A stretch of 48,972 nt of DNA, from positions 1 to 48,972 of the forward strand of contig JAJFUR010000050.1 in the NCBI GenBank assembly GCA_021372335.1. The letters are read 5' to 3'. Below the pieces are notes generated by a model. It worked only from the letters and a program-made list of their open reading frames with translations. It was not told the DNA's origin and ran no database searches. Below, piece after piece: positions 1 through 48,972 of this stretch; the stretch's first letter is position 1, and each line of letters starts with the position of its first letter. Position numbers and translations under genes: made by a program. This stretch comes from Methanobacteriota archaeon. Lineage in GTDB: Archaea > Thermoplasmatota > Thermoplasmata > Methanomassiliicoccales > UBA472.

Positions 1-327
1 CAGCGCATCGTCATCGACCCCATCACCGTGGTCGGGGAGATGCTCAAGGACCAGTACCGCAGCTTCCTGTTCGACCTGACGAACAGGCTTAAGCACTGGA
101 ACGCCACCACGCTTGTGACGGGGGAGGTCCCCCCCGGGGAGCTTTACCCTCCGGAGATCGCCTACTCCGTGGATGGGATAGTGTTGTTGCACCTGACCGA
201 GGAGTACGGGGACCGCCGCAAGTACCTCGAGGTGCTGAAGATGCGCGGGACCAACCATAGCACCGGCAAGCACTCCATCGATATCTCGAGGAAGGAGGGG
301 CTGGTCGTGCTCAAGGCCAGGTTCTGA
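1..327 (+). CDS. KaiC-like RecA-superfamily ATPase, C-terminal fragment
   Basis: Partial gene: the frame is open from the first base of the window and stops at a TGA at 325-327, so only about the last 108 residues are visible. The stretch LEVLKMRGTNHSTGKH followed by a short beta-strand tail is typical of the C-terminal part of KaiC/RAD55-type ATPases, where the conserved K-x-R-G-x-x-H segment lies after the ATPase core. The Walker A motif would lie upstream of the window. Archaeal proteins of this family act as single-domain ATPases in signalling or DNA transactions, but nothing here says which. The GTG at position 28 should not be taken as the start, because coding similarity continues in front of it. 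A gap of 147 bp with a TATA box separates it from the next gene. Confidence 0.65.
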   Translation, partial: QRIVIDPITVVGEMLKDQYRSFLFDLTNRLKHWNATTLVTGEVPPGELYPPEIAYSVDGIVLLHLTEEYGDRRKYLEVLKMRGTNHSTGKHSIDISRKEGLVVLKARF

Positions 328-427
328 GCGCAGGCCCGGCGCGCCTCGTTCTCACGGCCCCACGGGACAGTATATGGCAGGACGGATGCCAGACTACGAT
401 TTTCGTGGCCTGGGAATGGCTAAACGA

Positions 428-434
428 TTTATAT
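428..434 (+). promoter_or_regulatory. TATA box of the pyrophosphatase gene
   Basis: TTTATAT in an otherwise GC-rich 147-bp gap, 41 bp ahead of the ATG at 475. This predicts a transcript starting near 458 with a short leader that includes the GAGGT ribosome-binding site at 464-468. Confidence 0.6.
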
Positions 435-474
435 GGGGAGCAGTATTTAGGCAGGACCTAAAAGAGGTTTTGTA

Positions 475-2616
<2,142 letters not shown>

Positions 2617-2634
2617 GCGAAACCTCTATGTAAA

Positions 2635-2653
2635 AGTGGCCTGACCGGCCACT
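2635..2653. terminator. Stem-loop with T-rich tail behind hppA
   Basis: A perfect 7-bp stem AGTGGCC/GGCCACT with a 5-nt loop, followed on the plus strand by CCCTTATTCTTTTTCTTTT. It could end hppA transcription. The left arm coincides with the inverted repeat of the IS element, so it may instead be a recombination structure. Confidence 0.4.
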
Positions 2654-2809
2654 CCCTTATTCTTTTTCTTTTAACTTCATACTTTCGTCACCTCACCGTC
2701 CTACTGGAGGTAGGGGCATGGGAGTCGGACAAACCTCTATTCGCGGTTCTCCCGCACTATGGTCGCTCCGTCCAATTGTCAGGACCTGCCCCAATCCCCT
2801 TCTCGCGCT
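2646..2809 (-). ncRNA. Candidate seekRNA/bridge RNA region of the IS element
   Basis: Non-coding stretch between the transposase stop and the left inverted repeat, the place where IS1111-type elements encode their target-choosing RNA. Two short stretches repeat the flanks of the element: AAACCTCTAT at 2731-2740 equals the left flank at 2620-2629, and ATCCCCTTC at 2794-2802 equals the right flank at 3967-3975. Both are in the same orientation as the flanks, whereas the IS621 bridge-RNA model expects one guide as the reverse complement, so the fit is partial. Hairpins include AGTGGCC/GGCCACT at 2635-2653, which overlaps the left repeat. RNA ends cannot be set from sequence alone. Confidence 0.35.
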
Positions 2810-3903
2810 TCACGCCGCAGGTTTTGGCACGGGGTTGAATCCATGACCGTGATACGGTTCTCCGTTCAACATCATCCAGTATATGATGTGCAGCAGCTTG
2901 CGAGCTGCTGCCATCGCCGCCTTCTGCTTGCCCCGCTTCTTAGCGATCTTGTCGTAGAACCTGGAAAGGTCGGATGACGGCTCGAAGCGGCGGTGCGTAT
3001 GCACCGCCTCCGTTAGTATCCAGCGCAATTGCTTCGAACCTTCCTTGCTGATGCCGCCGTAATGCACGGATGACGCCGACTGGCTGACCGTCGGCGTCAG
3101 TCCGGCGTAGGAGCAAAGATGCTCGGGATCGGGGAATCGCCTGATGTCCCCGATCTCCGCGAAGATGACCAGTTTTCTTATTATTATCTTTTTCTGCAAA
3201 TAATAATTCGCCTGATGTCCCCGATCTCCGCGAAGATGACCAGGGCGGAGTAGATACCGATGCCGGGGATGGAGGTGAGGTTCCTCACCTCCTCCCTCCG
3301 GTCATACTCCTTCCGAATCATCTCGTTTACCAGGGAGATTTGTTCCTGCACCGCCTCGACCATGTTCAGCTGGACATCCACGGCGGGGATGTCCAGCGAC
3401 CTCATCCACTCGTTCGATCTCTGAGTGAACGGTGAAAGCAGGTCATCCGGTCTTCGTATCCCCCTAGCCAGCAGCTCGGCGTGCGTCCTGTTCTTGAGGC
3501 CGGTGTTCGTCTGGGTGAGATACGACCTGAGGCGGGTCAGCCGCCTCAGGTCTCTGATGTCCTTCGGGGGTATGTACGATTCCGGGACCATGTCCAGGCG
3601 GAGCAGTTTGGCCAAAGTGCGAGCGTCGACCTTATCGGTCTTGACGCTCGCCTCAGCTATCGCCCTCACCTTCAGCGGATGAGCCAGCTTGACCGGGAAT
3701 CCCTTCTCCTCTATTATCTCGTACACGAACTCCCAGACCCCGGTGGATTCGAGGACGAACGAAGCGTCCTCGAACCGTTCCAGGAAAGATTCCAGACCAC
3801 GGTGAGTGGTCGGGAATCTTACGTTATCTTCCTCAAATCCTTTCTCGTTCAGTATGCTCGCTTGGCAAAATTCTTTATGGACGTCCAGTCCTACGTATAG
3901 CAT
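2810..3903 (-). pseudogene. IS110-family DEDD transposase, frameshifted by an internal duplication
   Basis: The 5' part (3903 down to 3184) encodes the RuvC-like domain: VGLDVHK, LESTGVW and KTDKVDARTLA carry the acidic residues, followed by a helical spacer and the start of the C-terminal Tnp20 domain at SIPGIGIYSALVIFAEIGDI. The 3' part (ending 2810) resumes at LVIFAEIGDIRR and continues through the Tnp20 domain with the PTVSQSAS serine segment. Both parts contain LVIFAEIGDIRR because 36 bp are duplicated (3137-3172 and 3208-3243) with 35 bp between. The net gain of 71 bp shifts the frame, so a full protein cannot be made. Removing one copy plus the spacer restores a roughly 340-residue enzyme, the usual size. 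The start is ATG 3901-3903 with GGAGG upstream. Confidence 0.9.
3137..3243. repeat. 36-bp perfect direct repeat flanking a 35-bp AT-rich palindromic insert
   Basis: Copies at 3137-3172 and 3208-3243 are identical. The 35-nt spacer (3173-3207) is almost pure A/T in a GC-rich gene and contains a perfect 8-bp inverted repeat, ATTATTAT at 3180-3187 and ATAATAAT at 3200-3207, around a 12-nt loop. The arrangement looks like an insert framed by a target duplication, but 36 bp is long for any known transposon. A repair or template-switch event, or an assembly error, are alternatives. Confidence 0.9.
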
Positions 3904-4026
3904 GGTCTGATCGCCTCCGTTTTTCTCCTAAATTAACGATAGGCGTCAGGCCACTTTTTACATTCCATCCCCTTCCCCCTCTTTTTTATCCAGCATCCCG
4001 AGCGCTTATATGCTCGATGCTCAATC

Positions 4027-4035
4027 TTTATATAA
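4027..4035 (+). promoter_or_regulatory. TATA box of the rpo7-spt4 operon
   Basis: TTTATATAA, 37 bp before the rpo7 ATG at 4072, predicting a start of transcription near 4060. It lies outside the insertion sequence, so the operon keeps its own promoter. Confidence 0.65.
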
Positions 4036-4071
4036 CAGATTTATCATGCCAAGGTAGTTAAGGGATTCCTC

Positions 4072-4638
4072 ATGTATCTGTTGGCCCAAAGGGAAAAGGT
4101 GGTCCGCATTCCCCCCCATCGCCTAGGGGAGGACCTGGACACAGTGGTCAATGAGCTGGCCCGCGAGTCCTATGAAGGGCGCATCGAGGGCAACGACTCG
4201 CTCACGGTCATGGTCAAGAACATCGAGCCGGTGGGCGAAGGGCGCATCGTGCACGGGGACGGGGCGGTGTACCAGACGGTCCGGTTCGATACCCTCCTCT
4301 TCCGCCCGATGGTCAACGAGGTCGTGGAAGGCCGGGTGTGCGAGGTGCTCAAGTTCGGGGCCTTCGTGCGCTTCGGGCCCCTGGACGGCCTCCTGCACAT
4401 AAGCCAGGTCATGGACGACCGCATGGACGCGGACGAGGCCAACCAGCGCCTCATCGGGAAGGACTCCAAGCGCGAACTCAAGGTGGGCGACCAGGTCCGC
4501 GCCAGGATAGTCACCCTCTCCTTCAACGAACGGAACCCCCGCGAGAGCAAGATAGGGCTGACCATGAGGCAGCCCGGGCTGGGTAAGAAGGAATGGCTGG
4601 CTGAGGACAGGGCCAAGAAAGGGGGACAGGAGAAATGA
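4072..4638 (+). CDS. rpo7: RNA polymerase subunit Rpo7 (RpoE', RPB7 homologue)
   Basis: Subunit of the archaeal RNA polymerase stalk, which with Rpo4 helps open the promoter and binds nascent RNA. The 188 residues show the N-terminal RNP-like domain (MYLLAQREKVVRIPPHRLG onward, residues 1-78) and a C-terminal S1/OB domain starting at VVEGRVCEVLKFGAFVRFG, with the motif GLLHISQV. The C-terminal tail is Lys/Glu-rich. It is the first gene of a classic archaeal cluster: its stop overlaps the spt4 start by four bases (ATGA at 4635-4638), which indicates coupled translation of the two transcription proteins. Confidence 0.96.
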   Translation: MYLLAQREKVVRIPPHRLGEDLDTVVNELARESYEGRIEGNDSLTVMVKNIEPVGEGRIVHGDGAVYQTVRFDTLLFRPMVNEVVEGRVCEVLKFGAFVRFGPLDGLLHISQVMDDRMDADEANQRLIGKDSKRELKVGDQVRARIVTLSFNERNPRESKIGLTMRQPGLGKKEWLAEDRAKKGGQEK

Positions 4639-4820
4639 AGGTGACCAAGGCGTGCAAGGTGTGCTCCGCCATCACCGAGGAGGACAAATGCCCGCTGTGC
4701 GGGGGGGAGACCTCCAAGGATTGGCAGGGATACGTGGTCATAATCGACCATACCAAATCCGAGATCGCCAAGAGGATGAACATTGACAAGAACGGGAAGT
4801 TCGCCCTCAAAGTGCGCTGA
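4635..4820 (+). CDS. spt4: Transcription elongation factor Spt4 (RpoE'')
   Basis: Small zinc protein that pairs with Spt5 to clamp RNA polymerase during elongation. The 61 residues contain the zinc ligands Cys7, Cys10, Cys19 and Cys22 (CKVC and CPLCGG), then the conserved DWQGYVVIIDHTKSEIAK segment that packs on the Spt5 NGN domain. Length and gene order (directly behind rpo7) are those of other archaea. The start codon overlaps the rpo7 stop. Confidence 0.95.
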   Translation: MKVTKACKVCSAITEEDKCPLCGGETSKDWQGYVVIIDHTKSEIAKRMNIDKNGKFALKVR

Positions 4821-4848
4821 TATCCCCGTCCCTCCCAAGGGGTGGAGG

Positions 4849-5343
4849 ATGCCCGAGCGCATGAGGGCCGAACTGAGCATGCCCTTCGGGACTATGATGC
4901 AGGCCGAGGACCTGCTCAGGGGCATCGCCGATTGCGACAGGATCATCGCGGTGGGGGACGTGGTCTCCAGCACCCTTATAAACAAGGGCGTCATCCCCCA
5001 TCTCACAGTGTACGACCGGCGTAACGAGCGCAGGGAACTGGAGGTGGGAGTCCATCCCGCAGACCACCTCAGGATGCCGGAGACGGTGGTGGAGAACCCC
5101 CCCGGGCTGATCACCCCCGGGTTGGTGAGGGCGGTCAAGGACGGCATCGAGGCCTCGGACAGGAACAAGGTCCGGGTGGAGGGGGAGGAGGACCTGGCCG
5201 CGCTGGTATGCGCCGCCATCGCCCCGGCAGGGTCCTGCCTCGTCTACGGCCTCCCAGGCAAAGGGGCGGTGCTGGTGCGCACCAGCGCCGAGGTGAACGA
5301 GGCGGCGCAGAGACTGATACGCTCAATGGAGGTATTGAAGTGA
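4849..5343 (+). CDS. GTP-dependent dephospho-CoA kinase (DUF359)
   Basis: Catalyses the last step of coenzyme A synthesis in archaea with GTP as phosphate donor; DUF359 was shown to have this activity in Thermococcus. About 164 residues. Conserved features are GDVVSSTLINKGVIPH with the following TVYDRRNER, the ENPPGLITPGL segment and GEEDLAAL near the middle of the second half. The reading frame is open further upstream to a TTG at 4783 inside spt4, but the homology begins near PERMRAELSMPFG, so ATG 4849 or ATG 4861 is more likely. GGTGGAGG at 4841-4848 suits the second slightly better as a ribosome-binding site. Its stop overlaps the start of rps24e. Confidence 0.9.
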   Translation: MPERMRAELSMPFGTMMQAEDLLRGIADCDRIIAVGDVVSSTLINKGVIPHLTVYDRRNERRELEVGVHPADHLRMPETVVENPPGLITPGLVRAVKDGIEASDRNKVRVEGEEDLAALVCAAIAPAGSCLVYGLPGKGAVLVRTSAEVNEAAQRLIRSMEVLK

Positions 5344-5648
5344 AGATCGAGATCGAGAGCAAGAGGCCCAACGCCCTGATGGACCGCACCGAGGTGGCCT
5401 TCAAGGTCGACCACAAGGGGGAGGGCTCCCCGAAGAGGGCCGACGTGAAGACCAAGCTCGCAGAGGCCCTGGCCGTCAGCAGCGGCAAGGTCATCATCGA
5501 CCATATGGAGACCGAGTTCGGCATGGGCGTCAGCACCGGGTACGCCAAGGTGTACGGCAGCGAGGAATCGGCCAAGAGGTTCGAGAAGAACTACCTCCAG
5601 GCCAGGAACGGCCTCGTTGAAGCTGAGAAGGCGCCGAAGAAGAAGTGA
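5340..5648 (+). CDS. rps24e: Ribosomal protein S24e
   Basis: Small-subunit protein found in archaea and eukaryotes. A GTG start at 5340 is placed by GGAGGT at 5328-5333 and by the family's usual beginning, here VKIEIESKRPNALMDRTEV. The protein has 102 residues, the expected size, with the typical AEALAVSSGKVIIDHMETEF and GYAKVYGSEESAKRFEKNY segments and a basic C-terminus. The start overlaps the preceding stop (GTGA), so it belongs to the same operon. Confidence 0.95.
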   Translation: MKIEIESKRPNALMDRTEVAFKVDHKGEGSPKRADVKTKLAEALAVSSGKVIIDHMETEFGMGVSTGYAKVYGSEESAKRFEKNYLQARNGLVEAEKAPKKK

Positions 5649-5658
5649 GGTGTGAACC

Positions 5659-5850
5659 ATGGCTGCGAAGAAGAAAGAGGTCAAGAAGGAAGCGCCCTCG
5701 GCCAAGAAGGACAACTACCAGATCAAAGGGAACAAGCTGGAACGGACGAGGAGGAGCTGTCCCAAATGCGGCCCCGGGGTGTTCATGGCCGAGCACAAGG
5801 ACCGCACCTCCTGCGGCAAGTGCGGCTACACCGAGTTCAAGAGGAAATGA
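5659..5850 (+). CDS. rps27ae: Ribosomal protein S27ae
   Basis: Zinc-binding small-subunit protein, the archaeal counterpart of the ribosomal part of eukaryotic ubiquitin-S27a. The 63 residues carry a Lys-rich N-terminus, then [16 protein letters not shown] and CGKCGYTEF, giving zinc ligands Cys34, Cys37, Cys52 and Cys55. A gap of 10 bp to rps24e with GAGGTG in it makes it the last protein gene of the rpo7 operon; the tRNA gene behind it has its own TATA box. Confidence 0.96.
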
Positions 5851-5882
5851 GCCGCTCCTCCTCGAACGAGGATGAAGCGCTC

Positions 5883-5890
5883 TTTATAAT
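5883..5890 (+). promoter_or_regulatory. TATA box of the tRNA-Arg gene
   Basis: TTTATAAT, 13 bp before the first base of the tRNA, in the short gap after rps27ae. Confidence 0.5.
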
Positions 5891-5902
5891 TCCAATGGTC
5901 GC

Positions 5903-5976
5903 GGGCCTGTAGTGTAGCTTGGATATCACAGAGGCCTCCGGAGCCTCGAACTGGGGTTCGAATCCCCACAGGCCCG
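5903..5976 (+). tRNA. tRNA-Arg (anticodon CCG)
   Basis: Cloverleaf read directly: acceptor GGGCCTG/CAGGCCC with discriminator G at 5976; D arm GTG/CAC; anticodon stem GAGGC/GCCTC with loop CTCCGGA, anticodon CCG reading CGG; T arm TGGGG/CCCCA with loop TTCGAAT. The length is 74 nt with no intron. The 3' CCA is not encoded (CCT follows), so it must be added after transcription. CGG codons are in use in this GC-rich genome. Confidence 0.95.
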
Positions 5977-6008
5977 CCTTCTCCCTTGGCTTTTCTATTA
6001 GCTCAAGT

Positions 6009-6017
6009 AATTTATTA
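6009..6017 (+). promoter_or_regulatory. TATA box of the phosphomevalonate dehydratase operon
   Basis: AATTTATTA, 25-33 bp before ATG 6042. This spacing predicts a transcript with almost no leader. Confidence 0.5.
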
Positions 6018-6041
6018 TCTCCCAACGGCATTGTCGGCGGC

Positions 6042-7208
6042 ATGCAACTGACCCCTGAAGAACAGGCCATGCTGGCCGGCAAGGAAGGCAAGGCCAAGCG
6101 CAAGGCCATGGGGCTCCTCGTGGCGCTGGGAACGATCTACGGCGCCGACAGGCTCATCCCGATCACCTCCGCCCACCTCTCCGGCGTGTCCTACAAGACC
6201 ATAGGGGAGGGGGGCATCTCCTTCTTGGAGGAGATGGCCGAGGACGGAAGGGTCTCCGTGCCCACCACCCTGAACCCGATGGGGATGGACGTGGAGCGCT
6301 GGAGGGAGATGGGGGTCGACGCGCACTTCGCCGAGCGCCAGCTGCACATCCTGTCCCTGTACGAAAGGATGGGCGTGGAGACGAACTGCACCTGCACGCC
6401 CTACCTTCTGGGCAATCGGCCGAACGTCGGCGACCATGTCGCCTGGGCGGAATCGTCCGCGCTCGCCTTCGCCAACTCTGTCCTGGGCGCCAGGACCAAC
6501 AGGGAGGGCGGCCCGGGGGCCCTGGCCGCCGCCATCGTCGGCCGCACCCCCAACTACGGCCTCCATCTGGACAGCAATCGCCGCGCCACCCACGTAGTGG
6601 AGGTGGAGCAGGGGATAGGGAAGGAGGAATGGTCGTTGGTCGGGCATGCCGTCGGCCGGAGGCTCGGCTCCTGCATCCCTTACTTCCGAGGTTTGGACAA
6701 CGACGTCAACGGCCTGAAGGCCTTGGCCGCGGCCATGGCCGCCTCCGGGTCGGTCGCGATGTTCATGGTGGAGGGCGTGACGCCCGAGCAGCCTGTGACG
6801 CTGGAGGGGCTCCCCGTGGTGCGCATCTCCCGCCAGGACATCGAGGCCACGGTCCAGAGGCTGAGGGCTGGCGACCGCCCGGACCTGATCGCGATCGGCT
6901 GCCCCCATCTCTCCGAAAGCGAGATGAAGGAGCTGGCCGCTTACCTTGATGGCAAGTGCAAGAAGGGGGGGACGGAGGTGTGGTTCTGCACCTCGAGAGG
7001 CGTATGGCTGCGCTGCCCGAAGGAGAGGGCGGTGCTGGAGAGGTTCGGCAAGGTGCTGTGCGACACATGCGTGGTGGTCGCGCCCATAGAGGGGCTGCAT
7101 CGCGTCACGGCGAGCGATTCCGCCAAGGCCTATGCCTACCTTCCCGGCCTGTGCTCGCAACGGGCGCTCTATGGCTCCCAGCGCGAACTGTTGGAGATGA
7201 TACTATGA
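6042..7208 (+). CDS. Phosphomevalonate dehydratase large subunit (aconitase X)
   Basis: Converts mevalonate 5-phosphate to trans-anhydromevalonate 5-phosphate in the archaeal mevalonate pathway, the route to isopentenyl phosphate for membrane lipids. The 388 residues are those of the AcnX large subunit: N-terminal LTPEEQAMLAGKEG, the GADRLIPITSAHLSGVSYKT substrate region, and cysteines for the Fe-S cluster in NCTCTPY (Cys116, Cys118), GCPHLSESE and CDTCVVV. The frame is open upstream through the tRNA gene, so the start must be ATG 6042, which also fits the TATA spacing. The stop overlaps the small-subunit start (ATGA). Confidence 0.93.
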   Translation: MQLTPEEQAMLAGKEGKAKRKAMGLLVALGTIYGADRLIPITSAHLSGVSYKTIGEGGISFLEEMAEDGRVSVPTTLNPMGMDVERWREMGVDAHFAERQLHILSLYERMGVETNCTCTPYLLGNRPNVGDHVAWAESSALAFANSVLGARTNREGGPGALAAAIVGRTPNYGLHLDSNRRATHVVEVEQGIGKEEWSLVGHAVGRRLGSCIPYFRGLDNDVNGLKALAAAMAASGSVAMFMVEGVTPEQPVTLEGLPVVRISRQDIEATVQRLRAGDRPDLIAIGCPHLSESEMKELAAYLDGKCKKGGTEVWFCTSRGVWLRCPKERAVLERFGKVLCDTCVVVAPIEGLHRVTASDSAKAYAYLPGLCSQRALYGSQRELLEMIL

Positions 7209-7978
7209 TAATGAAGGGACGGGCGATATTCAAGGGCAAAGCGATCGGGCGGCTTCTGGTGCTGGACGAGGCGTTCAGCTTCCTCGGAGGAGTGGACCCC
7301 CGGACAGGGCTGCTCACCGTGGCCTCAGGGCGGGAAGGGGAGAGCATAGACAACCGCATCCTGGTGTTCCCGCATGGGAAGGGGTCCACCGTGGGCTCGT
7401 ACACGCTCATGGACCTCAAGAAGAACGGCCACCTTCCGGCGGCCATCATCAACGCCGAGGCGGAGACGATAGTGGCCACGGGCGCCGTCATGGCCGAGGT
7501 CCCCATGATCGATTCCATCGACATCTCGTTGCTGCGCGAGGGGGACCGGGCGGTGGTGAACGGGGATTCCCTGGACATGATGGACCTGGTGGAGAGGAAG
7601 GTGGTCACCTGCGTGCTCCGCCGCAAGGGCCGGATCCTGCTCCTGAAGCGCAGCCAGAAGGTCGGCACCAACAGGGGGAGGTGGGCGGGGGTGAGCGGCT
7701 TCATCGAGCGCGGGGAGAGGCCGGAGGAGACCGCCCTGCGGGAGGTGGTCGAGGAGACCGGCATCGCCACGGCGAGGCTGGAGGGAAGGGGCGGGACGCT
7801 ACGCATCCGGGACGGGACGTACGTATGGACGATCCATCCCTTCCTGTTCGAGGTGGGCGACGAGGAGCCCAGGCTGGACTGGGAGCATACCGAGTTCGCC
7901 TGGGTGGAACCGAAGGAGCTTTCGGGGTACGACACCGTGCCCGGCTTCCAAAAGGTCCTCGGGACCTTGGGCCTATAG
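7205..7978 (+). CDS. Phosphomevalonate dehydratase small subunit fused to a Nudix hydrolase domain
   Basis: Residues 1-135 are the swivelling small subunit (DUF126) of AcnX-type phosphomevalonate dehydratase: MKGRAIFKGKAIGRLLVLDE, then RILVFPHGKGSTVGSY with the conserved serine region, and PMIDSIDISLLREGDRAVVNG. Without a break the chain continues as a Nudix domain (about 136-257), with a complete Nudix box at residues 165-187 (G-x5-E-x7-REVVEETGI) and the preceding WAGVSG. The usual small subunit ends near residue 135, so this is a fusion; I see no stop, frameshift or restart between the parts. The Nudix substrate is unknown; a phosphorylated isoprenoid intermediate is a guess from context. 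It overlaps the ileS tail by six bases. Confidence 0.93.
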   Translation: MIMKGRAIFKGKAIGRLLVLDEAFSFLGGVDPRTGLLTVASGREGESIDNRILVFPHGKGSTVGSYTLMDLKKNGHLPAAIINAEAETIVATGAVMAEVPMIDSIDISLLREGDRAVVNGDSLDMMDLVERKVVTCVLRRKGRILLLKRSQKVGTNRGRWAGVSGFIERGERPEETALREVVEETGIATARLEGRGGTLRIRDGTYVWTIHPFLFEVGDEEPRLDWEHTEFAWVEPKELSGYDTVPGFQKVLGTLGL

Positions 7979-10900
7979 GACCCCGTCCACTTCCTTCTCC
8001 AGCAGGTTCAGCTCGTTGGCGTCGAGGGTGGAGGGGTTCAGCACCATCAGCATTATCGAGTTGCTGATGGCCACCTGGTCCCGCAATGACTGCACGAACC
8101 GCAGCACGGTCAGGAAGTTGTTGTTCGTGATGAGGTACTCCAGACCGTCCAGCAATACGATCCCCTGCCCCTGCGAGAAGAACTGCTCCAACGTGTAGTT
8201 AAGCTTCTCAAGGTCCTTCGGGCGCAGGCTGTCCTCCTTGCCGACGTTGCTCAGCCAGATCATGGGCGTGTCCCCGAGCTCGTACTTGCTCCGGACCTTG
8301 ACCGGGTAGTTGCGGGTGATGCAGAAGCCCCGGCGCCCCTTCTTCAACTGCTCCACGAAGAGCGCGTACGAGCGGTCGGGCCGATCGTCCTTGAGGAGAT
8401 AGCTGCACCCTTCCTGAAGCCCCTGGACCTTGGGGCGCTCCGGCTCCTCTTCCTGCGCCGCCGGGCGCAGCGAGGTCCCGCAATCCGGACAGACCAGCTC
8501 CCCGGCGGAGGCCTCCCTACCGCACTGCGGGCAGGGCACGCACCCCTGCAGGCCGCCCTCCGCGATGTACCTGACGACCTCGTCGATGGTCTTGCTCCCC
8601 AGGCCGGGGACGTCCTTCAACCCCTCCCTGTCGGCCTTCTCCAGCTTTTCCAGGGAATCGTATCCGGCGTCGTAGAGCATCTCCGCCTTGACCTCGTTCA
8701 TGCGGGGGATGCGCAGGAGGTAGGGGAGCATCTCCGTCCTTTCCATGGTCCTGCCGGTGCCCTCGGGCACCGCCCTGCAGGTCTCCTGGGAGCGGTCGAA
8801 GTGATGCAGGGCCTTCCGGACCTCGGCCTTGGGCAGCTTGGTTATCTCCTCCAGCCGCTCCTCGCCCAGATGCCTGATCTCACCTGGACTGCGCACGCCC
8901 GCATCGACCAACGCCTCCGCGGCCTTGGGCGTGATCCCCGGGACCTTGGCCAGCTCCTTGATGGCATCCTTGAGGTTCAGGGAGGTGACCCCTATCTCCA
9001 CCTTCTCACCCTCGATCTCCCATTTGCCGACCCTTTCCCCCTTGGCCTCCATCACCAGCTCGAGGGCCTTGGCGCGCACCTCCGCCATGATGTGCGGCTT
9101 CCACATCTTGACGTACTCCGCGACCCGGGGGTCGGCCCGCACCTCCACCCTGATGAACTCCTCCACATCCAGCCCCATGTCCTTCCGGGTCTGCTGGACC
9201 CTGCGGATGATCTCCCGGGCGAAGCCCTCGGCCTCGATCTCCTTGGTCACCTCGAAGTCCAGGTAGAGCTCGCCCCCGCTGAAGGGGGCGGAGTGGACGT
9301 CCTTGGGGAGGGAGATGGTGAAGGACACCATGTTGGGCTCGATCTTGACCATCTGCCCCTCTATCCCCAGGGAGTACTCCCCGCGCTGCATGCTCTCCTT
9401 GATCGTGGCGGCAGGCCGGCTCTGCAGCAGCACGGCGATCTTGGAGGCCCATTGCCTGTACACCTTGCCGATGGCCATCGGGTTGGGGACGACGTTGAGC
9501 CTGGTCTCCGCCCATTCCTCCCCCGCGCCCACGTACTCCACCGCCTTGACGTTGGCCTGGGAGCGCAGGATGCCCTCCAGAGCCTTCAATGGCTGGATCA
9601 TGTCATTGCTGGAGACCTTGATCACTACCCGCTTCATGGGCCAGCGGAGCTTGACGTTCCTCAGCTGGCGCTCCCGCGTGATCGTCTCCACGATCTCCTG
9701 CACCAGGGCCATCGCCTTCTCCAGGCGCTCGTCCACGAGCGTGAGGTCGCTGGCAGGCCAGTCCATCATGTGGACCGAGGGCTTCGTGCCGTCCATGTGC
9801 TGGTACACCTCCTCGGCGAGGTGGGGGCAGATCGGGGCGAGGAGCAGCGTCGTGTCCATGATCGCATCGTAGAGCGTGCGGTAGGCTGCCAGCTTGCCCG
9901 CGTTCCCCTCCTCGCTCCACATGCGGTCACGAATGAGCCGAACGTACCAGCGCGAAAGATCGTCCAGGATGTATTGTTCGAGGGCCCGGCCGGCCTTGTG
10001 CAGCTCCAGGGCGTTCACCTGGCGGGTGAACTCGTTCTTGAGCTTCTCCGTCCTGGATATCAGCCATGCGTCCTCCTGGTTCAGATGGGGCTTGGCCATG
10101 TCCCTGGTGACGCGCTGCGGGTCGAAGCTGTCGATGGCCATATAGGTGGTGGCGAAGTTGACCACGTTCCAGAGCACGTTGAGGGTCTTCCGGGCGTTCT
10201 TGACCCCGTCCATCTGGAAGGGGATGTCCTCCCAGGGCGCAGATGTCTTAAGGAGGTAGAAGCGCAACGCGTCCGCACCATGTTCCTTGACGACCTTACC
10301 CGGCTCGACGACGTTGCCCTTGCTCTTCGACATCGGCTGCCCCTGGCCGTCCAGCATCCAACCGTGCATGAGCACCGATTCATAGGGCGCCCGGCCGAAG
10401 GCGATCACCCCGGCCGCCAGCTGGGAGTAGAACCAGCCGCGGGTCTGGTCATGGGCCTCGACGATGAGCTTGGCAGGCCAAAGGCGCTCGAACGCCTCCC
10501 GTTGCCTCGGGAACCCTAGCTGCGCCCAGGAGGCGACCGCCGAATCGAACCAAACGTCCAGGACATCCGGCACCCGGACCATCTTCCCCCCGCACTTGGG
10601 ACAGCGCAGCTTTACGCCATCGATCCAGGGCCGGTGGAGCTCCATGTCCTCCACGTACCCTTCGGCGTCCTTCAGCTCGTCTACCAAGCCGACCACCCTC
10701 ATCTCCCCGCACTTGCATGTCCAGACGGGGATCGGGATCCCCCAGTACCGCTGCCTTGATATGCACCAATCGCGGGCGTTCCTGGTCCAGTCATACTCAC
10801 GCGAGGAACCGGCCCAGTCCGGCGTCCACCGGACCTTCTCGATCTCCTCCAACATCTGGTCCTTGACCTGGGTGATCCGCAGGAACCATTGGTCGGTGGT

Positions 10901-12133
10901 GCGGAACAGCACCGGGGACTTGCACCGCCAGCAATGGCCTACGCGATGCTCGATGGTGCCGCTGTAGAACAGGCTGTCCATCGCCTCCAGGTCCTTCAGC
11001 AGCTCCGGGTTGGCCTTCCTTATGTGCATGCCAACGTACTTGCTGCCGACCAGGGCCGTGTACGTCCCGGTCTCGTCCACCGGGCAGAAGGGCTCCAGGC
11101 CGAACTCCTTTCCCAGCTCGAAGTCCTCCGGACCGTGGCCCGGGGCGATGTGCACCAGCCCGGTATTGGAGGCCTCCACGTTCTTCGAGGGCAGGACCTT
11201 GTGGAGCCACTTGCCGCCCGCCTGCGTCTGGTAGGGGACCATGTCGACGAAGGGGGTGATGTACTCCGTCCCCACCAGGTCGTCCCCCTGAATGGTCTGC
11301 AGGACCTCGTACCTCTCCCACCCCCCTAGGGCCCTGATCTCCTCCTCCAGCCCCTTCATCACGATGACCGTGTCCGTGATCCCGATGCGCCGATAGCGCA
11401 CCTTTACGTACTCGAAGTCCGGATGGGCTGCCACCGCGAGGTTGGCGGGCAGCGTCCAAGGGGTGGTGGTCCAGATGAGCAGGGAGACCTTCGGATCGTC
11501 CTTCAGGCGGAACTTGACGTAAATGGAAGGGTCCTTCTCGTCCCAGTAATCGATCTCCGCCTCCGCCAGGGCGGTCTCGCACCTCGGGCAGCCGGGAAGC
11601 ACCCGGTTGGCCTTGATCAGCAGCCCCTTGTCATAGGCGCGCCTCAGGGTCCACCAGGCCGCCTCGATATACCCGGGGGTGATGGTCATGTATGGCCGGT
11701 CCCAGTCCATCCATACCCCCAGCTCCTGGAAGTCCGCGTTCATCTGCTTCTGGAACTCCAGTGCGAAGTTCTTGCAGGTCCCGACGAACCGATCGATGCC
11801 GTACGCCTCTATCTCCTTCTTGTTCTTGACCCCGATCGACCTCTCGACCTTGACCTCGATGGGAAGCCCATGCATGTCGTAGCCGGGGGTATCGGTCACG
11901 TTGAGCCGGTGCATGCGCTTGAACCGGATCAGCATGTCCTTGATGGTCTTGTTCATCGCCGTCCCGAGGTGGATGTACCCGGTCGTGTACGGCGGGCCGT
12001 CCACGAAATAGAACTCAGGGGAGGAGGCCCGCAGTTCCTTGGTCTTCCTGTACGCGTCCGTCTCCGCCCAATAGGCCTGCACCCTCTTCTCTAGCGCATT
12101 GGGGTCATAGTTTCCTTGGACCTGCTTTATCAT
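7973..12133 (-). CDS. ileS: Isoleucyl-tRNA synthetase with C-terminal HhH, zinc-ribbon and DUF835 extension
   Basis: Residues 1 to about 1043 are a class I IleRS: HLGT (HIGH motif) at 55-58, the editing domain with WTTTPWTLPANLAV, the GWFYSQL and MSKSK (601-605) catalytic region, the anticodon-binding helices and the C-terminal GEKVEIGVTSL. The frame then continues for about 340 residues: two or more helix-hairpin-helix units (AKVPGITPKAAEALVDAGV; LKDVPGLGSKTIDEVVRYI), a zinc ribbon CPQCGREASAGELVCPDCG near residues 1197-1216, and a DUF835 domain (about 1235-1386). Normal archaeal IleRS is about 1040-1070 residues. Codon use is even throughout, with no sign of a lost stop. DUF835 is known mainly from archaeal regulatory proteins. 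A weak TATA lies near 12166-12174 on the minus strand. Confidence 0.93.
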   Translation of the reverse strand: MIKQVQGNYDPNALEKRVQAYWAETDAYRKTKELRASSPEFYFVDGPPYTTGYIHLGTAMNKTIKDMLIRFKRMHRLNVTDTPGYDMHGLPIEVKVERSIGVKNKKEIEAYGIDRFVGTCKNFALEFQKQMNADFQELGVWMDWDRPYMTITPGYIEAAWWTLRRAYDKGLLIKANRVLPGCPRCETALAEAEIDYWDEKDPSIYVKFRLKDDPKVSLLIWTTTPWTLPANLAVAAHPDFEYVKVRYRRIGITDTVIVMKGLEEEIRALGGWERYEVLQTIQGDDLVGTEYITPFVDMVPYQTQAGGKWLHKVLPSKNVEASNTGLVHIAPGHGPEDFELGKEFGLEPFCPVDETGTYTALVGSKYVGMHIRKANPELLKDLEAMDSLFYSGTIEHRVGHCWRCKSPVLFRTTDQWFLRITQVKDQMLEEIEKVRWTPDWAGSSREYDWTRNARDWCISRQRYWGIPIPVWTCKCGEMRVVGLVDELKDAEGYVEDMELHRPWIDGVKLRCPKCGGKMVRVPDVLDVWFDSAVASWAQLGFPRQREAFERLWPAKLIVEAHDQTRGWFYSQLAAGVIAFGRAPYESVLMHGWMLDGQGQPMSKSKGNVVEPGKVVKEHGADALRFYLLKTSAPWEDIPFQMDGVKNARKTLNVLWNVVNFATTYMAIDSFDPQRVTRDMAKPHLNQEDAWLISRTEKLKNEFTRQVNALELHKAGRALEQYILDDLSRWYVRLIRDRMWSEEGNAGKLAAYRTLYDAIMDTTLLLAPICPHLAEEVYQHMDGTKPSVHMMDWPASDLTLVDERLEKAMALVQEIVETITRERQLRNVKLRWPMKRVVIKVSSNDMIQPLKALEGILRSQANVKAVEYVGAGEEWAETRLNVVPNPMAIGKVYRQWASKIAVLLQSRPAATIKESMQRGEYSLGIEGQMVKIEPNMVSFTISLPKDVHSAPFSGGELYLDFEVTKEIEAEGFAREIIRRVQQTRKDMGLDVEEFIRVEVRADPRVAEYVKMWKPHIMAEVRAKALELVMEAKGERVGKWEIEGEKVEIGVTSLNLKDAIKELAKVPGITPKAAEALVDAGVRSPGEIRHLGEERLEEITKLPKAEVRKALHHFDRSQETCRAVPEGTGRTMERTEMLPYLLRIPRMNEVKAEMLYDAGYDSLEKLEKADREGLKDVPGLGSKTIDEVVRYIAEGGLQGCVPCPQCGREASAGELVCPDCGTSLRPAAQEEEPERPKVQGLQEGCSYLLKDDRPDRSYALFVEQLKKGRRGFCITRNYPVKVRSKYELGDTPMIWLSNVGKEDSLRPKDLEKLNYTLEQFFSQGQGIVLLDGLEYLITNNNFLTVLRFVQSLRDQVAISNSIMLMVLNPSTLDANELNLLEKEVDGVL

Positions 12134-12213
12134 CGCCGTCCCTTAGGGCCCCTATCGGCCATCACCCTTTTAACCTCTTGGTTCTGGCTGGAGCGTTGGA
12201 TAACAGCGCACCA

Positions 12214-13224
12214 TCAGAACATGTCCAATCGCATCTGGTCCTTCTTCCCTGATGCGAACTTGTCAAGCGCCCCGTTCACCCTCTTCTCCGAGAACCCATA
12301 TTCCCCACAGAGCATGGCCAAGACCTTTTGCCGGTCCGGCGCTTTCCATACCAGCTTATAGTCGTCGGTGCGCTCGAAGTCCAGGAAGATGTCCCGCACC
12401 TCGAGCATGTCCGGGTCGTCGACGCCCAGGGCCTGAAGCGCCCCGGCGAGCGTCCCATACTGCTTGATCAGCTTCAGCGCCTTCTTAGGCCCCACTCCCG
12501 CTATGCCGGGATTGAAGTCCGTGCCCATGAGGATGCAGAGGTCCACCAGCTGCGGGCCGTTGAGCCCCAACGTCGACAGGGTCTCCTGGCGATCTATGAG
12601 CTGCATCCTGACCTCCTTGTACTCCTCCCTTCCCGGCATCTTGCGCCGGCCCGCGAGCGTGAGGTTGCGGACGAGGCGGGGGGCTCCGAAGAGCAGCGAA
12701 TCGAAGTCCTGGGAGGCCGAGGCCCACACGTCACCCTTGGCGCACATGTAGGCGGACTGGGCCTCCCCCTCCTCGGGGGCCTGGACCACCGGAAGGCCGA
12801 GATGGGTGAGCAAGATGCGCGCCGATTCCACGATCTCGTTGGTGATGCGGGATGACTGGCTCGCCTTCGAGTACGCCCGCTTGATGTCCCCTTCGGCTTT
12901 CGCCCGCTCCCAATCCCTCAAGGCCGATTCCCGCCGCTCCCGCCGCTCTCGGACCGTAGCCTCCTTCCTCTCCGGGGGGATGCCATCGAAGACGTAGGCC
13001 GGGCGCAGCCCCATCTCCACCAGGTTGGCGTTCCGGTTCAAAAGCCCCTCCAGATGGGAGGTTATACGGCCGCGGGGGTCCATGAGCGGGGTGCCGTCCG
13101 GCTGCCTTATGACCGACAGGAACTGGTAGATGGCGTTGTAGGCGTCGACGGCGACCGTCCGTCCCATCAGATCCCTGGGCTCCAGGTCCTTGGCCACGAC
13201 CAGGTCGGATAGGTCCACTCCCAT
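12214..13224 (-). CDS. fen: Flap endonuclease 1
   Basis: Structure-specific nuclease that removes 5' flaps in replication and repair. About 336 residues from the canonical beginning MGVDLSDLV. Metal ligands are visible in VAVDAYN (Asp27), PEEGEAQSAYM, SQDFDSLLFG and MGTDFNPGIAGVGPKKAL, the last leading into the H2TH/HhH motif. The C-terminus QMRLDMF is a PCNA-interacting box with a single terminal aromatic. The frame is open upstream to 13302, but the minus-strand CTTTATGG near 13252-13260 would start transcription close to ATG 13224, which supports the family start and a near-leaderless mRNA. Divergent from the TRAM gene. Confidence 0.94.
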   Translation of the reverse strand: MGVDLSDLVVAKDLEPRDLMGRTVAVDAYNAIYQFLSVIRQPDGTPLMDPRGRITSHLEGLLNRNANLVEMGLRPAYVFDGIPPERKEATVRERRERRESALRDWERAKAEGDIKRAYSKASQSSRITNEIVESARILLTHLGLPVVQAPEEGEAQSAYMCAKGDVWASASQDFDSLLFGAPRLVRNLTLAGRRKMPGREEYKEVRMQLIDRQETLSTLGLNGPQLVDLCILMGTDFNPGIAGVGPKKALKLIKQYGTLAGALQALGVDDPDMLEVRDIFLDFERTDDYKLVWKAPDRQKVLAMLCGEYGFSEKRVNGALDKFASGKKDQMRLDMF

Positions 13225-13287
13225 ATCGATCGAGGGCGTATCCCTCTCAGCCATAAAGTTATTGTCCACGGGACCAATGGTTCGCGC

Positions 13288-13497
13288 ATGCGCGATGAGC
13301 ATGGTCCGCCCGGGAAAAGGCCGGTGGCGGAGGGCGGGGTCTACGACGTCACCATAACCGATATAGGGGAGAGGGGGGACGGCATAGGCAAGATCGAAGG
13401 GCTGGTCATAATCGTTCCGGACGCCACTCCGGGGGAGACCGTGAGGGTGCGGATCACGCGTGTGGAGAGGAAGGTGGCCTTCGGCAGGAGGCTCTGA
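13288..13497 (+). CDS. Small TRAM-domain protein
   Basis: A 69-residue protein that is essentially one TRAM domain (VYDVTITDIGERGDGIGKIEG, then VIIVPDATPGETVRVRITRV, then KVAFGRRL). Stand-alone TRAM proteins are common in methanogens and haloarchaea, where some bind RNA and have been proposed to act like cold-shock RNA chaperones. ATG 13288 is used as the start; GTG 13324 is possible. Its stop abuts the stop of the convergent gene behind it, the two forming TGATCA (13495-13500). Confidence 0.85.
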   Translation: MRDEHGPPGKRPVAEGGVYDVTITDIGERGDGIGKIEGLVIIVPDATPGETVRVRITRVERKVAFGRRL

Positions 13498-13665
13498 TCA
13501 TTCCTCTGCGCTCGGCAGGTAGAGGATCGTAAGCCCCGTACCCAACCAGAGGATGGCAAGCATTATGACCCAGATGTTGACCGGGACAAGGAGGGCGGCG
13601 ATGAGGAAGAGCAACGGGGCGATGAGCGCGATGAATACCGTCATCTCCCTGCCAGATAGCTTCAT
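13498..13665 (-). CDS. Small two-helix membrane protein
   Basis: Not recognised. About 55 residues from ATG 13665 (MKLSGREMTVF), chosen because GGTGAG lies 6 nt upstream; two in-frame ATGs further upstream are less well placed. Two hydrophobic segments (about residues 8-28 and 31-47) are separated by a short turn with PVN, ending in LPSAEE. It probably spans the membrane twice. The gene shares the TGATCA stop arrangement with the TRAM gene. Confidence 0.6.
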   Translation of the reverse strand: MKLSGREMTVFIALIAPLLFLIAALLVPVNIWVIMLAILWLGTGLTILYLPSAEE

Positions 13666-13714
13666 GTGCATCTCACCCCGCAATGCCGGCCTCTTGATAT
13701 GTACTTTACTGAGC

Positions 13715-14125
13715 TCAGTCCGTGTCCTTCCGCTTGCTCACGAACTTGATCCCGGCCCAATCCTCGTCCAGGGAGGAGATCTTCACTTCGGTCATCCCGT
13801 AGCTGATGCCGACATCCCGCACGGTGACCCCCTTCAGGTCGGAATCGATCTCGGAGGAGATCCTTGGGTATGAGATCCAAAGCACCCCCTCCCGCTTCAA
13901 GGACCGCATCAGCTTGGGGAACTCCCGGCGCAGCTCCTCCTCCGAGGAGGTGAAAAGCTGAATGAAGTCCAGGTCGCTATCGTTGCTGCCCGCTTCCACC
14001 ACGTTCTTGGGCAGGCGTCCCAAGGCCAGGTCGTACTTGGAAGGGGCGTTGATTATCCTTATTCTCTGACCTTCCTTTATGCCCAGCTTGGCAACCAATG
14101 ATTTCTTGGAACCTATTCGCGCCAT
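13715..14125 (-). CDS. DUF3052-like protein
   Basis: A 136-residue soluble protein of unknown function. It shows the features of the DUF3052 group: LGIKEGQRIRIINAPSKY near the N-terminus, DFIQLFTSS and LKREGVLWISYP in the middle, and LDEDWAGIKFVSKRK at the end. The fold resembles a small Rossmann-like unit, but no catalytic residues are evident. It lies between the small membrane protein and the epimerase, both on the same strand, but with gaps of about 50 and 100 bp, so co-transcription is uncertain. Confidence 0.6.
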   Translation of the reverse strand: MARIGSKKSLVAKLGIKEGQRIRIINAPSKYDLALGRLPKNVVEAGSNDSDLDFIQLFTSSEEELRREFPKLMRSLKREGVLWISYPRISSEIDSDLKGVTVRDVGISYGMTEVKISSLDEDWAGIKFVSKRKDTD

Positions 14126-14228
14126 GGTCGGACCCCTCCGGATGTTGATCTCACCCCATCGCTTAAATACGACAAGGTTGCCCTAGATTTCGGTTCACCA
14201 TTATTATACTTGCTATCGGTCCCGCCTA

Positions 14229-14876
14229 TCAGAACTTATGCCAAAGGGCTATCTCGGAGGCCATGTCCTTGCTCTTGAACAGGGCGGAACCGGCCGCCAG
14301 GACGGTCGCCCCCCTTTCCACGCACATCCGGCCCGTCTCCCGGTTGATCCCGCCGTCGATGACGATCTCGAACTCGAGCCCGTCCCTGTCCCTGGCCTCC
14401 CTGGCCTGGGCTATCTTCGGAAGCACCTCGGGCCTGAAGGGCTGCCCTCCGAACCCAGGCTGTACGGCCATGATCAACAACAGATCGATGTCCTTTAGAT
14501 ATGGCTCCACCCTGGCCAGCTCCGTTCCTGGGTTCAGGGAGACGCCCGCCTTCATCCCAAGCCTCCGGATGCGCGCCAGCGTCCCCTTGACGTCGTGGGT
14601 GGCCTCCACGTGCACCGTCAGCAGGTCCGCGCCCGATTCAGCGAATCGCTCCAGGTACCTCTCCGGCATCTCGATCATGAGATGGACGTCGAAAGGGATG
14701 GTGGCATACGGCCTGAGGGCCCTGATGACCTCCGGGCCGATCGTCAGGTTCGGCACGAAGACGCCGTCCATCACGTCCACGTGGACCCAATCGGCATTGG
14801 CCGCCTGGACCCGGCGGACCTCCTCGCCCAATCGGGCGAAGTCGGCTGAAAGTATGGAGGGAGCGACCTTCACCAT
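14229..14876 (-). CDS. rpe: Ribulose-phosphate 3-epimerase
   Basis: Interconverts ribulose 5-phosphate and xylulose 5-phosphate. The 215 residues form a TIM barrel with the family motifs APSILSADFARLGEE, WVHVDVMDGVFVPN (metal-binding His and Asp), DVHLMIEMPERY, MAVQPGFGGQPF and EIVIDGGINRET. Length and motifs match bacterial-type enzymes. Many archaea lack a full pentose phosphate pathway and make ribulose phosphate by the formaldehyde route, so the enzyme may serve xylulose 5-phosphate use rather than the classic cycle. The start is ATG 14876. Confidence 0.95.
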   Translation of the reverse strand: MVKVAPSILSADFARLGEEVRRVQAANADWVHVDVMDGVFVPNLTIGPEVIRALRPYATIPFDVHLMIEMPERYLERFAESGADLLTVHVEATHDVKGTLARIRRLGMKAGVSLNPGTELARVEPYLKDIDLLLIMAVQPGFGGQPFRPEVLPKIAQAREARDRDGLEFEIVIDGGINRETGRMCVERGATVLAAGSALFKSKDMASEIALWHKF

Positions 14877-14949
14877 CGTGCGACCTCGGATGAACGGTCC
14901 AGAGATGCCCCCCTCGGTAAAAATACTTTGGATGCGCCCATCGGTCGGG

Positions 14950-15366
14950 CTAAGGCACCAAGAGCAAGGGCACCTTGATGTTCTGGCTCACCTGTCCTGC
15001 CACCCCACCGAGCGCTATTGCCGGGGAGCTCCCGGAGCCTTTCCTTCCCATGACCACCAGGTCGTGCCTCGCCGCCACCCTGAGGATCACCTCGGCCGGA
15101 TTGCCGGTCAACGCGCTCAGGCAATGGTCCACCCCGGCCTCCGTCAGCAGGGAGGCGGCGGCCCGGGACTTGGCCTCGGCGATCGCGTTCACATCGCAGA
15201 CGGGGGCGGTCCTGTCCATGAAATAATCGCAGTCCATGGGCGTTACCACCACCAGCAGGGTGACGTAGGCGTCGATCGGGACCAGCAGGTCCCGGGCGAA
15301 CTCCACCGCCCTCAAGGAGTTCTCCGAGCCATCCACACAGACAAGGACCTTCGAGCGTTCGCCCAT
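14950..15366 (-). CDS. Universal stress protein (UspA family)
   Basis: A 138-residue nucleotide-binding domain of the ATP-binding type. It begins MGERSKVLVCVDGSENS and ends GRKGSGSSPAIALGGVAGQV, the G-x2-G-x9-G phosphate loop, followed by KVPLLLVP. The open frame extends upstream to 15474, but similarity starts at the internal ATG 15366. Role unknown; such proteins sense or signal energy or stress state. Ends in TAG. Confidence 0.85.
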   Translation of the reverse strand: MGERSKVLVCVDGSENSLRAVEFARDLLVPIDAYVTLLVVVTPMDCDYFMDRTAPVCDVNAIAEAKSRAAASLLTEAGVDHCLSALTGNPAEVILRVAARHDLVVMGRKGSGSSPAIALGGVAGQVSQNIKVPLLLVP

Positions 15367-15456
15367 GGACCATAATTCACCGTGATGGCAATAAACATAT
15401 TGCCGCGAGCGCGGTGGTCGGAACGCTATTATATCTATGATGAAGGTTCCAGGTTC

Positions 15457-15672
15457 ATGGCTGAACCTCGCCATGCCCTAAAGGCGAACAAGACCTGCGA
15501 TGTGAAGGGATGCGCATCCGAGGCCGAGCGCTCCATCTCGGGGGGTGCGGCCAAGGAGGCCGAGCTCAAGGTCGATGAGGGGATGAAGCGCGTGCATCTG
15601 TGCAAGGAACATTACCGGGAGTACAAGAAGCTCTCCAAGAAGGAGCGTGAATTGGAAACCCTAGGCAGGTAA
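15457..15672 (+). CDS. Small Cys/His zinc-finger-like protein
   Basis: Unrecognised 71-residue protein. Cys14 and Cys19 (CDVKGC) and Cys49 with His52 (CKEH) form a plausible zinc site around a Lys-rich helix; the C-terminus EHYREYKKLSKKERELETL is strongly helical and basic. The upstream in-frame ATG at 15382 overlaps the promoter of the divergent uspA gene, whereas ATATC/TATTATATC near 15427-15436 lies about 25 bp before ATG 15457, which supports the shorter, leaderless reading. Confidence 0.65.
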   Translation: MAEPRHALKANKTCDVKGCASEAERSISGGAAKEAELKVDEGMKRVHLCKEHYREYKKLSKKERELETLGR

Positions 15673-15713
15673 GGTCGGCAAAGGATTAAGCCGAAAATGC
15701 GTTCCCGTGGCCT

Positions 15714-16811
15714 ATGAGGGCGGGGTACATCCAGCTGCTTTCCAGCGCCGGGCTTTCCAGCGCCGCCCTGCTCATCCCCAATATGCTTAGGGACGAGCTG
15801 GGAGCCAACACGGTGGAGATAGGGCTCATCACCGCCTCCTTCAACCTGGCGCTCTTCCTGTCCTCGTACATCTTCGGCCGGGCCTCCGACGTCCATGGCC
15901 GCAAGCTCTACCTGCAGTCCGGCCTGGTGCTCACCAGCATCGCCCTCTTCCTGCTCGTGTTCGCGGACAGCAAGGCCTCGATCGCCGTGGTGCGCATCCT
16001 CATCGGGCTCTGCGCGGGCATCTATCCGTCCGCGCTGCTGACCTACGTCTATGAGATGGAGGGAAAGATCGGCAAGTTCACCGCCTATGGCAGCCTGGGG
16101 GTTGCCATCGGCAACTTCGTCGCCGGGATGATCGCCATCTACTACGGGATCTTCCTGATGAGCGCCCTGATGCTGCTTGTGGCCTATTTCATCTCCACCA
16201 AGCTGACCTTCGGCAACGAGCGCGTGCACAAGGTCCCGCTATTCCCGGTCGCGATGATCAGGCACAATTTTCCGATATACGTCTCGATCATGTTCCGGCA
16301 CACCGGGGCCAACATGATCTGGGTAGTATACCCGCTCTTCCTGGCCGACCTGGGGGCCAGCCCCCTCTTCATCGGGCTCATCTATGCGATCAACTCGGGC
16401 GCGCAGTACGCCTTCATGCGCTTCATCGACCGCTTCCAGACCTACCATCTGATTATGGCCGGCTTCGTCTTCTCCATCATCACGTTCCCGTCCTACACCC
16501 TCGCGACCAGGCCGGAGGAGATCCTCCCCATGCAGGTGTCCCTCGCCGCCGCCTGGTCCTGTCTGTACGTAGGCTCGATAAAGTACCTGATGGAGAGGAA
16601 CGAGGAGAAGGGCACCTCGTCCGGGCTGCTCCAGTCCTTCCTCAGCGTCTCGGCCATCATCGGCGCCCTCGTCGGTGGGGCATGCGTCTTCGCCCTTGGG
16701 TACCATGGCACGATGCTCATCGCGACATGCCTGGCGATCATCGGCTTCATGATCTTCGTCCTCGGGAACCGCTCCTTGGACCGGAAGGAGAAAGGGGTAA
16801 TAGCCTCCTAG
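15714..16811 (+). CDS. MFS transporter
   Basis: A 365-residue membrane protein with about 11-12 hydrophobic segments in two halves. The loop GRASDVHGRKLYLQSG after the second helix is the MFS signature (G-x3-D-x2-G-R). It is slightly short for the family (about 400), as the start lies very close to the first helix (MRAGYIQLLSSAGLSSAALL). The substrate cannot be told. RNase Z follows 15 bp behind on the same strand. Confidence 0.85.
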   Translation: MRAGYIQLLSSAGLSSAALLIPNMLRDELGANTVEIGLITASFNLALFLSSYIFGRASDVHGRKLYLQSGLVLTSIALFLLVFADSKASIAVVRILIGLCAGIYPSALLTYVYEMEGKIGKFTAYGSLGVAIGNFVAGMIAIYYGIFLMSALMLLVAYFISTKLTFGNERVHKVPLFPVAMIRHNFPIYVSIMFRHTGANMIWVVYPLFLADLGASPLFIGLIYAINSGAQYAFMRFIDRFQTYHLIMAGFVFSIITFPSYTLATRPEEILPMQVSLAAAWSCLYVGSIKYLMERNEEKGTSSGLLQSFLSVSAIIGALVGGACVFALGYHGTMLIATCLAIIGFMIFVLGNRSLDRKEKGVIAS

Positions 16812-16826
16812 GGGGTTAGGGTGCGC

Positions 16827-17735
16827 ATGGACATCACTTTCCTTGGGACGGGGGGCAGCGTCCCGACCACGAAACGGAGCACCGTGGCCATCGCCCTGCG
16901 CATAGGGCCGGAGGTCATCCTCTTCGATTGCGGGGAGGGGACGCAGAGGCAGCTCATGGCCTCCTCGGTGTCCTTCATGCGCATCTCCCGCGTGTTCCTC
17001 ACCCATCACCACGGCGACCATTTCCTAGGCCTCCCTGGCCTCATCCAGTCAATGAACTTCTATGGCCGCTCCGCGCCGCTGGACGTGTACGGGCCTTCGG
17101 GAACGGCCAAGATGACCAAGGCCATGCTGGAGTTGGGGATATTCGACCTGAGGTACGAGGTGGACGGGCACGACCTCACCCCTGGAGACGAGGTGAGGGG
17201 CGAAGGCCATTCCGTCACGGCGTTCCAGGCGGAGCATACTGTCCCTGCCCTGGGCTACGTATTCCAGGAGGACCAGCGGCCAGGGCGCTTCGATGTCGAA
17301 CGGGCGCTGGCGTTGGGAGTGGTGGAAGGCCCCAGCTTCGCGCGCCTCGTGGAGGGAGGGAACGTCAAGGGAAGGGGGGGCATCGTGACCCCGGCCATGG
17401 TCATGGGCCCGCCGCGCAAGGGCATCCGGGTCGTGTACAGCGGCGACACTGCCCCCTGCCAGGGATTGGAGCGCGCGTGCCAAGGCGCGGACGTTCTGGT
17501 CCACGAGGCCACGGTCGCCTCGGAGCTGGAGGACAAGGCAAGGGAGTTCGGGCACAGCACCGCCCGGGACGCGGCCGAGCTGGCGAAGAGGGCAGGCGTA
17601 GCCTCGCTCTATCTGGTGCACATCAGCGGGAGGTATGAGGACCCCTCCCCCCTTCTGGAGGAGGCCAGGGGAATATTCCCCAGCACGATCATACCGAACG
17701 ACCTGGATTCCTTCGTGGTCCGGCGAGCGTTGTAA
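16827..17735 (+). CDS. rnz: Ribonuclease Z (tRNA 3' processing)
   Basis: Metallo-beta-lactamase endonuclease that trims the 3' trailer of tRNA precursors; needed here because tRNA-Arg lacks an encoded CCA. The protein begins MDITFLGTGGSVPTTKR, carries the zinc motif THHHGDHFLGLPGL, the exosite region AEHTVPALGYVF, and VYSGDT and HEATVASELEDKAREFGHST near the end. About 302 residues, as in other archaea. GTG 16821 six bases upstream is an alternative start; GGGGG at 16811-16815 serves either. Confidence 0.95.
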   Translation: MDITFLGTGGSVPTTKRSTVAIALRIGPEVILFDCGEGTQRQLMASSVSFMRISRVFLTHHHGDHFLGLPGLIQSMNFYGRSAPLDVYGPSGTAKMTKAMLELGIFDLRYEVDGHDLTPGDEVRGEGHSVTAFQAEHTVPALGYVFQEDQRPGRFDVERALALGVVEGPSFARLVEGGNVKGRGGIVTPAMVMGPPRKGIRVVYSGDTAPCQGLERACQGADVLVHEATVASELEDKAREFGHSTARDAAELAKRAGVASLYLVHISGRYEDPSPLLEEARGIFPSTIIPNDLDSFVVRRAL

Positions 17736-17766
17736 TTCATCTAAGAATAATCTTCAGGAGCATCCT

Positions 17767-18330
17767 TCAGAGGAGCTTGAGCAGGTCGGCCGAGGTGATT
17801 ATCCCGGTCATGTTCCCATTCCTGCCGACCATGACCGCGTGCGAGCTGCTCAGGAGCGCGGTCACCGCCTCGATCGGGGTGTCCTCGTTGATGATAGGGA
17901 AGGCGTCCTCCATCAGGTCGCTGACCCTCCGTTCCCCGATCGCCTCCATCCGTTCGCCCTCCCTCAGCCTTTCCAAAATCCGGTTCTCGCTTATGCTGCC
18001 CACATGCTGGCGTCCCTGGAACACGGGCATCTGCGATATGCCCGAGGAGCGCATCAGCTCCGTGGCCACCTTGACCGGCTCACTGGCCTGGATGCCCACT
18101 ATCCTTCGGGTGGCGAGGTCCCCGGCCTTGCTGGCCTTGGAACGCTTGCGCGCCACCTCCTGCAGGGCGATGAAGATCTTCGTGACTGTCTCGTAACTGC
18201 CCTTTATACCCCCCCTTTCCAGCTTGGCAATGGTGGATTGGCTCACCCCACTGAGCCTCGCCAGCTCGAGCTGGGTGATGTCCAGGGACTTGCGGAGGCG
18301 CTTTATTTCGCTCTCTGAAGGGAACCTCAT
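17767..18330 (-). CDS. HTH-XRE transcription regulator with two CBS domains
   Basis: Residues 1-60 are an XRE-type helix-turn-helix (DITQLELARLSGVSQSTIAK), and residues about 75-187 are a CBS pair (SEPVKVATELMRSSGISQMP; NEDTPIEAVTALLSSSHAVM, ending GIITSADLLKLL). CBS pairs bind adenosyl ligands such as AMP or S-adenosylmethionine. The gene is divergent from SAM synthetase with a 121-bp gap that holds overlapping palindromes right in front of its start, so auto-regulation and control of the synthetase are likely. Archaeal proteins of this architecture are common, but their ligands are mostly untested. Start ATG 18330, probably leaderless. Confidence 0.88.
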   Translation of the reverse strand: MRFPSESEIKRLRKSLDITQLELARLSGVSQSTIAKLERGGIKGSYETVTKIFIALQEVARKRSKASKAGDLATRRIVGIQASEPVKVATELMRSSGISQMPVFQGRQHVGSISENRILERLREGERMEAIGERRVSDLMEDAFPIINEDTPIEAVTALLSSSHAVMVGRNGNMTGIITSADLLKLL

Positions 18331-18338
18331 GATATGAG

Positions 18339-18363
18339 ATATGAATATTCATATATGAATATT
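18339..18363. promoter_or_regulatory. Overlapping palindromic operator between the HTH-CBS regulator and SAM synthetase
   Basis: Two perfect palindromes overlap: ATATGAATATTCATAT (18339-18354) and AATATTCATATATGAATATT (18344-18363), giving three TGAATATT half-sites at about 14-bp intervals. They cover the likely TATA box of the regulator (CATATATG on the minus strand, about 20-27 bp before its ATG) and end 13 bp before the TATA box of SAM synthetase. This is a classic position for a dimeric HTH repressor. Confidence 0.75.
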
Positions 18364-18376
18364 TGAGGCAATCACC

Positions 18377-18383
18377 CTTATAT
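18377..18383 (+). promoter_or_regulatory. TATA box of the SAM synthetase gene
   Basis: CTTATAT, 69 bp before ATG 18452. The predicted transcript starts near 18405, leaving a leader of about 45 nt that includes GGTGAG at 18440-18445. Confidence 0.5.
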
Positions 18384-18451
18384 CAGAACAGGAAATTCCA
18401 AGAACCCTCCAGGGCCCGGAAGGGGTCCGTTCGCAATAAGGTGAGCATCTC

Positions 18452-19750
18452 ATGGCTAAGGTAAGCGCGAAGGCGAAGGCCGCCGCCAAACCGGCGGGCC
18501 GCAAGGTAGCCCCCAAGCGGGCATCCAAGAACATCGTGGTGGAATGCATGACCGCCGTCCCGTTGGCCAGTCAGGACGTTGAGCTGGTCGAGAGGAAAGG
18601 GATCGGCCATCCGGACAGCATCTCGGACGGCATCGCGGAGGCTGTCTCCCTCGCCCTCTGCAAGATGTACCTGGAGAGGTTCGGGGAGATCCTCCACCAC
18701 AACACCGACCAGAACGAGGTGGTGGGAGGGCAGAGCACCCCCAGGTTCGGAGGCGGAGAGGTCCTGGAGCCGATTCACATAATGCTCTCGGGAAGGGCGA
18801 TCACCCAGGTCAATGGCGAGAGGCTGCCGTACAGCACCACCGCCATAAATGCCACCAAGGAATATATGAAGCGCTTCCCCAATTTGGACGTGTACCGGCA
18901 CCTCACGGTGGACTGTCGCATTGGCAAGGGGTCCTTGGACCTGATCAAGAACTTCGAAGCCCTGAAGGACAAGTGCAAGATGGACGGGCATGGCAACCAC
19001 TGCTTCCTGGCCAATGACACCTCCTTCGGCTGCTCCTACGCTCCCTACTCGGACACCGAGATGGTATGCCTTGAGACGGAGAGGTACGTGAACGGGGCCA
19101 TGAAGAAGCGGCTCAAGGAGACCGGCGAGGACGTAAAGGTCATGTGCTCCCGCAAGGGGAAGAAGATCAACATGACCATCGCATGCGCGATGGTCGACCG
19201 CTACATCCCGGACGCAGACCATTACCTCAGCGTTGTCGAGGAGATGAAGGAGAGGGTGCTGGACAATGCTACGAAGTACACCGACTACGATGTGAACGTG
19301 GACATAAACCATGCTGACAACCCCATCACCGGCAACTTCTACCTGACGGTTACGGGGCTCAGCGCTGAGAACGGGGATGACGGGTCCGTCGGCCGCGGGA
19401 ACAGGGTGAACGGGCTGATCACCCCCTATCGCCCCATGTCCATGGAGGCCTCCGCCGGCAAGAACCCCATCACCCATGTGGGCAAGATGTACAACATCCT
19501 GGCCAACTGGATCGCGAACGATATCGTGAAGGAGGGCAAGGGCAACGTGATCGAGGCCGATGTGCGCATCCTATCCCAGATCGGCCGTCCGATCAGCGAT
19601 CCTGAGACATGCAGCGTCCAGCTGTTCATGGCGCCTGGTTCCGACAGCGCGAAATGGGAGAAGGAGGCCTTGGCGATCGCAGATGGATGGCTCGAGGACA
19701 TCGGCAAGGTAACGGAGAAAGTTGTAAAAGGGCAGGTTACGGTATTCTAA
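18452..19750 (+). CDS. mat: S-adenosylmethionine synthetase, archaeal type
   Basis: Makes S-adenosylmethionine from methionine and ATP. Residues from about 27 on match the archaeal family: NIVVECMTAVP, ERKGIGHPDSISDGIAEAVS, HHNTDQNEVVGG, DINHADNP, GRGNRVNGLITPYRPMSMEA and GKNPITHVGKMYN. The 432 residues exceed the usual 400-405 because of an N-terminal tail of about 26 residues rich in Lys, Ala and Pro that resembles a histone-H1 tail; the good ribosome-binding site at 18440-18445 supports this longer start. The next gene begins 3 bp behind its stop. Confidence 0.97.
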   Translation: MAKVSAKAKAAAKPAGRKVAPKRASKNIVVECMTAVPLASQDVELVERKGIGHPDSISDGIAEAVSLALCKMYLERFGEILHHNTDQNEVVGGQSTPRFGGGEVLEPIHIMLSGRAITQVNGERLPYSTTAINATKEYMKRFPNLDVYRHLTVDCRIGKGSLDLIKNFEALKDKCKMDGHGNHCFLANDTSFGCSYAPYSDTEMVCLETERYVNGAMKKRLKETGEDVKVMCSRKGKKINMTIACAMVDRYIPDADHYLSVVEEMKERVLDNATKYTDYDVNVDINHADNPITGNFYLTVTGLSAENGDDGSVGRGNRVNGLITPYRPMSMEASAGKNPITHVGKMYNILANWIANDIVKEGKGNVIEADVRILSQIGRPISDPETCSVQLFMAPGSDSAKWEKEALAIADGWLEDIGKVTEKVVKGQVTVF

Positions 19751-19753
19751 GGC

Positions 19754-20338
19754 ATGAAGCTCGTCGACCTGCCCCGATACGGACCGGTGCACCGCTTCGG
19801 GAACCATCACGTTTACCGCACGCTCATGGTCCTATCGGACCAGAAGCGCAAGGGACGCAAACAGATAGCGGACGCGGTGGGCATCGGGGAGGGGAGCATG
19901 CGGACGATAATCGAATACCTCCGCGAACTGGACATGATCGACGTCCGCCAAACGGGCGTTAAGATCACCCGTCATGGCAACGCCTTCCTGTCCGAACTGC
20001 CGATCAAGATGGCCAATATCGGACAGGGTTCCATCGCCGTGGGCAAGGAGTGCGTGGCCGTGCACATGAGCAACAATGGGGACAAGATCAGGATGGGGGT
20101 CGAGCAGCGGGACTCGGCCATCATGGCCGGGGCCGACGGGGCGACGACCCTCGTCGTCAGGAACGGGAGGCTGATCGTCCCCCCCGATTACATCATCGAT
20201 GAGAAGGACCCCGCCCTGGCCGCGCTCCTGCGCTCCACGTTCAACATTCGCGAGGGGGACGCCATCATCATCGGCACCGCCTCCACCGTCTCCAAGGCCG
20301 AGGATGGCGCCCTGGCCGCGGCCTTCGACCTTCTATAA
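19754..20338 (+). CDS. HTH transcription regulator (DUF4443-like)
   Basis: A 194-residue protein with an N-terminal winged helix (KRKGRKQIADAVGIGEGSMRTIIEYLRELDMIDV) and a C-terminal alpha/beta domain (GQGSIAVGKECVAVHM; GADGATTLVVRNGRLIVPPD; REGDAIIIGTAS). This matches the archaeal DUF4443 group, whose ligand is not known to me. It is translated directly after SAM synthetase (3-bp gap), so it is probably co-transcribed and may act on the same pathway. The assignment to DUF4443 is from memory of the family pattern. Confidence 0.65.
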   Translation: MKLVDLPRYGPVHRFGNHHVYRTLMVLSDQKRKGRKQIADAVGIGEGSMRTIIEYLRELDMIDVRQTGVKITRHGNAFLSELPIKMANIGQGSIAVGKECVAVHMSNNGDKIRMGVEQRDSAIMAGADGATTLVVRNGRLIVPPDYIIDEKDPALAALLRSTFNIREGDAIIIGTASTVSKAEDGALAAAFDLL

Positions 20339-20612
20339 CGGCGACGGGCCAAAAGCATGGGCAAGGAGCCTTGGCCGCAGGCCGGGCGATACCGGTCCCT
20401 CGATCATCAGTTGACGGGAAGCATGCGCATCCCTTCTTCAATTGGTCATTTCCCCTCCCGCGGGATGCCCCCGCCCCTTCGATCCACCCTGATTGATGAT
20501 GGAGACGATGGACGAAGCGAGAAGATCGGGAATATATTGAATGGGATAGTATTAAATCAAGGGGAACCGATTCCTTTGGCCAGTAGAACCGCGCTTGGGA
20601 TGGGGTGCGCTG
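20339..20612. other. Intergenic stretch of 274 bp before the second MFS gene
   Basis: No gene recognised. The middle contains AATATATTGAA near 20530-20540, a possible TATA element for the MFS gene, and AGTATTAAATC near 20550. The first part is GC-rich with short inverted stretches (for example GGCCGCAGGCC near 20373) but no convincing structured RNA. Confidence 0.4.
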
Positions 20613-21824
20613 GTGAACATTCGCAAACGGTCGGGTGGTGGGAGGGGTAGCGATAGCGTCAGCCCAAGCGAGCCCCTTCGCTACGCCACGCTCTTCATCC
20701 TTCTTCTGGGCACGGTGAGCCTCTTCGCGGACATGTCCTACGAGGGGGCGAAGAGCATCAGCGGCTCCTATCTTAAGACGCTGGGCGCGACCGCGACCAC
20801 CGTGGCGCTCGTCTCGGGGTTCGGTGAGTTCATCGGATACGGGTGGCGCGTCGTGTCCGGGCATGTGACGGACCGCACAGGCCGCTATTGGACGATCATC
20901 ATGGTCGGCTATGCAATGAACCTGCTGGCCATACCCATGCTCGCGCTCACCGGCAACTGGTACACGGTCGCCATCCTGATCGTCCTGGAGCGCATGGGCA
21001 AGGCCATACGGGCCCCCGCCCGGGACTCGTTGCTCTCACATGCCGCTGTGCAGACAGGGAGGGGGTGGGCGTTCGGGGTGCAGGAGGCCCTTTCCTCGGT
21101 GGGGGCAATGATCGGCCCGGTGGCCATCTTCCTGGTCTTCATGGCCGGCGGTGGGTACTCCAACGCCTTCCTGCTCATGGGCATACCGGCGATGATATGT
21201 CTGGTGGTGCTCTATTACACCTACCGCCGCTACCCCCGCCCTCAGATGATGGAACCCGCTCCCGCCAATGAGAAGACGGTGCTTCCTAGGCGGTTCTGGC
21301 TCTATTCTTTGGCCGCTGCGTTCATGGCCTCAGGGTACATCGATTTCCCGTTGGTGGCGTACCATATCCAGAACCATGCCCTGGGGGAGGACATGGTCAT
21401 CCCCCTCCTATACGCCTTGGCCATGGGGGCGGACGCCATCTCAGCCATGCTACTGGGGAAGATTTTCGACCACGGAGGCCCCAAGGTCCTTCTGCTCGTG
21501 ATCGTCCCCGCGGCCTTCTTCCCGATGTTGGCCTTCTCCGATTCCATGATACTGATCGCGGCAGGGATGGGGCTCTTCGGACTGGGGATGGGGGCCCAGG
21601 AGTCGATAATGAGGGCTGTGGTGGCGGACCTCGCCCCTGTTGGGAAAAGGGCGACGGCCTACGGTTATTACAACACGATCTTCGGCTCGTTCTGGTTCAT
21701 GGGTTCGACGGCGCTAGGGGTGCTATACGATGTATCCATCCCCACGATGATAACCATCTCCATAGGCCTGCAGCTGCTCTTCGTCCCGGTGTTCCTTATG
21801 TTCCTGAGGGACCGGAACGGATGA
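20613..21824 (+). CDS. MFS transporter
   Basis: About 403 residues with 11-12 membrane helices. The loop SGHVTDRTGRYWTIIMVGYAM carries the MFS motif between helices 2 and 3, and RAPARDSLLSHAAV follows helix 4, as in drug- or phosphate-ester-type exporters. The family branch resembles that of the YfcJ/PPPY-like permeases, but no substrate can be named. GTG 20613 is preferred because GGGGTG lies 8 nt upstream; the open frame reaches 20595. A strong stem-loop follows the stop. Confidence 0.85.
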   Translation: MNIRKRSGGGRGSDSVSPSEPLRYATLFILLLGTVSLFADMSYEGAKSISGSYLKTLGATATTVALVSGFGEFIGYGWRVVSGHVTDRTGRYWTIIMVGYAMNLLAIPMLALTGNWYTVAILIVLERMGKAIRAPARDSLLSHAAVQTGRGWAFGVQEALSSVGAMIGPVAIFLVFMAGGGYSNAFLLMGIPAMICLVVLYYTYRRYPRPQMMEPAPANEKTVLPRRFWLYSLAAAFMASGYIDFPLVAYHIQNHALGEDMVIPLLYALAMGADAISAMLLGKIFDHGGPKVLLLVIVPAAFFPMLAFSDSMILIAAGMGLFGLGMGAQESIMRAVVADLAPVGKRATAYGYYNTIFGSFWFMGSTALGVLYDVSIPTMITISIGLQLLFVPVFLMFLRDRNG

Positions 21825-21845
21825 CCGGAGGTTGGAAAGGGAAAA

Positions 21846-21862
21846 GGCCGCCTGGTGCGGCC
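21846..21862 (+). terminator. Stem-loop behind the second MFS gene
   Basis: GGCCGC/GCGGCC with a 5-nt loop, 22 bp after the stop, followed by a pyrimidine-rich stretch (TCCTTTCCC). A plausible terminator, though the T tract is weak. Confidence 0.4.
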
Positions 21863-22029
21863 ATCCGTCCTTTCCCTCCCTCGCTCGACATGGTTCGGCG
21901 AAGGGGCCGTTGCAATGCCTTGCGGGGATCGAGGGAGGGCCAGGCGCTTCCATGGAGATCATGCCTGGAAAATAAGATCATGGATGGAAAATGTTCTGAA
22001 AAAATGGGAGAAAAGGTTTCGCAGGGCCA

Positions 22030-23682
22030 TCACCAATCCTCCAACATCGGGAGCATCACCCTTTCGGCCATGTTCTCCAGGGTCTCGATCCCGGTGACCT
22101 TCTCGGCGTAGGGCGTGAGGGAGACGATGTCGGTACGCCTAATCCGGTCCAGGGAGAACTTCCTGCTCCCCGCCATCAGCTGCTTCAATCCCTCCCCCAG
22201 GCGGTCCACGAGGTAGGTGTACTCACCCACGGCCCCATAGGGGATGTCCTTCCCAAGCCTCAGCCCCGGATAGCGGCGCTCGATCTCCTGGGCGGCGACG
22301 AAGAAGGTACGGGGGTCGCTGCCGTAGGCGGCCGTGAAGTTGCTCGGTAGGGCGTTGGTCTCCGCCAACCTCAGGAAGTTGGCGCTCTTCATTACCGTAA
22401 GGAGGGGCGCCCGGGCCATGGCGATCGCCTTCACCAGCGACCCCTCCCCAAGGTCCCCCAAGGCCATTGCCTTGAACATCTGTGTCTCGTTGACAAAGCC
22501 CCCCGCCATCACCAGGTCGGGGATGAACTTGCCCTTCTCCTTCATCACCCTAGCGCACGTCATCGCCTGGGCCTGCAGGTGCACGGTGGGAGTGCTCATC
22601 TCGTTCATCATCGGGACGGGGGACATGCCGGTGCCTCCGCCCGCGCCATCGAAGGTAAGCATGTCCACCTTGGCCTCCGAGGCAGCCTTCATCGTGAAGG
22701 CGACCACCTCCGGCCGGTAGGCCCCCGTCTTCAGGAAGACGTACCTGGCACCCTTGCTTCTCAGTTCCTCCACGTCCTCCACGAACGACCTGTGCTCGGG
22801 GAACCCAACCCGGGAATGTCTCTCAAAGCTCTTGAACGCCCCGGCCCTGAACTCTTCCTGGACGGCCCTGTCCTCCGGGTCTGGAAGGACGAGATAGCCG
22901 CGCCTCTTCATCTCCAACGCCCTCTCCAGCGTCGTCAACCGAACCTCCCCCCCGATGGCCTTGGCGCCCTGGCCCCACTTCCTTTCAATGATGTCGACCT
23001 CCAGCTTGCTCAGGGCGTACTCGTCTACCCCGCCCCTCTGGTCCTCGACATTGGTCTGGACGGCGATGCCCCCGTGCTTCCCGTCCCAGAGTTCCCTGAA
23101 CGCCCTCACCCGGGAGGCCATGTCCGGCGAGTTAGTGACCTTTCCGTTGGTATAGGTCGCCTCGGGGTCCATGCCGCACACGTTCTCCCCCACGGTTTGG
23201 ATGATCCCGCTCATTGCCGCCCCCTTCGCCATGGCCTCCCAATGACGCTTGGCCACGGCGGTGGAGCCAAGGCCCGGGAGGACGATGGGCACCTTCAACG
23301 GTATCGGCCTCTTCGAGTGCGTGGCCACCGCGCTAGTGATATCAACGTTCTCGAAGAACGCCTTGTCCGACGAAGGCTCGATCCCCTCGGCCCCGATGAG
23401 CTCAGCCATGATCTGGAAGTGGGACCACTCGAGCTGGAACTCCTTGTTGGCGGCGGCAGTGCTCTTCCCGTAATACTCCGGCATGGGGTACAGGACCTCA
23501 CGGCCACGGAAGGTGGACTTCCCCACCTCGCAAAGGACGTTGCAGTCCTCGATGCAGATGGGGCACATACCGTTCACTGGGCTGATATCAGGCACACGGG
23601 TCTTTGTGCCTGTGGTCGATCTACTGTTCTCAATGATGTTCAAGGCTATCTCACTCCCCTCATAGGGTTCAGGTCCTCCCAT
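22030..23682 (-). CDS. FMN-dependent glutamate-synthase-like oxidoreductase
   Basis: A 550-residue protein corresponding to the FMN/synthase domain of glutamate synthase: AVATHSKRPIPLKVPIVLPG, GEVRLTTLERALEMKRRGY, MLTFDGAGGGTGMSPVP (FMN phosphate loop) and DLVMAGGFVNETQMFKAMALG. There is no glutaminase domain. The N-terminus carries MCPICIEDCNVLCEVGKS, a C-x2-C-x3-C-x3-C cluster that may hold Fe-S. Stand-alone proteins of this type occur in archaea and may use ammonia or another amine, or act on a different substrate; no partner gene is adjacent. The start is ATG 23682, followed upstream by an AT-rich gap. Confidence 0.85.
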   Translation of the reverse strand: MGGPEPYEGSEIALNIIENSRSTTGTKTRVPDISPVNGMCPICIEDCNVLCEVGKSTFRGREVLYPMPEYYGKSTAAANKEFQLEWSHFQIMAELIGAEGIEPSSDKAFFENVDITSAVATHSKRPIPLKVPIVLPGLGSTAVAKRHWEAMAKGAAMSGIIQTVGENVCGMDPEATYTNGKVTNSPDMASRVRAFRELWDGKHGGIAVQTNVEDQRGGVDEYALSKLEVDIIERKWGQGAKAIGGEVRLTTLERALEMKRRGYLVLPDPEDRAVQEEFRAGAFKSFERHSRVGFPEHRSFVEDVEELRSKGARYVFLKTGAYRPEVVAFTMKAASEAKVDMLTFDGAGGGTGMSPVPMMNEMSTPTVHLQAQAMTCARVMKEKGKFIPDLVMAGGFVNETQMFKAMALGDLGEGSLVKAIAMARAPLLTVMKSANFLRLAETNALPSNFTAAYGSDPRTFFVAAQEIERRYPGLRLGKDIPYGAVGEYTYLVDRLGEGLKQLMAGSRKFSLDRIRRTDIVSLTPYAEKVTGIETLENMAERVMLPMLEDW

Positions 23683-23883
23683 CCAATGTCCATTATTTGA
23701 ATGTTCTTAGGTAAATAATAGATAAATGTCTAATGAATATAAATATACAAAAAGAAAATGAATCTATATTTAACTCAAAAGATCGTTTATTTTAGCCATT
23801 TGTTTATAAACTGTCCGACACAAAGTTCCTTATTATATGAATCTTTTCTCAGTGCAAGGTTTCCTCAGTGCAAGGTGCAGTAA
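23683..23883. promoter_or_regulatory. AT-rich divergent promoter region
   Basis: A 201-bp, strongly A/T-rich gap between the glutamate-synthase-like gene (minus) and a small membrane protein (plus). Plus-strand TATA candidates are TTTATAA near 23812-23818 and TTATTATATGA near 23830-23840. Minus-strand candidates lie in AATATAAATATAC near 23736-23748. Confidence 0.5.
23848..23876 (+). repeat. Duplicated CTCAGTGCAAGGT in front of the small membrane protein
   Basis: Perfect 13-bp copies at 23848-23860 and 23864-23876 (period 16). The second copy continues as AAGGTG and supplies the ribosome-binding site of ATG 23884. It may be a recent slippage or a regulatory duplication in the leader. Confidence 0.8.
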
Positions 23884-24084
23884 ATGGCTCTCAATCTGCT
23901 ATGGCTCGGTACTATATGGGGAGCGGCGGTGGGGATCATCCTGGCCGATGTCCTGTACTTTTTCACGGATTCGCTGGCATCGTTCCTGCTGTTCGTTCCA
24001 TGCGCCCTCGTCGGCTACCTCATCGCCCGACGGACCCTCCGTAAATGGAGGTCCTCCGAGGGGCATGCCGAGGAGAAACGATAG
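23884..24084 (+). CDS. Small membrane protein
   Basis: Unrecognised 66-residue protein with two hydrophobic helices (about residues 3-27 and 30-48) and a basic, then charged tail (RRTLRKWRSSEGHAEEKR), so the C-terminus is probably cytoplasmic. AAGGTG lies 7 nt before ATG 23884. It precedes the SPFH/zinc-ribbon operon by 46 bp and could be its first gene, although a separate T-rich promoter-like stretch (ATTTTTAATTC near 24089-24100) lies between. Confidence 0.65.
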   Translation: MALNLLWLGTIWGAAVGIILADVLYFFTDSLASFLLFVPCALVGYLIARRTLRKWRSSEGHAEEKR

Positions 24085-24130
24085 GCCAACATTTTTAATT
24101 CGTCCCTGCGATATCCACGGCAGGAGGGGA

Positions 24131-24670
24131 ATGCCTTTGCCAGACATCAGGGACAGGGTCGAGGAGGACCGGGGGCTGTTAAAGAAGATCCAAACGGTCA
24201 TCCCAGGGTTCCGCGGGTACAGGATCAGGGAGGACCTCAGGGACTCCGACCGTATGCTCAGGGCCGAGCTCGCCAAGAGGTTGAGGACACAGAGGGCCCA
24301 GCTTGAGGACGCTCGGCGCGCATTGGTGAGGACGGACCCGATGTCCAAGGCCCTGGAGGAGATCGGAGGGGTGGTCAATGCGATGAAAAGGGTCGAAGCG
24401 GAGATGGTCCATTCCGAGGTGGGCTATTCCGGGGTCGCCGCGGACGTACGGATCAGGGACGATGAACTTAACATGCTCTATGAGTACGATGCCTCGATGA
24501 TCGAGAGCCTGGGATTCATCGACCAGGCGCTGGTGAGGGTCCCGGAGGCGATCAGGGCGGGGAACGATGGCGACCTGAGGCAGGCGGTGGGGACACTGAG
24601 GGCCAGGGTCGATGGGCTGGAGGACCGCTTCAAACGCCGTATGACCGCAATAACAGGAACGGGGCTGTGA
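24131..24670 (+). CDS. Helical protein at the head of the SPFH/zinc-ribbon operon
   Basis: A 179-residue, almost fully helical protein with high Arg/Glu/Asp content and no cysteine or membrane segment. The segment KIQTVIPGFRGYRIREDLRDSDRMLR near the N-terminus looks like the conserved part of a family often seen next to SPFH and zinc-ribbon genes (impression from memory, untested). Long heptad-like helices follow (RRALVRTDPMSKALEEIGG; DLRQAVGTLRARVDGLEDRF). ATG 24131 is set by GGAGGGG 3 nt upstream; the frame is open further up but overlaps the previous gene. The SPFH gene starts 4 bp after the stop. Confidence 0.7.
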   Translation: MPLPDIRDRVEEDRGLLKKIQTVIPGFRGYRIREDLRDSDRMLRAELAKRLRTQRAQLEDARRALVRTDPMSKALEEIGGVVNAMKRVEAEMVHSEVGYSGVAADVRIRDDELNMLYEYDASMIESLGFIDQALVRVPEAIRAGNDGDLRQAVGTLRARVDGLEDRFKRRMTAITGTGL

Positions 24671-24674
24671 GCAG

Positions 24675-25805
24675 ATGAGCCTTATCGGTGCTGAGACATT
24701 CAATTGGGAGGACGGGAACAAGCGGAACAACATCATGTACCGCATGCCCCGCAACATCAAGTTCAACGACAATATCGTGGTCCGCGAGGACGAGATCGCC
24801 GTGTTCTATCGGGACGGGAAGGCGCTCGCCTACCTGGACCGGCCGGACCGGTACGCCCTCACGTCCCTCAACGCCCCCGTGATCGGGAAGGTGATCGAGG
24901 CGCTCTCGGGGGCCCGGCAGCAGGCCGAGGTCATCTATCTGCAGAAGAGGGCGTTCGACGGGAAGTACGGCAGCAAGCAGCCGTACCAGTTCCGCGACGC
25001 GGAGTTCGGGATGGTCAACCTGCGCGTTTTCGGGGAGTTCCGGTACAAGGTCGGGTCCCCGGAGAACTTCGTCAATCAGTTCGTCGGCACCTTCAACTTC
25101 ACCACGTCCACGGAGGTCGAGGAGCGGATAAAGGAGCAGATGGTGATGCTCATCTACAACGCCATCGGCGAGCTCAAGAACCGGGGGATGGGTGTGGCGG
25201 ACCTGGCAAGCCAGCTGATGAACATCGAGCAGGTCGTGCTGACCAAGGCCAAGGACCACTTCGAGCTGTACGGGGTGGTGGTGGACAAGGTCTCGGGCAT
25301 GTACATCTCCCTGCCGGACGAGGTACAGAAGGCGGTGGACATGCGGGCGTCCATGCAGATACTCAACACCAGCTACGCCACCTACCAGGCGGGCCAGGCG
25401 ATGCGGGAGGCGGCCTCCAACCCCGCCGGCGGGGCGGCCGCGGCCGGGGTCGGCGTGGGCGCGGGCTTCGGGGCGGGGTACATGATGGTGGACGCGATGC
25501 GCCAGGGCGGGACGGCCCCCCCGGCGGGGGCGCCGGCCGTTGCGGTCCCCCCGGTCGCGGGAACGGTCGCATGCCCGAAATGCAGCACGCCGAACCCCCA
25601 GGGCGCCAAGTTCTGCCGCAGCTGCGGGAACAGGCTGCAGAACGGCACGGTCAAGTGCGGCAGGTGCGGCAGCGAGATGCCCGCGGACTCCAAGTTCTGC
25701 GCTGAGTGCGGGCAGCAGCTCAAGGGCAGCAAGAGCTGCTCCAAGTGCGGAAAGGAGTCCCCCGTCAGCGCCAAGTTCTGCCCGGAGTGCGGCACCGGCC
25801 TCTGA
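24675..25805 (+). CDS. SPFH/band-7-like protein with three C-terminal zinc ribbons (COG4260, YdjI-like)
   Basis: Residues about 20-235 form an SPFH-type domain of the YdjI/COG4260 group (NIVVREDEIAVFYRDGKALA; DAEFGMVNLRVFGEFRYKVG; HFELYGVVVDKVSGMYISLP). A Gly/Ala/Pro-rich linker (about 240-298) contains a short hydrophobic stretch. The C-terminus has three double-Cys ribbons: CPKC/CRSC, CGRC/CAEC and CSKC/CPEC. SPFH proteins assemble large rings or scaffolds on membranes. It is the centre of an operon with a helical protein upstream and three zinc-ribbon proteins downstream; gaps are 4 to 9 bp or overlaps. Confidence 0.88.
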   Translation: MSLIGAETFNWEDGNKRNNIMYRMPRNIKFNDNIVVREDEIAVFYRDGKALAYLDRPDRYALTSLNAPVIGKVIEALSGARQQAEVIYLQKRAFDGKYGSKQPYQFRDAEFGMVNLRVFGEFRYKVGSPENFVNQFVGTFNFTTSTEVEERIKEQMVMLIYNAIGELKNRGMGVADLASQLMNIEQVVLTKAKDHFELYGVVVDKVSGMYISLPDEVQKAVDMRASMQILNTSYATYQAGQAMREAASNPAGGAAAAGVGVGAGFGAGYMMVDAMRQGGTAPPAGAPAVAVPPVAGTVACPKCSTPNPQGAKFCRSCGNRLQNGTVKCGRCGSEMPADSKFCAECGQQLKGSKSCSKCGKESPVSAKFCPECGTGL

Positions 25806-25814
25806 GGTGCTCCA

Positions 25815-26558
25815 ATGGCAAGCATGAAGTGCCCCAAGTGCGCCGCCCCGGTGGAGTTCGATGCCGGCGACAGGTTCGTGAAATGCTCCTATTGCTCGTC
25901 CCAGATCTTCATCGACAAGGCCGGGGCGGGGTTCATCTACGCCCTGCCGTTCTCGGTCACCGAGAACGATGCCGTCGGCATCTTCCGGCGATGGGCGGCG
26001 GGCCCTACCCGGGCCAAGGACCTGGACAAGCTGGCCCAGATCTCTTCCCTGAAGAAGCAGTACTTCCCCGTCTACATGTTCAAGAGGGACGTCAACGGCA
26101 TGGAGCACGTCTACATTGAACCGGCGGCCTCGACGACCCTCCCCGGCCTGCACAACCTCAAGGTGCCGGGGGGCGACCTGAAGATATTCGACGACCGCTT
26201 CGACACCGGCGGCGCCGAACTCGTCAAGATCGACATAGAGATGGCACCCTACCTGAGCAGCCTTCCCGGGACGGCGAAGGAGCAGGCCCTGGTCTATTTC
26301 CCAATATGGAGGCTTGACTACGCCTTTGAGCAGAGGGCGTACGTCGCGGTGATCAGCGCATCCTCGGGGGAGGTCTTCTCCGGCGATTTCCCGAAGCGGA
26401 GCTCGGGGGCGTACATGGCCGTCGCCGGGCTGGGCTTCCTGGCCTTCCTGGCCGAGGGGCTCCTGGCAATAGCGAGCCCTGTCCTGGCGGGGGCGCTGAT
26501 GGCCGTGACCGTCGCCGGCGTGTTCGGCGCGTCCAACTACGTTGCGCGGAGGATGTAG
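25815..26558 (+). CDS. Zinc-ribbon membrane protein of the SPFH operon (first)
   Basis: A 247-residue protein beginning MKCPKCAAPVEFDAGDRFVKCSYCSS-like (TFIIB-type ribbon, C-x2-C at 6/9 and 24/27), then a soluble region with LPFSVTENDAVGIFRRWAAG and YFPVYMFKRDVNG, and one hydrophobic hairpin near the C-terminus (about 200-240, GFLAFLAEGLLAIASPVLAG). The same plan (ribbon, YFPIWRLDYAF-like strand, C-terminal membrane hairpin) recurs in the next gene, so the two are paralogues. The function is unknown; a membrane anchor for the SPFH protein is a reasonable guess. Ends in TAG, 2 bp before the next start. Confidence 0.75.
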   Translation: MASMKCPKCAAPVEFDAGDRFVKCSYCSSQIFIDKAGAGFIYALPFSVTENDAVGIFRRWAAGPTRAKDLDKLAQISSLKKQYFPVYMFKRDVNGMEHVYIEPAASTTLPGLHNLKVPGGDLKIFDDRFDTGGAELVKIDIEMAPYLSSLPGTAKEQALVYFPIWRLDYAFEQRAYVAVISASSGEVFSGDFPKRSSGAYMAVAGLGFLAFLAEGLLAIASPVLAGALMAVTVAGVFGASNYVARRM

Positions 26559-26560
26559 AT

Positions 26561-27562
26561 ATGGCGATAAGCGTGGGGCTGAACTGCCCGGCATGCGGCG
26601 GTGCCATCCAGGTCGCCGAAGGGGACAATGTCCTCAATTGCGGCTACTGCGGATCGCTGCTCTGGGCCGAGGGGGACGCCGGGGTGATGACCGTGGCCTA
26701 CCGCAACGTGCAGGGGCGCGACTCAGTGCTCAGGGCGACGGAGCAATGGTGGAGGAAGGGATGGAAGGCCAGGGACCTGAGGGAGAAGGGAAAGCTGCTG
26801 GAATGCTACCCCATCTATCTCCCGTTCTGGAGCACCACCACCCGTGTGGCCGGTTGGATATGCGGCTATGAGGAGCGGAGGCACACCGACCGGGAAGGCA
26901 ACGTCCGGACCGAGAGGATCCCGATGGAGGAGATGGTGCTGAACGACTACCGCTACACGAGCATCGCCTGCGACCCGGGCGACCTGGGGATAAGATACCT
27001 CAGGAACGTGGGGGGCGAGGCCTCCTTCGCCGATTTCGAGAGCATCCCGACCTTCGAGAGCACCACAAGCAAGGACGAGATGATCGCGACGTCCAAGCAG
27101 AGGGCCTTGGAGGAGGCGCGCGGCGACGCCAACGTGCCGCACATCACCTTTGAGAGGGTCATCGCGATCCCGAAGGGCATCAGCCGGATCTACTACCCGG
27201 TCTGGGTCGTGCGCTATTCGTACGGGGAGAGGATGTACATGGCGACTGTGGACGGGGTGACCGGGAACGTGCTATCGGGAAGGGCTCCGGGGGACCCGCT
27301 CTACCAGAGCCTGGCGGTGACGGCGGGCACCTCAATAGGAGGCCTGATCGCCGCCGGGGGGCTGGCCTTCGGCCTCGGGGCGGGGGAGGGCCTCCTCGCC
27401 CTCATCGGCCTGGTCGTCGGGGGCGCGGTCCTCGCCCTGACCTACCGGTTCTTCCGCCATGGCTCGGAGATCGTCGAGGGGGACTTCGAGGGCAAGGCCG
27501 CCGACATGCGTGGGAAGCTCATGAAGGAGGCCAGGCGGACGTTCAGGGGGTTCCACACATGA
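26561..27562 (+). CDS. Zinc-ribbon membrane protein of the SPFH operon (second)
   Basis: A 333-residue paralogue of the preceding protein: N-terminal ribbon CPACGGAIQVAEGDNVLNCG with CGYCGS, a repeated pattern of soluble strands (CYPIYLPFWSTTTRVAGW; RIYYPVWVVRYSYGERMYMA), and a C-terminal hydrophobic pair (TSIGGLIAAGGLAFGLGAG; LLALIGLVVGGAVLALTY) followed by a basic tail. It has two copies of the 'YPxWxxxY' unit where the first protein has fewer. The 3' end overlaps the next start by four bases (ATGA), which suggests fixed stoichiometry. Confidence 0.75.
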   Translation: MAISVGLNCPACGGAIQVAEGDNVLNCGYCGSLLWAEGDAGVMTVAYRNVQGRDSVLRATEQWWRKGWKARDLREKGKLLECYPIYLPFWSTTTRVAGWICGYEERRHTDREGNVRTERIPMEEMVLNDYRYTSIACDPGDLGIRYLRNVGGEASFADFESIPTFESTTSKDEMIATSKQRALEEARGDANVPHITFERVIAIPKGISRIYYPVWVVRYSYGERMYMATVDGVTGNVLSGRAPGDPLYQSLAVTAGTSIGGLIAAGGLAFGLGAGEGLLALIGLVVGGAVLALTYRFFRHGSEIVEGDFEGKAADMRGKLMKEARRTFRGFHT

Positions 27563-28146
27563 GGGTCGTCCAGGTCAAATGCCCGCGCTGCCAGCAGCCC
27601 ATCTACTCCAAGGTCAAGGACCTCGCGTTCTACTGTCAGCACTGCCGCACGATGCATATCCGCAACGGCGGGACGAACATCATCGACTTCGACATCGCGG
27701 AGTTCAGCCCCAACGCCCGGGGGGACCGGGTCTACATGCCCTTCTGGCGGCTGTTCTCCTCCTTCACCATCAACCAGGCCAACGTGGCCGGCGGGACCTT
27801 CCACAAGCTCAGCCGCATGATCAAGGGCACCGCCAACGGCGGGAACCTCTTCATCTACGTCCCGGCGTGGGAGACGGCCGTGGATGAGTTCAAGCGCTGG
27901 TCAATGGGAATGACCGAGGGGCAGCCGATGTACTCCCTCAGGCAGGACTTCAACAACGTGGAGAGGGGGCCGACGGCGATCACCAAGGAGGAGGCGATGC
28001 AGTTGGCCGACTTCGTGGTAGTGACCATGGAGGCGGAGCGGCCTGGCACCCTGCAGTACCTTGACTACAGCCTGCAGGTGCACGACGCCCGGCTGGTGTA
28101 TCTGCCGTTCGTGCGCGGGGCGCAGGGATTGGTCTCGGGGCTTTGA
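27559..28146 (+). CDS. Soluble zinc-ribbon protein of the SPFH operon (third)
   Basis: A 195-residue member of the same set without a clear membrane segment. The ribbon is CPRCQQPIYSKVKDLAFYCQ with CQHC; then come VYMPFWRLFSSFTINQ, LFIYVPAWETAVDEF, QLADFVVVTMEAERP and RLVYLPFVRGAQG, echoing the 'Y-x-P-x-W' units of its neighbours. It is translationally coupled to the gene before it and closes the operon. Function unknown. Confidence 0.72.
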   Translation: MRVVQVKCPRCQQPIYSKVKDLAFYCQHCRTMHIRNGGTNIIDFDIAEFSPNARGDRVYMPFWRLFSSFTINQANVAGGTFHKLSRMIKGTANGGNLFIYVPAWETAVDEFKRWSMGMTEGQPMYSLRQDFNNVERGPTAITKEEAMQLADFVVVTMEAERPGTLQYLDYSLQVHDARLVYLPFVRGAQGLVSGL

Positions 28147-28235
28147 ACTCTAAAGTGCGTCCACCGGCCTTGGACGGGCTCATCCCAGAGGACGGGTCGG
28201 AGCGACCGCTCCGCCAGGGCGGAAGGCCCCCTAAC

Positions 28236-28252
28236 AACATTTAACTAATGTT
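28236..28252. promoter_or_regulatory. Inverted repeat ahead of leuS
   Basis: AACATT/AATGTT around a 5-nt spacer, just before CCTATAATC (28255-28263), a likely TATA element of leuS. A GC-rich hairpin (TCCGCC/GGCGGA, 28210-28223) lies 13 bp further upstream and may end the SPFH operon. The A/T palindrome is placed like an operator. Confidence 0.35.
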
Positions 28253-28285
28253 ATCCTATAATCTGCCCAAAAGTCAGGTGCAGCG

Positions 28286-31162
28286 ATGTCTGAGAGGTCC
28301 GTGCAGCTCGAGGCTAAGTGGCAGGAGCGCTGGTATTCGGCGCGCATCAACGAGGCGGAGGTGGACGGCCGGCCCAAGTTCATGCTCATCTTTGCCTACC
28401 CTGGGGTCACTGGCTACCTGCACGTCGGCCATATGCGGGGGTTCACCTACGTGGACGCGATCGGGCGCTTCAAGCGATTGGAGGGATACAACGTCCTGTT
28501 CCCGGTGGGGACCCACGCCACCGGGAACGGGGCGATAAGCCTGGCCGCCAGGATCGCCCGCAAGGACCAGCGGACCATCGACTACCTGTGCGACAACACC
28601 TGCCCAGTTGACATGCTGGAGAGCCTGAAGGACCCGCTGAAGGTGGTGGAGTTCTTCAACGCCGTGTACGTCAACCAATACTGGAAGCGGTTCGGCTTCC
28701 TGAGCGATTGGCGGCGGTTCACCTCGACCGTCAACCCCGATTACCAGATGTTCATCCGATGGCAGTTCCTCAAGCTGATGGAGAAGGGGCTGTTGATTCA
28801 AAGGCCATACTACGCCCCCGCCTGCGTCTGCCACGGGCCGGTGGCCATAGACGCCTCCGAGACCGACATCCAGTGCGGGGGGTCGGCCGAGACGCTCGAG
28901 TACACGCTGCTCAAGTTCAAATGCGGCGACATGTACCTGGTCGCCGCCACCCTTCGCCCGGAGACCGTGTTCGGCCAGACGAACTTCTGGGCCAACCCGG
29001 AGGCCGAGTACGCCAAGGCGAGGGTGGGGAACGAGACCTGGGTGGTGTCGACGAAGTGCCTCGAGAAGCTGATGTTCCAGAAGGATGGCATAGAACCGAT
29101 CGGCTCCTTGAAGGGAAGCGAGCTGATCGGGCTCAGTTGCATCGCCCCAATGGTCCACAGGGAGGTCCTCGTCCTTCCCGCGGACTTCGTAGACCCGGCC
29201 GTCGGCACAGGGCTTGTTACCTCGGTCCCCTCGGACTCCCCGGACGACTGGGTGGCGCTTCGCGCCCTGCAGAGGGACGAGGCCACGCTGCGCCGGTACG
29301 GCCTGGATGTTGAGAAGGTAAGGGCGATAACGCCGATCGCCATCATCGAGATGAAGGGCTGGTCCCCCCTGCCTGCGGTCGAGGTCACCGAGCGGATGGG
29401 CATAGAGGCCCCCGGGGACCCCAGGCTGGAGGAGGCCAAGCGGTTGGTGTACAAGGACGGCTTCCACATCGGGCGGATGAACGACACCGCGGGGGAGTAC
29501 GCGGGCCTACCGGTCATGGAGGCCAAGGAGAAGATAAGGCAGGCAATGGTCTCCGCGGGGGAGGCGGACGTGATGTACGACCTCTCGGAGCCCGTGATCT
29601 GCAGGTGCGGCAGCCCGGTGCTCATCAAGAAGGTCGACGACCAGTGGTTCATCGATTATGCCAACCCGGAGGTCACCGCCGCGGCCCACGAGCAGGCGAG
29701 GAGGATGGTCATCCTCCCCCCGGAGTACTATCAGAACATCCACGGTGTCCTGGATTGGTTCCGGGAGAGGGCATGCGTCCGGCAGGGCAATTGGATCGGC
29801 ACGCGCTTCCCGTTCGATGAGAAGTGGATAATCGAGGCCATCTCCGATTCGACCCTGTACCCCCTGTATTACACCATTTCCAAATTCGCCAACGACGGTT
29901 CCGTCCGGCCGGAGCAGATGACCGAGGAGTTCTTCGACCTCGTCGTTCTGGACAAGGGGGACGCCGCCTCGGTGAGCGCCAGGACCGGCGTGCCCCAGGA
30001 ACTGCTCATGAGGATTAGGGAGGAGGTCCACTACTGGTACCCACTGGACCTGAACCTGGGAGGGAAGGAGCACATGACCGTGCACTTCCCCGCCTTCCTG
30101 ATGAACCACGTGGCGATCCTCCCGCCCGAGATGCTCCCCCGCGGGATCTTCGTGAACTGGTATGTGGTGGGCAAGGGCGGAAAGATATCCAAATCGAAAG
30201 GGGGGGCGCAGCCGATCCCCGGGGCCGCGGAGCGCTTCGGCATCGATGCCCTCCGGCTCTATTACGCGCACATCGCCTCGCCCCATGCTGATGTGGAATG
30301 GGAGGACGAGGCCGTGGAGAGCTACACCGCCCGGGTGGAGAGGATGGAGCGCCTCCTGCTGGACCTCATGCGGATGGACGGGCAGGCGAGCACGGTGGAC
30401 GGCTGGCTTGTGTCCAGGATGGCCAACCGCGCCGGCTGGGTCCGGGAGGCGATGAAAGGGTACGACATTCGAACCCTCGCGAACGAGGTCTTCTTCGAGG
30501 CCTTCAACGACCTCCGCTGGTACCAGCGGAGGGGAGGGGGCAACGCCGCGACCGTCCGGAGGGTCATGGACATCCTGCTTCCCCTCATGATGCCGATCAC
30601 CCCGCACCTCGCGGAGGAGCTCTGGGAGATGTCAGGGCATGAGGGGTTCGTCTCCACCACGACATACCCAGAGGCGCTGGAGGGGGAGATCGACCCGGCC
30701 AAGGAAAGGGCCGAGGACTACCTCATGGCACTGATGGAGGACGCCAACGAGATCCTGAAGGTGACCGGGATCAGGCCGAGGAGGATGACGCTCTTCACCT
30801 CCCCCGCCTGGAAGCACAAGGTCCTGGCTATGGCGATTGACCTCCACTCCAAGGGCGAGCTGAAGGTCCCCACGCTGACCAAGATGGCCATGGCCGATGA
30901 GGAGGTGCGTGCGCATGGCAAGGAGGCCTCCGACTACGCGCGGAGGATGGCCGAGGAGCTGATGAAGCGCTCCTCCCCCGAGGTGCAGAAGATGGCGCAC
31001 ACATTCGACGAGCGCGCGTTCCTTGAATCGAGCAGGGGGTTCCTCGAGCGGGAGTACGGCTGCATCGTCGAGGTGCACGGGGCCGAGGAGCGGGGGGCAT
31101 CCGACCCTCAGCACAAGGCCAGGCAGGCGGCCCCGGGGCGGCCGGCGATCATCGTGGAGTGA
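28286..31162 (+). CDS. leuS: Leucyl-tRNA synthetase, archaeal type
   Basis: A 958-residue class I synthetase. The HIGH motif is HVGH in PGVTGYLHVGHMRGF, the editing domain contains LRPETVFGQTNFWANP, a Cys pair lies in CRCGS near the catalytic insert, and the KMSKS loop is KISKSKGG. The anticodon-binding helices (PITPHLAEELWEM) and a C-terminal domain follow, ending in a low-complexity tail (DPQHKARQAAPGRPAIIVE). Length fits archaeal LeuRS. It stands alone with its own promoter. A short GC hairpin in the 15-bp gap to the convergent ubiX gene (around 31172-31191) may stop both transcripts. Confidence 0.97.
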   Translation: MSERSVQLEAKWQERWYSARINEAEVDGRPKFMLIFAYPGVTGYLHVGHMRGFTYVDAIGRFKRLEGYNVLFPVGTHATGNGAISLAARIARKDQRTIDYLCDNTCPVDMLESLKDPLKVVEFFNAVYVNQYWKRFGFLSDWRRFTSTVNPDYQMFIRWQFLKLMEKGLLIQRPYYAPACVCHGPVAIDASETDIQCGGSAETLEYTLLKFKCGDMYLVAATLRPETVFGQTNFWANPEAEYAKARVGNETWVVSTKCLEKLMFQKDGIEPIGSLKGSELIGLSCIAPMVHREVLVLPADFVDPAVGTGLVTSVPSDSPDDWVALRALQRDEATLRRYGLDVEKVRAITPIAIIEMKGWSPLPAVEVTERMGIEAPGDPRLEEAKRLVYKDGFHIGRMNDTAGEYAGLPVMEAKEKIRQAMVSAGEADVMYDLSEPVICRCGSPVLIKKVDDQWFIDYANPEVTAAAHEQARRMVILPPEYYQNIHGVLDWFRERACVRQGNWIGTRFPFDEKWIIEAISDSTLYPLYYTISKFANDGSVRPEQMTEEFFDLVVLDKGDAASVSARTGVPQELLMRIREEVHYWYPLDLNLGGKEHMTVHFPAFLMNHVAILPPEMLPRGIFVNWYVVGKGGKISKSKGGAQPIPGAAERFGIDALRLYYAHIASPHADVEWEDEAVESYTARVERMERLLLDLMRMDGQASTVDGWLVSRMANRAGWVREAMKGYDIRTLANEVFFEAFNDLRWYQRRGGGNAATVRRVMDILLPLMMPITPHLAEELWEMSGHEGFVSTTTYPEALEGEIDPAKERAEDYLMALMEDANEILKVTGIRPRRMTLFTSPAWKHKVLAMAIDLHSKGELKVPTLTKMAMADEEVRAHGKEASDYARRMAEELMKRSSPEVQKMAHTFDERAFLESSRGFLEREYGCIVEVHGAEERGASDPQHKARQAAPGRPAIIVE

Positions 31163-31177
31163 GCTTCCTGGGGTGGG

Positions 31178-31747
31178 TCAGTCCCCCCACCGGCGGAACA
31201 GCTCGTGGGGCTGGCCCAGCTGGTCGAGGACCTTCCCGACCACGAAGTCGACCATGTCCTCGACGCTCTGCGGCCGGGGGTAGAACCCCGGACTGGCTGG
31301 AAGGATGACGGCCCCGTCCTCGGCGAGGCGCAGCGAGTTGCGCAGCATCGCGGGGCTGAGCGGGGTCTCCCGCGGCACGACGATCAGCCTCCTTCCCTCC
31401 TTCAGGCAGACCGCGGCCGCCCGGGTGACCAGGTTGTCGGAGATCCCGAGGGCGACCTTGGCCAGGGTGGACTCGGAGCAGGGGCATATGACCATGCGCT
31501 CGAAGCGGTGACTGCCGGAGGCCACAGGGGCGAAGAGCTCATCCTCATGATAGACCTCGTCCGCAAGCCCCTCCACCTGGGCGACCCTGTGATCGGTCTC
31601 CGCCTCCAATATCCTCTTGGCTGTCTCGGTGATAATAAGGGCCTTCTCCCCCTCCAGCTCCTCAAGCAATCGCACGCCGTAGATGACGCCCGACGCTCCC
31701 GTTATGGCCACTACCGTCCTCACGGGGCTGAGTAGGAACTGCCGCAT
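31178..31747 (-). CDS. ubiX: Flavin prenyltransferase UbiX
   Basis: Attaches a dimethylallyl group to FMN to make the cofactor of UbiD-type decarboxylases. The 189 residues show TVVAITGASGVIYGVRLLEE, PVASGSHRFERMVICPCSES, the flavin-contacting LVTRAAAVCLKEGRRL, VVPRETPLSPAMLRNSLRLAE and PASPGFYPRP. In archaea the chief client is probably the anhydromevalonate phosphate decarboxylase that follows phosphomevalonate dehydratase, whose genes lie at 6.0-8.0 kb in this window. The start is ATG 31747; GTG 31723 would also leave the full domain. Confidence 0.95.
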   Translation of the reverse strand: MRQFLLSPVRTVVAITGASGVIYGVRLLEELEGEKALIITETAKRILEAETDHRVAQVEGLADEVYHEDELFAPVASGSHRFERMVICPCSESTLAKVALGISDNLVTRAAAVCLKEGRRLIVVPRETPLSPAMLRNSLRLAEDGAVILPASPGFYPRPQSVEDMVDFVVGKVLDQLGQPHELFRRWGD

Positions 31748-31860
31748 ATTTCAACCCCTACGCCCATTCCCGGCCGTACGGAAAGGCATCCTAGGAACGC
31801 TCCGGGCCTTCGCCCCCTCCCATATCCACATCCCAGAAGGGAGATGGACCACAAGAATCC

Positions 31861-31868
31861 TTATATAT
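31861..31868 (+). promoter_or_regulatory. TATA box of the rps19e ribosomal operon
   Basis: TTATATAT in the 190-bp gap after ubiX, 70 bp ahead of ATG 31938. The predicted leader of about 45 nt contains GAGGTTGG before the start. Confidence 0.6.
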
Positions 31869-31937
31869 GGGCACCATATTAAAGGCCGAACATACCATTC
31901 GTCAGCGTCTGTCTGAAGTTCATTGAGGTTGGTTAAG

Positions 31938-32369
31938 ATGGTTACGGTCTATGATGTCCCCTCCGAGAAGCTGATCGCGAACGTGGCCCAGAAGCTGAAG
32001 GCCTCTGGGGCAGTGAACCCTCCCGAGTGGGCGGAGTTCGTTAAGACCGGGGTTCACACGGAGAAGGCACCGATCCAGGCCGACTGGTGGTACACCAGGA
32101 CGGCATCCGTGCTCAGGAAGGTCTATGTCAAGGGCCCGATCGGGACCTCCAAGCTCGCCGCCGAGTACGGAGGGTTCAACGACCGCGGCTCCAAGCCCAA
32201 TAAGGCCGTAAAGGGCAGCCGCTCCATCGTCAGGAAGGCCCTGATGCAGCTGGAGGCCGCGGGGCTAGTGGCCAAGAACAAGAACAACGGTCGTATCGTA
32301 ACCCCGAAGGGGCAGGCGATGCTGGACAGCGCCGCGAAGGAAGTGAGCGAGCCCACCCCGGCGAGGTGA
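31938..32369 (+). CDS. rps19e: Ribosomal protein S19e
   Basis: Small-subunit protein specific to archaea and eukaryotes. The 143 residues begin MVTVYDVPSEKLIANVAQKL and contain PPEWAEFVKTGVHTEKAP, DWWYTRTASVLRKVY and GSRSIVRKALMQLEAAGLV, as expected. The open frame starts 15 bp earlier, but ATG 31938 has GAGGTT upstream and gives the usual N-terminus. The stop overlaps the next start (TGATG). Confidence 0.96.
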   Translation: MVTVYDVPSEKLIANVAQKLKASGAVNPPEWAEFVKTGVHTEKAPIQADWWYTRTASVLRKVYVKGPIGTSKLAAEYGGFNDRGSKPNKAVKGSRSIVRKALMQLEAAGLVAKNKNNGRIVTPKGQAMLDSAAKEVSEPTPAR

Positions 32370-32704
32370 TGCCCGTGGAAGACGCTGAGCTCGAGGAACT
32401 GCGCCGGCGGAAGATGGCCGAGCTGCAGCGCCAAGGCGAGCAGCAGGCCGTCATGGAGCAGCAGGCCCAGGCCATCGAGGCCCAGAGGCAGGCGATCCTC
32501 CGGCAGCTCCTTACGCCGGAGGCCAGGGACCGCCTTGCGAACGTCCGGCTGGCCTATCCCGAGATCGCTCGTACCGTGGAGGACCAGCTGATAAGACTGG
32601 CGCAGATGGGGCAGATAAGCTCCCAGATAGACGATCAGGTCCTGAAGCAGATACTCAGGAAGGTTTCCCCTCAGAAGAGGGAGATCAACATCGAGAGGAA
32701 GTAA
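32369..32704 (+). CDS. PDCD5/TFAR19-type DNA-binding protein
   Basis: A 111-residue helical protein of the archaeal/eukaryotic PDCD5 family, usually found between rps19e and rpl39e. It has the typical N-terminal helix [16 protein letters not shown], a Gln-rich stretch, and the core [19 protein letters not shown] to [20 protein letters not shown]. Archaeal members bind DNA weakly in vitro; the cellular role is unsettled. It overlaps S19e by one base and precedes rpl39e by 1 bp. Confidence 0.92.
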
Positions 32705-32705
32705 T

Positions 32706-32861
32706 ATGGCACGCAACAAGCCCGCCGCCATGAAGGCGCGATTGATGAAGAAGGTTAAACAGAACCGCCGAGTGCCGGCATGGGTGATGATGAGGACCAA
32801 CCGCACCTTCCTGCGCCACCCGATGCGAAGGAACTGGCGCCACAGCAAGATCAAGGAGTGA
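32706..32861 (+). CDS. rpl39e: Ribosomal protein L39e
   Basis: A 51-residue, very basic large-subunit protein lining the exit tunnel: [20 protein letters not shown] at the start, then [13 protein letters not shown] and [15 protein letters not shown]. Exactly the family size. It starts 1 bp after the PDCD5 gene and ends 5 bp before rpl31e, the standard archaeal order. Confidence 0.96.
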
Positions 32862-32866
32862 GAGGC

Positions 32867-33133
32867 ATGGCAGACGAGAAGGAGTCCGTGTACGTCATTC
32901 CCCTTATCAAGACCAAGACGGTGCCGACCTCCCAGCGCGCCAATCGCGCCCTGAAGGAGGTCCGCGCCTACGTCGCGCGGCACATGAAGGCCGACGAGGA
33001 CAACATCTGGATCGACCCCAAGCTCAACGAGGCCATCTGGGCCCGCGGCATCACCGCCCCCCCGAGCAAGGTGCGGGTGAAGGCCGTACGCTTCGAGGAT
33101 GACCTGATCGAGGTCTCCCTTCCCACCGAGTGA
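32867..33133 (+). CDS. rpl31e: Ribosomal protein L31e
   Basis: Large-subunit protein near the tunnel exit. The 88 residues from ATG 32867 (AGAGG just upstream) contain VYVIPLIKTKTVPTSQRANR, ALKEVRAYVARHMKADED and IDPKLNEAIWARGI. The frame is open back into rpl39e, but the family N-terminus fixes the start. Next in the operon is aIF6, 10 bp on. Confidence 0.96.
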   Translation: MADEKESVYVIPLIKTKTVPTSQRANRALKEVRAYVARHMKADEDNIWIDPKLNEAIWARGITAPPSKVRVKAVRFEDDLIEVSLPTE

Positions 33134-33143
33134 GCGCCAGCAT

Positions 33144-33803
33144 ATGTTACGGGTCTCCAACTACAACGGCGTGGAGTTCGTCGGGGTGTACGCCGTGGCC
33201 AACGAGGACATGGCCCTTTTACCGATGGACTCCGATGACCGCTTCCAGGAGGACGTGGCCATCGCCCTGGACGTCGAGTGTTCTCGAGGGACGATCGCGA
33301 GCACGAACCTGCTGGGGTCCCTGGTGGCGATGAACTCGTACGGGGCGGCGGTCACCAGCTTCGCCACCGACGATGAGCTCAGGGCGTTCCGCAAGCTTAA
33401 GGTGATGAGGCTGGAGGACCGCCTGAACGCCTGCGGGAACAACATCCTGGTCAACGACCGTGGGTGCCTCATCAACCCGGAGATGGACGAACGGACCGTG
33501 CGCGTCCTTGAAGAGCTCTTCGAAGTGGACGTGGTCCAGGCCCCGATCGCCGGCCAGAACACCGTTGGCTCGGTGTGCAAGGCGACTAACAAGGGCCTGA
33601 TCTGCCACCCCGCCGCCAGCAAGGACGACCTGAGGCTCCTCAAGCGCCACTTCAAGGTGGAGCCCAGGATAACCACATTGAACTACGGCTCCCCGTACGT
33701 CGGCGCGAGCATAGTGGCGAACAGCAAGGGCGGGGTGGTCGGCGCCAGGAGCACCCCGATCGAGCAGGGCAGGGTCGAGGAGGCCCTGGACATCATAGGC
33801 TGA
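33144..33803 (+). CDS. eif6: Translation initiation factor aIF6
   Basis: Ribosome anti-association factor that binds the large subunit. The 219 residues form the five-fold pentein repeat; recognisable parts are NGVEFVGVYAVANEDMALLP, GNNILVNDRGCLINPEM, AGQNTVGSVCKATNKGLICH and ANSKGGVVGARSTPIE. Last gene of the S19e operon, and the usual neighbour of rpl31e. Its stop abuts the stop of the convergent MBL gene, together forming TGATCA (33801-33806). Confidence 0.96.
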   Translation: MLRVSNYNGVEFVGVYAVANEDMALLPMDSDDRFQEDVAIALDVECSRGTIASTNLLGSLVAMNSYGAAVTSFATDDELRAFRKLKVMRLEDRLNACGNNILVNDRGCLINPEMDERTVRVLEELFEVDVVQAPIAGQNTVGSVCKATNKGLICHPAASKDDLRLLKRHFKVEPRITTLNYGSPYVGASIVANSKGGVVGARSTPIEQGRVEEALDIIG

Positions 33804-34439
33804 TCACTGCGAGAACACCCAGTGCTCGGTACGCTCCGGAAGGTCCTCTGCCTCGAACTCCACCTCGTTCCCGACGCGCACCACGCTCTCCTCCGGGAGG
33901 CCGTTCAGATAGGCGTCGGCGTTCTGGATCGACATCGACAGGCCCCCGACGCGGAAGTGCATGGGGATGGCCACCTTGGGCCCGATGGCGCGCACCAGCC
34001 TCTGGGCCTGGGCGCCGTCGATGGTGAACACCCCGCCCACCGGCACGAAGAGGACGTCCACCTCTCCCAGCTCCTGGACCTGGGCGGGCGTCAACATGTG
34101 GCCCAGATCGCTAAGATGGCAGAAACGCACCCCGTTCACGGTGAAATGGAAGATGTTGACCTTCCCCCTCCGTTCCCCGCCGACGTCGTCATGGTAGGCG
34201 GTCAACCCTCTTATCGCCACTCCCTTCACGGTCCTGGGCGAGACGTCCCTGATCACGGTGTAATCGCCCTTCACCACCCTGATGGCGTTATGATCGAAAT
34301 GGTCATGGCTGATGAGCACGAGGTCCGCCCTCAGCTGAGGGGGCTTCACCCCTATCGAACGGCCGTCATGGGGATCGATGACCACGATCGTTTCATTGCT
34401 CACCTCAAAGCAGGAATGCATGTGCCATATGAGCCGCAT
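33804..34439 (-). CDS. Metallo-beta-lactamase-fold hydrolase (UPF0173-like)
   Basis: A 211-residue member of the MBL superfamily with ISHDHFDHN (H-x-H-x-D-H type) and further ligands in FCHLSDLGHM and IPMHFRVGG. It starts MRLIWHMHSCFEV, like the UPF0173 group. The substrate is unknown; related proteins hydrolyse small phosphoesters or lactones in vitro. It lies 9 bp behind the gene upstream on the same strand, so the two are probably co-transcribed. Confidence 0.85.
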   Translation of the reverse strand: MRLIWHMHSCFEVSNETIVVIDPHDGRSIGVKPPQLRADLVLISHDHFDHNAIRVVKGDYTVIRDVSPRTVKGVAIRGLTAYHDDVGGERRGKVNIFHFTVNGVRFCHLSDLGHMLTPAQVQELGEVDVLFVPVGGVFTIDGAQAQRLVRAIGPKVAIPMHFRVGGLSMSIQNADAYLNGLPEESVVRVGNEVEFEAEDLPERTEHWVFSQ

Positions 34440-34448
34440 CTACCCCAC

Positions 34449-35588
34449 CTAGTCCTCGGAGACGAGTTCAGCCCCGCACGCGGGGCAGCTGTCGGCCCGC
34501 CTCCCCACTCTCTCATGGCATCGCGGGCATATGAAGACCTCGCCGTCGTCCTTCCTTCGAATAGATGGATAAATGAAGACCGCTCCGGAGATGATCATCA
34601 GCGAGCTCACCGCCCCCCCCATTAGGCCGATGGCGGTACCGAGGACCCCCAAGGCAATAAGCGTGAGGACCGAGAGGTAGCCGACAATGCCCAGCGCCAG
34701 GACGGCAATGGGGACGATGCCTTCCCACCCCTCCCCTTCCGTGACCTCGGCCATGGACGGGGGTTGGACAGCGAACGAAGGGGACGGAGCCGTTGGTGCG
34801 CCCTCCTCTTGTACGGAGGGTTCGGCCATCGATCGATGATCGGCTTCTGCCGCTACAAGAGCGGCCTCCTGTTCGACGGAAGCAGGAGCCCCGAGATTCT
34901 CTTTGGAAACGGCCGTTTCCGTCCCGGCGTCCGCGGCTCCATCCACCTCGGGGGAGGACAGCATCCCAGGTTCAACAGCCGCACCCGGTCCCTTTTGCCC
35001 CTCAGCCTCCGGGGCGACGGGTTCGGCCGCGGATGCCTGACCGCCATCGGCCGGGACTGCCTGCTGCGCATCCATCCCCTCGCCGCTCGGTTGTGTTACC
35101 CCTTCTTCGATTACAGGTCCGGTCCCCGCCTCCTCTGGCGCTGAGGGCGTTCCCTCTTTCACCGGAGGCTCGGCCTCGGTGGGGATGGCCGCCACCTCGA
35201 CCGTGATCGGAATGTTCCCCATCAGACCGTCCGAGGCTGATCCCGCAGGCCTCGGAATGTCCGTCTTCTCAGAGCCCCTATTCTTTGGAGATGGGGCTTG
35301 CTCGTCAAGCTCCCGCAGCGCCCTGCCGATATCGTCCGCTTCCCTGATATCCATGTTCTTCTGGGGGGCCGTTTCCTTACGGATGATCGTGGATTCGATG
35401 CGCTTGGACGTTCGTTCGTCCACCGGCCCACGCAGCTCGATCCGGTTGAGCGATTCGAGGTCCTTGATATGCTGTTGCCAATCATCCGCCGATATCAAGC
35501 TCTGCCCGCAAAAATCGCACTGGGTTGCGCCTGGCTTGTTGCGCAGCCCGCATTTAGGGCATTCCTTGAAACCGGCCTTCCTTTCCAT
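34449..35588 (-). CDS. Membrane protein with zinc ribbons at both ends and an acidic disordered linker
   Basis: Unrecognised 379-residue protein. N-terminal zinc ribbon ECPKCGLRNKPGATQCDFCG (residues 9-28), a charged region, then about 190 residues rich in Glu, Ala, Pro and Gly without predicted structure (about 95-285), two membrane helices (about 290-340, IVPIAVLALGIVGYLSVLTL and the next), and a second ribbon CPRCHERVGRRADSCPACG at the C-terminus. Both ribbons should face the cytoplasm if the helices form a hairpin. Divergent from the DUF373 gene across a 149-bp gap. Ends in TAG. Confidence 0.75.
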   Translation of the reverse strand: MERKAGFKECPKCGLRNKPGATQCDFCGQSLISADDWQQHIKDLESLNRIELRGPVDERTSKRIESTIIRKETAPQKNMDIREADDIGRALRELDEQAPSPKNRGSEKTDIPRPAGSASDGLMGNIPITVEVAAIPTEAEPPVKEGTPSAPEEAGTGPVIEEGVTQPSGEGMDAQQAVPADGGQASAAEPVAPEAEGQKGPGAAVEPGMLSSPEVDGAADAGTETAVSKENLGAPASVEQEAALVAAEADHRSMAEPSVQEEGAPTAPSPSFAVQPPSMAEVTEGEGWEGIVPIAVLALGIVGYLSVLTLIALGVLGTAIGLMGGAVSSLMIISGAVFIYPSIRRKDDGEVFICPRCHERVGRRADSCPACGAELVSED

Positions 35589-35703
35589 CTGATTCCCCTA
35601 TACAAGAATCCCTGATTATACCTTTTTCTGCCTTAATTGAACAGCATGGGAACGACCACGCGCTGTACATTCGTGGTTTCTTACTTCAATGGTGATTACA
35701 GTA

Positions 35704-35713
35704 TTTTTATATA
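35704..35713 (+). promoter_or_regulatory. TATA box of the DUF373-mptE operon
   Basis: TTTTTATATA, 25-34 bp before ATG 35738, which predicts a nearly leaderless transcript. Confidence 0.6.
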
Positions 35714-35737
35714 GAAAGAAACTGGATTGTTAATGGA

Positions 35738-36895
35738 ATGAAGGTCCTCATCCTGAGCGTCGATCGCGATGACGATTTCGGCAAGAAGGCCGGGCTGAAC
35801 AGCCCCTTCATTGGCCGGGAGGAGAACCTCAATGCGGTTATGGCGCTGGGGCTGAAGGACCCCGAGGACAGCGACGTCAACACGGTCATGGCCGCACTCA
35901 GCATGTACGATGAGATGCTCAAGAAGGGGGAGGACGTCGAGATCGCCACGATCTGCGGCGATGTCAAGGTGGGATACGAGTCCGACCTGGTCCTAACCAC
36001 TCAGCTGGAGAACGTCCTTGAGCTGGTCAAGCCGGACCGGGTGGTCCTGGTGAGCGATGGGGCCGAGGACGAGTTCATCTATCCCATGGTGTTCTCCCGG
36101 GTGAAGGTCGATTCTGTCCGCCGGGTATGGGTGAAGCAGGCGCCCACCGTGGAGGGCACGTACTACATCATCATGAAGATGCTGGCCGATGACAAGATGA
36201 GGAAGCGCATCTTCACGCCCCTCGGCCTCGTCCTCGCTGTCCTGGGGCTGTTCAACGTCATCCCCCAGCTCTTCGAACTTTTGACCAAGGAAGCGAACAT
36301 CGAACTGGTGGCGAGCATGGGGTGGGGCATGATCGCCCTGGTCCTCGGCCTTTACCTGATCTTCTACGCCTACCGGGTGGCGGAACGGGTCAGCGGGGCG
36401 ATGAGGAACGCCGCCACGGCGATCAGGAACGGTAGCCAGATGATCCCCTTCGTAATCGTAGCCGTGCTCTTGTTCGTGGCCGGGGTCATCTTCGCCATGG
36501 ATTCCGTAGCCTCGCAGAGCGAGGCCGGGCTCGCGGTGCAGGCGTTCACAGCGCTGAGCATCATCCTCTGGATGTGGACCTTTGGTCTCCTCTCCTATCA
36601 GATGGGGAAGCTGGTCAACCATTACATGACATCGGGCAAGCTCAACGTGACGAGCCTCATCGTCAGTATAAGCACGTTCGCCATCGCGTTCATCCTTCAG
36701 GCGTCCTTCGACCTCGTGGCCTTGGCGTTCGGCTATCCGAACCCGGGGGAGAACCTCATCATCATGATGATGCTCATCGGTTTCCTTCTGGCCGGCTTCG
36801 GCGGCCTGATGAACATGAACATGAGGAGCTACCACCGCACGCGCAAGAGTGAAGAGAAGAAGGAACCTGAGCTGCGGAACTATCCAGAGGCCTAG
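35738..36895 (+). CDS. DUF373 family membrane protein
   Basis: A 385-residue archaeal protein of unknown function. The N-terminal soluble domain (MKVLILSVDRDDDFGKKAGL; ALGLKDPEDSDVNTVMAAL; VEIATICGDVKVGYESDLVL; DRVVLVSDGAEDEFIYPMVF) resembles a Rossmann-like or toprim-like unit with several conserved acidic residues. The C-terminal half holds about six to seven membrane helices. It is followed 2 bp later by mptE, so the two are co-translated. A nucleotide- or pterin-related role is only suggested by this pairing. Confidence 0.88.
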   Translation: MKVLILSVDRDDDFGKKAGLNSPFIGREENLNAVMALGLKDPEDSDVNTVMAALSMYDEMLKKGEDVEIATICGDVKVGYESDLVLTTQLENVLELVKPDRVVLVSDGAEDEFIYPMVFSRVKVDSVRRVWVKQAPTVEGTYYIIMKMLADDKMRKRIFTPLGLVLAVLGLFNVIPQLFELLTKEANIELVASMGWGMIALVLGLYLIFYAYRVAERVSGAMRNAATAIRNGSQMIPFVIVAVLLFVAGVIFAMDSVASQSEAGLAVQAFTALSIILWMWTFGLLSYQMGKLVNHYMTSGKLNVTSLIVSISTFAIAFILQASFDLVALAFGYPNPGENLIIMMMLIGFLLAGFGGLMNMNMRSYHRTRKSEEKKEPELRNYPEA

Positions 36896-36897
36896 GG

Positions 36898-37536
36898 ATG
36901 GAATGGTCGGTATGGAAACCGCTCTACAATGAGATTGTTCAGGACCTAGGGTACGACCGAAGCGCCGACCAGAGGGCCGCGGAACGGCTCTCCGAGCTCA
37001 CAAGGGACCGCATCGTCCCTGGGTTCGATATCGTAGTCAAGATCATAGGGGAGCGGGCATCGATCGCCGGGCCTGCTCCATCATTGGAGGCTGATATCGA
37101 CAGAGTGCTGGACCGGGGCACGCTCGTCGCCGCCGGGTCGGCCACCGGCAGGCTGATGGAGATTGGAGTGGTGCCAGATGTCATAGTGACCGATCTGGAT
37201 GGGGATGTGGGGATGGAACTCGAGGCTATTGGGAAGGGCGCCTTGGCCTTCATCCACGCGCACGGGGACAACATCGAGCGGATCGAGGAGGTGGTCCCCT
37301 GGATCGATCTTCCTTTCGTCCCGACGGTCCAGTGCAGGCCGTTCAGGAACGTCTACAACTTCGGGGGGTTCACCGACGGGGACCGCGCCTTCTTCATGGT
37401 CAAGCATTTCGGGGCCAAGGAGGTACGGTTCCTGGGGTGGGACCTGGACAGGCCGTTCCCTAAGCAGGGGCGGGACCCCTGCCTGAAGGAAAGGAAGCTG
37501 AGATGGGCCAGGCGGCTCCTTCAACCCTATATATAA
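36898..37536 (+). CDS. mptE: 6-hydroxymethyl-7,8-dihydropterin diphosphokinase, MptE type
   Basis: DUF115 enzyme that activates hydroxymethyl-dihydropterin on the way to methanopterin or folate in archaea. The 212 residues show AAGSATGRLMEIGVVPDVIV, TDLDGD, FIHAHGDNIERIEE and RNVYNFGGFTDGDRA, and the conserved GAKEVRFLGWDLDRPFP. Length fits. It marks the end of the GC-rich block; the following gap and ABC operon are clearly richer in A/T. Confidence 0.92.
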   Translation: MEWSVWKPLYNEIVQDLGYDRSADQRAAERLSELTRDRIVPGFDIVVKIIGERASIAGPAPSLEADIDRVLDRGTLVAAGSATGRLMEIGVVPDVIVTDLDGDVGMELEAIGKGALAFIHAHGDNIERIEEVVPWIDLPFVPTVQCRPFRNVYNFGGFTDGDRAFFMVKHFGAKEVRFLGWDLDRPFPKQGRDPCLKERKLRWARRLLQPYI

Positions 37537-37842
37537 ATTTTCATAAATAAACGGGGCACGGTCTCATCAAAGCCCGAAGCGCGGAAAAGGTCGAGCCGGA
37601 CTTGAGGCATTGAAATGCAATATGACAACATATCCACTAATATCATGTTCATTATGTCAATTCAATTGGATTTTTGTTGGACATGAATTGTAAAAACAAG
37701 GCGGTCCATCGGACCTTTCATTCGTACTACTGGATAAGGCTGATCGAACCTGGAAAATCGACAAAGGTATATATAGCGACAAAATGTTCTAATGAGTCAA
37801 TCTCCCAGTCATTCAACGCATGGGAGGAAAGGAGGATTGAGA
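37537..37842. other. 306-bp leader region of the oligopeptide transporter operon
   Basis: No gene seen. The first 75 bp look GC-rich like the host; from about 37610 the base composition changes to AT-rich. Contents are inverted repeat CAATTCA/TGAATTG (37658-37664, 37684-37690), hairpin GGTCC/GGACC with a 3-nt loop (37703-37715) followed by TTTCATT, TATA-like GTATATATAG (37768-37777), and GGAGG about 8 nt before ATG 37843. A small open frame at 37674-37859 has no coding support. Confidence 0.5.
37768..37777 (+). promoter_or_regulatory. TATA box of the oligopeptide transporter operon
   Basis: GTATATATAG, 66 bp ahead of ATG 37843; the leader would be about 45 nt. Confidence 0.6.
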
Positions 37843-39636
37843 ATGGAAGGAAGTGCTGATGCTGAACCTAAAAAGGCCGGCGGTTCCAAAATCATCGCTA
37901 TCTTCATAGTGGGGCTCTTGGTTGGGGCCGCACTTGGAGCTGGAATCATGATGGTCTTAGGGGGAGGCGAGGATGAGGAAACGGCTTATAAGACCGTTGT
38001 TGTAGCCACAATCGATGGGAATCCGGAAAGCCTGGACCCTGCTGTAGACTATGAAACTGTTGGCGGGGAGATCATTCAAAACGTGTATGAGACCTTAATG
38101 TTCTATGATGGCAATAGTACAGACGTACTTGTACCACAACTTTGCACCGAGGTTCCGACCTTAGAGAATGGTTTAGTGACCGGCGATGGATTTGTATACA
38201 CCTACAACTTGCGTAAGGGTGTCACATTCCATGATGGTACTGAAATGACCTCTGAGGATGTGTTCTACAGCTTCGCTAGAGTGCTTAGGCTAAACGACCC
38301 CCACGGGCCTGCTTGGATGATTGGTGAGCTGCTTATTCCCGACTATTATAACTATAGTTCTGGTAAATTCTTAGCTAACGGAAATCTCAACGAGAGTTCG
38401 GGAATTCCTATGGATCAAATTCGTGCGCATATATGGGCAAAAGATGATTACACGGTGCAATTCAATCTTAGCGTTGCCTTCCCAGGATGGAACTATGTGA
38501 TCACATTCGGAGTAGGTTCCATCGTTTCGAAGGACTATGTAGAAGCCAATGGTGGCATGAAAAAGACCGGGTATGACCACATGTTCGACCATATGTGCGG
38601 AACGGGAGCGTTCTCATTAGAGGAATACTCACCAGATTCGCAGTTCGTGCTGCTCCGGTATGATGATTATTGGAAGGGACCGGCAAAGATCAACAGGGTC
38701 ATTATCATGCAGGTACCTGATGCTAATACCAGGTTGCTCCTGCTTAAGAGTGGCCAGGTAGACATTGCCGCCATACCCAGGACCTTGAGAGATTCTGTCG
38801 TGGACGATACCAACATTGAAATAATCGAGGGGTTCCCGACGTTCAATATCGATTTCATTGGCTTGAACCAGAACATAAACTTCAATACCACTGCTTCTAG
38901 AAACACTGATGTTCCGGCTAATTTCTTTGCCGATAAGAACGTCCGCCTAGCCTTCGCTCATGCAATGAACGCATCTAAACTGATCGAGACACAGTTCAAT
39001 GGTGCAGGTATCCAACCCAATGGAGCGATCCCTAAGGGAATGTTTGGATATGACCCCGATATCCCTGTCTATACCTATGACCTAGAGAAAGTGAAGAGCT
39101 ATCTGAAAAACGCTTCGAACGGAGAAGGCTCAAACTATCTCGATGAGGGTTTCAGCATCGATATCTTCTATAATACTGGTAACACGGTGAGACAAGCCGC
39201 CTGTCAGATGTTCAAGGCAGGCCTTGAGGCAGCCAACCCCAGCAAGATCCATGTTACGGTGAACGGCGTGGAATGGGCTACGTATCTGCAGCTAAGGGAA
39301 GAGGGCGCTATGCCTGTGCTGTTCCTAGGATGGGCACCGGACTACGCAGATCCGAACAACTACATGCAGCCCTTCTTCCATTCCGCGGGGACATATGCTA
39401 GCATGATCGGATACTCCAATGCCACTGTCGATGATCTAATAGAGGAAGCCGCTGCTGAAATGAACAAAACGCGCCGGGCCGAGCTGTATTCCGAACTCAG
39501 TTTGTTGATGTACGAGGAATGCGTGCATATCTGGACTGTACAGGCCACAAACTTCCACTGTGAACGCGCATGGCTCGATGGATATGTGTTTAACCCCATG
39601 TATTCAGGGTTCTACTACTATCCTATGGACAAGTAG
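37843..39636 (+). CDS. Oligopeptide/dipeptide ABC transporter, membrane-anchored substrate-binding protein
   Basis: About 597 residues of the SBP family 5 (DppA/OppA). The N-terminus has a single membrane helix (about 16-41, IIAIFIVGLLVGAALGAGIM) without a lipobox cysteine, so it is anchored by an uncleaved helix. The family landmarks are SLDPAVDYETVGGEIIQNVY, YTYNLRKGVTFHDGTEMT, DVRLAFAHAMNAS-like VRLAFAHAMNASKLI and APDYADPNNYMQPFF. ATG 37843 is set by GGAGG 8 nt upstream; the open frame extends 51 bp further. First gene of an operon with two permeases and two ATPases. Codon use is AT-rich compared with its neighbours, suggesting acquisition from another genome. Confidence 0.92.
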   Translation: MEGSADAEPKKAGGSKIIAIFIVGLLVGAALGAGIMMVLGGGEDEETAYKTVVVATIDGNPESLDPAVDYETVGGEIIQNVYETLMFYDGNSTDVLVPQLCTEVPTLENGLVTGDGFVYTYNLRKGVTFHDGTEMTSEDVFYSFARVLRLNDPHGPAWMIGELLIPDYYNYSSGKFLANGNLNESSGIPMDQIRAHIWAKDDYTVQFNLSVAFPGWNYVITFGVGSIVSKDYVEANGGMKKTGYDHMFDHMCGTGAFSLEEYSPDSQFVLLRYDDYWKGPAKINRVIIMQVPDANTRLLLLKSGQVDIAAIPRTLRDSVVDDTNIEIIEGFPTFNIDFIGLNQNINFNTTASRNTDVPANFFADKNVRLAFAHAMNASKLIETQFNGAGIQPNGAIPKGMFGYDPDIPVYTYDLEKVKSYLKNASNGEGSNYLDEGFSIDIFYNTGNTVRQAACQMFKAGLEAANPSKIHVTVNGVEWATYLQLREEGAMPVLFLGWAPDYADPNNYMQPFFHSAGTYASMIGYSNATVDDLIEEAAAEMNKTRRAELYSELSLLMYEECVHIWTVQATNFHCERAWLDGYVFNPMYSGFYYYPMDK

Positions 39637-39713
39637 ACGAAAGTTCCCACCCAAACCTTTTTCCTTTTATTATTTATTGAAATCAGAATCGAAAAAAAAG
39701 ATAAAGGTGAACG

Positions 39714-40733
39714 ATGCGATTATCTAGATACATTATAAAAAGATTACTGCTCCTAATACCGGTTCTGATTGGCGTTTCCATCATTATTTTCACATTGTCG
39801 CGAATGACTGGAGATCCTGCTGCAGCATACATTAACGATAAAATGAACGCGCAGCAAATCCAACAGGTCTATGAAAAATATCATTTCGATGAACCTCTTG
39901 TCAATCAATATTGGTATTGGGCAAAGGGAATATTACAAGGCGATTGGGGTTGGTCAAAGATTGCGATGCAGCCAGTGGATGAAGCGATCCTATATCGCTT
40001 CCCTGTAACGTTAGAATTGACCATACTGAGTATGGCCCTAGGCATACCGATTGGTATTACATTAGGGACCATGACCGCCCTCAGAAAGGACAAGGCATTC
40101 GATCATGTTGTTCGCGTAATATCGTTAATAGGGGTCTCAATACCAGTCTTTTGGCTGGCTCTTATCCTGCAATACGTATTCTTTTATCAATTGAATTTGT
40201 TACCGGCTATCAATATCTACAACCCTGTTGAATATTCAGCCGCTGATATCCCCCATATCACTAATTTTCTCATCATCGACTCGCTATTGGTTGGCAACTT
40301 TGGCCTATTCATAGACCATATCGCTCATATGGTGATGCCGGCAGTGACTCTTTCTTTTGGTATTATCGCCATTTTAATCCGCATTCAAAGAAACAGTATG
40401 CTGGAGGTCTTAAATCTGGACTATATTAAGACCGCCAGAGCGAAAGGGCTTCCTGAAAAGACTGTTATCAATAAACACGCTCGTAGGAATGCCTTGATTC
40501 CAACGACCACCGTCATTGGTCTATCTTTCGGTGCTTCTTTAGGGGGGGCGGTCCTCACAGAGAATATTTTTGCCCTTCCCGGGCTTGGAAAGTGGTCGGC
40601 AAATTCTATTACGCATTTTGATTCAACGTCCATATTGGGCTTTGTCTTGTTTATTGCCTTGGTGTACTCTTTGGTCAATTTAGTGGTAGATATTATGTAT
40701 GCATACCTAGACCCAAGGGTAAAATTAGGGTGA
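39714..40733 (+). CDS. Oligopeptide ABC transporter permease, DppB type
   Basis: A 339-residue permease with six membrane helices. It begins RYIIKRLLLLIPVLIGVSII, the usual DppB start, contains GDWGWS after the first loop, and has the EAA loop that contacts the ATPase (YIKTARAKGLPEKTVINKHA). AAAGGTGA lies just before ATG 39714. It is 77 bp behind the binding protein, in an A/T-rich gap without a terminator. Codon use is AT-rich. Confidence 0.93.
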   Translation: MRLSRYIIKRLLLLIPVLIGVSIIIFTLSRMTGDPAAAYINDKMNAQQIQQVYEKYHFDEPLVNQYWYWAKGILQGDWGWSKIAMQPVDEAILYRFPVTLELTILSMALGIPIGITLGTMTALRKDKAFDHVVRVISLIGVSIPVFWLALILQYVFFYQLNLLPAINIYNPVEYSAADIPHITNFLIIDSLLVGNFGLFIDHIAHMVMPAVTLSFGIIAILIRIQRNSMLEVLNLDYIKTARAKGLPEKTVINKHARRNALIPTTTVIGLSFGASLGGAVLTENIFALPGLGKWSANSITHFDSTSILGFVLFIALVYSLVNLVVDIMYAYLDPRVKLG

Positions 40734-40737
40734 TATC

Positions 40738-41718
40738 ATGGCCAACAAAAAGAAGGTTCATAAGAAAAAGGCCGTGAAGACCGAACAGGCCATGCCGAAG
40801 AAAAGGTCTAAGAACCCTGAAGTAGAAGAGCTAATTGCCGAGCTTAGGCCTCGTATCAAGGAGTATAGTGATTCCCTCAGTATGGTCGTGCACAATCCAA
40901 CCGTGATGCTGGGGATTTTGATCATTTCCATTATCATAATAATCGCGCTCTTCGCCCCCTTCATTGCTCCGCCAGCTGATAATAGCGATCCGTATCTAAT
41001 ACCAATGGATTTCATCGTGCCTCCAAGAGCGCCTGGTGTGGATGGTTTCATATTAGGAAGTGGGGACCTGGGCTTGGACGTTTTCTATGGGATCGTTTGG
41101 GGCGCAAGGACCACGATATATACCTCTCTATTAGTAGTCGGGATTGCCACGATAATAGGTTTACTGCTGGGTTCTGTGGCAGGCTTCTATGGAGGGAGGA
41201 TAGACAATATCCTTATGCGAATAACAGATGTCTTCCTGTCGTTGCCAGCTTTGATCTTGGCCATGGCTGTATCTAGCGTACTTAGTAAGGATATCAACAG
41301 TATAATATTCTCTCTTATCATAGTGTGGTGGCCATCATATGCGAGGTTGGTCCGCGGACAGGTTCTTGCGATCAAAGAGAACACGTATATAGAGGCGGCG
41401 AGGGCAATTGGGGCGAAGAACAGCCGCATACTGTTCCGTCATGTCGTCCCTAATTCATTGACCCCGCTCATTGTGGCGGTCACCATGGACATAGGTTCAG
41501 TTGCCTTAACCGCTGCAGGCTTAAGTTATATTGGTTTTGGTGTGGAAACTGGCTATGCGGAATGGGGGAGGATGGTATCCGACGGACAGAAATGGTTTGT
41601 GGCTGGATATTGGTGGACGGTTGCCTTTCCAGGCCTTGCAATCCTGCTCTTCACTATGGGCTTCAGCTTGGTCGGTGACGGGTTGAGGGACATACTGGAC
41701 CCTAGGATGAAGAGGTGA
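40738..41718 (+). CDS. Oligopeptide ABC transporter permease, DppC type
   Basis: A 326-residue permease with a Lys-rich N-terminal tail (MANKKKVHKKKAVKTEQAMP) longer than usual, one N-terminal helix (MLGILIISIIIIIALFAPFI), then five more. The conserved GSGDLGLDVFYGIVWGART corresponds to the family's G-T-D-x-x-G-R-D segment with changes, and the EAA loop is YIEAARAIGAKNSRILFRHV. It starts 4 bp after DppB; its stop overlaps the next gene's start region. Confidence 0.92.
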   Translation: MANKKKVHKKKAVKTEQAMPKKRSKNPEVEELIAELRPRIKEYSDSLSMVVHNPTVMLGILIISIIIIIALFAPFIAPPADNSDPYLIPMDFIVPPRAPGVDGFILGSGDLGLDVFYGIVWGARTTIYTSLLVVGIATIIGLLLGSVAGFYGGRIDNILMRITDVFLSLPALILAMAVSSVLSKDINSIIFSLIIVWWPSYARLVRGQVLAIKENTYIEAARAIGAKNSRILFRHVVPNSLTPLIVAVTMDIGSVALTAAGLSYIGFGVETGYAEWGRMVSDGQKWFVAGYWWTVAFPGLAILLFTMGFSLVGDGLRDILDPRMKR

Positions 41719-41720
41719 TC

Positions 41721-43130
41721 ATGATGGACAATGGTAAAAACTTCCTAACTATAAGCGACCTTATCGTCAACTTCTACACCAAGGCTGGTGTGGTCAAAGT
41801 CATCGATGGCGTGGACCTGAAGATCAATCACGGTGAGACCTTGGGGCTGGTAGGAGAGAGCGGATGTGGAAAAAGCGTCACGGCCTACAGCATTATGCGC
41901 TTAATCCCATCCCCACCTGGCAAAATTGAACACGGAATGATTCTTATGGATCTTCCTGAGGAACTCTATGCGAAGCTTAGTACCATCGAGCAAGAGAAGA
42001 GAAAAGGCGCCAGTCCTGAAGAGATCAAAAAAAAGAGGGAGGAACTTGCACCGGAACTCAGGAAGTATGACATTCTTATGAGATCACAATACGCAATGCG
42101 GAAGATTCGCGGAAAACAAATATCGATGATCTTCCAAGAACCGATGTCGGCTCTCAATCCAGTGTTCACGATTGGCTTCCAGATAACCGAGATATTATAT
42201 CTTCATGAAATGCCCGACTTGATCAAAGGCACCTTGCGCCGATTGGAGGAATCGCGCAATGATGCGACCGGACTTCCTGATGGACAACAGACCGAGAGTG
42301 AGGAAATGAAGTGTTCTAGTTGTGGATCAACCCTAAACGGTTCGAGCCATCGTTGTCCATATTGTGGAGTTGATTGTAATCGTTCGAAAAAGAATGGATT
42401 GACCATCTGGAACATCAAGCGCAAGGAAAAAGCATTGAAAAGGATGCTGAAGGACCAGGACAACATTGTCTTGACTATAATGAATAAGGTTCCTTTTATA
42501 AATTCATATAAAAAGGATCTGGAAGGGGAGGCCATGGGCAGAGCCATTCGCATGCTCAGGCTGGTCCGTATACCAGACCCAGGCAGCATAGTGAAGAACT
42601 ATCCACATGAGCTTTCCGGAGGGATGCAACAGAGGGTAATGATCGCCATGGCCTTGGCATGCAAGCCTAAATTACTGATCGCCGATGAACCGACTACTGC
42701 CCTGGATGTCACTATTCAAGCCCAGATCTTGAAGCTCATGAGGGAACTCCAAGAGGAAATGGGCACGACCATCCTATTGATCACTCATAATCTGGGGGTT
42801 GTAGCGGAAGTATGCGAACGCATCGGTGTGATGTATGCAGGTAATATAGTGGAAATAGGAAAAACGGACGATATTTTCGCTGAGCCCTTACACCCCTATA
42901 CGCAGGGGTTAATGCACTCGATCCCACGGATAACTGGCGCTTCTGACCGGTTAGACGTGATTACAGGCAGCGTTCCCAATCTATTGAATCCCCCTTCAGG
43001 TTGTCGTTTTCATCCGAGATGCCCGTTTTCTATGCCGATATGCAGTGAAATTAAACCAATCCTAGGGAATATTAGGGAGGACCATCAGGTAGCCTGCCAT
43101 CTGTATGGAATGGTGAAGAAGAATGAGTGA
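41721..43130 (+). CDS. Oligopeptide ABC transporter ATPase, DppD type, with a zinc-ribbon insert
   Basis: ABC ATPase of about 469 residues, longer than the usual 320-340. Walker A is GESGCGKS (about residue 44-51), the signature LSGGMQQR is near 298, and Walker [14 protein letters not shown] follows. The extra length sits between them: a charged helical hairpin (about 80-125) and a Cys-rich unit [19 protein letters not shown] from Cys198, plus another charged helix. The C-terminal oligopeptide motif [15 protein letters not shown] is present. GTG 41715, ATG 41721 and ATG 41724 are all possible starts. The 3' end overlaps DppF by eight bases. Confidence 0.92.
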
Positions 43131-44220
43131 TGACGTCTTGTTTGAGATCCGCCATCTGCAAAAATATTTTCCCATCAGAGGCGGCATCCTTGGTAGACGT
43201 TTAGGAAACGTCAAGGCAGTAGATAATATTAGTCTTAGCATATACAAAGGCGGTACCCTCGGAGTGGTAGGCGAAAGCGGTTGCGGGAAGACCACCACGG
43301 GTAGATGCATCTTAATGCTCACACCTCCTACTGATGGAAATATCTACTATCAAATGCCATGCGATGCGCGGAAGAGAATGTTGGAGCTAGAGGCTGAAGA
43401 GAAAACCCTCTTTGATAAAAACCCGAATGCAAAAAAAAAGAAAGACGGTATAATTCCGGAGCTCGAGGAGATCCGAGATTCGTATGCCCTGAACAGAAAA
43501 AGTGTAGATGAGCTTCGGCATCTTCGGAAGAATATGCAGATTGTTTTTCAAGATCCCTATTCATCATTGAATCCGCGCATGCTCGTCAAGGACATAATCG
43601 CCGAGCCTATGAAGATTCACGGTATATCTGGGAACAAGAGCAACATCACGGGGAGGGTAAAGGAACTAATGGAAAGGGTGGGGCTTTCTCCAGAGCACAT
43701 TTACCGTTACCCACATGAGTTCAGTGGAGGGCAAAGGCAGAGGATTGGAGTGGCGAAGGCCTTAGCCCTCAACCCAAGCTTCATTGTATTGGATGAACCT
43801 ACCTCGGCCCTCGATGTATCTGTACAATCGCAAATACTCAACCTATTGAATGATTTACAGAGGGAATTGGACCTCACCTATATGTTCATCTCCCATGACC
43901 TGTCGACCATCAAATACATGTGCGATTCCATTTGCATCATGTACCTTGGCAAGATCGTTGAAATGGGAACCAAGGATGCAGTATTTAGCAAGCCTTTGCA
44001 TCCCTATACAGAGGCTCTATTGAACTCTATTCCCGTTCCTGATCCTAAGCTCAAAAGGAAAAGGGTGCCTTTAAGTGGTGACATACCATCCCCCGCCAAT
44101 CCGCCCCATGGCTGCCGGTTCCACACGCGCTGCCGGTACCGCGAGGCCATCTGCGAGGAGGTCGAGCCCCAGCTCGAGGACAAGGGCAACGGGCACATGG
44201 TCGCCTGCCACTTCCGCTGA
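43123..44220 (+). CDS. Oligopeptide ABC transporter ATPase, DppF type, mosaic gene
   Basis: A 365-residue ABC ATPase: Walker A GESGCGKT near residue 50, Q-loop NMQIVFQDPYSSLNPR, signature FSGGQRQR near 200, Walker B FIVLDEPTSALDV, and the C-terminal NPPHGCRFHTRC domain. A charged helical insert (about 75-125) lies after Walker A, as in its partner. The DNA is a mosaic: 40 of the last 42 sense codons (44092-44217) end in G or C, against 23 of the 51 codons before them. The switch sits in the conserved PSPANPP segment, as expected for homologous recombination with a resident dppF. Confidence 0.93.
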   Translation: MSDDVLFEIRHLQKYFPIRGGILGRRLGNVKAVDNISLSIYKGGTLGVVGESGCGKTTTGRCILMLTPPTDGNIYYQMPCDARKRMLELEAEEKTLFDKNPNAKKKKDGIIPELEEIRDSYALNRKSVDELRHLRKNMQIVFQDPYSSLNPRMLVKDIIAEPMKIHGISGNKSNITGRVKELMERVGLSPEHIYRYPHEFSGGQRQRIGVAKALALNPSFIVLDEPTSALDVSVQSQILNLLNDLQRELDLTYMFISHDLSTIKYMCDSICIMYLGKIVEMGTKDAVFSKPLHPYTEALLNSIPVPDPKLKRKRVPLSGDIPSPANPPHGCRFHTRCRYREAICEEVEPQLEDKGNGHMVACHFR

Positions 44221-44226
44221 GGGACC

Positions 44227-44571
44227 ATGGCGAGCAAGCGCCGGCTCCTTGTAGATACCTCCAAACAGCAGGGGGAATTGCAGGGAGGAGGGGCCGAGGA
44301 GGAGGTTGAGGACCGCAGGACCGATCGGGACATCATGATCGAGGGCACCTGGCGGGAGTGGTTCCTTCTCGTCTTCCTAAAATACTGCTACGTCGTCGCT
44401 CTCCTATTCATCGCCTGCATGGTGCCGCTGGAGATCGTGCGCGTGATCGACGGCAGCATTGGCATCGCCCTGGCATTCGTTGCCATTCTCATCATCGTCC
44501 CCCTGGGCGCGGTCGCCTATCTCCGTCTCTGGGGGAACGAGGGGCGATTGGGCAGGAGCGGCCCCGTTTAG
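44227..44571 (+). CDS. Small two-helix membrane protein behind dppF
   Basis: Unrecognised 114-residue protein with a charged N-terminal region (about 1-45, many Glu, Asp and Arg) and two hydrophobic helices (about 48-70 and 78-99), ending in a short basic tail. It starts 6 bp after dppF and has host-like GC-rich codons, so it probably belonged to the resident transporter operon. Ends in TAG. Confidence 0.65.
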   Translation: MASKRRLLVDTSKQQGELQGGGAEEEVEDRRTDRDIMIEGTWREWFLLVFLKYCYVVALLFIACMVPLEIVRVIDGSIGIALAFVAILIIVPLGAVAYLRLWGNEGRLGRSGPV

Positions 44572-44594
44572 CCCGGCTCTAAAGTAAACTCAGT

Positions 44595-44604
44595 TAATTT
44601 ATAC
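44595..44604 (+). promoter_or_regulatory. TATA box of the 127-residue protein gene
   Basis: TAATTTATAC in the 66-bp gap, about 34-43 bp before the TTG start at 44638. Confidence 0.5.
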
Positions 44605-44637
44605 GTCGACTTCGATTCGCCTCCGGGGGAGGCACGC

Positions 44638-45021
44638 TTGACGGTCGTGACGATGGACGACGTGGTGAAGGCCCTGGGCAACACCATGGGCAAACGGGGG
44701 ATGTCCCGCGAGGACCAGGAGAAGCTCGCGGAGTGGATCCTCTCGTTCTTCGGCTACACCGACGAGGTCATCGACAACAAGCTCACCTCAGAGGACCGCG
44801 ACGTGTTCTACTGGCTGGAGGAAGAGGGCTTCCTGACCACCACCCAGGAGGAGGTCCACCTGAAGAAGGGGAAGCTCTGGCGCATCCACTACTGGATCCT
44901 CAAGAAGGACCAGATCCTGAGGATGGCGCACCAGGCCGAGGAGGGCGCCGGCGGGCCCGAGGACCCGTCCACCGTGTACAACAACATGAACGACGAGATG
45001 TGGAAGGCCAGGGAACGCTAG
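44638..45021 (+). CDS. Conserved archaeal protein (DUF6015-like)
   Basis: A 127-residue soluble, acidic, helical protein. The core DQEKLAEWILSFFGYTDEVIDN and DVFYWLEEEGFLTTTQEEV, then WRIHYWILKKDQILRMAH, resembles a winged-helix-like unit. I associate it with DUF6015 from Thermoplasmata, from memory only. TTG 44638 is used because GGGGAGG lies 6 nt upstream; ATG 44653 is the alternative. Own TATA box; the protease gene behind it also has its own. Confidence 0.6.
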   Translation: MTVVTMDDVVKALGNTMGKRGMSREDQEKLAEWILSFFGYTDEVIDNKLTSEDRDVFYWLEEEGFLTTTQEEVHLKKGKLWRIHYWILKKDQILRMAHQAEEGAGGPEDPSTVYNNMNDEMWKARER

Positions 45022-45022
45022 G

Positions 45023-45032
45023 TATTTTATAC
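45023..45032 (+). promoter_or_regulatory. TATA box of the site-2 protease gene
   Basis: TATTTTATAC, 24-33 bp before ATG 45056, so the transcript should be leaderless. Confidence 0.6.
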
Positions 45033-45055
45033 ACAGCCCCCTTTCCTGCCCCTAG

Positions 45056-46666
45056 ATGTACGAATCCCTACTTCTGGTCCTGCTGGCCATCTGTGCGTTC
45101 GTCCTCATCGTGCGCACGGCCGACCGCAAAGGCTGGATCAGGAGGTATGGAATGAAGGCCTACGGTCCCTTCCTCATGTGGAGCACCCGGAGGGGGAAGG
45201 GGGCGCTGGACCTCCTCGCACGGCCCAAGAGGCTTTGGCGCGCCTACGGGGCGGTGGCGAAATGGGTGTGCGCCATCGTCATGGTCCTGATGATGGCCCT
45301 GCTGCTCTGGGAGGCCACCCTGGTGGACCAGATCCCGGCGGAGAGCGCCCCCGGCCTGGAGCTGATGCTCGGGATCCCCGGGGTGAACCCGATCATTCCG
45401 CTATGGTATGGCATTCTGGGCCTGATCGTGGCGATCGTGATCCACGAGGGGGCGCACGGCATCCTCACCAGGGTGGGGAACATGGAGGTGAGGTCGATGG
45501 GCCTCATCTTCCTGCTCGTCCCCCTGGGGGCGTTTGTGGAGCCCGACGAGGAGGCGCTCGTGAAGGCCGACAAGCGCCGCCGCATGAGCGTCTATGCCGT
45601 GGGGCCGGCCACCAACATCATCGTCGGGCTGGTGTGCGCGCTCCTCCTCTCGTCGATGCTCATAGGGTCCGTAGAGCCGGTCAGGGAGAGCCCCATAGTC
45701 ATCAGCCTGGCCGATGACGGCCCTGCCGATCGGGCCGGGCTGCGCTTCGGGGCCCAGATCGTTCAGTTAAACGGGACGGAAATCCTCACCTACGAGGAAT
45801 TCCAATCCTTCCCGGGGCCGGACCCAGGGACGAACATCACCATTTCCTATTACTACAATGGCGAACTCCGGACGACCGAGGTGACGGCAGGGGTGATGCT
45901 CACCTCGGTGTCGAGCGATTATCCTGCGGCCAAGGCGGGGCTCAGGGCCGGGATGCTCCTCCATTCGGTGAACGGCACCGTCATCAGGAACGATGCCGAC
46001 CTGAAGGAGGTCCTGAGGAACACGGTCGGCGGGCAGACCATCCCGGTCACCGTCCTTGTGTATGACAAGGCGGTGGGGACGTACGTGCCCGAGCCGACGG
46101 TGCGCAACGTCACCCTGATGAGCCGTCTGGCCTATTACCAGGAGGTCAGCCCGGGCTCCATCGGCGAGGACTTCGAGGACTATGGGTTCATGGGGATCAA
46201 CTCCGCCTACATGGGGGCGGGGGTCAACTCCCCCGAGATCATACTGGACCGCATCGCGCCCCCGATCGGGGAGGTGGACGACTTCGGTTCGTTCGTCTCG
46301 GCCTCCCTGGGCTACATCGCGCTCCCGTTCTACGGCCTGGCCCCACTGACGGGCAGCATCACCGAGCTCTTCGAGCCTCAGGGGGCCTGGGGCGCCCTTC
46401 CGGACAGCGCGTTCTGGGTCCTGGTGAACAGCCTCTATTGGATATTCTGGATAAACATAATGGTGGGCATGACCAACGTGCTGCCGGCGGTTCCCCTGGA
46501 CGGCGGGTACCTCTTCCGCGACGGGCTCGATGCGTTGGTGCAAAAGGTCAGAAAGGGCGCGAGCGAACAGGAGCGCATGCGGTCCGTGGCAACGATCACC
46601 AACGCCCTCAGCATATTCGTCCTCTTCCTGATCCTATGGCAGCTCATCGGCCCGCGGCTGGGATGA
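45056..46666 (+). CDS. Site-2 (M50) membrane protease with two PDZ domains
   Basis: Intramembrane zinc metalloprotease of 536 residues. The active-site helix holds H-E-x-x-H at residues 130-134 (VIHEGAHGILTRVG), and the third ligand lies in NVLPAVPLDGGYLFRDG near the C-terminus. Between them are two PDZ domains (DDGPADRAGLRFGAQIVQLNG-like unit about 215-285, and SDYPAAKAGLRAGMLLHSVN about 285-360). About six to seven membrane helices. Such enzymes release membrane-bound regulators; no target is evident nearby. Its stop abuts the next, convergent gene in a shared TGATCA (46664-46669). Confidence 0.9.
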   Translation: MYESLLLVLLAICAFVLIVRTADRKGWIRRYGMKAYGPFLMWSTRRGKGALDLLARPKRLWRAYGAVAKWVCAIVMVLMMALLLWEATLVDQIPAESAPGLELMLGIPGVNPIIPLWYGILGLIVAIVIHEGAHGILTRVGNMEVRSMGLIFLLVPLGAFVEPDEEALVKADKRRRMSVYAVGPATNIIVGLVCALLLSSMLIGSVEPVRESPIVISLADDGPADRAGLRFGAQIVQLNGTEILTYEEFQSFPGPDPGTNITISYYYNGELRTTEVTAGVMLTSVSSDYPAAKAGLRAGMLLHSVNGTVIRNDADLKEVLRNTVGGQTIPVTVLVYDKAVGTYVPEPTVRNVTLMSRLAYYQEVSPGSIGEDFEDYGFMGINSAYMGAGVNSPEIILDRIAPPIGEVDDFGSFVSASLGYIALPFYGLAPLTGSITELFEPQGAWGALPDSAFWVLVNSLYWIFWINIMVGMTNVLPAVPLDGGYLFRDGLDALVQKVRKGASEQERMRSVATITNALSIFVLFLILWQLIGPRLG

Positions 46667-46945
46667 TCATTCCCGGCAGACGAAGGAGATCATAGCCACG
46701 CCCTTATTGATGTGATTGCACTCCGGGCAGAGGGCGTAGTCCAGGGAACGGAGGCTCTGATAGGGGTCGTACACCCGCCCGCATTCCCGGCACTTCAAAA
46801 GGACCAGGAACAGCGGTTTGAACCCGGCGCACTCGGTCACCCGGCTCCCATCGAAGGACGTGCAATTGCGCACCGAGCAGTTGTCGCACAGGCTCCTCCG
46901 CCTGATCTCGACGAACCGATGCTCCGACACCTGTATGCGCACCAT
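46667..46945 (-). CDS. Small cysteine-rich metal-binding protein
   Basis: A 92-residue protein with two four-Cys sites: Cys20, Cys23, Cys28, Cys39 (C-x2-C-x4-C-x10-C) and a rubredoxin-like ribbon Cys52, Cys55, Cys73, Cys76; Cys90 is extra. The first spacing could hold Fe-S or zinc. It is in the same direction as, and 101 bp behind, the anaerobic ribonucleotide reductase gene, but a terminator-like sequence separates them. Function unknown. The start is ATG 46945. Confidence 0.7.
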   Translation of the reverse strand: MVRIQVSEHRFVEIRRRSLCDNCSVRNCTSFDGSRVTECAGFKPLFLVLLKCRECGRVYDPYQSLRSLDYALCPECNHINKGVAMISFVCRE

Positions 46946-47002
46946 ACACGTCCCTTCCTTACTTTCATGTTATGGTTACATAAAGGTTTGGAGCGCTGCC
47001 CC

Positions 47003-47045
47003 GTAAATAAAAAAAGAAAGGGAGGGGGCGGGGCTTCGCCGACCG
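47003..47045 (-). terminator. Terminator of the anaerobic ribonucleotide reductase gene
   Basis: On the minus strand, directly after the stop at 47047, a GC-rich inverted stretch (GGCG...CGCC around 47028-47041) is followed by CCTTTCTTTTTTTATTTAC. Pyrimidine/T-rich tails of this type end archaeal transcripts. Confidence 0.5.
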
Positions 47046-47046
47046 C

Positions 47047-48972
47047 TCAAATGATGTTCTTGGTCCGCTCCTTGAGCTCCCCCAGCTTCCCCTTGTTCCA
47101 TCCGGAGGTCTTGGAGAAGAATCCGGTGACCCGGGTGATCCCCTCCACGTCCGGGGAGTGGCAGTAGACGCAGGTATCGGAAAGGCCGCGCGCGGTCTTC
47201 CCGCAGCTCAGGCAGGAGGTGAACTCCGGGCTGAAGGCTATCTGCGCGTTCTGCGTGTTCTGGAAGGTCTTGATGACGAAGGCCGCCAGGTTCTCCGCCG
47301 GGGGCTTGTGCTCTCCAAGCCAGACGTGGGTGAGGGCTCCCGCCTCCACCAAGGGGTGGAACAGTCCCTCCGTCTTCACCCGCTCGATGGCGCTTATCTG
47401 CGCCCCCACGTTCAGGTAGGTGGAGTTGGTGTAATAGATCTCCCCGGTGCCCTTGTTCCCGCGGATGACCGTCGGGGCCTGGAGCGGGTAGTACTTCATG
47501 TCCAGCTTGGCGAAGCGGTAGGCGGTGCTTTCGGCAGGCGTCTGCTCCAGAGGCATCCTGATGCCATACTTGCTCCCCAGCTCGTCGGCGCACTTCTTCA
47601 TGACCGAGATGACCTTGAGACCGAACTTGGTGGCATCCTTGCTCTCGTGCATCTGCTCTCCGGTATGGTACTGCACCAGCTCGTTCAGCCCGACCATCCC
47701 GACGAGGAAGGACGCCTTGTTGAAGCGGTAGTACGGTTCGCCGTCCAGGTTCATGGTCAGGAGCGCCAGGGGACCGAACTTGCCCATGCCTAGCAGCTTG
47801 CCGATGAATTCGCGCTTCTGCAGGTGGGCCTGGGCCACCATGTCGACGCGGTCCTCCAGCAGCTGGAAGAGCTTCGCGTCGTCCTGGTGGGCCTCGTAGG
47901 CGATGCGCGGAAGGTTGATGGTCACGTTCTGCATGGCCGAGTACCTCATCTTCCAGGGCGTCTTCGCGTCGTTGAGGTCCTGGTCGTCCAGCTTGAAGGT
48001 CAGCCGGCAGCACTCGGAGATCTTCGCGGTCCCGCCGCGATCGAAGACAAAGTAGGTGTTCCCCTTCTCCGTGGCCGTCTGGCAGATCTTGTGCAGGAAC
48101 TCCTCGTGCCCATCGGTCTTGAAGAACTTCTCCGTCATGTGCACGTTCGGTTTCGGGAAGAAGAACGGCCGGCCCATCGCATCCCCCTCAAGGTAGACGT
48201 CGAACAGGGCGTTCACGAACCGCTGGCTCTCCTCAGCATAATCCCCATAGACCTTTCCGGTGAACTGCCCCCTGGGCCCGATGGCCTCCACGTTCTGGAA
48301 ATGGTCGGGCACCTCCCAATAAAGGTTCAGGTCGCTGAAGATGGACTGCCCTCCGCGGGCCACCGCCTGCTGGGCGAACTCGAAGATCAATATCTGTGCC
48401 AGCTGCTTCATCCGGGCATCGTCCACATTGGTAAGGTACGGCGCCAGGAACAGGTTAAAAGCGTCCCAGCCAATGGCACCGGCGAAGTTCCCCTGGAGTG
48501 CGGCGGAGAACTTGACCACCTGCTCGATGAGCACCTCGGGATGCTTGGCGGGCTTGGCTATGGAGATGGCGTTGGGAAGGTTGAGGCCGAACTTCTTCAC
48601 ATACTCTATGGACTGCCCGCTGCAGTAGGGGCGGTCGACCATGCCGAGGTCGTGCAGGTGGATGTCCCCCCGCATATGCGCGTCGGCGAGGTCCTGGCTG
48701 AATACCTCCAATAGGGCGAACTCCTTCTTGATATGTTCCGCGAGGGTCAGGTTGGTGGCCTCCGGCCCGTGGGGGACGTTCGCATTCTCCTTGTTCGGGC
48801 TCATTATGATCTGGCGAGCGTCATAGAGCGGAACGCCGAGGCGGGTATGCTGCCTGCGGATCTTGGACAGGCCGTACTCGACTAGCTTGGCGTTGGTGAG
48901 TTCCCTTATCAGCGGAGCGGTGATGACGTCGAGCTGCAGCTCGCCGATCATCTTCTCCACCTCCCTGGCGAC
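47047..48972 (-). CDS. nrdD: Anaerobic (class III) ribonucleoside-triphosphate reductase, N-terminus outside the window
   Basis: Makes deoxynucleotides with a glycyl radical, so the host can live without oxygen. At least 641 residues are visible and the frame is still open at the window edge; the usual N-terminal ATP-cone is missing. Landmarks are HMRGDIHLHDLGMVDRPYCSG, the active-site Cys pair in ECCRLTF, QNVTINLPRIAYEAH, and the C-terminal zinc site CLSCGKTARGLSDTCVYC. The glycyl-radical loop is RVTGFF (Gly near 47122-47124) with Phe where Tyr is common. The activase NrdG is not in the window. Confidence 0.95.
   Translation of the reverse strand, partial: VAREVEKMIGELQLDVITAPLIRELTNAKLVEYGLSKIRRQHTRLGVPLYDARQIIMSPNKENANVPHGPEATNLTLAEHIKKEFALLEVFSQDLADAHMRGDIHLHDLGMVDRPYCSGQSIEYVKKFGLNLPNAISIAKPAKHPEVLIEQVVKFSAALQGNFAGAIGWDAFNLFLAPYLTNVDDARMKQLAQILIFEFAQQAVARGGQSIFSDLNLYWEVPDHFQNVEAIGPRGQFTGKVYGDYAEESQRFVNALFDVYLEGDAMGRPFFFPKPNVHMTEKFFKTDGHEEFLHKICQTATEKGNTYFVFDRGGTAKISECCRLTFKLDDQDLNDAKTPWKMRYSAMQNVTINLPRIAYEAHQDDAKLFQLLEDRVDMVAQAHLQKREFIGKLLGMGKFGPLALLTMNLDGEPYYRFNKASFLVGMVGLNELVQYHTGEQMHESKDATKFGLKVISVMKKCADELGSKYGIRMPLEQTPAESTAYRFAKLDMKYYPLQAPTVIRGNKGTGEIYYTNSTYLNVGAQISAIERVKTEGLFHPLVEAGALTHVWLGEHKPPAENLAAFVIKTFQNTQNAQIAFSPEFTSCLSCGKTARGLSDTCVYCHSPDVEGITRVTGFFSKTSGWNKGKLGELKERTKNII

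Follow-up and report, generated by a model that had tools for sequence, protein, structure and literature searches.

The window, which here means the whole 48,972-nucleotide stretch of DNA that was analyzed, comes from a Methanomassiliicoccus-like archaeon (nearest named relatives: Methanomassiliicoccaceae) and contains an operon in which the gene for a predicted helical protein of an unnamed family (G1) directly precedes that for an SPFH protein (G2), followed by genes for three zinc-ribbon proteins (G3, G4, and G5). The partnership of G1 and G2 is well supported, and the pairing holds over many families and phyla despite the relatedness of the genomes. G1 and the SPFH protein form the invariant core, to which the three ribbon proteins are a common addition. 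An earlier note on this DNA had described an archaeal system of five genes and held that a lack of conserved co-occurrence beyond close relatives would refute it. This refutation failed, as the pair was found in archaea and in at least five bacterial phyla; "archaeal" proved too narrow, and "five-gene" did not hold as a description of the unit.

Organization of the Locus

The five ORFs lie on the + strand between positions 24131 and 28146 and are separated by 4, 9, 2, and -4 bp, the last being an ATGA overlap of G4 with G5 (Table 1); all of the ORFs described in the earlier note, with gaps of 2–9 bp or an ATGA overlap, are present. The sequence AGGAGGGG lies directly 5' of the G1 ATG. A small gene, S0, which ends 46 bp ahead of G1, had no match in the family scan. 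Its position is kept in close relatives within the genus, and relatives generally carry a small membrane gene there (two or four transmembrane (TM) segments), which is LiaF-TM-like at some loci. The association of the five genes is not due to chance, since genomes that have diverged widely also contain the set.

Table 1. Features of the operon and its flanks (positions in the window).
Feature	Position	Strand	Description
Glutamate-synthase-domain gene	22030–23682	-	Upstream boundary of the operon
S0	23884–24084	+	66 aa, two hydrophobic segments; possible sixth member
G1	24131–24670	+	179 aa, predicted helical, unnamed family
G2	24675–25805	+	376 aa, SPFH (Band_7_1, COG4260/YdjI type) with three C-terminal zinc ribbons
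G3	25815–26558	+	247 aa, ribbon, YFPIW unit, and C-terminal two-TM hairpin
G4	26561–27562	+	333 aa, ribbon, long beta hairpin, helix, beta sheet, and two-TM hairpin
G5	27559–28146	+	195 aa, soluble; ribbon plus YMPFW and YVPAW units
Leucyl-tRNA synthetase	28286–31162	+	139 bp 3' of G5; named by sequence and class I synthetase domains

The SPFH Protein and Its Helical Partner

The Pfam model Band_7_1, which also recovers the B. subtilis protein, matches G2 at E 7.6e-33 (114 bits, versus a cut-off of 24). The SPFH domain covers residues ~23–228 and is followed by a Gly/Ala-rich linker and then by ribbons at residues ~298–376; there are six CxxC motifs, a DZR match (E 1.3e-18), and further zinc-ribbon matches, and no transmembrane or hydrophobic segment was found in G2. 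By its sequence G2 is thus assigned to the COG4260/YdjI-type SPFH proteins, ending in three zinc ribbons, as the earlier note had it.

G1 matched no Pfam family. NCBIfam NF047596 (Leptospira LIMLP_15305, of unknown function) aligns to residues 8–171 at E 1.8e-12, with a score of 47.5 bits that is far under the equivalog cut-off of 210. We regard the G1 family, judged from its sequences, as a broad, unnamed, helical family of which LIMLP_15305 is a distant relative. Its members share the motif IPGYxGYRxxEDxRxADxxLR, with GYSG and LYEYD further on, and ten residues are invariant in 69 diverse members (P25, G26, Y30, D40, R44, L113, L116, Y117, D120, and R170). The AF2 model of G1 (pLDDT 83.5) is helical and compact, with helices at residues 6–12, 16–23, 27–68, 74–94, 110–143, and 146–175. 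At some loci (L079, L082, L086, and L090) the N terminus of G1 bears a zinc ribbon similar to those of G2. Plasmid searches with G1 and G4 as queries returned no match. In the open full-text literature, which covers the field in part, neither the G1 family nor this operon was found to be described, and searches there on COG4260 and on TelA with SPFH returned nothing.

Comparison of G1 with PspA and ESCRT-III

PspA/ESCRT-III is a membrane-repair system whose origin has been placed in the last universal ancestor. As G1 is helical, sits in the same place beside a YdjI-type SPFH gene, and never occurs together with PspA or Snf7 in the phylum sample, it could be an extremely diverged PspA or ESCRT-III protein, which would make the operon simply an archaeal pspA-ydjGHI. 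However, PspA_IM30 and Snf7 are absent among the Pfam matches listed for 69 G1 members, and hhalign gives a probability of 0.5% for G1 against PspA, the PspA profile being thin (two sequences). The earlier note had suggested comparing the structure of G1 with PspA/ESCRT-III folds; neither is among the best 50 PDB fold matches of the model, none of which reaches E≤0.001, and in the model of this 179-aa protein the second helix is short and the long PspA hairpin is missing. Based on the family scan, profile comparison, and predicted fold, we reject the identification of G1 with PspA/ESCRT-III and consider the diverged-homologue explanation very improbable, in keeping with the earlier view of a helical protein that takes the PspA position and is not PspA.

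The genomic record was also surveyed. No PspA is encoded in the operon according to the family scan, genome scan, and hhalign, and the host genome has no match to PF04012 (PspA) or to Snf7, the Pfam Snf7 model being weak on archaeal CdvB. Despite the ancestral status of PspA/ESCRT-III, PspA is almost undetectable in the archaeal phylum of the window: PspA_IM30 occurs in one of 145 genomes, which lacks G1. Snf7, again with a model insensitive to archaeal CdvB, occurs in five of the 145, none with G1. The probability that zero of these six genomes would carry G1 by chance is about 0.14 (our own estimate), and the lack of overlap could be chance because there are only six such genomes. Among 14 distant G1-bearing genomes outside the phylum one encodes PspA, compared with 9/14 control genomes in the same search.

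Distribution of the Pair and Gene Order

A scan of the genome collection yielded 80 G1 loci, on the archaeal side from Thermoplasmatota, Methanomicrobiales, DHVE2, and Thorarchaeota, and on the bacterial side from Chloroflexota, Planctomycetota, Cloacimonadota, WOR-3, UBP9, and Acidobacteriota; this breadth rules out a local five-gene curiosity. G2 follows G1 directly (start ≤200 bp away) in 75 of the loci, and a contig end accounts for one of the five non-adjacent cases. When strong SPFH matches are defined as Band_7_1 at E≤1e-15, the 145 genomes of the window's phylum comprise 40 with G1, 42 with a strong match, and 39 with both, and in the lone G1-only genome the pair is cut by a contig end (Fisher p about 1e-30, uncorrected for relatedness, which inflates it). 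In a sample centered on Acidobacteriota, G1 is present in 35/199 genomes, and G2 adjoins it at most loci examined. Methanocorpusculum parvum and Methanomicrobium mobile are cultivated carriers, and because cultivated species carry the system it is open to experiment.

Relatives of the ribbon proteins lie within 6.5 kb in 59/80 loci, and G3–G5 join the pair in three archaeal groups and two Acidobacteriota. The fullest order in Thermoplasmatota is [small TM protein]-G1-G2-G3-G4-G5, while that in Methanomicrobiales is G3-G4-G5-[4-TM protein]-G1-G2; given this swapped order, the two sub-modules move as blocks. The sister family (f2) has, upstream, a gene for a ribbon protein of 512 aa that contains a "VPFW" unit. 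The complete five-gene order also occurs in two Acidobacteriota loci, L180 and L213, whose G1s group among bacterial G1s and off the main archaeal clade, in a part of the tree with long branches and not fully settled bootstrap. The five-gene set is unlikely to have passed recently from archaea into Acidobacteriota, because these G1s sit among bacterial ones and the L180 G4 is 27% identical to that of the window; the tree covers G1 alone.

Ribbon Proteins G3–G5

G3, G4, and G5 each start with a single CxxC-x14-CxxC ribbon and contain one, two, and two YxPxW-type units, respectively. Iterated profiles built from any of the three pull in the other two, and the similarity of G3 to G4 is detectable directly (E about 4e-5). 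Sequence comparison thus places them in one paralogous ribbon family, and the earlier description of two paralogous membrane proteins plus a soluble one sharing YxPxW holds up. There are two hydrophobic segments in G3 and two predicted TM helices in G4 (residues 246–274 and 277–301), and G5 has no TM segment. Wherever the trio occurs its relative order is constant, and typical sizes are ~250 aa (two TMs), ~335 aa (two TMs), and ~195 aa (no TM). In the AF2 model of G4 (pLDDT 77), the ribbon is followed by a long beta hairpin, a helix, a beta sheet, and two TM helices; a fold search with it gave no significant PDB match, and a weak PepSY/YPEB match was found in 5/31 G4 members (best E 0.002). 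No TPM domain match was found in G1–G5 or S0.

The ribbons show a weak likeness to those of RNA polymerase subunit P and TFIIB and to ribosomal ones, and some bacterial SPFH homologues bear a helix-turn-helix-like tail (by eye at L170, by annotation in Comamonas), as would fit a signaling or nucleic-acid module whose ribbons bind DNA, RNA, or RNA polymerase and whose SPFH protein holds a regulator at the membrane. We consider such a module quite improbable; the ribbons are generic, and the domains joined to them are TM hairpins and beta domains instead of regulatory domains, and in other SPFH homologues the ribbon tails are exchanged for other tails.

Psp- and Lia-Type Neighbors

At a few loci the pair is accompanied by genes of Psp-associated type. 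The gene upstream of G1 encodes a LiaF-TM/LiaI-LiaF domain above the cut-off at one locus (L129) and below it at three others (L106, L133, and L134). LiaI is the anchor of the PspA homologue LiaH in Firmicutes. At locus L211 the genes for G1 and G2 flank one for a ribbon-TM-Toastrack protein, Toastrack being a recurrent partner in PSP systems (PMC11237479), and at L223 DUF4178, DUF350, and spermine synthase genes come after G1-G2. Such neighbors are few, and at many loci the pair stands alone, lacking a ribbon, LiaF-TM, or Toastrack neighbor. A role in anti-phage defense was considered and set aside, as PADLOC matches were marginal and PHROGs gave no meaningful match.

These neighborhoods bear on whether the SPFH and ribbon proteins are instead an HflK/C-like platform for protein quality control or the assembly of membrane complexes, with G1 as adaptor or lid rather than as an effector of membrane repair. 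SPFH proteins elsewhere form cages or chaperone-like scaffolds, a chaperone-like role has been proposed for the band-7 and TPM partners of PspA (PMC11237479), and the predicted G1 bundle has no significant PDB match to membrane-remodeling folds. However, no FtsH-like protease gene was found among the G1-G2 operon neighbors examined, and the recurrent neighbors are LiaF-TM, Toastrack, and DUF350/DUF4178. We view a quality-control platform as unlikely.

A Proposed Membrane Scaffold

We propose, with slightly better than even confidence, that the operon codes for a membrane scaffold on the cytoplasmic face, like Bacillus YdjGHI-PspA, in which G1 replaces PspA, because the SPFH and ribbon-membrane parts are retained and it is the helical part that differs. 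G3 and G4 would be anchored through their C-terminal TM hairpins, with zinc ribbons and beta domains facing the cytoplasm. The TM-less G2 would be recruited to them and form an SPFH oligomer on the membrane, with docking contacts possibly provided by its ribbon tail, by the soluble G5, and, in some species, by the ribbon on G1. G1 would be a compact, soluble, dedicated partner of G2, acting in the place of PspA to stabilize or remodel the membrane in lineages where PspA is usually absent. The genes and their domains, the nearly obligate linkage of G1 with G2, the recurring ribbon and Psp/Lia-type neighbors, and the lack of detectable homology of G1 to PspA are observed; we infer the physical complex, its oligomerization and membrane recruitment, and a role in membrane maintenance or stress; for envelope stress, the suggestion comes from gene context. 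In this reading G1 is the dedicated partner of G2 and likely the effector of the scaffold, and its job may be that of a membrane stabilizer, an adaptor, or a lid.

If this scaffold exists, the SPFH assembly and not PspA would be the constant part across archaea and bacteria, and the operon would be a candidate membrane-maintenance machine for lineages without PspA. More tentatively, and with rather less than even confidence, we suggest that the G1 family is a new one of effectors for membrane maintenance, with no kinship to PspA/ESCRT-III, and that it cooperates with YdjI-type SPFH scaffolds in archaea and bacteria lacking PspA. Such a family would be an independent solution to a job credited everywhere to the PspA/ESCRT-III superfamily.

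Comparison with Known Systems

Several described loci share parts of this operon, and the likeness that the earlier note saw between the ribbon membrane proteins and the partners of COG4260 proteins in bacteria is supported. Meth_adaptin ESCRT loci encode an archaeal SPFH protein with a coiled coil and a zinc ribbon (PMC10936438), but the Vps4, ESCRT-III, and adaptin genes of those loci were not recognized here. In Paracoccus, a TelA - DUF2927 - SPFH - zinc-ribbon cluster likewise has an SPFH gene followed by one for a ribbon/TM protein related to G4 (E about 6e-33); it differs in that TelA is the helical partner and the SPFH tail lacks zinc ribbons. Ravi et al. placed a CesT/Tir-PspA dyad in DUF4178-DUF350-spermine synthase operons (PMC11237479). 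E. coli yjf-type operons share these three genes with L223, where G1-G2 occupies the place of the dyad.

The closest parallel is B. subtilis pspA-ydjGHI, in which YdjI recruits PspA to the membrane with the help of the membrane proteins YdjG and YdjH, both of which it requires (PMC8581546). Both operons have a TM-less YdjI-type SPFH protein with a C-terminal zinc ribbon, a membrane protein with an N-terminal ribbon, and a soluble helical first gene product (PMC8581546; PMC9239133; PMC11237479). YdjG was described by Ravi et al. as zinc ribbons, a YpeB-related domain, and a TM segment (PMC11237479), and the ribbon, TM segments, and weak PepSY/YPEB match of G4 are consistent with this description. 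Unlike in B. subtilis, the helical protein is not PspA, the TPM-domain protein YdjH is missing, and there are three ribbon paralogues versus one.

Other genes of the window

Outside the G1-G5 operon, and not part of it, lies a double-ribbon protein with three TM segments. The two neighboring transposase-like ORFs possibly represent one split gene. The isoleucyl-tRNA synthetase-like protein is an unusual fusion whose C-terminal extension contains a helix-hairpin-helix and CxxC motifs as well as a DUF835 domain.

Features of the window and of two G1-bearing loci in other genomes
Feature	Location	Strand	Remark
IS110-type transposase-like, two neighboring ORFs	window 2810-3903	-	by eye only
Isoleucyl-tRNA synthetase-like protein, 1386 aa	window 7973-12133	-	
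379-aa protein, zinc-ribbon CxxC pairs at N- and C-terminal ends, three TM segments	window 34449-35588	-	
G1 - ribbon/TM/Toastrack protein - G2 cluster	L211 3687-7009	-	genome from Acidobacteriota-centered sample
G1 - G2 - DUF4178 - DUF350 - spermine synthase cluster	L223 222-6046	-	

Variant arrangements of G1 and G2

In the sister family (loci L097-L102), G1, the helical protein, is fast-evolving, and the zinc-ribbon trio G3-G5 is replaced by two upstream proteins, a ribbon/'VPFW' protein of 512 aa and another of ~300 aa. The G1 homologues of L079, L082, L086, and L090 have a zinc ribbon at the N-terminus, of the type found on the SPFH protein G2; the G2 ORF adjoining the ribbon-bearing G1 of L086 is 609 aa long. 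Three Chloroflexota loci (L177, L181, and L183) contain G1 with no adjoining SPFH gene, and in L177 and L183 the gene after G1 appears to encode a fused FAD/2Fe-2S subunit of xanthine-dehydrogenase-like type.

G1 and G2 also occur in clusters with Toastrack or DUF4178/DUF350 partners (L211 and L223, respectively). Compared with the usual DUF4178/DUF350/spermine synthase operon, in L223 the usual place of the PspA dyad (the CesT/Tir-PspA pair) is taken by G1-G2.
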